The notes below the pieces were generated by a model. That model ran no database searches, had not been told where the DNA came from, and saw nothing but the letters and a program-made list of their open reading frames with translations. Shown here piece after piece: positions 1 through 30,342 of a stretch of DNA of 30,342 nucleotides (within the stretch, counting starts at the first letter, position 1; the number at the start of each line of letters is the position of its first letter). Origin of the DNA: a virus; the IMG/VR virus record IMGVR_UViG_3300005367_000293, positions 1 through 30,342 of that record; one strand, given 5' to 3'. A program made the translations under genes and the position numbers.

Positions 1-354
1 GATGTGCGCGGCTATCCGTGGCGACCGAGCATCCACATGCCGCGCTGGGCCTCCCGCCTATGGCTCGCCGTCACCGAGGTTCGCGTCCAGCGGTTGCAGG
101 ATTGCAGCGAGGCGGATGCGATGGCGGAGGGAATACAGCGAGACTCCATCCCGGACGGACCAATTCCCGGTGGCAACACATCGTTCGGCTACCCTGGCTA
201 CAGCGGCTTCGATACCGCCATATCAGCCTACACCACCCTCTGGAACAGCCTCCACACCGCCGAGGGCGAACGCTGGCAGGATAATCCGTGGGTCGTGGCA
301 ATCAGCTTTTCCGTCCACCGCGGGAATATCGACGCCGGGAAAAAGGCCAAGTGA
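1..354 (+). CDS. C-terminal part of phage 'morphogenetic' / ASCH-like protein (5' end outside window)
   Basis: The reading frame is open from the first base, so the true start lies upstream; the GTG at 4 is probably internal. The visible ~117 residues carry the motif RPSIHMPRWASR near the start, followed by a strand-rich stretch (VTEVRVQRLQDCSEADAMAEGI) and a Trp-rich end (ALWNSL-like, NPWVVAISF). This is the typical C-terminal signature of a small protein common in temperate phages, usually labelled 'morphogenetic protein' and resembling the ASCH/PUA RNA-binding fold. Its biochemical role is not established. The stop overlaps the GTG start of the next gene by four bases, so the two are translationally coupled. 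Placement with replication genes rather than head genes argues against a true morphogenesis role. Confidence 0.7.
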   Translation, partial: DVRGYPWRPSIHMPRWASRLWLAVTEVRVQRLQDCSEADAMAEGIQRDSIPDGPIPGGNTSFGYPGYSGFDTAISAYTTLWNSLHTAEGERWQDNPWVVAISFSVHRGNIDAGKKAK

Positions 355-1043
355 CCGACGATCGCCTGCGGGGGCTTATCAATGCCGTCCGCGCCTACAA
401 CGAGGAGATCGCGGATGCTGTCGCCGGGCGGCGCGGGGTGTTCGAGCAGGCCAAGGCGATGGGCTACGATCCCAAGACCATGCGCCAGCTGATCCGTCGC
501 ATGGGCATGGCGGCGAGCGACCGCGAGGCGGCCGACGAGCTGCTCGCCCAGTACGAGTGCGCCATGGGCATCGCCGGTGCGGTCGAGCCGCATGCCGACG
601 GCGGTCCGGCCGAGCGCAAGCGCGAGCCGTACACGGCGCCGGCCACCGCCACTACCGAGGAGCAGCTGCGGGCGGTGATCAGCCGCGTGCTCGGGCTGCG
701 GGCCGAACGCAGCGAGCGCGGCCAGGAAATCCGGCTCGAGCTGCGCAAGGCCAAGGTCGCCGGATTCGATCCGCGCAAGATCACCGAGGCCTGCACCTGG
801 CTCGAACGGTGCGACACGCACGGCCGCGACCGCATGCTGGCGATCGAGGAGCTGTTCCAGACCTACCGCGACATCGGCGACGGCCCGCGCGCACCGGTCG
901 CGATCGAGGGCGACAGCAAGCTGGTAGCGATGTTCGCCGGCGATCCGCAGCCGGAAGCGAAGGCGGTGACGCTGAAGCAACGGCAGGTGGGCGACGCGAT
1001 CGCCTTTGCCCAGATCAGCCGGCGCAACAGGGGGATCGTGTGA
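351..1043 (+). CDS. Protein with two tandem GapR-like (DUF2312) domains
   Basis: GTG start at 351 inside the previous stop (GTGA). The 230-residue product has two copies of a helical pattern I recognise as DUF2312/GapR. Copy 1 (residues ~1-75) runs from DDRLRGLINAVRAYNEEI through AKAMGYDPKTMRQLIRR to ELLAQYECAMG. Copy 2 (~102-178) has EEQLRAVISRVLGLRAE, AKVAGFDPRKI and IEELFQTYRDIG. A charged, Pro-rich linker of ~25 residues joins them, and a 50-residue tail follows. GapR of Caulobacter is a small nucleoid protein that clamps overtwisted DNA in front of replication forks and aids topoisomerases. Here the gene runs into the helicase gene with a stop/start overlap, so a role in phage DNA replication is a reasonable inference. 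Copy 2 is more diverged (Cys/Trp-containing central helix). The domain call is fairly firm; the function is inferred. Confidence 0.72.
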   Translation: MTDDRLRGLINAVRAYNEEIADAVAGRRGVFEQAKAMGYDPKTMRQLIRRMGMAASDREAADELLAQYECAMGIAGAVEPHADGGPAERKREPYTAPATATTEEQLRAVISRVLGLRAERSERGQEIRLELRKAKVAGFDPRKITEACTWLERCDTHGRDRMLAIEELFQTYRDIGDGPRAPVAIEGDSKLVAMFAGDPQPEAKAVTLKQRQVGDAIAFAQISRRNRGIV

Positions 1044-2710
1044 GCGACAAGATGATACCGGTTCCGGTGGACGATCCGCTGGAGCTGGCCTGGTTCGAGT
1101 GCAACGACTTCGGCAACGGGCGGCGGCTCGAAGTCCTGGCCAAGGGCCTGCTGAAATGGGTCGACGATCGCTGCTGGCTGGCCTTCGACGGCAAGCGCTG
1201 GTCCGAGCGCGAGGGCGGCTTTCGCGCGCGGGCGATCGCGCACCAGGTGGCGCAGCATATCCACGACGAGGCCTATGCGCTGGCCGAGCTGATCGGCGAC
1301 CCGAAGAACCCGGACGGGCAGAAGCTGCTCGATCGCTATGGCGACTGGTGCACGCCGGCGCGGGCGATGGACCGGCTGACCAGCTTGCATCGCTGGGCGA
1401 TGAAATCGGGCAACGCGGCGCAGACCGCGGCGATGCTGACCCAGGCCAAGGACATGCCGGCGATGCGCGCCTGGTCCGAGGACTTCGATGTCGATCCGCT
1501 GACCTACAACGTCCAGAACGGCACGCTGCGTTTCGTGCAGCGGCAGGACGGGCGATGGGAGTGCCTGTTCCAGGACCATCATGAGCCGGGCGACATGCTG
1601 ATGCAGATCGCGCACTTCGTCTACGATCCGGAAGCGACGTGCCCGCAATGGCTGTCGCGCCTGGAACTGGTGCAGCCCGAGCCCGAGCAGCGGGCGATCT
1701 TCGCGCGCATGTATGGCCAGACTTTGACCGGGCTGACCGACTGCGAGGAGTTCTACGTCCACAAGGGCGCGGGCGGCGACGGCAAGACCAAGACGCACGA
1801 GGTGATCGCGCACGGGCATGGCGACTACTACCGCCACGCCAAGGTGGCGACGTTCCTGAAGGCGGCGTTCCAGAAGGCCGGCAGCGAGCATCGATCGGAC
1901 CTGGTGCGCCTGGCCGGCGACATCCGCATGGTGATCTGCGACGAGCCGCCGCTGCATGCCACCTGGGACGGCGAGACGATCAAGCAGGTGACCGGCGGCG
2001 GCAACGTGACTGCGCGCGGTTCCGGCGAGCGGACCGAGATCACCTTCAAGCCGCGCTGGAAGCTGTTCGTCGAGGTAAACCCGACGCCCAACATGCCGAG
2101 CGACGACAAGGGCTTTCGCCGCCGCTTCCGGCTGACGCGATGGCCGGTCGACCTGTCCAAGACCAAGGACGGGTTCGAGCCGCCGGCGCAGCTGTTCAAG
2201 CGCCTGTCGGCCGAGCTCAGCGGCATCCTCAACTGGATGATCGCCGGCTGCCTGGAATGGCTGCCCGACCGGCGGGTGCCGGTGCCGGCGATCGAGGCGG
2301 ACCAGCTGGCCGACTTCTGGGCTTCGTCGAGCCCGCTGGGAGAATGGCTGGCCGAGCGGTGCGACACGACCGACCGCGAGGCGCGAACCGGATCGAAGAT
2401 CCTGCTGGACGACTTCCGCGCCTGGATGGAGCGCAACGACATCGAGGAGGAGCAGCGCAAGAAGTGGACGGCGACCAAGTTCGGCCGCGACCTGTCGCAG
2501 CGCACCTTCATCGGCAAGAAGGACGGCCGGGGCAACAAGGTGCGCGTCGGCATCAGGCTGCAAGCACAGAACCCGTTTGCGGCGCAGGATATGGGCTCCA
2601 GGCCCGAGAGGGCATCCGAGGCGGCGGCGGAGCCGCCCGCCGCGAATTTGCGCGATCAGGACTGGGCGGGGCCGGCGTTCGGCGACGACGATCCGTTCGG
2701 TGACGACTGA
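1040..2710 (+). CDS. D5/P4-family phage SF3 helicase (primase C-terminal type)
   Basis: GTG start at 1040, overlapping the previous stop, with AGGGGG 6-11 bases upstream; 556 residues. Residues ~15-230 look like the D5_N region. The SF3 helicase core follows: Walker A GAGGDGKT at ~243-250, Walker B RMVICDE at ~296-302, motif C WKLFVEVNPTP at ~340-350 with the sensor Asn, and an arginine-finger candidate RRFRL at ~361. A winged-helix-like tail (~440-515) ends in an acidic DDDPFGDD stretch. Such proteins are hexameric ATP-dependent helicases that unwind a phage or plasmid origin. No primase domain (Toprim or AEP) is visible in this polypeptide, so priming is probably done by another protein. 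The gene ends directly before an array of short inverted and direct repeats. Confidence 0.9.
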   Translation: MSDKMIPVPVDDPLELAWFECNDFGNGRRLEVLAKGLLKWVDDRCWLAFDGKRWSEREGGFRARAIAHQVAQHIHDEAYALAELIGDPKNPDGQKLLDRYGDWCTPARAMDRLTSLHRWAMKSGNAAQTAAMLTQAKDMPAMRAWSEDFDVDPLTYNVQNGTLRFVQRQDGRWECLFQDHHEPGDMLMQIAHFVYDPEATCPQWLSRLELVQPEPEQRAIFARMYGQTLTGLTDCEEFYVHKGAGGDGKTKTHEVIAHGHGDYYRHAKVATFLKAAFQKAGSEHRSDLVRLAGDIRMVICDEPPLHATWDGETIKQVTGGGNVTARGSGERTEITFKPRWKLFVEVNPTPNMPSDDKGFRRRFRLTRWPVDLSKTKDGFEPPAQLFKRLSAELSGILNWMIAGCLEWLPDRRVPVPAIEADQLADFWASSSPLGEWLAERCDTTDREARTGSKILLDDFRAWMERNDIEEEQRKKWTATKFGRDLSQRTFIGKKDGRGNKVRVGIRLQAQNPFAAQDMGSRPERASEAAAEPPAANLRDQDWAGPAFGDDDPFGDD

Positions 2711-2730
2711 GATGGCGAGGCAGGGCACGG

Positions 2731-3021
2731 TACGGACGGACGGTTACGGACAGTTGTGCCCAACCGTCCGTAATTCAGGGGGCGCGGGGGTCGTTCGGGT
2801 AGCGGCGGGCACTGCGGGCAAGGCCGGCGAGCGGGCTACGGACGGTCGCGACGGTGGGTTCGACGGTGGGTGCAGGGGCCTACCGTCCGTAGGCGAAGCG
2901 CCCGGATAGAGCGGGCTTCGCGGGCTGACGGAGGGTTACGGACGGTTGCCCTCCGTCGCATGGCCTACATGCGCGCGTACGCGCATACAGCATCGACCTA
3001 CGCACTCTCTTACCGTCCGTT
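2731..3021. repeat. Array of TACGGACGGT-type repeats in both orientations (candidate origin iterons or operators)
   Basis: This fills most of the 332-base gap between the helicase gene and the next gene. Forward copies lie at 2731-2740 (last base differs), 2745-2754 (one internal change), 2837-2846 and 2937-2946. Reverse copies (ACCGTCCGTA) lie at 2763-2772, 2882-2891 and 3012-3021 (last base differs). They form three inverted pairs with growing spacers. Between the second pair is a separate 11-bp direct repeat CGACGGTGGGT at 2849-2859 and 2861-2871. A 12-bp palindrome GCGCGTACGCGC sits at 2973-2984. Repeats in both orientations next to a replicative helicase suggest an origin or a protein-binding control region. 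No convincing gene lies here. Confidence 0.7.
2744..2773. repeat. Near-perfect 13-bp inverted repeat with 4-base spacer
   Basis: TTACGGACAGTTG (2744-2756) and CAACCGTCCGTAA (2761-2773) match in 12 of 13 positions around the spacer TGCC. It lies 33 bases after the helicase stop and contains two of the TACGGACGGT-type units. It could be a strong protein-binding palindrome or form a hairpin. There is no T-run after it, so an intrinsic terminator is unlikely. Confidence 0.7.
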
Positions 3022-3042
3022 CCTTTGTTCTGGAGAAGTTGG

Positions 3043-3573
3043 ATGGTTGTCAGTCTAAAGAATGTGAGGGTGGGACTACTGGGTCACGTGCAGGCCGTGC
3101 GGCATGCCGAGCCTGTGGAGTTGCCCGAGTGGTGGACCTTTGACCTGGTGCGGGATGCGTTGGTGGAGGTGGCGGACCTGTGGTGGCGCTCACCGGGCGG
3201 CCGCGGTGCCCAGTATGCCAGCGACGGGCCATGGCGGCAGATGTTGCGCGAGGACCGTGCGGGCGATTGGGACGCTCGGGGGGTAGACGGCAGGTCAAGC
3301 GACGTGCCGATCACGCCGCTGCCGCTTAGCAAGCGTGAGGTAGAGTTGCGAGATCGCGTCAGCGAGTGGTTGCAGTTGGTCGACGATCCGGCTGATCGGC
3401 GATTGATCGTCGCTGCCGTGTCGCACCTCGCCAGGGGCAAAGCGAGGGTGCCGTGGCGGCGGATCAAGCACCAGATGGGCGTGCCGTTCGGGGAAGACGG
3501 GCTACGCCGTCGATACGAGCGCGCTCTAGGTGCAATCGCCAAATCGCTCAACGGCGCGGAAAAGCGCAGGTAG
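3043..3573 (+). CDS. DUF6362-like phage protein with C-terminal helix-turn-helix
   Basis: ATG at 3043 preceded by GGAGAA at 3032-3037; 176 residues. The N-terminal half is Trp-rich (LPEWWTFDLVRDALVEVADLWWRSPG, ~28-51) and the C-terminal half has LRDRVSEWLQLVDDPADRRL (~102-121) followed by a probable HTH (VPWRRIKHQMGV... LRRRYERALGAIAKSL, ~136-169). This matches my memory of DUF6362, a family of small phage proteins with a sigma-like or HTH end. It is the last gene before the cos-like region, where lambda-type phages carry late-gene control or lysis functions, so a late transcription regulator is possible but unproven. The repeat array directly upstream may control it. Confidence 0.65.
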   Translation: MVVSLKNVRVGLLGHVQAVRHAEPVELPEWWTFDLVRDALVEVADLWWRSPGGRGAQYASDGPWRQMLREDRAGDWDARGVDGRSSDVPITPLPLSKREVELRDRVSEWLQLVDDPADRRLIVAAVSHLARGKARVPWRRIKHQMGVPFGEDGLRRRYERALGAIAKSLNGAEKRR

Positions 3574-3755
3574 AGAGGGTCAAGGGGTAGAATGTTCCTC
3601 GCCGCGAATATTTCGTGTCCGTCTATCGGCGTGAATGGCCTATCAGAGCGATATGGTCGGGGCGGGCTCATGCGACCCAACGACGAAATCGATGTCTTCG
3701 AACCGATTGCGCTGGACCTGCTCGGCATGCGTTTCGCAGCCCGCCGCCGACAGCG

Positions 3756-3840
3756 CCCGCGGGTCCTTCCCGGGGTCTTCCCGAGTACGGGAGCCGAAGG
3801 CGCGGCAAGTGTGAGAGTACCGGATTTTTCCGGAAGTTCC
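3756..3840 (+). other. Candidate cos site (cosQ/cosN/cosB-like) upstream of terminase
   Basis: GGGTCCT at 3761-3767 is identical to the lambda cosQ core as I remember it, within GCGGGTCCTTCCCGG. TACGGG at 3786-3791 follows at nearly the lambda spacing, and GGGAGCCGAAGGCGC (3789-3803) is where the staggered cut (cosN) would fall. Then TTTTTCCGG at 3825-3833 resembles the TTTTCCGG seen just right of lambda cosN. There is also a short direct repeat, GGGTCCTTCCCG (3761-3772) and GGGTCTTCCCG (3773-3783), and an 8-bp palindrome CCCGCGGG (3756-3763). Location just before a Nu1-like gene is as expected. Exact cut positions cannot be set from sequence alone. Confidence 0.6.
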
Positions 3841-3863
3841 TGTTTTTGTTTGGGTTTCGGTCG

Positions 3864-4451
3864 GTGAGTGACCGGGTTGTCCTAGGAAAGCTGCACGAGC
3901 TGGCCGAGCTTCCGGGCATGCCCTCGGAGCCCGTGCTGCGGCGGCTTATCAGGGACAACATGGATTTTCCCGTCGTGTCGACCGGCACAAACGGGCGAGC
4001 GTACGAAATCGACATCGCCGCCGCCGTCCTCTGGGTTCGTAACCACGAAGAGGCCAAGCGGCAGGCCGAGCGTGATCGCGGCGAAGAGTTGCGGCAGCTC
4101 TCAATGGACCTGCTGGGTCCTGACGCTGCCAGCAACGTCGCCCAGGCTGGCCTATCGCCGGCCGAGCGCAAGGCGCTGCTCGAGGAAGAGCTGATCGCCA
4201 CGAAGCTGGCCGAACGGCGCGGCGAGCTGGTGCGAAAGGAGTCGGTGGAGGCTGCGTTCACAGCGGTGTTCGATCTGTTGGGCCAGCAGCGCCGCGGGCT
4301 TGCCGCGCGCCTAGCGAAGCGCAGCGATCTGTCGCGCAAGCAGCAGACGCTGATCGAGGAGTTGCTGGACCGGGATCTCGACGAGCTCGCGGCCAAGTTC
4401 GAGGAAATGGGACGCGGTGGTGGAATGCCAGACGGTGATCCCGCCCTTTGA
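3864..4451 (+). CDS. terS: Phage terminase small subunit (Nu1/DUF1441-like)
   Basis: GTG start at 3864, chosen because coding sense begins there and the cos-like region ends before it; 195 residues. Residues ~1-65 form a winged-helix-like DNA-binding head (VLGKLHELAELPGMPSEPVLRRLI ... GRAYEIDIAAAVLWVRN), the layout of lambda gpNu1. The rest is charged alpha-helix/coiled coil (RKALLEEELIATKLAERRGELVRKESVEAAFTAVF ...), as in small terminases that oligomerise and contact the large subunit. It would recognise cosB next door and load the large subunit on the genome. The 3' end overlaps the large-terminase gene by 35 bases. Confidence 0.82.
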   Translation: MSDRVVLGKLHELAELPGMPSEPVLRRLIRDNMDFPVVSTGTNGRAYEIDIAAAVLWVRNHEEAKRQAERDRGEELRQLSMDLLGPDAASNVAQAGLSPAERKALLEEELIATKLAERRGELVRKESVEAAFTAVFDLLGQQRRGLAARLAKRSDLSRKQQTLIEELLDRDLDELAAKFEEMGRGGGMPDGDPAL

Positions 4452-6489
4452 AACGGGGCTGCAGGTCGTCGGCCGTATGGCCTACCGGGTTCGACCCAAG
4501 GAAAAGCTGAGCGTCTCGCAATGGGCCGGCCGGCACATCCGGCACTACGATCCCAGTGCGTTGCCGTTCCTGGCCGAGATCATGGACGCGTGTTCGGATC
4601 CCGAAACCTGTGAGGTGGGCGACATGGGCCCGGCGCAGGGTGGCAAGTCGATGGTTGGAGAAGCCTTCATCGGGTGGTCCATTCACCAGGACCCTGCGCC
4701 GTTTCTCATGGGGCAGCCTGACAAGGCGGCCGCCGAAGCGTTCATCAAGTTGCGCGTCAACACGCTGCTGGCAACCATCCCGGCGCTGCGAGCCGAGCTG
4801 GCGCCCAGCGCCAGTGCGGACAACATGCACCTGAAGTTGTTCCGGGGCATGTATCTGGGCGCGGCCTGGCCGGTGAAGAGTCAGTTTCGCCAGCGGCCGT
4901 ACTGCCGGGGTTGGCTCGACGACTTCGACGCCTTTCCCGACGATATCGAGGGGGAAGGCGACGCGGTCGGTTTGCTTGAGGGGCGCATGACGACCTTCAA
5001 GGGGCGAGACACCAAGCTGGTATCATCGTCACCGGCAAAGGAAGGCGGCGGCATCGAAGCCTTCATCGAGGGCGGGACGGATGAAAGGCTGCGGCCGGTC
5101 TGTCCGGGTTGCGGAACGCGAGTCGAGTTCGACTTGATCCGCGATCTGAAGTTTGACGACGAGGGCGATGCCGAGATGGCCGCGCAGACCGCGCATGTCG
5201 TCTGCCCGGCTCATGGCTGCGTACTCGAACCAGAAACGCGGCACGTGCTGCTGGAGAGCCTGGATTTGCTCCCGAACCGGGGCTTCGTGGCGAAGCGACC
5301 GGAAGCTGGCAGGTATCGGCGGACGTTCAGGCGCGACGGCCTGTTGTCGTTCACGCCCTGGGCGGACCTTGCCCGCCAATGGCGTGCGGCGCAGATCGCC
5401 TGGGCCGATCGTCAGGATGAAGGACCGCTTCGTGTGTTCTACAACACGAAAGCGGGGAAGAACTACCGCTCGATCCTTTCAGGTGAAAAGCCGGTCGAGC
5501 CCGATACGCTTCGAGACCGTCGTCGGCCGGGGTGGTTGCTGGGAACGGTGCCACGTGGACCGAAGGTGCTCAATCTTGTGGTCGACGTGCAGCGTGACCG
5601 CTTCGAGTGTGCGGTGATCGGTACGGCGGCAGGGCGCGAGACCTGGCTGGTCGATCGTTTTGCGATCCATGTGCTGGATGACGGGCTGACCGGTGTCATG
5701 CCGTTCGTGCACAAGGAGCACTGGAAAGTGCTGCTCGGCCTGTTCGACCGTCTGTATCCGCTCGTCGAAAACGGGGTGACGGTGGGCCACGCGCCGGTGT
5801 TGTCGGTAACGGTGGACACCGGCGGCTCGGACAAGGCGGGCGACCAGGCGACGGAAGGCGCGAAGTACTTCTGGCAGGCCGCACGGGCTCTCGGTGTGCC
5901 CGCGACGCGGATCACGCTCGTGAAGGGTGGATCGAACGTCAAGGCGGCGTTGATGGCTCCCGGCCAGTTCGCCGACCAGAAAACACGGGGGGGCGGGAAG
6001 CGCAGCTCCGCGCGGCTGTGGATACCCAACCCGCACAAGATCAAGAACGTGATCGACGCCCGGTTGCGTCGAGAAAGGCCGGGGCCGGGCTATGTGCACC
6101 TGCCCGAGAACCTGAGCGACGAGTACATCGACGAGCTGGCCGCCGAGGAAATGGTGGATGGCAAGTGGAGCAAGCGCCGGGCCCGCAACGAGACGTGGGA
6201 TCTGCTGGTTTATGCCGAGGCCGCGATCCTCAAGCCGCCCTTCGCGCAGAGCCGCTCGGACATGCGATGGATCCCGCGCGGTTTCAGCGTTCAGTGGCCC
6301 GCCCGGTCGGAGTTGGTGCAGGCGATTTCAGGTCAGCCTGGATTGCCAGGGGTCGTGGCGGCCGTGGATGCGCCTACGGTTGAAACGGCGCCTGCGTCCC
6401 TACCGACTGCAAAGCCGCCCCATGTGCGCCAGAAGGCGGCAAGGAAACAGTGGATCAAGACGCCCGGCCCATGGCTTGGGCGACGGTAG
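4417..6489 (+). CDS. terL: Phage terminase large subunit, GpA family (ATPase-nuclease)
   Basis: Start at tandem GTGs at 4417, inside the small-subunit gene; 690 residues against 641 for lambda gpA. Walker A-like GPAQGGKS at ~71-78, Walker B-type WLDDFDAFPDD at ~166-176, and an SSSP coupling motif at ~203-206 build the packaging ATPase. A zinc-ribbon-like CPGC (229-232) with a partner C..HGC (263-268) follows. The nuclease half has LVVDVQ (D390) and VTVDTGG (D467), the acidic residues expected of the RNase H-like cos cutter, then a basic tail. It docks on the portal, cuts cos and pumps DNA into the prohead. The adjoining small subunit, cos-like site and portal support the call. Confidence 0.95.
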   Translation: MVECQTVIPPFETGLQVVGRMAYRVRPKEKLSVSQWAGRHIRHYDPSALPFLAEIMDACSDPETCEVGDMGPAQGGKSMVGEAFIGWSIHQDPAPFLMGQPDKAAAEAFIKLRVNTLLATIPALRAELAPSASADNMHLKLFRGMYLGAAWPVKSQFRQRPYCRGWLDDFDAFPDDIEGEGDAVGLLEGRMTTFKGRDTKLVSSSPAKEGGGIEAFIEGGTDERLRPVCPGCGTRVEFDLIRDLKFDDEGDAEMAAQTAHVVCPAHGCVLEPETRHVLLESLDLLPNRGFVAKRPEAGRYRRTFRRDGLLSFTPWADLARQWRAAQIAWADRQDEGPLRVFYNTKAGKNYRSILSGEKPVEPDTLRDRRRPGWLLGTVPRGPKVLNLVVDVQRDRFECAVIGTAAGRETWLVDRFAIHVLDDGLTGVMPFVHKEHWKVLLGLFDRLYPLVENGVTVGHAPVLSVTVDTGGSDKAGDQATEGAKYFWQAARALGVPATRITLVKGGSNVKAALMAPGQFADQKTRGGGKRSSARLWIPNPHKIKNVIDARLRRERPGPGYVHLPENLSDEYIDELAAEEMVDGKWSKRRARNETWDLLVYAEAAILKPPFAQSRSDMRWIPRGFSVQWPARSELVQAISGQPGLPGVVAAVDAPTVETAPASLPTAKPPHVRQKAARKQWIKTPGPWLGRR

Positions 6490-6503
6490 ACAGGAGAAGT
6501 CTG

Positions 6504-6788
6504 ATGGAAATGTATGTCTGCAGCGCATCCGACGCGCGCACTGCGAACAACGCTGTTCGTCACACCTACCGCGTGCTTTCCGATGTCGAAAAGGCACAGA
6601 TGGTGGCGATCAAGGACAAGGGCGCCGAGTTCTTGCAGCTCATCGAAAACCTGCGCTCGCCGCCCGAACCGGCAGGCAAGGTCAATGGAATCGAAGTGGC
6701 ACTCGGCACGTTTGATCGCGAGCTGAGCATCGCGACCGAGAAAGTCGAAGAGGCGGTCATGTGGGCCGTCAAGCATATCACTTCGTAA
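6504..6788 (+). CDS. Acb2/Tad1-like small protein (candidate cyclic-nucleotide sponge, anti-CBASS/anti-Thoeris)
   Basis: ATG at 6504 with GGAGAAG at 6492-6498; 94 residues. The layout matches the Acb2/Tad1 hairpin domain as I know it: HTYRVLSDVEKAQMVAIKDKGAEF (~20-43) as the first helix with the tyrosine-arginine turn, and RELSIATEKVEEAVMWAVKHITS (~72-94) as the closing helix. A ~20-residue loop (RSPPEPAGKVNGIEVALGTF) separates them. Known Acb2 and Tad1 proteins bind immune signals made by CBASS or Thoeris enzymes and so block host defence. The gene lies between the large terminase and the gpW-like gene, a place where phages often carry small accessory genes. The family call is fairly good; which nucleotide it binds cannot be told, and a structural role is not excluded. 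Confidence 0.72.
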   Translation: MEMYVCSASDARTANNAVRHTYRVLSDVEKAQMVAIKDKGAEFLQLIENLRSPPEPAGKVNGIEVALGTFDRELSIATEKVEEAVMWAVKHITS

Positions 6789-6806
6789 CTCAACCGGAGA
6801 ACCCAA

Positions 6807-7025
6807 GTGGCATTTTCCCGCACGGATCTCGACGCTTTGGACGTCCAGATCCAGAAAGGCATCAAGAAGGTCACGTTTGCCGACGGGCGAAGTCGCGAGT
6901 TCCAATCCGTCAGCGAAATGATGGAGCTGCGCCGCGAGATGAAGTCCGAAATCACGGCCGCCGAAACGCAGGTGAACCCACGTACGCGGACCAGCCTGGG
7001 CCGCATGCGGCGCCGGGGCTGCTGA
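6807..7025 (+). CDS. gpW-like head-tail joining protein
   Basis: GTG at 6807 with GGAGA at 6795-6799; 72 residues, close to lambda gpW (68). The order is a first helix (TDLDALDVQIQKGI), a beta-hairpin-like KVTFADGRSREFQS, and a second helix (VSEMMELRREMKSEI), then a basic tail rich in Arg. That is the alpha-beta-beta-alpha pattern of gpW, which plugs the portal after DNA packaging and prepares the head for tail attachment. It sits directly before the portal gene, as in lambda. Confidence 0.82.
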   Translation: MAFSRTDLDALDVQIQKGIKKVTFADGRSREFQSVSEMMELRREMKSEITAAETQVNPRTRTSLGRMRRRGC

Positions 7026-7028
7026 TTC

Positions 7029-8486
7029 GTGAACCTGCTCGACCAGATGATTGCCTATGTCGCGCCAGAAAGCGCGGCCCGGCGTGCCGCCGCTCGCATC
7101 GCGATCGGACGGGCGGCGGCGGTCGAGCGGCGTATCAAGCGATCGGCGGACAGCTTTCGCTACGACGATCGGGATGCCAGGGTCGGGATGAAGTCGAAGC
7201 GCGGTCCGATGACGCGCGCTGAGCGCGAGTCCCTCTGGCGCTTGTTCCGCCTCAATCCGTTCGCCCGCAAGGCGATGAACGCCATGCTGAACGCCCTCAT
7301 CGGTTACGGCATCACGGGCTCGCCGGTCCGGGCCAAGGCGGTCGCCAAGGACTGGGCGGAATGGATCAAGGTCTGCGACTGGGACGGTGTCCTGGACTTC
7401 TACGGCATTCAGGAGCTGGTGGCGCGGTGCTGGATGCTTGACGGCGAAGTGTTCATCGTCTTTCGCATTGCCAGCGGCGTTACTGGCAATCCGCTACGGT
7501 TGCAGGTGCTCGCCGCCGACCAGCTCGCCACGGGCGTGGCGGCCACGCATATCCGGCAGGGTATCGAGTTCGCGTCGGGTCGTCCGGCCGCCTATCATTT
7601 CAAGAAGGCCCGCGAGGGCGTCGACGTCCTTGGCGTGGAGCGGATCGCGGCCGAGAACGTGGTGCACCTGTTTACGCGCGAGGAACCTGGCCAGTGGCGC
7701 GGCCGCAGCCATTTCGAGAGCGTCACCGATGCCTTGCAGGGCGTGGACGACTATCTCGAGGCCGAAGGGGTGCGCAAGCGCATCGAAAGTTGCTTCGTCG
7801 CCTTCGTGTCGCAAAGCGCGGACGCTGCAGCGGATTCGACGCCGCTAGGCCGGATCGACGACGAAGGTGAGGGTGACGGCCTGGGGCCGGAAGGTGAGCG
7901 CGAAGAAACGTTCTACCCGGGCATGATCAATTATGGGCTGCCGGGAGAACAGGTCACTTTCGGTGAGCCGAAAGCCGCCGGCGGCTTCGGCGATTTCCTG
8001 CGATGGGGTTCGGTTCGCGCATCGGCCGGCGCAGGCGTTACCTACGAGGGCATGACGGGCGACCTGTCCAACGTGAACTTCGCCAGCTTTCGCGCCGGCG
8101 AGAACGAATTCAAGCGGCTAATCGGCCGCCTGCAGTGGCTGCACCTGATCCCTCGCGTGTTGGACCGCGTCTATGACGCCTTCTGCCGGGTGGGGATGGA
8201 AACAGGCCGCTTCGCCAAGAAGCCGGTGATGAAGTGGGCGACGCCGCCGTTCGCGTCGATCGATCCCAAGGGCGATGCCGAGGCTGCCATTCTGGAGATG
8301 GAAGCAGGTCTGGAAACGCATCGCTCCAAGATCAACGAGCGCGGCTACGACTACGACGAGCAGATCGACGATCTCGCGCGCGATTTCGACGCGCGGCGCG
8401 TGAAGGGTCTGGCATTGAAGGGCGATCCGTCGCCGGCGCCCGCGAGTGCAAAGAAGGAACCGAGTGATGGACAAGCCGCCGCCTGA
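7029..8486 (+). CDS. Lambda-type portal protein (gpB family)
   Basis: GTG start at 7029, four bases after the gpW-like stop; 485 residues (lambda gpB 533). The N-terminus has an Ala/Arg-rich leader, then SFRYDDRD and LWRLFRLNPFARKAMNAMLNALIGYGI, typical of PF05136 portals, and a conserved core WMLDGEVFIVFRI, LQVLAADQLA and VVHLFTREEPGQWRGRS (portal-loop type). The GGFGDFLRWGSVRASAGAGVTYEGMTGDLSNVNFASFR block at ~317-354 is the best-known lambda-portal signature. It forms the dodecameric ring at the vertex through which DNA enters and leaves. The last 20 bases overlap the capsid fusion gene. Confidence 0.93.
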   Translation: MNLLDQMIAYVAPESAARRAAARIAIGRAAAVERRIKRSADSFRYDDRDARVGMKSKRGPMTRAERESLWRLFRLNPFARKAMNAMLNALIGYGITGSPVRAKAVAKDWAEWIKVCDWDGVLDFYGIQELVARCWMLDGEVFIVFRIASGVTGNPLRLQVLAADQLATGVAATHIRQGIEFASGRPAAYHFKKAREGVDVLGVERIAAENVVHLFTREEPGQWRGRSHFESVTDALQGVDDYLEAEGVRKRIESCFVAFVSQSADAAADSTPLGRIDDEGEGDGLGPEGEREETFYPGMINYGLPGEQVTFGEPKAAGGFGDFLRWGSVRASAGAGVTYEGMTGDLSNVNFASFRAGENEFKRLIGRLQWLHLIPRVLDRVYDAFCRVGMETGRFAKKPVMKWATPPFASIDPKGDAEAAILEMEAGLETHRSKINERGYDYDEQIDDLARDFDARRVKGLALKGDPSPAPASAKKEPSDGQAAA

Positions 8487-10461
8487 CCTGCGGGTCACTT
8501 CGCCGATGATGATGAGGGCTGCCACGGTGCAGCCCTCTTCGTTTCAGGAGGACGACAACTCGATCGAAGTCGTGTTCTCCACCGGAGCCGCGGTGACCCG
8601 GTACGACTGGTGGGACGACGAATACTACGACGAGACCCTCTCTCTCGACGAAGGTGCGGTCAGGCTCGAACGGCTGAATGCCGGGGCCACGTTCCTGGCG
8701 GACCATCGGGCCTCGCTGAACTCGGTGATCGGGTCGGTGTCACCCGGCACCGCCCGGATCGAGGGCGGCTTGGCGCTGGCGCGCATCCGCCTTGCCACCA
8801 CCGAGGACGTTGCCGCTCTCGTGGCCAAGATTCGAGACGGTCACGTTCGTACGGTGAGCGTCGGCTACGTGGTGCACGAGTACACGATGCGTGACGCCGG
8901 CGAGGGCAAGCGCAAGGAAATGCGGGCTACCGACTGGGAGCCTTACGAGATTTCGGCCGTGGCCATTCCCGCCGACGCGGGAGCGGTGATGCGTGCACGA
9001 TCTGCCGAGCAGGGCGGCTTTCCCTGCATCGTTCGCGGCGCGGCCGCACAAGCCAAGGAAACGAGAATGGATCCGACGACCACTTCGGCGCCGGCGCCCG
9101 CGCCGACTGCCACTCCTGCCCCCACGCCCGCGCCGACCGAGCGCCAGGCCGAACACGTGTCCGTCGCTACCATCATGGAGCGCGGCAAGGTGCTCGGCAA
9201 CGATGCGGTCGTCACCCTGATCGGCCGGCACACCACCGACCCGATGACGGCGCTCGACCTGGAGCGCGCGATCAACGACGTCTACGCGTCTCGCAACCCG
9301 GTGCCGGAGATTGACAACTCGCGGGTGGAGGTCACTCACGACCAGCGCGACAAATGGATCGAGGGTGCGACGCACTGGCTCATCGTCAAGGCCGGGCTGC
9401 GCGGTCAGGCGGAGCGCGCGGCGAGGCAGCGCGGCGAAAACCTGAAAATCGACCCGGGTGAGTTCCGCGGCGTGTCGATGCTCGAGCTCGCCCGCGAAAG
9501 CGTGCATGCGCTTGGCCTCAAGCCCCGCTCGCGCGATCCGAAGGAGCTTGTCGGCCTGGCGCTCACCGGGCGGTCCGCGATCACCCAGGGCACCAGCGAT
9601 TTCGTCGTGCTGCTCGAGAACGTCATGCACAAGACGGTGCAGGACGCCTATCGCACCACCGCTGACACATGGAGTCGCTGGTGTGGAGTGGGATCGGTGA
9701 GCGACTTCCGGGATCACAACCGGTACCTGCGCGGCAGCTTCGGCGCGCTCGATCTGGTCAACGAGCTGGGCGAGTTCAAGAACAAGCCGATCCCGGACGG
9801 CGCTCGCGAGAAGATCCGCGCGCTGACCAAGGGCAACATCATCAGCCTGAGCCGGCAGGCGATCATCAATGACGACATGGGTGTGTTCAGCGGCCTGGCG
9901 ACGGACCTCGGCCGTGCAGCCAAGCTGTCGATCGAGATCGATGCCTATGCGCTGCTCGCCAGCAACCCGGCGATGGCGGACGGCAATCCGCTGTTCGATG
10001 CCAGCCATGGCAACCTCGAGACGTCCGGCGTTGTGCCGAGCGTCGCGGCGATCGACGCTATGCGCGTGGCCATGGCAAAGCAGAAGGACGTGAGTGGAAA
10101 CGAGTACCTCGACATCGCGCCGTCCATCTGGCTCGGCCCGATCGGGCTGGGGAGCGCCGTGCGGGTGATCAACGACAGCCAGTACGACCACGACAGCACC
10201 AAGTTGCAGAAGCCGAACCCGGTCGCCAAGATCTTCACCGACGTCGTCGATACCGCGCGGCTTTCGGGCACGGCCTGGTATACGCTCTCCGATCCGAACA
10301 TGGCGCCTGCGATCGAAGTCGTGTTCCTCAACGGCGAGCAGGACCCGTTCGTGGACAGCCAGGAAGGCTGGCGCATCGACGGGGTTGAGTGGAAGGTGCG
10401 CCACGACTACGGCGTGGGCGCCGTCAACTGGCGCGCCATTCGGAAGAACCCGGGCGCCTGA
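8467..10461 (+). CDS. Prohead protease-major capsid protein fusion (HK97-like protease + Mu gpT-like capsid)
   Basis: ATG at 8467 with AAGGAA at 8454-8459; 664 residues. Residues ~30-180 are an HK97/S78-type prohead protease: FLADH (H80), RTVSVGY (S131) and a downstream WEPYEISAVAIPAD with an acidic residue suggest the catalytic set. A Pro/Ala/Thr linker (~201-228) leads to a helical, scaffold-like stretch (~230-345), then a Mu-type capsid fold (TSDFVVLLENVMHKTV, WSRWCGVGSVSDFRDHNR, LFDASHGN, ending IDGVEWKVRHDYGVGAVNWRAIRKNPGA). Such fusions are known in phages: the protease would cut itself and the scaffold from the capsid subunit as the shell matures. An in-frame ATG with a good ribosome site lies at 9067. 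The fusion is intact, without frameshift. Confidence 0.92.
   Translation: MDKPPPDLRVTSPMMMRAATVQPSSFQEDDNSIEVVFSTGAAVTRYDWWDDEYYDETLSLDEGAVRLERLNAGATFLADHRASLNSVIGSVSPGTARIEGGLALARIRLATTEDVAALVAKIRDGHVRTVSVGYVVHEYTMRDAGEGKRKEMRATDWEPYEISAVAIPADAGAVMRARSAEQGGFPCIVRGAAAQAKETRMDPTTTSAPAPAPTATPAPTPAPTERQAEHVSVATIMERGKVLGNDAVVTLIGRHTTDPMTALDLERAINDVYASRNPVPEIDNSRVEVTHDQRDKWIEGATHWLIVKAGLRGQAERAARQRGENLKIDPGEFRGVSMLELARESVHALGLKPRSRDPKELVGLALTGRSAITQGTSDFVVLLENVMHKTVQDAYRTTADTWSRWCGVGSVSDFRDHNRYLRGSFGALDLVNELGEFKNKPIPDGAREKIRALTKGNIISLSRQAIINDDMGVFSGLATDLGRAAKLSIEIDAYALLASNPAMADGNPLFDASHGNLETSGVVPSVAAIDAMRVAMAKQKDVSGNEYLDIAPSIWLGPIGLGSAVRVINDSQYDHDSTKLQKPNPVAKIFTDVVDTARLSGTAWYTLSDPNMAPAIEVVFLNGEQDPFVDSQEGWRIDGVEWKVRHDYGVGAVNWRAIRKNPGA
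9055..9069 (+). promoter_or_regulatory. Internal ribosome-binding site and start for a scaffold-capsid product
   Basis: AAGGAA at 9055-9060 lies six bases before an in-frame ATG at 9067, exactly at the junction between the protease domain and the Pro/Ala/Thr linker. Use of this start would give a 464-residue product without protease, alongside the full fusion. Position, spacing and frame are seen directly; use in vivo is inferred. Confidence 0.5.
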
Positions 10462-10511
10462 TCTCCCGGCTGCTTGCCGGGCTCGTGCGATCGTTCACCC
10501 CACCATTGATC

Positions 10512-10539
10512 CGAGAGGGCGGCTCCGGCCGCCCTCTCG
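10512..10539 (+). terminator. 12-bp G+C-rich hairpin after the capsid gene
   Basis: CGAGAGGGCGGC (10512-10523) and GCCGCCCTCTCG (10528-10539) are perfect complements around the loop TCCG. It lies 50 bases after the capsid stop and 18 bases before the next ATG. Only a short T-run (CGTTTCG) follows, so it may be a leaky terminator or an mRNA-protecting hairpin. Confidence 0.6.
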
Positions 10540-10557
10540 CGTTTCGAAGTCCAGACC

Positions 10558-10734
10558 ATGAAGCAGATCAAGCTCCTCGACGTTGCCTATGTCGACGGCA
10601 TCCCCCGCAACCCGAGCGAGGGCGTCCTCACCGTCACCAACGAAGAGGCCGAGCGCCTGGTGAAGCAGGAGCTCGCCGAGGACGTCACGGCCGACTTCAA
10701 GGGCAAGCCCGCCGGCGGCGCGGCTTCGACCTGA
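10558..10734 (+). CDS. Small unknown protein (58 aa) between capsid and decoration genes
   Basis: ATG at 10558 opens a 58-residue frame beginning MKQIKLLDVAYVDGIPRNPSEG and containing LTVTNEEAERLVKQELAEDV. G/C dominates third codon positions, which fits a real gene in this genome. I do not recognise the family. The composition (short strand, then a charged helix) is like the small genes that sit beside capsid genes in many phages. The ribosome site is weak and the hairpin at 10512-10539 lies just before it, so translation may depend on read-through transcripts. Confidence 0.6.
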   Translation: MKQIKLLDVAYVDGIPRNPSEGVLTVTNEEAERLVKQELAEDVTADFKGKPAGGAAST

Positions 10735-10802
10735 CACCCATCCCATCGAAGGCCCGGCGTCCATCGACGATCGCGCCTGTTCATCCGTGAAGGAGATTTC
10801 CG

Positions 10803-11129
10803 ATGAAGAACTTCGTTCAGCCGGGCGTGACGCTCACGCTTGTCGCGCCCTATGATGTCAACCCCGGCGATGGCCTGCTGGTCGGTTCGCTCTTCGGCTA
10901 TGCCAAGGGCAAGGCCGCGTCCGGCTCGCCGATCGAGACGCTTACCGAAGGCGTGGTTGACGGCGGCAAGGCGGCCGGCGCCGTGACCCAGGGCGCGAAG
11001 CTGTACTGGGACAATACGGCCAAGGTGCTCACCACCACGGCGTCCGGCAACACGCAGGTCGGCGTCGCCACACAGGCTGCCGCCTCGGGAGACGCGACTG
11101 CGCGAATCAAGCTCGGCATCGTTGCCTGA
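10803..11129 (+). CDS. DUF2190-family protein (probable capsid decoration/cement protein)
   Basis: ATG at 10803 with AAGGAGAT eight bases upstream, the best ribosome site in the head region; 108 residues, the usual length. The sequence is strand-rich and Gly/Ala/Thr-rich: VTLTLVAPYDVNPGDGLLVGSLFGYAKGKAASG, then LTEGVVDGGKAAGAVTQGAKLYWDN and TTASGNTQVGVATQAAASGDATARIKLG. This is the DUF2190 pattern, thought to be a trimeric protein decorating the capsid surface like lambda gpD. High expression is implied by the strong site and by location right after the capsid gene. Confidence 0.85.
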   Translation: MKNFVQPGVTLTLVAPYDVNPGDGLLVGSLFGYAKGKAASGSPIETLTEGVVDGGKAAGAVTQGAKLYWDNTAKVLTTTASGNTQVGVATQAAASGDATARIKLGIVA

Positions 11130-11135
11130 TAGCAC

Positions 11136-11166
11136 TCGGGCCGCGTGAACCTGTCGCGCGGCCCGA
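11136..11166 (+). terminator. 10-bp G+C-rich hairpin after the decoration gene
   Basis: TCGGGCCGCG (11136-11145) and CGCGGCCCGA (11157-11166) pair perfectly across an 11-base loop, seven bases after the DUF2190 stop. No T-run follows. It resembles the hairpin after the capsid gene in position and strength, so it may lower expression of downstream genes or protect the upstream message. Confidence 0.5.
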
Positions 11167-11198
11167 TGAGCTACTTCGCACGCGTAGGCATTTGAGCC

Positions 11199-11492
11199 AT
11201 GAGCCCCGACGACAAGGCCGCGCTGGTGGCAATCCACGACGCTTTCGCCAGCGAGGTTCTCTACGGCGGCGTCGGCAAGGTGATAGCTGTCGAAACCGAC
11301 GACGGGATGGCCGATGGGATGGGCGGTCCTGCTGTCCGGAGCCGTTCGTTCGAGATCCTGCAGGACAGGCTGCCGCGCGAACCGGCGAAGAACGATCGAA
11401 TTGACGCCGGCGGCGCGACGTGGCGGGTGATTGAGGTCCAGCGTCGCGACGATCTCGCGGCGTGGGTGCTGTTCGTGGAGCAACGGCCGTGA
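11199..11492 (+). CDS. Head-tail joining protein (gpFII-like)
   Basis: ATG at 11199, no strong ribosome site; 97 residues. MSPDDKAALVAIHDAFASEVLY gives an N-terminal helix, followed by beta-strands (GKVIAVETDDG, RSRSFEILQDRLP, DRIDAGGATWRVIEVQRRDDLAAWVLFVEQ). The pattern of a helix then a small beta barrel with IDAGGATWRV is typical of phage head-tail attachment proteins of the lambda FII type. It would bind the connector after gpW and provide the surface to which tails attach. Next gene overlaps at the stop. Confidence 0.72.
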   Translation: MSPDDKAALVAIHDAFASEVLYGGVGKVIAVETDDGMADGMGGPAVRSRSFEILQDRLPREPAKNDRIDAGGATWRVIEVQRRDDLAAWVLFVEQRP

Positions 11493-11920
11493 CGTCGGTG
11501 CGCGAGCAGATCTTCGCCCGCATCGAGTGGCAGCTCAATGCGGTCTACGCCGCACAGGAAATCGAGCGGATGCCATCGAGCGAGCCGGCGGCGTTCCCCG
11601 CGCTGCACATCTTCGACGGTGGCGACGAACCTGCCGATGGCGAGGCGGGTACCGATCGCTGGGCGATGTCCGTCGAGATCGAGGGCACCGTCGAGGGCGG
11701 AACCGGGTCAGAAGCGCACGCCGCCATGAACGCGCTCGATGCCAAGGTGATCGAGACGCTGTTCGCCGAACCGCTGCTCGACGGTCTGGTTACCGAAATC
11801 GAAGCGAGCAGCTTCAAGCCCCAGGTCGTCGAGCGCGCGTCCAGGCGCCGGCTCGGCTTCGTGCGAGGGCTGACCATTTTCTACGCGACGCGGCGGGGAT
11901 CGCCGCAAGTGATCGACTGA
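11489..11920 (+). CDS. Probable tail terminator / tail completion protein (gpU- or Z-like)
   Basis: GTG at 11489 overlaps the preceding stop; 143 residues. It has an N-terminal helix (VREQIFARIEWQLNAVY), strands around AFPALHIFDGGDEPADG and RWAMSVEIEGTVEGGTG, a helix (EAHAAMNALDAKVIETLF) and a strand-rich end (RRRLGFVRGLTIFYATRRG). Size, fold order and position directly before the tail tube gene suggest a tail terminator, which caps the growing tube and joins it to the head. I do not recognise a specific family, so the role is inferred mostly from context. Confidence 0.6.
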   Translation: MTSVREQIFARIEWQLNAVYAAQEIERMPSSEPAAFPALHIFDGGDEPADGEAGTDRWAMSVEIEGTVEGGTGSEAHAAMNALDAKVIETLFAEPLLDGLVTEIEASSFKPQVVERASRRRLGFVRGLTIFYATRRGSPQVID

Positions 11921-11930
11921 GGAGACGACA

Positions 11931-13175
11931 ATGCCCGGTGACAATCTCCCGACCATTCGGCCGCGCAACGTCGCGATCCTGGTCAAGCAGGAAGCCACGA
12001 GCGGCAGCGACGCCGCGCCGGTGGCGGCCGATGCGATCCCGTTCGAGGCGGACGGCTACAGCTACAACAGCCCCTATGCGTCCGAGCAGAGCAACGAGGC
12101 GAACGGCTCGCTGGTCGCCGGCGCGCCGCTGGTCGTCGGTCGCCCCGCCGAGATTTCTATCCGCGTGCGGGTCAAAGGCGTGGGCCCGGGTACGGCATAT
12201 ACTTCGCTGGTGAAGCCGCCGCACCATGTGCTGTTCCAGGCCTGCGGCAAGCGCGGCGTGTTCACGTCCGCCGTATCGGCCGCCGCGTTGGCGGCAGGCA
12301 CGACCACGTCGGCGACGCTCGGCACCGGCTTCTCGACGACGGCGCGCAAGTACATCGGCATGCCGGTGCTGCTCGCCGGCGGTCCGGGTGGCGGTCGCAT
12401 TGCGCACGTGATCGACTACACGGCCGGTAAGGTGGCGACGCTGGCGGACCTGTTCGCTTCGGCCCTCGACAACACCGTAACCGCCGCCCTGCTGGCGAAC
12501 TGGACGTACGGCGGCACCACGCCGAAGGACGCCGCCGCGCGCGCAACGGACCATCCGAGCGCGACGATCTACATCTATGAGGACGGCACCCTCCACAAGT
12601 TCGTCGGATGCCGCGGCCAGATCAGCGACTGCGGCGGCCAGACGGCCAAGCCCGGCTTCGCCACGTTCCGCCTCATGGGGATCTATGCCGGCTTCGAGGA
12701 CGCGGCGGTGCCATCGGTCACCGTGCCGCAACACAGCGCCCCGGTGCTCGCCATGGGAACCGGCGGTGTGAACCCGGCGCTGGTGGTGAACCGCAAGGAG
12801 CTGAAGGTCTCGACCTGGCAGTTCAACGACGCGGCCAGCCTGGAATCGCCGGACGATCCGAATACGCCTTACGGCTTCGGCTCGGCGGAGATCGCCGGGC
12901 GCGAGCCGGCGCTGGTGATTGATCCGCTCAAGACGTTCAAGGCGAACATCGATCGCATCGCCGAGCTCGAAGCGGCGTCGATCTATCCCGGCGTGCTGCG
13001 TCTGGGCGGCGTGGCGGGCAACCGCTGGTCGCTGACGCACCCGCAGCTGACCCCCGCGAACCTCGACTACGGCAACCGCGGCATCTTCCGGAAGGAGGAT
13101 CTGACGCTGCGCGCGCTGACCAGTGGCGCCGATGCGGACGGCCGCGACAGCGAAGCCGTGTTCTGCTTCTACTGA
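11931..13175 (+). CDS. Phage tail tube protein
   Basis: ATG at 11931 with GAGGAG six to eleven bases upstream; 414 residues, beta-rich with many Gly/Thr. Typical stretches are PFEADGYSYNSPYASEQSNEANGSLVAGAPLVVGRPAEISIRVRV split over ~43-85, TSATLGTGFSTTARKYIGMPV and PALVVNRKELKVSTWQFNDAASLE. The protein is larger than lambda gpV (246), with room for extra surface domains on the tube. It would polymerise around the tape measure. Position between the terminator-like gene and the G/GT-type chaperone pair is that of a tube gene. Confidence 0.75.
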   Translation: MPGDNLPTIRPRNVAILVKQEATSGSDAAPVAADAIPFEADGYSYNSPYASEQSNEANGSLVAGAPLVVGRPAEISIRVRVKGVGPGTAYTSLVKPPHHVLFQACGKRGVFTSAVSAAALAAGTTTSATLGTGFSTTARKYIGMPVLLAGGPGGGRIAHVIDYTAGKVATLADLFASALDNTVTAALLANWTYGGTTPKDAAARATDHPSATIYIYEDGTLHKFVGCRGQISDCGGQTAKPGFATFRLMGIYAGFEDAAVPSVTVPQHSAPVLAMGTGGVNPALVVNRKELKVSTWQFNDAASLESPDDPNTPYGFGSAEIAGREPALVIDPLKTFKANIDRIAELEAASIYPGVLRLGGVAGNRWSLTHPQLTPANLDYGNRGIFRKEDLTLRALTSGADADGRDSEAVFCFY

Positions 13176-13185
13176 GGAGGTCGAG

Positions 13186-13752
13186 TTGGAAAAGATCAGC
13201 TTCACGCCCGAGTGGCTCAAGCCGAAGGCCGGCGAGGCTGCCGACTCGGTGCCGGTGTTCCAGATCGCCCTCGCCACCGTGATCGAGCGTGATCAGTTCG
13301 ATGCCGAACTCGAAGGCACCTACCGCGCCGGCGAGATCGCTCGCTTCCAGCTGCGCGATGTCGCGATCGAGGGGATCGAGGCTTTGCTGGGGGAGGACGG
13401 CGGCGAGCTGGTGGCGTTGTTGCAGTCGCAGTACGCTGGCGAGGATATGTCGCCGATCGAGGAGGCCAAGCTCAAGACGGCCACCGACATCCTGGCCGAA
13501 AGCTGGCCCGACTACGCGGCCGCCCGAGAGCAGGAGGCGCGGCGCAACCGCATCCTGCCGACGCTGGCGTTTGTGCGCTGGTGTCACGGATGGGACAACC
13601 TTTCCGACGTCCATGGCGAGCCGCTCGCCTACGAGCGGGTCAAGAACACCATCCCGGACGCGGTGCTGCGGCGCGTGCCGCCGATCATGATCCGGTCGGT
13701 GGGCGTCGAGGCCTATCGCCAGCAGTACGGACAGGGCCAGGCGGGAAACTGA
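13186..13752 (+). CDS. Tail assembly chaperone, zero-frame product (gpG-like)
   Basis: The start is taken as TTG at 13186 because GGAGG (13176-13180) lies five bases upstream and coding sense begins there; 188 residues. The N-terminal part is strand-rich (KISFTPEWLKPK, VPVFQIALATVIERDQFDAEL) and the rest is helical with acidic and aromatic residues (EAKLKTATDILAESWPDYAAAREQ, RILPTLAFVRWCHGWDN). It stands between the tube and the tape measure genes, where siphoviruses carry tail chaperones that coat the tape measure and recruit tube subunits. The stop is immediately preceded by a slippery heptamer, which would extend a fraction of products into the next frame. Confidence 0.78.
   Translation: MEKISFTPEWLKPKAGEAADSVPVFQIALATVIERDQFDAELEGTYRAGEIARFQLRDVAIEGIEALLGEDGGELVALLQSQYAGEDMSPIEEAKLKTATDILAESWPDYAAAREQEARRNRILPTLAFVRWCHGWDNLSDVHGEPLAYERVKNTIPDAVLRRVPPIMIRSVGVEAYRQQYGQGQAGN
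13743..13749 (+). other. Programmed -1 frameshift heptamer (G GGA AAC)
   Basis: GGGAAAC at 13743-13749 is read in the chaperone frame as (GC)G GGA AAC followed at once by TGA (13750-13752). It is a perfect X XXY YYZ slippery site, with the lambda G/GT site (G GGA AAG) differing only in the last base. A -1 slip gives CTG AGA GCC... and joins the frame that stays open to 14066. The predicted fusion is 293 residues. Confidence 0.82.
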
Positions 13753-14066
13753 GAGCCGCCCTCGAGCTGGTGCTGGCGCCGCACGAGTTCGAGCTGCCGC
13801 GCCACGCGGAGGGCGGGTGGATCATCGGCGGCTACGCCTTCGCGGAGAACCCGCGCTACACGGTGCCGCAGCGCCTGGTGCGGCTGTGCCGGCACTGGGC
13901 CAACATGCGGACGATGGCGCAAGGCCCGGGTTCCGGGCTGATGCCGCCGTCGGCCGCCGCCTTGCTGCCGGTCAGCGGGGGATACATGGAACAGCCGGGG
14001 TTCGTGCTCGACGCATTCCAGATGTTCGACCATTGGCTGAGCGAGCGGAGGCGGCAGGATGGTTAG
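13749..14066 (+). CDS. Frameshift extension of the tail chaperone (gpT-like part of GT)
   Basis: This 105-residue stretch is made only after the -1 slip at 13743-13749; the first codon of the new frame starts at 13749. It contains LRAALELVLAPHEFELPRHAEGGWIIGGYAFAEN, RYTVPQRLVRLCRHWANMRTM and a C-terminal QPGFVLDAFQMFDHWLSERRRQDG. In lambda the T part binds the tube protein while G binds the tape measure. No strong ribosome site or ATG lies near its start; a GTG at 13770 is the only fallback for separate translation. The end overlaps the DUF6441 gene by eight bases. Confidence 0.72.
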   Translation: MRAALELVLAPHEFELPRHAEGGWIIGGYAFAENPRYTVPQRLVRLCRHWANMRTMAQGPGSGLMPPSAAALLPVSGGYMEQPGFVLDAFQMFDHWLSERRRQDG

Positions 14067-14736
14067 GGGGCCTCGCGTGTTGCTCAGCGTCGATCAGGCG
14101 CAAATCGACGCGCTTACAAAGGAGGTCATTTCCGCGGTCCTGCGCGCGGGCACTCGGTCGATCCGCGAGACCACGCGCAAGCTCGAGCAGGACTTTGAGC
14201 GGCTCACCAAGATCGGCGTGCCGGGCGGCAAGGCCTGGCGGGCATGGACATCGCAGGTCTACCCCCGCCGAGACGTGGGCGCTTACGATCCGGTGGGCGA
14301 GGTCTACGGGAAGGGCGGCAGCCGAACGCAGGGCATGCTCTCGTTCTGGACGGCACCAGGCACCGTTCGACCGCTGCGCGGCGATTATCTCGCGGTGCCG
14401 CTGAAGGCTGCCCTGGCGACCTACAACGGCAAGAGCATCACGCCGCGCGCCTGGGAAGGCATCTACAGGACGAAACTGCGGCCCTTCAAGGCGAAGGACG
14501 GCAAGCTGCTGTTGGTCGCCGATGGCGCGATCGACGCGCTCGGTCATTTCCTGACCGCACAGAAGGGGGCGGCCAAGCGCCGAGGCGGGCAGCGCGTGAG
14601 CAAGACGACGACGGTGCCGGTGTTCGCCCTCATACCCGACCTGCCGCACCGGAACACCGTGTCGCTTGGACCATCGAAGCTCCGAGCGCAGCAATACCTA
14701 GCCGAGACGCTAGCGCGGCGGATTGGTAGGATTTGA
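14059..14736 (+). CDS. DUF6441-family phage protein (likely tail component)
   Basis: ATG at 14059 inside the previous gene's end; 225 residues. The N-terminus is helical (QAQIDALTKEVISAVLRAGTRSIRETTRKLEQDF), then WRAWTSQVYPRRDVGAYDPVGEVYGKGG, LSFWTAPGTVRPLRGDYLAVPLKAAL, a LRPFKAKDGKLLLVADG strand pair and TTTVPVFALIPDLPHRNTVSL, the last being very typical of DUF6441. The family is found only in tail modules of alphaproteobacterial phages as far as I know. A minor tail or tail-completion role fits, but the function is not established. The TGA at its end overlaps a TTGACA promoter-like hexamer for the following inserted gene. Confidence 0.78.
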   Translation: MVRGPRVLLSVDQAQIDALTKEVISAVLRAGTRSIRETTRKLEQDFERLTKIGVPGGKAWRAWTSQVYPRRDVGAYDPVGEVYGKGGSRTQGMLSFWTAPGTVRPLRGDYLAVPLKAALATYNGKSITPRAWEGIYRTKLRPFKAKDGKLLLVADGAIDALGHFLTAQKGAAKRRGGQRVSKTTTVPVFALIPDLPHRNTVSLGPSKLRAQQYLAETLARRIGRI

Positions 14737-14762
14737 CAGCGGTCTAGCCCGCCAAGTACTTT
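14733..14762 (+). promoter_or_regulatory. Candidate sigma70-type promoter of the inserted secreted-protein gene
   Basis: TTGACA at 14733-14738 is a perfect -35 hexamer; TACTTT at 14757-14762, 18 bases on, is a fair -10. It lies 28 bases before the ATG at 14790, with GGAAGGGGA (14776-14784) as ribosome site between. It is placed exactly at the left edge of the low-GC gene. Sequence match only; activity not shown. Confidence 0.45.
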
Positions 14763-14789
14763 CGTCTGAGAGCTTGGGAAGGGGATTCT

Positions 14790-15311
14790 ATGCGTGGATT
14801 GCTGGTTACTTGCGCGCTGCTGTTCAGCACAGGCGCTCACGCCGCGTGGGAGTATGAGCTCGTCGAAGATCCGATGTCGGACGCCAAACGGGGTATATCG
14901 TCATTAAGCGATCAGACCGGCAAGGCCATGATTGTCATTAAATGCGATAGAAATGGTACCAATTCGCTGTACATGTCAATGATATCTTCTGAATATCTCG
15001 GCGGCGCAGTGAGCAGAGACCGATATCGCACAATCGACTATCGCTTTGATGATGGTCCCGTCCAATCGTTGAATGCAGTGTATGACGGCCGGGTGGCAAG
15101 TGTACTTAGCTTCGCACCCAAAACAAGGGAATCTGACTTTCTGAAAGCTTTTGAGCGGTCGGGAAAAGTTGCGATCCGCGTGACCAGCTATGACTACAAA
15201 TCATACACCTATGTTTTCAACTTGGCTGGTTCGCTTGGAGCTGTTGAGAAATCGGCGCGCGCTTGCGGCGATACCAATTGGTATCAAGCGCCAGTTGGTC
15301 AGGGTGATTAG
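14790..15311 (+). CDS. Secreted VasI-like protein; phage 'moron'
   Basis: ATG at 14790 with a good ribosome site; 173 residues. A Sec signal peptide is clear: MRGLLVTCALLFSTGAHA with cleavage after AHA (~18). The mature part has IVIKCDRNG, SLYMSMIS, YRTIDYRFDDGP, LKAFERSGKVAIRVTSYDY, TYVFNLAGSLGAVEKSARACGD. This matches the VasI/TagO-like periplasmic pattern (paired Cys, YR.DDGP, RVT.Y, LAG), but no type VI genes are near. Hand counts of some lines give about half G+C against two-thirds around it, and codon use differs. It interrupts the tail operon and has its own promoter and terminator candidates, so it is a moron likely expressed in the lysogen, perhaps altering the envelope or excluding other phages. 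Function unknown. Confidence 0.75.
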   Translation: MRGLLVTCALLFSTGAHAAWEYELVEDPMSDAKRGISSLSDQTGKAMIVIKCDRNGTNSLYMSMISSEYLGGAVSRDRYRTIDYRFDDGPVQSLNAVYDGRVASVLSFAPKTRESDFLKAFERSGKVAIRVTSYDYKSYTYVFNLAGSLGAVEKSARACGDTNWYQAPVGQGD

Positions 15312-15434
15312 CTAGTATTGAACTTCAGAGACTTCGACGGATTGCTTTAGACCCTCCGGTCAAACGGCTAGTGGCTGGGCGTCTATATGCTGCGCCCGAG
15401 CAACTGAAGTAAAGCATCCCTAATAATGTGACCG

Positions 15435-15462
15435 CCTCCGGCAGAAATGCCGGGGGCCTTTT
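15435..15462 (+). terminator. Rho-independent terminator before the tape measure gene
   Basis: CCTCCGGCA (15435-15443) pairs with TGCCGGGGG (15448-15456; one G-T pair) across a GAAA loop, followed by CCTTTT. It is 124 bases after the moron stop and 17 bases before the tape measure start. The 15312-15434 stretch upstream holds no gene that I can see. Downstream tail genes need read-through or antitermination. Confidence 0.72.
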
Positions 15463-15478
15463 GGCGTGGAGTGTGGCT

Positions 15479-18400
15479 GTGGCGGATCGTGACATCATTG
15501 CGCGTCTTCGCCTTGCGGGTGAGGAGTTCTCGCGCGAACTTAAGACACAGTTCGACAAGGTGCCGCAGGAGGCCCAGCGCGCCGGGAATGAGGCGGGCAC
15601 GCGCTTCGCTTCGGGCTTCAGCCTGAAGGCTGCGGGTCTCGCCGCTGCAGGCGCGAGTGCGTTTGCCCTGGTGAGCGAAGCGGTGGGGAAGTCGCTGGAC
15701 TTGGCCAAGGACCTCGACGTGATGTCCAAGCAGGCCGGCGTGAGCGCCGAGAAGCTGCAGGAGCTGCGGTTCGCCGCGTCGCAGCTCGGGGTGGAGGCGG
15801 GCCGGGTGGACGATGCGCTCACCGGTCTGACGCAGAAGATCGGTGAAGCCGCTTCCGGCAATCGTGAAGCCCAGCGCGCCTTCGTCGACCTGGGCGTCAG
15901 TTTCGAGAAGGTGGACGGGCAGGGACGTTCGACGTCCGCCGTGTTCACGGACGTTATCCAGCGGCTGTCCGAGATCCAGAATCCTGCGGAACGGGCGCGG
16001 CTCGGCTCGCAGCTGCTTGGCGAGGAGTTCGCCCGCCTTGAGCCGCTCGCACGTGGAGGCGCGGCCGGGCTCAACCAAGCTGCCCTTGAGCTGCGCGAAC
16101 TGCACGCGGTCCTGACCGAGGACGAAATCCGCAACCTGCAGGTCACCAACGCCAAGCTGGACGCGATGAAGACCGTGCTGTCGGTCAAGATCGCTGACGT
16201 CGTCTCCGACAACTCCGATGCGATCCTGCGCCTGGCAGGCTCGCTAGCATCCCTCGCGAGCTGGGCGATCAAGGCGGCTGACGGCTACCTCCGCTTCAAC
16301 AGTGCGGTGAACCAGCGTTCGAGCGAGATCTACAAGATCAACGCCAATCCCAATCTCAATGCCGATCAGAAGGCCGCGGCGCGCAAGCAGCTGGACCAGC
16401 GGCTCGGCTTCAAGGACGAGGAGGTCAACCCTGGCTGGGGCTGGCTCACCGTCCACAAGTCCAAGTACACGCCGCCCTCGAAGGGCGTCGACTTCTTCGG
16501 CATTGGCAAGGTGCTCGACGCCGCGCAGCAGGCACGCGACTACGCGGCGAACTCCGGCATAGCGCCGCTCGTCGATCCAAAGCCAGTGCGCGCCAAGAAA
16601 GTCCGTGGCGGCGCCCGCGCGAAAGCAAGCGGAGACACCGAGGCCGAGCGCGACGCGAAGCGCGCCTGGGAAGATGAGAAGCGGTTACGCGAAGCGATCG
16701 AGGACACGATCCGGTCCCAGCAGGATTCGGTCCGGGTCGAGCAGGTGCGCGCCCAGCAGGGCGAGGTCGCGGCGGCCGAGGAAGAGGCGCGCCTCGGCTT
16801 CGAACGGCAGCATCCCGAAGTGCTCGCCCAGACCACCGCCGAGCTGGCGAAGATGCTGGGCATCCAAGGTGAGCTGAAGGAAAACCAATCAGCGCAGCTC
16901 GAAACCGACCTTCAAAGATTGAAGCTGGCGCAGCAGGGGGCGGTGGACGCCGCAGGCAAGGCCGAGCGCGACAAGCAGCACGAGGAAGTCGTGCGCATGG
17001 AGAAGGAGGCGGAGCAGGAGCTGCAGCGCCTGCGCGAGGACAACGTGCGCGAGCTGGCCGGGCTTTACGAGGACCTGTTCAGCGGCGGTGTCGACAAGAT
17101 CTGGAAGGACTTCAAGTCGATCGGCCTGCGCGTCGTGTCCGAAGTGGCGGCGCAGTGGACGCTCGCGCAGATCTCGGGCCAGTCGTTCAATGCCGGCCAG
17201 GCGATGCAGACCGGCTTCTCGTCGAGTCCGCTGGGGTCGCTGTTCGGCGGCCTGTTCGGCGGCGGAAGTAGCTCTGGAAAAGCCGCAAACGACAACAGCG
17301 GCGAATCAGATTTCGAAGCTGCGTTCAAGGACATTGGCCTGCCTTCCGGATGGACCTCCGAGATGGGCAGTAGCGCCGGCGGGGAAGCGGCAAGTGGCCT
17401 GGGCAGCATCGGCGCGGGCATTCAGGTCGGCGTAATGGCCGGCAGCATTTCGGATGAAGTGCTTGACCTGATCGGGATCAAGAGCAGCGGTACCGGAGCG
17501 ATGGCCGGTGGTATCGCTGGCAGCTTCATCGCAGGGCCACTTGGCGCCGTCATCGGCTCTGTGTTGGGCGGAATCGTCGGCGGGCTGTTCAAGAAAACCA
17601 AGAAGGGCATTTCGACGATCGGCGGCAGCGGTGATGCGCTGTCGATCCTGTCGACGCGCGGCAACTCGTCGAGCCGCGAACAGGCCTCGATCGACATGGG
17701 CGGCTCGGTTATCGATTCGATCCAGCAGATCGCCGATGCGCTCGGCGCCGACGTGGATGCTTCGCTGGGATCCGTCTCCATCGGTGTGCGCAAGAAGAGC
17801 TATCGGGTCGATCCGACCGGCGGTGGCAATACGAAGACCAGCAAGGGCGCGATCGACTTCGGCGACGACCAGCAGGCGGCGATCGAAGCGGCCGTCAAGG
17901 ATTTGATTTCCGACGGCGTGATCACCGGAATCAGCCAAGCGTCTCTTAACATCATCAAAAAGAGCGCCGACCTCGAGAAGGCGATCGAGAAAGCGGCGCT
18001 GATCGAGTCGGTGCCCAAGCTGCTGAAGCAGCGGCTCGATCCGCTGGGCTATGCGCTGGATGAGATCGACGACAAGTTCCGCAAGCTGGCCGACGCTCTG
18101 AAGGAAGGCGGCGCCAGTGCCGATCAGATCGCGCAGGCTCGGCAGCTGTGGCAGCTCGAGCGCGAGGATACGATCAAGCAGATCGGCGCGGCTTCCGCGA
18201 CGCTGAAGGACTTCCTGCAGTCGCTCAGCGTCGGGTCGAACAGCCCGCTTTCGCTGCGGCAACAGGAAGCGGCCGCGCGTGAAGCCCTCACGCCCTACGA
18301 GCAGCAGATCGAGGCGGCGAAGGCGGCGCAGGCCGAGGTCGATCGGCTCAAGGCCAGCGGCGGCACCGATGCGCAGATCAAGGCGGCCGAGGACGCGGCG

Positions 18401-18763
18401 CGCATCGCCGCGGGCAAGATCGACCAGGATGCCTTCACCGCGGCGGCGCAGCAGCTGCTCGAGATCGAGCGCGCCATGAACGGCAGCTCGGGCAATTTCT
18501 TCACCGAGTTCGATCGCATCCGCCAGCTGACCGGCGTCGCGGCCGACCTCATCGATGCGGTCACGACTTCGACCGGCGCTGCCGGCACGGACCCGTTCAG
18601 TTCGGTGATTGCCGCGAACACCGGCGATGCGGCGAACATCCTGGCCGATCAGAGCGCGCTGCTGAACGGGATATCCAGCCAGCTGACGGCGATGAACGAC
18701 AACCTGGCCACGCTGTTCGGCCGTGCCCCCTCATGGATACTCGATCAGCGGGGATATGCCTGA
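15479..18763 (+). CDS. Tail tape measure protein
   Basis: GTG at 15479 is preferred: GGAG at 15468-15471 lies eight bases upstream, while the earlier in-frame GTG at 15428 would put the terminator hairpin into coding sequence. 1094 residues. The N-terminal ~140 residues have VADRDIIARLRLAGEEFSREL, DLDVMSKQAGVSAEKLQELRFAASQLGV and AQRAFVDLGVSFEKV, typical of tape measures. Long charged coiled coils follow (~390-560), then a Gly-rich hydrophobic stretch (GAMAGGIAGSFIAGPLGAVIGSVLGGIVGGLF, ~675-707) and more helix. The length sets the tail; at ~1.5 angstrom per residue it would be about 165 nm. No peptidase or lysozyme motif was noticed. Stop overlaps the next start (ATGA). Confidence 0.92.
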   Translation: MADRDIIARLRLAGEEFSRELKTQFDKVPQEAQRAGNEAGTRFASGFSLKAAGLAAAGASAFALVSEAVGKSLDLAKDLDVMSKQAGVSAEKLQELRFAASQLGVEAGRVDDALTGLTQKIGEAASGNREAQRAFVDLGVSFEKVDGQGRSTSAVFTDVIQRLSEIQNPAERARLGSQLLGEEFARLEPLARGGAAGLNQAALELRELHAVLTEDEIRNLQVTNAKLDAMKTVLSVKIADVVSDNSDAILRLAGSLASLASWAIKAADGYLRFNSAVNQRSSEIYKINANPNLNADQKAAARKQLDQRLGFKDEEVNPGWGWLTVHKSKYTPPSKGVDFFGIGKVLDAAQQARDYAANSGIAPLVDPKPVRAKKVRGGARAKASGDTEAERDAKRAWEDEKRLREAIEDTIRSQQDSVRVEQVRAQQGEVAAAEEEARLGFERQHPEVLAQTTAELAKMLGIQGELKENQSAQLETDLQRLKLAQQGAVDAAGKAERDKQHEEVVRMEKEAEQELQRLREDNVRELAGLYEDLFSGGVDKIWKDFKSIGLRVVSEVAAQWTLAQISGQSFNAGQAMQTGFSSSPLGSLFGGLFGGGSSSGKAANDNSGESDFEAAFKDIGLPSGWTSEMGSSAGGEAASGLGSIGAGIQVGVMAGSISDEVLDLIGIKSSGTGAMAGGIAGSFIAGPLGAVIGSVLGGIVGGLFKKTKKGISTIGGSGDALSILSTRGNSSSREQASIDMGGSVIDSIQQIADALGADVDASLGSVSIGVRKKSYRVDPTGGGNTKTSKGAIDFGDDQQAAIEAAVKDLISDGVITGISQASLNIIKKSADLEKAIEKAALIESVPKLLKQRLDPLGYALDEIDDKFRKLADALKEGGASADQIAQARQLWQLEREDTIKQIGAASATLKDFLQSLSVGSNSPLSLRQQEAAAREALTPYEQQIEAAKAAQAEVDRLKASGGTDAQIKAAEDAARIAAGKIDQDAFTAAAQQLLEIERAMNGSSGNFFTEFDRIRQLTGVAADLIDAVTTSTGAAGTDPFSSVIAANTGDAANILADQSALLNGISSQLTAMNDNLATLFGRAPSWILDQRGYA

Positions 18764-19125
18764 TGGCTGCGTTTCCGCTCGACATCATCCGGGCCACGCG
18801 CGCGGCGCGCGTCATCACACGCGAGGATGCCGCGGTCCGGTCCGCGTTCCCGCGTGCGCGTGACGCCATCGAAGCGCCGGAGGCCGGCTTCTTCGAGACG
18901 GCCGCGGATGCCTCTGCCGCGCTGGCGCTGAAGGCCGCCCTGATCGGTCGCTTCCGCCGGCGGTTCGTCGTCGCGGTTGCCGACGAGGTCTGGATCGATC
19001 CCCTCGATGGCGTTCCGACAGCGCACCTGCGCGCGCCCGAGTTGCTGGCCGAGCTGGATTGCTTGGTGACGCGCGTCGAAGTCGATATGGAAGGCGAAGC
19101 AAGCCGCATCGAGGTGCTGGGCTGA
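18763..19125 (+). CDS. Unknown tail-module protein (120 aa)
   Basis: ATG at 18763 overlaps the tape measure stop (ATGA), and its own stop overlaps the next ATG the same way, so it is translated as part of the tail operon. It has MAAFPLDIIRATRAARVITREDAAVRSAF, an Ala-rich helix (DASAALALKAALIGRFRRR) and strands (FVVAVADEVWIDPLDG ... LVTRVEVDMEGEASRIEVLG). I do not recognise it. Genes in this place often encode small distal-tail or tip-initiator proteins, which is an inference from position alone. Confidence 0.75.
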   Translation: MAAFPLDIIRATRAARVITREDAAVRSAFPRARDAIEAPEAGFFETAADASAALALKAALIGRFRRRFVVAVADEVWIDPLDGVPTAHLRAPELLAELDCLVTRVEVDMEGEASRIEVLG

Positions 19126-19922
19126 TGGCGAACGCCTTGCTTCTGGAACCGCTGCGGCCGACTGCCATCGTCGCCGACAGCGTGGCCATGGGCCATAGCG
19201 CGCTGTTCACGGACCGCGACGAGATGGGCCTGGTCTGGCGTACCGAGCCGGGCGCCGACAGCCACTGGCTGCGGATGGACTTCGGCGCCGATGTCGCCAT
19301 CGACACGATGATCCTGCTTGGCCTTGCCGGTGCTTCGCCGGACTGGGCCGTGACGATCGAATTGGCGACGCAGGCGCAGGGGCCATTCCTGGCAAGCTGG
19401 TGGACCAGCGAAGCCGCGCCGCTGCTGGCCGGCGCCGAGCTTCCGACCAGTGGGCTGGGCAAGGGTTTGTGGCGGGCACCGGACGCAGCGCCGGCGGCTG
19501 CGCGTTACCTGCGGTTGACGGTGAGCGGGTTGGGCACGGCAGCGCTCGAGGTCGCACGAGTGGTTGTCAGCAAGGCCATCCAGCTCGACCGCAACTTCCG
19601 GTACGGCGCCGCCCTGGGCGTGCGTCCGCTGGGCTCGCTGGACTGGTCGGCGCGCGGCGTCATGCTTCGGCGGCGCGGCAAGAAGCTCCGTGGGGTTGGC
19701 ATCAGCTTTCCGCATGTGCGACGCGACGAGGTCGAGGCCAAGGTGCAGCCTCTGCTCGAGCGCCTGGGCAACGACGAGCCGTTGGCCATTGTCATCGATC
19801 CCGAACCCGATGCTCAGCGCCAGAACCGCATCTGGTTCGGTTTCCTGACGGGCGACCTCGGCACCACCTGGGCGCGGCCGGGCGGCTTTCAGGCCGACTT
19901 CAACCTCGTGGCGGTAGACTAG
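19125..19922 (+). CDS. Probable distal tail protein with discoidin-like jelly roll
   Basis: ATG at 19125 in an ATGA overlap; 265 residues. Residues ~40-155 look like a discoidin/F5-8-type beta sandwich (HWLRMDFGADVAIDTMILLGLAGASPDWAVTIELATQ, ending RYLRLTVSGLGTAALEVARVVVSK). The C-terminal half (GVMLRRRGKKLRGVGISFPHV, AKVQPLLERLGNDEPLAIVIDPEPD, QNRIWFGFLTGDLG) is a second beta-rich domain. Distal tail proteins join tube and tip and often hold carbohydrate-binding folds; position between tape measure and the hub gene supports this. Family identity is not certain. Confidence 0.62.
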   Translation: MANALLLEPLRPTAIVADSVAMGHSALFTDRDEMGLVWRTEPGADSHWLRMDFGADVAIDTMILLGLAGASPDWAVTIELATQAQGPFLASWWTSEAAPLLAGAELPTSGLGKGLWRAPDAAPAAARYLRLTVSGLGTAALEVARVVVSKAIQLDRNFRYGAALGVRPLGSLDWSARGVMLRRRGKKLRGVGISFPHVRRDEVEAKVQPLLERLGNDEPLAIVIDPEPDAQRQNRIWFGFLTGDLGTTWARPGGFQADFNLVAVD

Positions 19923-19925
19923 CCC

Positions 19926-22046
19926 ATGCGCGCGCACCTGGTGCTCATCGAGGCGCAGGACAGCGCCGGCGCGGTCGTGCCCATTCGTCTCTCGAGTGTG
20001 GACGATCGCCGGCTGTGCCATCTGGGCGGCATGGCCTGGTACCCGGCGATCGCCAAGTTGCCCACCCTGGCCTACGATTTCTTCGGCGGCGACTTCTCCG
20101 GGCGGATCGCGGCGCCCGCCGGAACCCTATCCATCGCGATCGATGGCCTGCCGGAGTTCGGCAGCGCACGCTTCGCCGGCGCCCGAGTGCGGATCTGGGA
20201 AGGGGAGCTCGGCGGCCGCTGGACGGACTACGTGTTGCGCTTCGACGGGCGCGTGACGGCGGAGCCGTCGGTCGAGAGCGGCCTTGCTTCTATCGGCATC
20301 GGGCCTGACGACGCCTGGCTCGACAAGCCGCTGCTCACGTCGTTCAAAGGCACGGGCGGCATCGAGGGGCCCGACGACCTCGAAGGGACGCCCAAGCCCC
20401 TCCTGCTGGGCGCCTGCCGCTTCGCGCCGGGTACGCTGGTCGACGCGGTGGACCTGGTCTATTGCCTCTCCGGGTACGGGCCCATCGCCGCAGTGAATGC
20501 GGTCTACGATCGCGTAGCGTCGCTCGGCGCCAGCAGCGGGAATTATGCCGACCTTGCAGCGCTGCTGGCCGCGACGGTACCGGCAGGGTCCTGGGCGACC
20601 TGCCTGGCGCGCGGTCTGGTGCGGCTTGGTGCACCGGCCGACGGCCAGGTTAGCTTCGCCGTGTCCGGCGACACAGCCGACGGGTTCGTCCGGCGCCCGG
20701 GTGCGCTGATCGGCCGCATCGCCGCACTGGCGGGCGGTACCGTCGATCCCAGCAACCTCGCCGCTCTCGACGCAGCGCGGCCGTGGAACCTCGCTTACCT
20801 GCTGACCGCGCAGACAACTGCGCGCGAGGCCATCCAGCAGATCGCCGACAGCGTGTGCGCGGTCGCCGGCGTCGGGCTGACCGGCAAGCTCTTCGTTGCG
20901 CCGCTGGGTTTCACATCGGCCAGCCTCACGCTTGACGCGGATGGCAGGGCAGAGCCGCCGGTCGCAGACGTCTCCTGCGAGGTGATCGCCGAGCCCTACT
21001 GGCGATTGGCAACCAATGCCGAAATCAGCTGGGTTGTGCACGATCCGGCCGACGTGGCGACCGGCTATGTGTACCGTGGAGAATGGAAAGCCGAGAGGGT
21101 CTATCGCCTGGACGACCTCGTTGAGACTGACGGGGTCAAGGCGTGGGTCTACATCGCAGACGTTCCGTCAGCCGGCACTGTCCCGGGGACGGACGGCGCG
21201 GTCTGGCGGCAGGAGCGCGCCGGAACCTATGCCGACGGTACGTCGATCGACGACCTGCAGCCGGATGAAGGCGGCGCCCAGATCACGCGCAACATAGCGC
21301 TGTCGGAAAGCACCGTCCTCGTGACGGTGGACGCCGCTGGCGCGCCGATCGGCGGGCAGCTGCCCCGAACAGTGCAAGCGACCTTTTCAGAGGCCAACTA
21401 CGATGTGACGCTGGCGACGTCCTGGGCCATCTTCCCGGCGCCAGGCATCACGGCTTCGATCGACGACACGCCGGGCAGCATGACGCGTGGCCGCGTGACC
21501 ATCACCGGCATGACAGCTGCTGGTAGCATCACCGTGACCGCCACGCGGGGCAATGTGGTGGCGACGGCCTCGATCGCCGTGGTCGCGAAAGGCGTTCTGT
21601 CCGACCTCAACCAGGCGGATACGGGCAACCTGACGGACAACGCGGCTACCGTGATTGCCAGCTTCTTCAAGTCCTTCACGACGACTGTGGGGGCGGCCGG
21701 CACGTGGATGCCGGTGGACGATGGCAGCGACGCGGCAACGGTGACGGTCGCGACCGGCTCCAAGAACGTGCAGCAGATCTTCATCGACGCCTACATGGGT
21801 GTCCGGCGCGCTGGCTCTTCGAACGACATCATCGAATACCGCGTTCGTCGCGACGACGGCGTGATCCTGCCCCAGGTCTGGGACGTGGAGGCGACAAACG
21901 ACAAGGCGATCATGGCCTTCGCGTTCCTCGATGCGAACCCGTCCGAGAACGTCACGCACACCTACGCTCTGCAGATGAAGTCCGACGATGCGTCGACGCC
22001 GATCTACGAGGTCTTCCTCAAGGCCTTGCTCGGCAAGACCGGCTGA
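19926..22046 (+). CDS. J-like tail hub / host-specificity protein with carbohydrate-binding and Ig-like domains
   Basis: ATG at 19926, 706 residues. The N-terminal ~350 residues have the hub character (strands with LSIAIDGLPEFGSARFAGARVRIWEG, FDGRVTAEPSVESG, KPLLLGACRFAPG). Around 381-428 YVYRGEWKAERVYRLDDLVETDGVKAWVYIA resembles a chitin-binding (CBM5/12-like) module with its WxxxxxY..dd.V pattern. Around 455-555 lies an Ig-like (Big) domain (VLVTVDAAGAPIGGQLPRTVQATF ... GRVTITGMTAAGSITVTATRG). The last ~130 residues form another beta domain. It should sit at the tail tip and contact the host surface. It is shorter than lambda gpJ (1132), with reception probably shared with the fibre at 23426. 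Confidence 0.75.
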   Translation: MRAHLVLIEAQDSAGAVVPIRLSSVDDRRLCHLGGMAWYPAIAKLPTLAYDFFGGDFSGRIAAPAGTLSIAIDGLPEFGSARFAGARVRIWEGELGGRWTDYVLRFDGRVTAEPSVESGLASIGIGPDDAWLDKPLLTSFKGTGGIEGPDDLEGTPKPLLLGACRFAPGTLVDAVDLVYCLSGYGPIAAVNAVYDRVASLGASSGNYADLAALLAATVPAGSWATCLARGLVRLGAPADGQVSFAVSGDTADGFVRRPGALIGRIAALAGGTVDPSNLAALDAARPWNLAYLLTAQTTAREAIQQIADSVCAVAGVGLTGKLFVAPLGFTSASLTLDADGRAEPPVADVSCEVIAEPYWRLATNAEISWVVHDPADVATGYVYRGEWKAERVYRLDDLVETDGVKAWVYIADVPSAGTVPGTDGAVWRQERAGTYADGTSIDDLQPDEGGAQITRNIALSESTVLVTVDAAGAPIGGQLPRTVQATFSEANYDVTLATSWAIFPAPGITASIDDTPGSMTRGRVTITGMTAAGSITVTATRGNVVATASIAVVAKGVLSDLNQADTGNLTDNAATVIASFFKSFTTTVGAAGTWMPVDDGSDAATVTVATGSKNVQQIFIDAYMGVRRAGSSNDIIEYRVRRDDGVILPQVWDVEATNDKAIMAFAFLDANPSENVTHTYALQMKSDDASTPIYEVFLKALLGKTG

Positions 22047-22048
22047 CG

Positions 22049-22231
22049 ATGCAGATCACGACCTACGACACAGCCACCGGCGAGTTCGGAGCTGTGCGGA
22101 CCGGCCCCTCGCTGGCCCTGCTGATCGCGACACTGAGGGAAGGACAGAGCTTCAAGGAAGGTGGCTGGAATGCCCGCTTTCACCGTGTCGATCTCGCGAC
22201 CGGCGAGATCGTCGAGAAATCACCGACCTGA
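22049..22231 (+). CDS. Small unknown protein (60 aa) after the tail hub
   Basis: ATG at 22049, two bases after the hub stop; 60 residues. MQITTYDTATGEFGAVRTGPSLALLIATLREG and FKEGGWNARFHRVDLATGEIVEKSPT give a strand-turn-helix-strand outline. The repeated phrase DTATGEFG / DLATGEIV suggests a small symmetric beta unit. Function unknown; tight packing with the hub and next gene makes it likely real and part of the tail tip. Confidence 0.7.
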   Translation: MQITTYDTATGEFGAVRTGPSLALLIATLREGQSFKEGGWNARFHRVDLATGEIVEKSPT

Positions 22232-22245
22232 GGGAGGGTCAAACC

Positions 22246-22665
22246 GTGACAGCGTTCAACTACCCGATCTACCATTACAGCCGGCACGTCCCCTGGGGCG
22301 GCGCGACCGGCGATGCCGACATCATTCTGTTCGGGCCGGACTACAGCGGCGCAAGCTTCGTCATGTCGCTCGCCGACAAGATGGGCGGCACCACGCTCAA
22401 GACGATCGGCAACGCGTCGGCAGGCACAGAGGGCATTTCGGCCACCTTCGAAGCCGACTTCACGCACCCGACCACGGGCGAGGAGGGCAGCGCCACGATC
22501 ATCCGGCCGCAGATCGACGAGGCTTCGTGGGAGGCGCTTACCTGGGGCACCGACACGGCCGAGCCGCTGGTGCTCGCCTACGACCTGCTGATGACGCCTA
22601 GCGGGGCTCCGCAGCGGGCCATCTGCTACGGCACCTTCACGCTCTATGCCGGGATCGCCGACTGA
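22246..22665 (+). CDS. Unknown tail-tip accessory protein (139 aa)
   Basis: GTG at 22246 with GGGAGGG at 22232-22238; 139 residues. Beta-rich: FNYPIYHYSRHVPWGGATGDADIILFGPDYSGASFVMSLADK in two adjoining parts, TEGISATFEADFTHPTTGEEGSATIIRPQ, LVLAYDLLMTPSGAPQRAICYGTFTLYAGIAD. No family that I know. It overlaps the next gene by one base, and lies between hub and fibre genes, so a fibre-attachment or tip-decorating role is plausible. Confidence 0.72.
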   Translation: MTAFNYPIYHYSRHVPWGGATGDADIILFGPDYSGASFVMSLADKMGGTTLKTIGNASAGTEGISATFEADFTHPTTGEEGSATIIRPQIDEASWEALTWGTDTAEPLVLAYDLLMTPSGAPQRAICYGTFTLYAGIAD

Positions 22666-23426
22666 TGCCCGCCGTCGTCATCGATGGTCGTCGCAATCCG
22701 GCCACCGTCTACGAGAACGTCGACGTGGCGCTGGCGCGGATGTATGCGCTGCAAGCCGCGGCCGGAGCTGCGGTCTATCCCGAGGTGGACGCGCGAGTTT
22801 CCGCGCTCGAGTACCTGGCAGGCGGTGGCATCGTGGTCTCGGCCCTCTCCATCAACCCGGCGATCGCCGAAGTGGGCTCACCCGTCACCGCTCCGGTGCT
22901 CACCGCCACGCGGGCGGGCGCGGCACCGACGGGGCAGACGCTGACCTGGCCTGGCGACAGCTTCGCTCTGGCGGCGGGCGACACCAGCAAGACGCTCACC
23001 GGCAAGTCGTTCACCGCCGACACGACGTTCACGTGGACCGCGACCGACGCGAGCGCGCCGGGTGGGCCGCGCAGTGCGAGCCGGACAGTGGACCTACTCT
23101 TCCGGCAGAAGGGCCACGCTGGCACGATCAACAAGACGAGCGGCATCACCAGCGCCGAGGTGAACGCGATGTCGCAGTCGTGGTTCGCCACGGCGGTCGG
23201 GCGCGTGCTCAGCTTCACGACCACTGCTGACGGCTTCCTCTGGTACTCGCAGCCCGCAAGCCAGGCTGAGCCCAGCGCTTTCAAGCTCGACGGCTTCTCC
23301 ATCACGCCGGTCAAGACCACTCGCTCGCACACGACGGCGACCGGCCAAGTGGTCTCGTACAACGACTACCTGCTGAGCGACTTCCTGCCGGCCGGCACCG
23401 CCAATCTCCTCGAGGTGATCGCCTGA
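22665..23426 (+). CDS. Tail fibre-associated protein with Ig-like region (253 aa)
   Basis: ATG at 22665 overlapping the previous stop; 253 residues. A short helical coiled coil (NVDVALARMYALQAAAGAAVYPEVDARVSALEYL, ~18-51) is followed by an Ig-like domain (SALSINPAIAEVGSPVTAPVLTATRAGAAPTGQTLTW ... FTADTTFTWTATDASAPGGPRSASRTVDLLF, ~58-146) and a beta C-terminal domain rich in aromatic and polar residues. Such coiled coil plus Ig plus beta-head order is typical of short phage fibres. The stop/start overlap with the big fibre suggests both are made together. Confidence 0.7.
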   Translation: MPAVVIDGRRNPATVYENVDVALARMYALQAAAGAAVYPEVDARVSALEYLAGGGIVVSALSINPAIAEVGSPVTAPVLTATRAGAAPTGQTLTWPGDSFALAAGDTSKTLTGKSFTADTTFTWTATDASAPGGPRSASRTVDLLFRQKGHAGTINKTSGITSAEVNAMSQSWFATAVGRVLSFTTTADGFLWYSQPASQAEPSAFKLDGFSITPVKTTRSHTTATGQVVSYNDYLLSDFLPAGTANLLEVIA

Positions 23427-26400
23427 TGCCTACAACCGACATCAAGAACAAGCTCCGCTCGGTCAGCGGCGGCAAGCTGCTCGATGCCAATCTGATCGAG
23501 GAAACCGACGACGCCAAGGTCTTCAAGGCCACCGAGAGGGTGGCTGTCGCCGCACTCGCAGCTTCGGCCAAGGACTGGTCGATCATGGTGCCCACCATCA
23601 CGACCGGCAAGTACATCAAGACTTCGGACGGCTCGCAGGTCACCAACGGGGGCTACGACTTCGCCGAGGTGGTGTTGGACGGCAGCGAGACGATCAGGCT
23701 GTCGGCGCGGGTCGGCAACAACGATCCTGCGGTTGCGGCATTTCTGGATGCGGGCGGTAACTTCATCCCCGGCACGGCCATCGCCGGGCCTGCCGCATCG
23801 CCGCGGAAGTACAATTACTTCCCGGTGACCGTCCCCTCGGCCGCGCGGAAGATGCGCGTCTCGATCCTGACCGGCACCGGCTCGACCCTCAAGATCGAGA
23901 AGCAGATCGCGGCGGCGCGGATCAACGAGGGCGGTGCGGCAGGCGCAACACTCTCGCGCTACGAGACCGTGTCGCCGCCGATCACGACCGGCAAGTACAT
24001 CGATGCGAGCGGTGTGATCCAGAACGACGCCACGTACTGCTATGCCGAACTGGCGCTGGACGGCTCGGAGCGCGGCATCGCGATCAAGGTCAAGCAGCAA
24101 CTCGCGACGGTATGCTACCTCGCCTGGTACGACGCCCAGGAGACCTTCATCCCCGGCGGATCGCTGACGGGGACCTCGGGGGGCAGTCAGCTGCCGGACA
24201 CCGTGGTCACGCCGCCCGACGGGGGGCGGCTGATGCGCGTCTGCGGCAAGACCTCCGGCATCACCGATATCAAGCTTCTCAAGGTGGCGACGAGCGTATC
24301 CGACAGGCTCGACGCGGCGGCAGCTTCCGCTGCGGCGGCGAAGGCCACCCTGCTCGCCTGGCAGGGGCCACTCGGGATCGCCTCGGCGGCCGGGCGCTAC
24401 ATCGCTGCCGACGGGTCGATCAATACGGCCGCCTCCTACACTTACCAAGAATACACGTTGACCGGCACCGAGAACGCATTCCGGGTCACCGCGACGGCCA
24501 CAAATTCCGGCGTGTCCTATGCCGCGTGGTACGATGCAGGCGGCAACCTTATCCCGGGCTCGGCGCTCGTGGGCGCCGGGTCAGCGACCTTGCACCCCGC
24601 CGAACTGATCACCAAGCCCACAGGTGCAGCCGTGCTGCGCGTCACCAGCTACCAGACGACCCCGCTGATCGAGGCGCAGGACGTCCTGCCGGCGGTCGGG
24701 GACAAGGTGGTCGCCAATACGGCATCGGCCGCCGCTGCCTTGGTGGCGGCCCAGGGATACGCCTCGCTGCCGCTGACGGCAGTAACCGGTAAGTACATCC
24801 AGCTTTCCGATGGCTCGATCCAGACCGCTAGCGGCTGGACCTATTACGAGGCGGCGATTCCAGCAGGGCTGGCTGGCGCCGCGAGCTTGCGCGCTTCGGG
24901 CATCGCCTACCTTACCAACGTCGCATTCGTCGCGTACTACAACGGCAGCAGCTACCTGTCCGGCGTCGGCGGAACCAGCACGAAGACGCAGAACGTCGAT
25001 ACCGTGGTCGCTATCCCGGCGAATGCCACCAAGGTTCGCTTGACGGTCAACGATCCCGGTTTCGTCGATATTCAGGTCCCCACAACGACCACCGGCGTGC
25101 CGGATCGCGTCGCGGCGCTGGAGCCGCAACGCGCGCCGACAGCCTACAGCTACGACTATGTCAGCGGGACGGCCATTGCGACGCTTACCAGCGATGTCGA
25201 TTATATGATCCTGATCGTCGGCACGAGTTGGTCGGCCGGCTTCAACAGCGACGCGGGCGACACGCCTGTCAGTGGCAGTGCCGTCGATCCCGGCAACGCG
25301 CTAATGTTCGACGTTGGCGTCTACCCGAACGGGCGAGCGGTCGCAGCCTACACCGATCTTCTAGAGCAAGTCTATGTCGGCACAAAGGAGACGCCTGCGT
25401 CCGGCATCGCAACGGCCATTCTCACCGCGCTCAACAGTCGCCTCGGCTTCAAGCCACGCCTGATCATGGCGGTGGGCGGCAAGGTTGGCAACGCCTACGC
25501 CGGAGGCGCGTCGGCAGGCACCGGCAACAAGCGTGGCTCCGATGCCTACAAGGAGTGCCTGCGCATCGTCAGCCGGGCGAAGAACATCAGCGCGGCGGCA
25601 GGCCGCAAGCTCAAGGTGCTGGTGATCGTCAACCTCTCGGGCGAGAATGAGAAGGCGGTCTATCCCTACGGCAACGAGCGCCAGTTCATTGACGCGCTGC
25701 GCCAGGGGCGCTTCAACTTCGACCACGACATCCGAGCGCTGACCGGCCAGCGCGAAGCGGTGCCGATGGTGACTTATCAGACGGCTTGGACCGACACGTC
25801 GACGTTCGGGAAGATGTCGCCAATCCAGTCAGCGCAACTGAAAATCCACGACCGCGATCCGCTGATCTTTCAGGCCGGGCCGGTCTACTATGTCGAGGAA
25901 GACGCGGCGAAGAGTGGCCACACGCTCGCGGTGTGGACGCGCCGGATGGGCCGCCAGTTCGGCAAGGCAATCTTGGAGGGCATCCTCGGTCCCTACTTCG
26001 TACCGCTACAGGTGATCGATAGCTGGTGGACCAGCACGACGACGTTCCGCCTCAAATATCCCGAGGCGTTGGCGTTGGAGAGCAGCGACACGAACATCGT
26101 TCTGTCCACGCTTGCCAATCCGGCAGGCAAGGGTATCGAGTTCGACGACGGATCGGGGTCGCCGCCCGCGATCACTGGCGTGGCGATCGTCACCGTCAGC
26201 GGCACAGCCAGCATCGCGAGCGGCATCATGACGATGGCCTCGCCCTCGGGTCCGGTCTTCGACAACATGACAGTCAGCGGCTCGGGCGTCACCGCTGGGA
26301 CGCGCATCGTGCGCCAAGTCAGCGCGACGACGTGGCAGGTCTCGCCGTCGCAAACGGTTGCCAGCACCACGATAACGCTGACCGCCGACGACACGCTGGA

Positions 26401-26596
26401 AGTGACGCTCGCCAGCGCGCCGACCGGAGTGCGTAAGCGCGCGCTGATCGCCTCGCGCTATCAGAATGGCGGCGGCGTGCTGGGCAAGACCAAGGGTGGC
26501 CGTTCCGGCATCCGCTCGGCGGCGTCGATCGACACGGACCCACTCGACGGCTTTGTTTCGTACAAGTGGGCGATGGCGGAAGAAGTGAAGCTCTAG
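23426..26596 (+). CDS. Large tail fibre with four tandem repeats and an SGNH-hydrolase domain
   Basis: ATG at 23426, 1056 residues. A ~50-residue N-terminus is followed by four related beta domains of ~130 residues beginning TITTGKYI (~57), PITTGKYI (~185), ASAAGRYI (~319) and TAVTGKYI (~451); each has a FLDAGGNFIPG / WYDAGGNLIPG-like core strand (weakest in the fourth). Residues ~590-865 look like an SGNH hydrolase: MILIVGTSWSAG (Ser 601/603), VGGK (block II), VIVNLSGENE (Asn 736) and DAAKSGH (Asp 826, His 832). A Ser-Asn-His/Asp esterase removing acetyl groups from surface polysaccharide is the likely role. The C-terminal ~190 residues are beta-rich. Adsorption and depolymerase-like activity together are inferred. 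Confidence 0.8.
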   Translation: MPTTDIKNKLRSVSGGKLLDANLIEETDDAKVFKATERVAVAALAASAKDWSIMVPTITTGKYIKTSDGSQVTNGGYDFAEVVLDGSETIRLSARVGNNDPAVAAFLDAGGNFIPGTAIAGPAASPRKYNYFPVTVPSAARKMRVSILTGTGSTLKIEKQIAAARINEGGAAGATLSRYETVSPPITTGKYIDASGVIQNDATYCYAELALDGSERGIAIKVKQQLATVCYLAWYDAQETFIPGGSLTGTSGGSQLPDTVVTPPDGGRLMRVCGKTSGITDIKLLKVATSVSDRLDAAAASAAAAKATLLAWQGPLGIASAAGRYIAADGSINTAASYTYQEYTLTGTENAFRVTATATNSGVSYAAWYDAGGNLIPGSALVGAGSATLHPAELITKPTGAAVLRVTSYQTTPLIEAQDVLPAVGDKVVANTASAAAALVAAQGYASLPLTAVTGKYIQLSDGSIQTASGWTYYEAAIPAGLAGAASLRASGIAYLTNVAFVAYYNGSSYLSGVGGTSTKTQNVDTVVAIPANATKVRLTVNDPGFVDIQVPTTTTGVPDRVAALEPQRAPTAYSYDYVSGTAIATLTSDVDYMILIVGTSWSAGFNSDAGDTPVSGSAVDPGNALMFDVGVYPNGRAVAAYTDLLEQVYVGTKETPASGIATAILTALNSRLGFKPRLIMAVGGKVGNAYAGGASAGTGNKRGSDAYKECLRIVSRAKNISAAAGRKLKVLVIVNLSGENEKAVYPYGNERQFIDALRQGRFNFDHDIRALTGQREAVPMVTYQTAWTDTSTFGKMSPIQSAQLKIHDRDPLIFQAGPVYYVEEDAAKSGHTLAVWTRRMGRQFGKAILEGILGPYFVPLQVIDSWWTSTTTFRLKYPEALALESSDTNIVLSTLANPAGKGIEFDDGSGSPPAITGVAIVTVSGTASIASGIMTMASPSGPVFDNMTVSGSGVTAGTRIVRQVSATTWQVSPSQTVASTTITLTADDTLEVTLASAPTGVRKRALIASRYQNGGGVLGKTKGGRSGIRSAASIDTDPLDGFVSYKWAMAEEVKL

Positions 26597-26629
26597 CATG
26601 CCGCCGCCACTCTACACCGGGGCGCTGAC

Positions 26630-27166
26630 ATGACCCCCGACTTCTCCGCTTTCCCGCCGAGCTTCGGCGGGAGCCTGCTGCTCTACACCTGGGCGCTCGG
26701 CTCGATCACGGCGCTGGCGGTCGTGATGAGCATGATCGCCGGGTGGATGGCGCGCGATATCTGGCGCGATCGGTACGCGGTCTACCTGACCACGCCCGTG
26801 CAGTGCTACCGGATCACCATCCTGCTCGCCAGCTTCACCGGCTTCGTGCGCAGCATGCCCGAGGCGGTCTACCTCTACTCCTGGAACGAAGTGCGGCCCG
26901 ACCAATGGGCGCTGATCCTGACGATCAAGCGCCTGGCGGACGGCATGTCGATCTTCCCGGGCATGGCATGGACGATCCTGTTCGCGCTCACCTATCCGGG
27001 CATCTGCCACGCCTGCAAGACGAACTCGATCTACGTGCAGACCGACCTGCTTTCGCCCTGGCCCAAGCTGGCGCGGCCGGCGCTGGCGCTCACGATCGCC
27101 TTCGTCATCGCCTTCCTCGTCGCAATCTCGAAGCTGTATCTGGGGGTCCACGGGGGTGCGTCTTGA
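26630..27166 (+). CDS. Unknown membrane protein (178 aa) of the lysis region
   Basis: ATG at 26630, 178 residues, with about four hydrophobic segments near 16-40, 60-75, 108-125 and 150-172. Segment texts include LLLYTWALGSITALAVVMSM and ALALTIAFVIAFLVAISKLY. A short Cys pair (CHAC) lies at ~126-129. I do not recognise a family. It overlaps the next membrane gene by 11 bases and sits two genes before the endolysin, so a holin-related or envelope role is possible. Four segments are more than in most holins. Confidence 0.72.
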   Translation: MTPDFSAFPPSFGGSLLLYTWALGSITALAVVMSMIAGWMARDIWRDRYAVYLTTPVQCYRITILLASFTGFVRSMPEAVYLYSWNEVRPDQWALILTIKRLADGMSIFPGMAWTILFALTYPGICHACKTNSIYVQTDLLSPWPKLARPALALTIAFVIAFLVAISKLYLGVHGGAS

Positions 27167-27578
27167 CGCTGTTTACGCCGGTACGGTCACACTCGCCTCG
27201 ACAGTCGCTGCGATGCTCCCCGAAGAGGGGCCGGTGGTGTGGGACTTCGGCGGCATCCTCGTGCCGGTCGTCCCGTCGCTCATTGGCGTCCTGGCGGCGC
27301 TGCTGGTGCGCATCATCGTCATCACATCGCCCAACCAGCGCAGCCGCAACCTGGGGGCCTACAACGTCGCGGTGACGCTGCTGACCATGCTCGGCGCAGC
27401 GACCTACATCACCGACCACCAGCTGGGGCCTGGATCTTCGTTCTGGACCGGCGTCGGCTGCGGCGCGCTTGGCGTCAGCATCATCGAGATCGCGCGTTCG
27501 CAGTTCTTCGCGGCGCTCAAGGCCGGTGCGCAGACGATGTTCGGCGCGCTGCTCAAAGGAAAGGACACAGGATCGTGA
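27156..27578 (+). CDS. Putative phage holin (three membrane segments)
   Basis: GTG at 27156, 140 residues. Hydrophobic segments at ~32-57 (FGGILVPVVPSLIGVLAALLVRIIVI), ~70-86 and ~97-112, and a Lys-rich C-terminus (LKGKDTGS), give class I-like holin topology. The gene directly precedes the lysozyme with a four-base overlap, which supports holin. It is longer than lambda S (107). The next small membrane protein at 28174 is the alternative holin candidate, so which one times lysis is not certain. Confidence 0.65.
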   Translation: MRLDAVYAGTVTLASTVAAMLPEEGPVVWDFGGILVPVVPSLIGVLAALLVRIIVITSPNQRSRNLGAYNVAVTLLTMLGAATYITDHQLGPGSSFWTGVGCGALGVSIIEIARSQFFAALKAGAQTMFGALLKGKDTGS

Positions 27579-28177
27579 CCGATTTTACCCGCAAGCCGGT
27601 GTTCGACACCGTGCGCGCGTTCCTAGGCCGGGGCTTCACCGCCGGCGAAGTGCGGCAGCTCGACGCGGCGATCGACGCCGGGCTGGGCATCGCGCCGCAG
27701 CTGGTGCCGGCGATGCGCACCTCGCCCGCGGGCATCGCCGTGATGCACAAGTGGGAGGGCTGCGAGAAGCGGTGCACCGATGGCCGGTTCGAGGCCTATC
27801 CCGATCCCGGCAGCGCCGACGGCAAGCCATGGACGATCGGGTGGGGCTCCACCGGGCCCGACATCAAGCCCGGCACCGTGTGGTCGCAGGCGCAGTGCGA
27901 CGCGCGGTTCGCGGCCGATCTGCAGGCCTACGAGCGCGCGGTGCTTGCCGCGATCGGCGATGCGCCCACGACGCAGAACCAGTTCGATGCACTGGTCTCG
28001 TTTCACTACAACACCGGCGCCATCGCCACCTCGCAACTGGGCAAGCTGCACAAGGCGGGCAAGTACGCCGATGCCGCCGCCGAGTTCGGCAAGTGGATCT
28101 ACAACAACCACAAGCCGATGGACGGCCTGCGCAACCGCCGGGCCGATGAAGCGGCGCTGTATAGGGGCGCCGCATGA
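27575..28177 (+). CDS. Endolysin, GH24 lysozyme
   Basis: GTG at 27575, overlapping the previous stop; 200 residues. Residues ~50-200 are a GH24 domain: KWEGCEKRCTDGRFEAYPDP with the catalytic Glu (E61), an Asp (D77) and the PWTIGWGSTG block (~85-94) with the conserved Thr, then QNQFDALVSFHYNTGA and GLRNRRADEAALYRG. It cleaves the glycan strand of peptidoglycan. The ~48-residue N-terminal extension (VFDTVRAFLGRGFTAGEVRQLDAAIDAGLG) is common in endolysins of such phages and may aid positioning. No signal peptide or SAR segment, so release by a holin is expected. Confidence 0.93.
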   Translation: MTDFTRKPVFDTVRAFLGRGFTAGEVRQLDAAIDAGLGIAPQLVPAMRTSPAGIAVMHKWEGCEKRCTDGRFEAYPDPGSADGKPWTIGWGSTGPDIKPGTVWSQAQCDARFAADLQAYERAVLAAIGDAPTTQNQFDALVSFHYNTGAIATSQLGKLHKAGKYADAAAEFGKWIYNNHKPMDGLRNRRADEAALYRGAA

Positions 28178-28560
28178 ACCTCTGGCAGTACCTAGATCGC
28201 CGCGGCGAGCGCATGCTCACGCGCGAGGGTCGCATCCTTCCGCACGACTTTCGGGGCTGGGTCGCGCTCGGCCTGTTCGTCCAGTCGAGCAGCCTGTTCG
28301 GGCTGATGTGCCTGCGCGAAGGCCTGATGGACAACCAAGGCTTCATGACACTGGCTTCGGCCGTGGTTGTGACCGGGTGGATCGGCGGCGTGGCGGCGTT
28401 CGCCTACTCGGCCGGCAAGCAGCAGGGCGAAGCCACAGCGCTGGCCAGCCAAGCGATGAACCTCGCCGCGAATGCGAACGGGGCCGGCGCCGACGTGGCA
28501 AAGGCCGCCGAGCAGGTCGCGGACGCCGCAGCCGATCGGGCAGAGGACTTCAAGCCATGA
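28174..28560 (+). CDS. Small membrane protein after endolysin (second holin candidate)
   Basis: ATG at 28174 in an ATGA overlap with the lysozyme stop; 128 residues. Two hydrophobic segments, ~28-48 (GWVALGLFVQSSSLFGLMCL) and ~57-79 (FMTLASAVVVTGWIGGVAAFAYS), and an Ala-rich helical tail (ASQAMNLAANANGAGADVAKAAEQVADAAADRAED). Two-segment topology with N- and C-termini inside is seen in class II holins, but many phages carry similar proteins of unknown function. Its position suggests a role in lysis. Confidence 0.7.
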   Translation: MNLWQYLDRRGERMLTREGRILPHDFRGWVALGLFVQSSSLFGLMCLREGLMDNQGFMTLASAVVVTGWIGGVAAFAYSAGKQQGEATALASQAMNLAANANGAGADVAKAAEQVADAAADRAEDFKP

Positions 28561-28703
28561 GCAACATCGAAGTTCAGTAGGCCCGGACGGCGAAGTGGAT
28601 GGACAACCCCGATGCCCCGGCGATGAACGCTGACAGTGCCAACCTCAACCTCCGCGTCATACCGACGCCTCTGAAACCGGAGACTTCCAATGCGACTGAC
28701 TGA
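28557..28703 (+). pseudogene. Small ORF interrupted by an in-frame amber codon
   Basis: ATG at 28557 overlaps the preceding stop (ATGA), the standard start in this operon, but TAG occurs at codon 8 (28578-28580). The same frame then runs to TGA at 28701-28703 with nearly all G/C in third positions early on (ARTAKWMDNPDAPAMNADSA, NLNLRVIPTP, LKPETSNATD), which looks like real coding sequence. An in-frame ATG at 28599 could start a 34-residue remnant. A single-base nonsense change is the simplest reading; amber read-through or a sequence error are alternatives. Confidence 0.45.
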
Positions 28704-28989
28704 TCTAGAACCACGTTTCTTTGTTGTGGGGTCCAACGCCCAACCGGTCGGCATTACTTTCAACTGCCCACATTGCCATGAGAGTGGACAGCGCCTTGCC
28801 ATCGCGCTCCATATGGACGGCACCAACTTTGATCCTGACCCGAAGAACGACCAGCAGTTCGCGACTGATGAAAGAGTGTGGACGATCACCAGCGGCGATA
28901 GTTTTTCGAACCTGACTTTGACCCCATCGGTTGACGCCAGTTCGTCGGGGCATTGGCATGGGCACATTACAAACGGCGAAGTTCGATAG
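28690..28989 (+). CDS. DUF6527-family protein (putative zinc-binding)
   Basis: ATG at 28690, 99 residues. It has MRLTDLEPRFFVVG at the start, ITFNCPHCHES (C26, C29, H30), VWTITSGDSFSNLTLTPSV (~63-81) and the closing GHWHGHITNGEV (H88, H90). This is the DUF6527 outline as I know it: a CxxC knuckle, the TLTPSV strand and a terminal HWH motif, probably together holding a metal. Hand counts give ~50-57% G+C, lower than its neighbours. Function is unknown; such genes occur as small accessory genes in phages. Confidence 0.78.
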   Translation: MRLTDLEPRFFVVGSNAQPVGITFNCPHCHESGQRLAIALHMDGTNFDPDPKNDQQFATDERVWTITSGDSFSNLTLTPSVDASSSGHWHGHITNGEVR

Positions 28990-28990
28990 G

Positions 28991-29401
28991 GTGACCTTCC
29001 TGATCCGCGCTGCTGCCTTCCTAGGCGTGCCTGCGCGCCTGCAGCGCCTCGTAGGCTGGGCACTGGCCGTGATTGTGTTGGTCGCGCTCCTGTGGGGTGC
29101 CAAGGCAGCTTACGACGCCAGCGTGATCGATCACCATCAGGCCAAGCAGGAAAAGAAGACCGTCAAGGCTCTCGACGTGGCCGCCGAGCAGCGCGCCACC
29201 GATGCGATCGTCAACGCCATGGCAGAGCGAGATCGCGAAAACGCCATTGCCGCGGCCGAAGCGGCTGAAGCGGCGAAGCCGCCGGCGGAGCGCGCCACGC
29301 TGCCTCCGACCACGCTGGCGCTCAACTGCGCCCGCTTCAAGCGCGCCTACTCGCCGGCCGAGCTGGCGAAGATCCCCGCCTACAAGGAGTTGTGCAAATG
29401 A
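28991..29401 (+). CDS. Putative inner-membrane spanin (Rz-like)
   Basis: GTG at 28991, right after the DUF6527 stop, is taken as start; an earlier in-frame start would overlap that gene by 59 bases. 136 residues. One hydrophobic segment (~21-38, GWALAVIVLVALLWGAKA) precedes a long charged helix (~45-93: IDHHQAKQEKKTVKALDVAAEQRATDAIVNAMAERDRENAIAAA in part), the N-in/C-out layout of an i-spanin. A Cys (~119) and LAKIPAYKELC lie at the end. With the signal-bearing protein at 29607 it could form a spanin pair that fuses the two membranes in lysis. No sequence signature proves it. Confidence 0.58.
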   Translation: MTFLIRAAAFLGVPARLQRLVGWALAVIVLVALLWGAKAAYDASVIDHHQAKQEKKTVKALDVAAEQRATDAIVNAMAERDRENAIAAAEAAEAAKPPAERATLPPTTLALNCARFKRAYSPAELAKIPAYKELCK

Positions 29402-29610
29402 CCGAGGACCAGATCAAGCAGATGGCAAACCGCTTCCTGGGTTGGAAGCTTCCGGCCGATTTCCACCCTGATGCAGGGATCAAGTTCGAGCCTCACGTCA
29501 ATCCTGGCGCGCAGTACGATCACGATCGCCAAGGTCCGGTAGGCACCAACCTGTTCACTGCCACCCAGGCGGAGGCGATGGTGAGGCACATGGTCGAGGG
29601 GCTCGAATGA
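29398..29610 (+). CDS. Small conserved phage protein of unknown function (70 aa)
   Basis: ATG at 29398 overlaps the previous stop and its own stop overlaps the next start, so it is an operon member. TEDQIKQMANRFLGWKLPADFHPD, GIKFEPHVN, GPVGTNLFTATQAEAMVRHMVEGLE form a pattern I know from many phage genomes, always a short protein with NRFLxWKLP near the start and GTNLxxxxQAxxMVRxMLEGL at the end. Its role is unknown. It lies between the two spanin-like genes. Confidence 0.82.
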   Translation: MTEDQIKQMANRFLGWKLPADFHPDAGIKFEPHVNPGAQYDHDRQGPVGTNLFTATQAEAMVRHMVEGLE

Positions 29611-29876
29611 AACGCCTCGCCCTCGCCGCAGTCCTGCTGCTCACGCTGCCCGGCGCCATGTGCTCGACGACGCAGGCCGGCTTTCCGTCCCGCGAGGACG
29701 TGATCGCCGTCACCGAAGCCAAGCCCAAGCCGGCGCCTGAAGTCCTCACCGACGCCACCGCGAACGACCGCTATAACAGCGCGCTCGAAGGTTGGGGCGA
29801 CCGCCTGCATGCAGCCGGCGTGCGGTTGTGCCAGTTCTACAACCGGACCGGCATGGACGTTCATTGCGGGGCTTGA
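29607..29876 (+). CDS. Secreted Rz1-like protein (candidate outer-membrane spanin)
   Basis: ATG at 29607 in an ATGA overlap; 89 residues. A signal sequence MKRLALAAVLLLTLPGAMC ends in Cys 19, but the residue before it is Met, so the lipobox (GAMC) is not canonical. The mature part starts with STTQAG and contains a Pro/Lys stretch (EAKPKPAPEVL) and WGDRLHAAGVRLCQFYNRTG with two further Cys. Size, exported N-terminus and position after a candidate i-spanin suggest an o-spanin; if the lipobox fails it may be a plain periplasmic protein. Its stop codon overlaps the promoter downstream. Confidence 0.6.
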   Translation: MKRLALAAVLLLTLPGAMCSTTQAGFPSREDVIAVTEAKPKPAPEVLTDATANDRYNSALEGWGDRLHAAGVRLCQFYNRTGMDVHCGA

Positions 29877-29902
29877 CCGACTCGGCATGATGTTCCGATA
29901 AT
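29873..29902 (+). promoter_or_regulatory. Strong sigma70-like promoter for the last two genes
   Basis: TTGACC at 29873-29878 and GATAAT at 29897-29902 each match five of six consensus bases, 18 bases apart. Transcription would start about 29908-29910, at the ATG of the next gene (29909), giving a leaderless message. No ribosome site is present before that ATG, which agrees. Confidence 0.65.
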
Positions 29903-29906
29903 GTTC
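29892..29906. promoter_or_regulatory. LexA (SOS) box of alphaproteobacterial type, overlapping the -10
   Basis: GTTC (29892-29895), seven bases, GTTC (29903-29906) is an exact GTTC-N7-GTTC direct repeat, the LexA operator of Alphaproteobacteria. It covers the -10 hexamer (29897-29902), so bound LexA would block RNA polymerase and DNA damage would release it. Confidence 0.68.
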
Positions 29907-29908
29907 TC

Positions 29909-30151
29909 ATGCCTGACGAACCGTTCCCGCTCATTCTCACCCGCGACCAGGTGCGCTTCGAAATCATGTTCGGGATGCATCAGATCGCCCGAGCCACGAT
30001 CCGGGATTGGGCGGGGGTTAAATCCAATCCGATGAAAGCGATCCAAGCGCGGGATGCGGCGATCGAGATCTTGCTGGCGCGCTTCGACTGGCTACAGGTT
30101 CGCGGGCCAGCGCCGATGGAGTCGATCTTCGCTGATCGCGTCAAGCCATGA
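29909..30151 (+). CDS. Unknown protein under a LexA-type box (80 aa)
   Basis: ATG at 29909 without ribosome site, at the predicted transcript start; 80 residues. It has FPLILTRDQVRFEIMFGMHQIARATIRDWAGVKSN, then an amphipathic helix (PMKAIQARDAAIEILLARFDWLQVRG) and a short tail. The outline is an all-helical, DNA-binding-sized protein but I do not recognise a family. Location after lysis genes and an SOS-type operator suggests a gene expressed on DNA damage, perhaps during prophage induction. Confidence 0.75.
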   Translation: MPDEPFPLILTRDQVRFEIMFGMHQIARATIRDWAGVKSNPMKAIQARDAAIEILLARFDWLQVRGPAPMESIFADRVKP

Positions 30152-30342
30152 GCGGGTGCCGCATCTGCACCGCCAACGATCGGGCCGCTCTGGTCGAGGA
30201 TGTGGCCCGCGCGATGTGGGATACGCAAAAGTCGACATCGCCGGTCGACGAGTGGCGGCCGTGGGATCAGGCGGGACCGTACTGGCACACGATGATGCGG
30301 CGCTTCGCCGAAGCTACGGTCGCAGCCTTGACCGGCTATTAG
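30148..30342 (+). CDS. Unknown protein (64 aa) at the window end
   Basis: ATG at 30148 overlaps the previous stop (ATGA); TAG ends at the last base of the window. MSGCRICTANDRAALVEDVARAMWDTQK has a CxxC, and DEWRPWDQAGPYWHTMMRRFAEATVAALTGY is rich in Trp. ALVEDVARAMW and a W-rich middle before a helix RRFAEATVAAL recall small phage proteins with unknown function. It should be co-transcribed from the promoter at 29873. Confidence 0.7.
   Translation: MSGCRICTANDRAALVEDVARAMWDTQKSTSPVDEWRPWDQAGPYWHTMMRRFAEATVAALTGY

Follow-up and report, generated by a model that had tools for sequence, protein, structure and literature searches.

A putative Acb2-type nucleotide sponge encoded between terminase and head-joining genes in a phage late head operon

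The gene and its place in the head operon

The window, a stretch of 30,342 nucleotides of viral DNA (positions 1 to 30,342 of the IMG/VR record IMGVR_UViG_3300005367_000293), carries a series of head genes on the + strand. A sequence-only reading had picked out a small ORF between the terminase and head-joining genes as an Acb2/Tad1-like sponge of immune signals. The analysis confirmed what that reading had observed (the ORF, its family, its hairpin and its location); its interpretation fared less evenly, with the family, the loop, late expression and an anti-CBASS role finding support and a second, structural role finding none. The genes and the ribosome-binding site concerned are:

4489..6489, + strand: terminase large subunit (TerL), lambda gpA family (PF05876, PF20454; phrog_15); the start is approximate and the ORF opens at 4417
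6492..6497, + strand: good Shine-Dalgarno (AGGAGA) of the sponge gene, from the sequence
6504..6788, + strand: putative Acb2-type sponge gene, 94 aa (PF24729, E 1.9e-16; relatives: 80 viral and 22 genomic)
6807..7025, + strand: gpW-like head-tail adaptor (phrog_2545, E 6e-10)
7029..8486, + strand: lambda-family portal protein (PF05136, E 1.1e-67)
8446..10461, + strand: prohead protease fused to major capsid protein (PF04586, PF25209)

The ORF at 6504-6788, with exactly 94 uninterrupted residues, is a genuine gene on which purifying selection acts. Its codon-position GC of 0.60/0.39/0.74 is that of a true coding frame, and comparison with the nearest relatives gives a dN of 0.19-0.20 and a dS of 1.6-2.1 where computable, which is near saturation; the resulting dN/dS of about 0.1 indicates that the protein is maintained by selection. 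Overall GC is 57.5%, lower than the 62-69% of the neighbours and in line with acquired cargo. Only 14 nt separate the TerL stop (6489) from the ATG, leaving no room for a promoter of its own in the gap, and no promoter-like site was found near the gene on the + strand. The next start follows 18 nt after its end. The proposed late co-expression with the head genes is supported from gene spacing.

Other features of this head module deserve mention. The prohead protease and major capsid protein of the window form one 671-aa ORF (8446-10461). In relatives of the window TerL (L086-L089 and L092-L099), a protein of 177-187 aa lies directly 3′ of TerL, with a C-terminus resembling the gpW-like adaptor and an added N-terminal domain; it is 239 aa as called in L087, and a contig end shortens the L095 copy.

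Family membership, fold and nucleotide pocket

By sequence, assignment of the 94-aa protein to the Acb2/Tad1 hairpin family (PF24729) is secure. The profile search scored 60.4 bits, about twice the cut-off (27), and covered model positions 1-57 of 58. When a profile built from 54 relatives was run against the PDB, solved Acb2 ranked first, followed by T4 Vs.4 and Tad1 (E 1.8e-4 to 6e-3); the profile was needed because phmmer with the single sequence yielded only chance matches in the PDB. PADLOC, whose models describe defence proteins, gave no match. Proteins of the Acb2/Tad1 family soak up the alarm molecules that bacteria use for infection-triggered suicide, and Acb2 is a homohexamer.

The two-helix hairpin read from the sequence is present in the AlphaFold2 single-chain model, and a 75-aa relative that lacks the long loop is likewise modelled as two long antiparallel helices, with helix pLDDT of about 97 in both cases. 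With the window model as query, Acb2 chains take the first four places among the Foldseek matches in the PDB, at weak E-values (0.7-0.8). With the loop-less relative, Acb2 chains fill all of the 8 best places at a probability of 0.98-1.0, several 8h2x/8h2j chains superposing with an rmsd of 1.4-1.5 Å; one chance match and then Tad1 follow. Single-chain Foldseek E-values are weak (0.17-0.7), as is expected of a fold with so little information as two helices. In a viral model library, most of the top structure matches are named as Acb2/Tad1 hairpin proteins. Within the gene, the following positions on the + strand are discussed below:

6567..6569, +: Y22 codon, equivalent to Y8 of T4 Acb2 and Y11 of PaMx43 Acb2 in the cyclic-dinucleotide pocket (alignment)
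6582..6650, +: helix 1, residues 27-49 (AlphaFold2 model, pLDDT about 97)
6612..6614, +: K37 codon, equivalent to K26 of PaMx43 Acb2 (alignment; invariant in 54 relatives)
6651..6716, +: clade-specific loop, residues 50-71, with a predicted beta-hairpin at 55-67 (alignment and AlphaFold2 model)
6717..6782, +: helix 2, residues 72-93, starting with conserved R72 (AlphaFold2 model and alignment)
6738..6740, +: E79 codon; 44 of 54 relatives have Thr here, as does T4 Acb2 (T68) (alignment)

Both the pocket Tyr and the pocket Lys of Acb2 are kept in the window protein, and Y22, K37, G40 and M86 are unchanged in the alignment across T4-like, PaMx43 and VP882 Acb2. K26 of PaMx33 Acb2 is presumably a pocket residue, and we take R67 of that protein to have a role as well. 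Among the 54 relatives, N16, R19, H20, L25, E29, K30, K37, D38, G40, A84, V85, M86 and T93 never vary. An N-terminal motif before the hairpin, NN..RH.YR, is particular to the subfamily of the window protein. The closing segment EEAVMWAVKHIT (residues 82-93) that marked the protein out at first sight is indeed there; the Tyr-Arg pair described as forming the turn also exists (Y22-R23), but it sits just before helix 1, outside the hairpin turn. At the equivalent of Y22, the mutation Y8A disrupts T4 Acb2 in both binding and function (PMC12657218, PMC12657230).

At another pocket position the window protein departs from Acb2. T68 of T4 Acb2, whose change to Met lowers binding (PMC12657230), is replaced by Glu (E79). 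This Thr is widely conserved, in both Acb2 and Tad1 sequences, and is not family-defining; its replacement could therefore weaken binding of the usual ligand. Across the 54 relatives, position 79 is Glu in 6/6 long-loop members and in 2/48 others; because these sequences are related, a p-value for the association does not count as independent evidence. The inter-helix loop of some 20 residues, which had been called unusual, is real (residues 50-71) and does stand out within its subfamily, where 72-79 aa is the usual length; Pseudomonas-phage Acb2, however, carries a longer insertion at the same place. The long loop is confined to one clade (the window, L001-L006 and L101). It is plausible that the beta-hairpin loop changes ligand choice, and with the Thr-to-Glu change, which goes with the same clade, ligand choice may differ. 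Together, the two would probably tune which nucleotide binds, making the clade a natural experiment on ligand change in a hairpin fold.

These departures raise the possibility that the protein, with an unchanged fold, acts as a sponge in a different cyclic-nucleotide pathway, for instance Pycsar or the cyclic oligoadenylates of type III CRISPR. Acb2 also binds cA3, which is shared with type III CRISPR (PMC12043709), and the loop clade has exchanged a conserved pocket Thr and gained a predicted beta-hairpin. We nevertheless consider this reading rather improbable, given that Y22 and K37 are retained and that the gene family repeatedly neighbours Acb1 (see below), the known substrates of which are CBASS cyclic oligonucleotides.

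The known proteins of this family differ in architecture and gene setting. Acb2 (T4 Vs.4, PaMx33/PaMx43 gp24 and VP882 p26) has in common with the window protein the PF24729 hairpin, a short N-terminal part, the pocket Tyr and Lys, and the same predicted two-helix fold; the T4-like and PaMx43 proteins are also of similar length (88-94 aa). Identity is about 28-33%, and the extra invariant NN..RH N-terminal motif, E79 in place of Thr, and the beta-hairpin loop set the window protein apart from Acb2. Gene location differs as well: PaMx43 ORF24 closes a block of DNA-replication genes and T4-like acb2 lies near regB, whereas the window gene is in a head operon. Tad1 (from a Clostridium botulinum prophage and SBSphiJ7) belongs to the same Pfam family and has the same helix 2 motif, SRE...EEA.MW, but solved Tad1 chains are about 123-138 aa long and have an N-terminal beta-sheet domain.

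The resemblance to Tad1 bears on whether the main target could be the Thoeris signal gcADPR. Helix 2 of the window protein (REL.IA..KVEEAVMW) is as like Tad1 (SRENACALTHVEEALMW) as it is like Acb2, and the major head protein is also sensed by Thoeris (PMC11312562). In Tad1, the gcADPR pocket is described as combining four conserved loops and the C-terminal tail with helices contributed by the partner (PMC12043709). The four-stranded N-terminal beta-sheet domain of Tad1 is absent from the window sequence and model, in which just 21 residues without any beta domain precede Y22, as in Acb2. In addition, the whole-chain fold matches Acb2 first, and the linkage is to the anti-CBASS protein Acb1. 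We therefore regard a Tad1-type sponge as unlikely, and of the two systems that the sequence-only reading had named, CBASS stands as the predicted target, on the basis of the kept pocket residues and the Acb1 linkage, and Thoeris becomes the less likely one since the Tad1 beta domain is missing.

Distribution of the gene and its link to Acb1

Acb1 (PF23474) is a phage 2H phosphoesterase directed against CBASS, the pathway proposed for the sponge; it is an enzyme that cleaves the signal, unlike a sponge. We found Acb1 in the records of 16 of the 80 viral relatives; in 14 of these 16 the gap to the sponge is 12-210 bp, with the Acb1 domain stopping 12-60 bp upstream of it in 11. In the Acb1-linked relatives other than L048, Acb1 forms the C-terminal domain of Phage_portal_3 portals (PF06381), and both HxT catalytic motifs are retained in all 13 Acb1 domains read. 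Among the 22 bacterial genomes with a sponge, five have Acb1, and the distance to the sponge is 75-2016 bp for all five copies. These linkage counts are not independent, since some of the Acb1-linked loci share ancestry; a weakly resolved tree splits the Acb1-adjacent copies into at least three groups, with 11 changes. No Acb1 was found in the window or in the records of 15 relatives of its TerL. The frequency difference between sponge records and TerL-relative records (16/80 versus 0/15) is suggestive only (Fisher p 0.07), and the whole-genome distance between sponge and Acb1 is the stronger test.

The nearest relatives of the window protein are an alphaproteobacterial PF24729 subfamily (L002-L009, L011, L012 and L101) with the same NN..RH.YR and EEAVMWAVKHIT motifs. 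This subfamily sits behind a Phage_portal_3-Acb1 fusion, whereas the window copy, though a member of the long-loop clade that is mostly found behind portal-Acb1, lies between a lambda-type TerL and gpW and has no Acb1. L001, 83% identical to the window copy, is a fragment likewise without Acb1.

Portal-Acb1 fusions occur at L002:4067-5995, L004:53-1945, L007:4070-5995, L009:3309-5123, L012:2538-4496, L020:188-2056, L061:3975-5801 and L079:4040-5905. At L048:6251-7606 the fusion partner is instead a prohead protease (PF04586), which has Acb1 as its N-terminal domain and starts just 3′ of the sponge gene. We found no description of Acb1 fused to a portal or prohead protease in the open literature, which leaves out most subscription journals. 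In 18 near relatives of the portal-Acb1 proteins, the slot behind the portal holds the sponge in 3 and nothing or other small ORFs in the rest; small genes seem to be swapped in and out of this slot as at a hotspot. In L131-L133 this slot, behind the portal-Acb1 stop, contains a 140-aa ORF with a GSxxRDLDV nucleotidyltransferase-like motif, recognised by eye.

The sponge gene is mobile accessory cargo. A TerL/gpW/portal neighbourhood in common with the relatives of the sponge was sought and not found: none of the 80 viral relatives has the gene between a window-type TerL and gpW. Conversely, PF24729 is absent from all 15 records, some of them fragments, with a TerL 63-69% identical to that of the window, and L090 and L091, which cover the slot, have the same TerL-gpW-portal-protease/MCP order without the sponge. 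The neighbours of the sponge among its relatives are mostly head genes of unrelated types, including portals of several families, terminases, proteases, and capsid and morphogenesis proteins. These counts are lower bounds from family scans of neighbour sets, used because neighbour calling by longest ORFs was noisy. They suggest that the family prefers late head operons and is tied to no single head.

This preference could also be read as a sign that the protein only resembles Acb2 and serves in head structure or assembly, perhaps at the portal vertex. The occurrence of the family in head modules of several unrelated types agrees with that reading, as does its relative in Sinorhizobium phage Aussie, located between the head-to-tail adaptor and the stopper. 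However, close relatives of the head module do without the gene, which itself changes place among modules of unrelated kinds, the sponge follows the portal in only 3 of the 18 near portal-Acb1 relatives, and its nucleotide-pocket residues are conserved. A structural role, which had been offered as a second function to explain the late operon, is thus not supported, and we consider it very unlikely.

Proposed role and timing

The protein is probably an Acb2-type cyclic-oligonucleotide sponge that is carried as accessory cargo of a late head operon and intercepts CBASS messengers, CBASS being the most likely target judging from the conserved sequence features. Of the new evidence for this, the linkage to Acb1 is the strongest. 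We infer its oligomerisation, ligand, timing and effect on CBASS as follows. The sponge would be translated from the late head operon alongside terminase, portal and protease/capsid, and would probably oligomerise like Acb2. CBASS second messengers would bind in pockets made of the N-terminal segment (NN..RH.YR), K37 and helix 2, keeping the CBASS effector inactive before lysis so that lysis could proceed on schedule. Most of its clade is encoded behind portal-Acb1 fusions, and the window phage has the sponge without Acb1.

Production of a sponge with the head proteins would be well timed, because head proteins trigger CBASS in other phages. A CBASS cyclase is reported to be switched on by a prohead protease, and capsid-gene mutations to lead to CBASS escape (PMC11312562, PMC12409349); activation of Thoeris by the major head protein is described as well (PMC11312562). 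CD-NTase (SMODS) genes score over the cut-off in 6 of the 22 bacterial genomes that carry sponge relatives.

These results would add to the cyclic-nucleotide sponges an uncharacterised subfamily that occurs in (mostly) alphaproteobacterial phages, in late head operons. More tentatively, alphaproteobacterial phages may possess a head-module anti-CBASS cassette, consisting of a mobile sponge and an Acb1 fused to portal or protease, the head proteins made when CBASS is set off, in which the loop clade, the window copy included, has switched ligand through the hairpin insertion and the Thr-to-Glu change; we see this as possible and short of probable. The Acb1-portal and Acb1-protease fusions suggest that phages might couple their counter-defence, in timing and by physical tethering, to those head proteins which are sensed by bacteria, a question that the sponge makes testable.

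Other relatives of the sponge show further variation. In L028:5992-6657 (222 aa) and L035:4546-5196 (217 aa) the sponge hairpin runs into a hydrophobic C-terminal extension, possibly forming a membrane-anchored sponge. L083 (HQ332136.1, Dunaliella viridis virus SI2) encodes a sponge that is 51% identical; its record names a green alga as host, yet the virus is assigned to the tailed phages, and probably a bacterium present in the culture was the real host.

Follow-up and report, generated by a model that had tools for sequence, protein, structure and literature searches.

What is known of LexA-controlled prophage genes comes mostly from Enterobacteria and Bacillus phages. Small proteins that are directly controlled by LexA and encoded outside the immunity region have been described for the Gifsy prophages (PMC3121763) and for coliphage 186 (PMC7708051). 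The published LexA box of alphaproteobacteria is GTTC-N7-GTTC (PMC12700426; PMC7987155). For GcrA activation of CcrM-methylated promoters the motif YGAKTCG has been given (Haakonsen 2015, as cited in PMC7987155); PMC7987155 itself regards the GcrA site as essentially a palindrome, and in a second species the extended motif was not found again there. In the same work, the conserved GANTC at ruvC and imuA is ascribed to overlap with the LexA box.

The window analysed here is an IMG/VR virus record of 30,342 bases with a lambda-type terminase and portal; it is a fragment. Its right end carries two small genes, termed A and B. Searches with B added further loci from Novosphingobium, Sphingomonas, Croceibacterium and IMG/VR contigs; L013, a truncated match to B, is excluded from all locus counts. 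The box, the promoter geometry, the LexA motif of the hosts, the conservation of the GANTC site and the two-gene layout were established by comparison of these sequences. To judge from them, it is rather likely that A and B form an accessory operon of sphingomonad mobile elements that is repressed by LexA, induced by damage and also linked to DNA methylation.

Layout of the operon and its promoter

The operon is located after the lysis region. It reaches the end of the record, whose last base is also that of the TAG stop codon of B (Table 1). Between the lysis region and the operon there is a small ORF matching DUF6527 (PF20137; 28690-28989). The window holds no repressor region.

Table 1. Features at the right end of the window
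Feature	Positions	Strand	Remarks
Preceding ORF	29607-29876	+	Final gene of the late/lysis region; extends into the -35 element
-35 element TTGACC	29873-29878	+	Kept in L001 and L015; overlaps the TGA stop of the preceding ORF (29874-29876)
GANTC (CcrM-type) site CGACTCG	29878-29884	+	Reverse complement of YGAKTCG
LexA-type box GTTCCGATAATGTTC	29892-29906	+	Exact GTTC-CGATAAT-GTTC
-10 element GATAAT	29897-29902	+	Inside the LexA-type box
ORF A	29909-30151	+	80 aa; transcript predicted to start at the ATG, without a leader; no named family
ORF B	30148-30342	+	64 aa; CRIC-[TS]-AND protein, predicted helical hairpin; ATGA overlap with A

TTGACC-18-GATAAT (29873-29902) is the sole sigma70-like promoter match in the region 28000-30342, with agreement at 10 of 12 positions and 0.4 matches expected. 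The start codon of ORF A begins at the seventh base past the -10 element. The description in the first-pass annotation of an exact GTTC-N7-GTTC repeat over the -10 element, with a predicted start point at the ATG, is borne out. Its claim of independence from late phage control goes too far: the preceding ORF on the same strand has its stop codon inside the -35 element, and no plus-strand terminator was found between this ORF and the promoter. Late read-through into the operon is therefore possible.

The repeat alone is unremarkable. The window contains two GTTC-N7-GTTC sites, where 0.77 are expected. The second exact site, GTTCTTCGCCGGTTC (11379-11393, minus strand), lies within coding sequence and is within chance expectation. 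The significance of the box at the operon derives from the comparison with relatives. In the closest relative (L001), in which A is 91% identical, all bases from the -35 element to the ATG are kept except for a stretch of 6 nt, although upstream of the promoter its DNA is unrelated to that of the window. An exact GTTC-N7-GTTC is present at the operon in all 23 distinct B-carrying loci compared. It points towards B in 16 of them and away from B in seven (L010, L025, L027, L011, L012, L030 and L028); in L010, L025 and L027 it is nevertheless close upstream of the start of B. For comparison, the site is rare in the host, with 13 copies in 400 kb of genome, and phage records of complete length usually have one at the operon and few elsewhere. 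A chance origin of the operon box is rejected by this conservation.

The box occupies one of two positions relative to a fixed arrangement of -35 element, GANTC site and -10 element. In class I, which comprises eight loci (the window, L001, L003, L008, L009, L015, L018 and L020), the -10 element is inside the box and 2 nt lie between the box and the ATG, giving tcATG without a leader. The first gene is A in six of these loci and an unrelated gene of 47 residues (C type) in the other two; a Shine-Dalgarno sequence was not found at any of the eight. In class II (L005, L016, L017, L024 and L026, with L002 being similar), the box lies 13 nt farther downstream when counted from the GANTC/-35. Here, the genes start 14-18 nt past the box and are preceded by GGAG or AAGGAAG, i.e. 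by a leader with a Shine-Dalgarno sequence. The two geometries predict leaderless and leadered mRNAs, respectively, and since the layouts switch along with the position of the box, they support the predicted start points. The 2-nt spacing is kept in front of two unrelated first genes, and the transcript of A and B is likely leaderless, with its predicted 5' end at the ATG, as the first-pass annotation had it.

Gene products, distribution and possible roles

For A and B there is no match in Pfam, NCBIfam, PADLOC or the phage collection and no significant match in PHROG. Most likely both are small helical proteins. Homologs of A are found at eight loci (40-91% identical) and share the motifs FP-x-[IV]LT and VRFE in their N-terminal part and, towards the C-terminus, ARF-xx-LQVR. 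The structure model of A is poor (pLDDT 65) and unusable. B begins with an invariant CRIC-x-AND (22 sequences) and is predicted to form a helical hairpin (pLDDT 86). Fold searches gave no convincing relative for either A or B; matches of B to the RyR-repeat fold were weak (E 3-9) and were disregarded.

The operon is not confined to phages. On megaplasmids, B together with the box is present in S. yanoikuyae and a broken copy of B in N. resinovorum, both away from phage genes. These two homologs of B lack annotation as genes and are located at 5983-6195 of L264 (S. yanoikuyae pKN1) and at about 5001-5192 of L265 (N. resinovorum pHR1a, with an internal stop codon). Some operons, not all, have repair genes nearby. 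Genes for SRAP proteins stand behind the same promoter class in L257 and L197 and beside the B loci in L030 and L265. The box of L028 drives a HIRAN gene, and in L018 a HIRAN gene and an ATP-dependent DNA ligase gene adjoin the operon.

A small YozE-like gene (SAM-like fold) recurs on the far side of the LexA box or directly behind it (L002 4409-4654, minus strand; L011 3572; L030 3566). Scanning IMG/VR with the promoter alone gave mostly chance matches, along with a few clear cassettes. On the sphingomonad-like phage contigs L138 (3372-3400), L200, L182, L179 and L195, the -35/GANTC/LexA-box/tcATG promoter or a close variant precedes other unrelated small genes.

According to the first-pass annotation, the genes may encode an antirepressor-like induction trigger or a DNA-damage factor of a new kind. 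In the first case A, or A together with B, would be a LexA-controlled antirepressor that inactivates the phage repressor after damage, comparable to Tum in coliphage 186 or GfoA in Gifsy-1. As in 186 and Gifsy, direct LexA control is predicted for small genes outside the immunity region. S24 repressors were found in eight of the ten relatives of at least 38 kb, leaving two records (38.9 and 54 kb) without an S24 match, and four of the seven distinct repressors do not have Ala-Gly where cleavage is expected. The other three, however, are HTH-S24 repressors with a LexA/CI-type Ala-Gly, and the three relatives with such a repressor of their own, including L003, which has A, would need no antirepressor. 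Furthermore, B occurs on plasmids outside phage clusters, and the first gene of the operon is freely swapped (A, the C type or others), with B and the promoter remaining constant. Similarity of A or B to known antirepressors was not significant in PHROG, Pfam or NCBIfam, and the neighbourhood with SRAP, HIRAN and DNA ligase points to the handling of DNA damage. The trigger proposed earlier is thus unsupported, and an antirepressor function is unlikely; a mobile DNA-damage-response unit fits better. In L108, L109 and L111, the S24-type repressors have Met-Gly-Pro-Gly in place of the LexA/CI Ala-Gly and are possibly not self-cleaving.

The operon could also be cargo for lysogenic conversion or growth control that is switched on in a damaged host. 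It might, for instance, encode a division inhibitor triggered by the SOS response, or a toxin-like pair. Two overlapping small genes, a swappable first partner and the combination of a LexA box with a cell-cycle (GANTC) site would suit such cargo, but in Pfam, NCBIfam and PADLOC neither protein resembles known toxins, antitoxins, division inhibitors or defence proteins. This role is rather improbable as well. A function of A and B in the DNA-damage response, the other option of the first-pass annotation, is put forward tentatively, as it is suggested by guilt by association.

Host LexA and the GANTC site as probable regulatory elements

In seven Sphingomonadales genomes that carry relatives of B, each of lexA, recA and uvrA is immediately preceded by an exact GTTC-N7-GTTC (21 of 21 promoters). 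The host of the window itself is inferred from the relatives to belong to the Sphingomonadales. Because the same repeat precedes these three genes, LexA control of the A-B promoter is very likely, and the LexA-type control suggested by the first-pass annotation is supported by the presence of the box at these genes in 7/7 genomes and at every B locus compared. A weight matrix of host LexA sites did not discriminate on the N7 letters, which are too variable, with too few background sites.

Could the repeat be the operator of another regulator, such as the phage's own repressor? GTTC direct repeats also occur in tandem in several Sphingomonadales genomes (L095-L098), where two to three GTTC-N7-GTTC repeats with GANTC, which may serve LexA or another regulator, precede an acyl-CoA synthetase-like gene. 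Against this stand the identical repeat at the SOS genes of all seven genomes and the near confinement of the site to the operon in phage records of complete length, and control by a regulator other than host LexA is very unlikely. A dedicated role of A as excisionase or recombination-directionality factor, suggested by integrase genes near the operon in L003, L006 and L015, is rejected as highly improbable, since homologous A genes lie beside serine (L006) and tyrosine (L003 and L015) integrases alike and these two types use unrelated directionality factors.

In L020, a phage-borne LexA-like regulator of 157 aa with a LexA-type DNA-binding domain (PF01726) is encoded at 4309-4782; the gene begins about 100 nt past B, near the LexA box.

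A second conserved element, missed by the first-pass annotation, is a GANTC site that stands directly after the -35 element or is fused to it. In 21 of the 23 loci, the motif MGAMTCR occurs within the 45 nt that precede the box; among random host 45-mers its frequency is 0.77%. Of the 15 promoter clusters, 14 contain it, and as these clusters may share ancestry, the p value of this enrichment serves as a guide only. The exceptions are L021, which has no GANTC, and L012, in which it is mutated. None of the seven recA promoters has MGAMTCR near the box. GANTC is depleted about 3.5-fold in the window (27 sites, 96 expected) and is depleted in the host, too (516 sites, 1289 expected). The phage may have kept its GANTC sites only where they are needed. 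That GANTC is a general promoter feature is rejected: among the 364 TTGAC sites that 400 kb of host sequence contain, only one has GAMTC at this place, and the recA promoters likewise contradict it.

CGAMTCR is the reverse complement of YGAKTCG, and the window copy CGACTCG matches this motif in or near the core promoter. All seven genomes of the host order encode GcrA (PF07750) and one CcrM-type RAMA methylase each; among 14 controls, the methylase is present only in Caulobacter. In 396 Sphingomonadales genomes, the pattern GAAC-N7-GAAC-N7-YGAKTCG has 39 matches, compared with two for the backwards control (20-fold). With a free gap of 2-32 nt between box and YGAKTCG, 290 matches compare with 66 for the backwards control in 196 genomes. 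This enrichment indicates that the promoter type of the phage exists on host chromosomes as well; the genes behind the 39 chromosomal sites are mixed and form no single regulon. On this evidence, involvement of GcrA and CcrM at the A-B promoter is reasonably probable. Taken with the LexA box, the promoter is probably derepressed by damage and activated by methylation.

Proposed regulation and comparison with known systems

In the lysogen, host LexA would bind GTTC-N7-GTTC over the -10 element and block the polymerase. Upon damage, LexA would cleave itself, and the sigma70 promoter would fire at the ATG of A, yielding a leaderless mRNA on which translation of B would be coupled to that of A via the ATGA overlap. 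With the GANTC site just past the -35 element, transcription would need, or be boosted by, GcrA on CcrM-methylated DNA, and the output of the operon would reflect both damage and the methylation state of the cell cycle. A and B would then serve the response of the element, or of its host, to DNA damage and would not be the trigger of phage induction.

More generally, the promoter might be a cassette shared by sphingomonad phages and plasmids that works as an AND gate, with LexA release (for DNA damage) and GcrA on CcrM-methylated GANTC (for the state of cell cycle and replication) as its two inputs and with swappable, often leaderless small genes as its load. This generalization is somewhat doubtful. 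If it is true, the response of a prophage to damage would be limited to a certain stage of chromosome replication. The operon itself is a conserved and widespread alphaproteobacterial version of prophage genes under very likely LexA control, in which damage control is probably joined to a cell-cycle methylation site. It offers a compact test case for whether phages read the cell-cycle epigenetics of the host before they respond to damage, and it singles out the new small proteins A and B for functional work.

The closest counterparts in genetic position are p95-tum of coliphage 186 and gfoA/gfhA of Gifsy. Like these, A and B are small prophage genes outside the immunity region that are under LexA control, which is predicted in the present case. 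They differ from p95-tum and gfoA/gfhA in sharing no sequence family with them, in the predicted leaderless transcript and in the GANTC site at the -35 element. Additionally, the A-B operon is also found on plasmids, and its relatives often have an Ala-Gly repressor of their own. Genes for the SOS response-associated peptidase SRAP (PF02586) and for HIRAN proteins (PF08797) in some cases share the promoter class or adjoin B operons, but A and B belong to neither family. The alphaproteobacterial SOS regulon, as in Caulobacter (PMC12700426), has the same operator type over core promoter elements as the A-B promoter. The operon differs from it in being borne on a mobile element, and A and B are not known SOS genes.

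In contrast to the GANTC at ruvC and imuA (PMC7987155), the GANTC site and the LexA box of the A-B promoter are separate sites. With the GcrA/CcrM-dependent sigma70 promoters, as characterized by YGAKTCG in the work cited in PMC7987155, the A-B promoter shares the extended motif, placed within or beside the core promoter, and the hosts of its relatives likewise encode GcrA and a CcrM-type methylase. Whereas those promoters have so far been described at chromosomal genes, the A-B promoter joins the motif to a LexA box at a fixed geometry.
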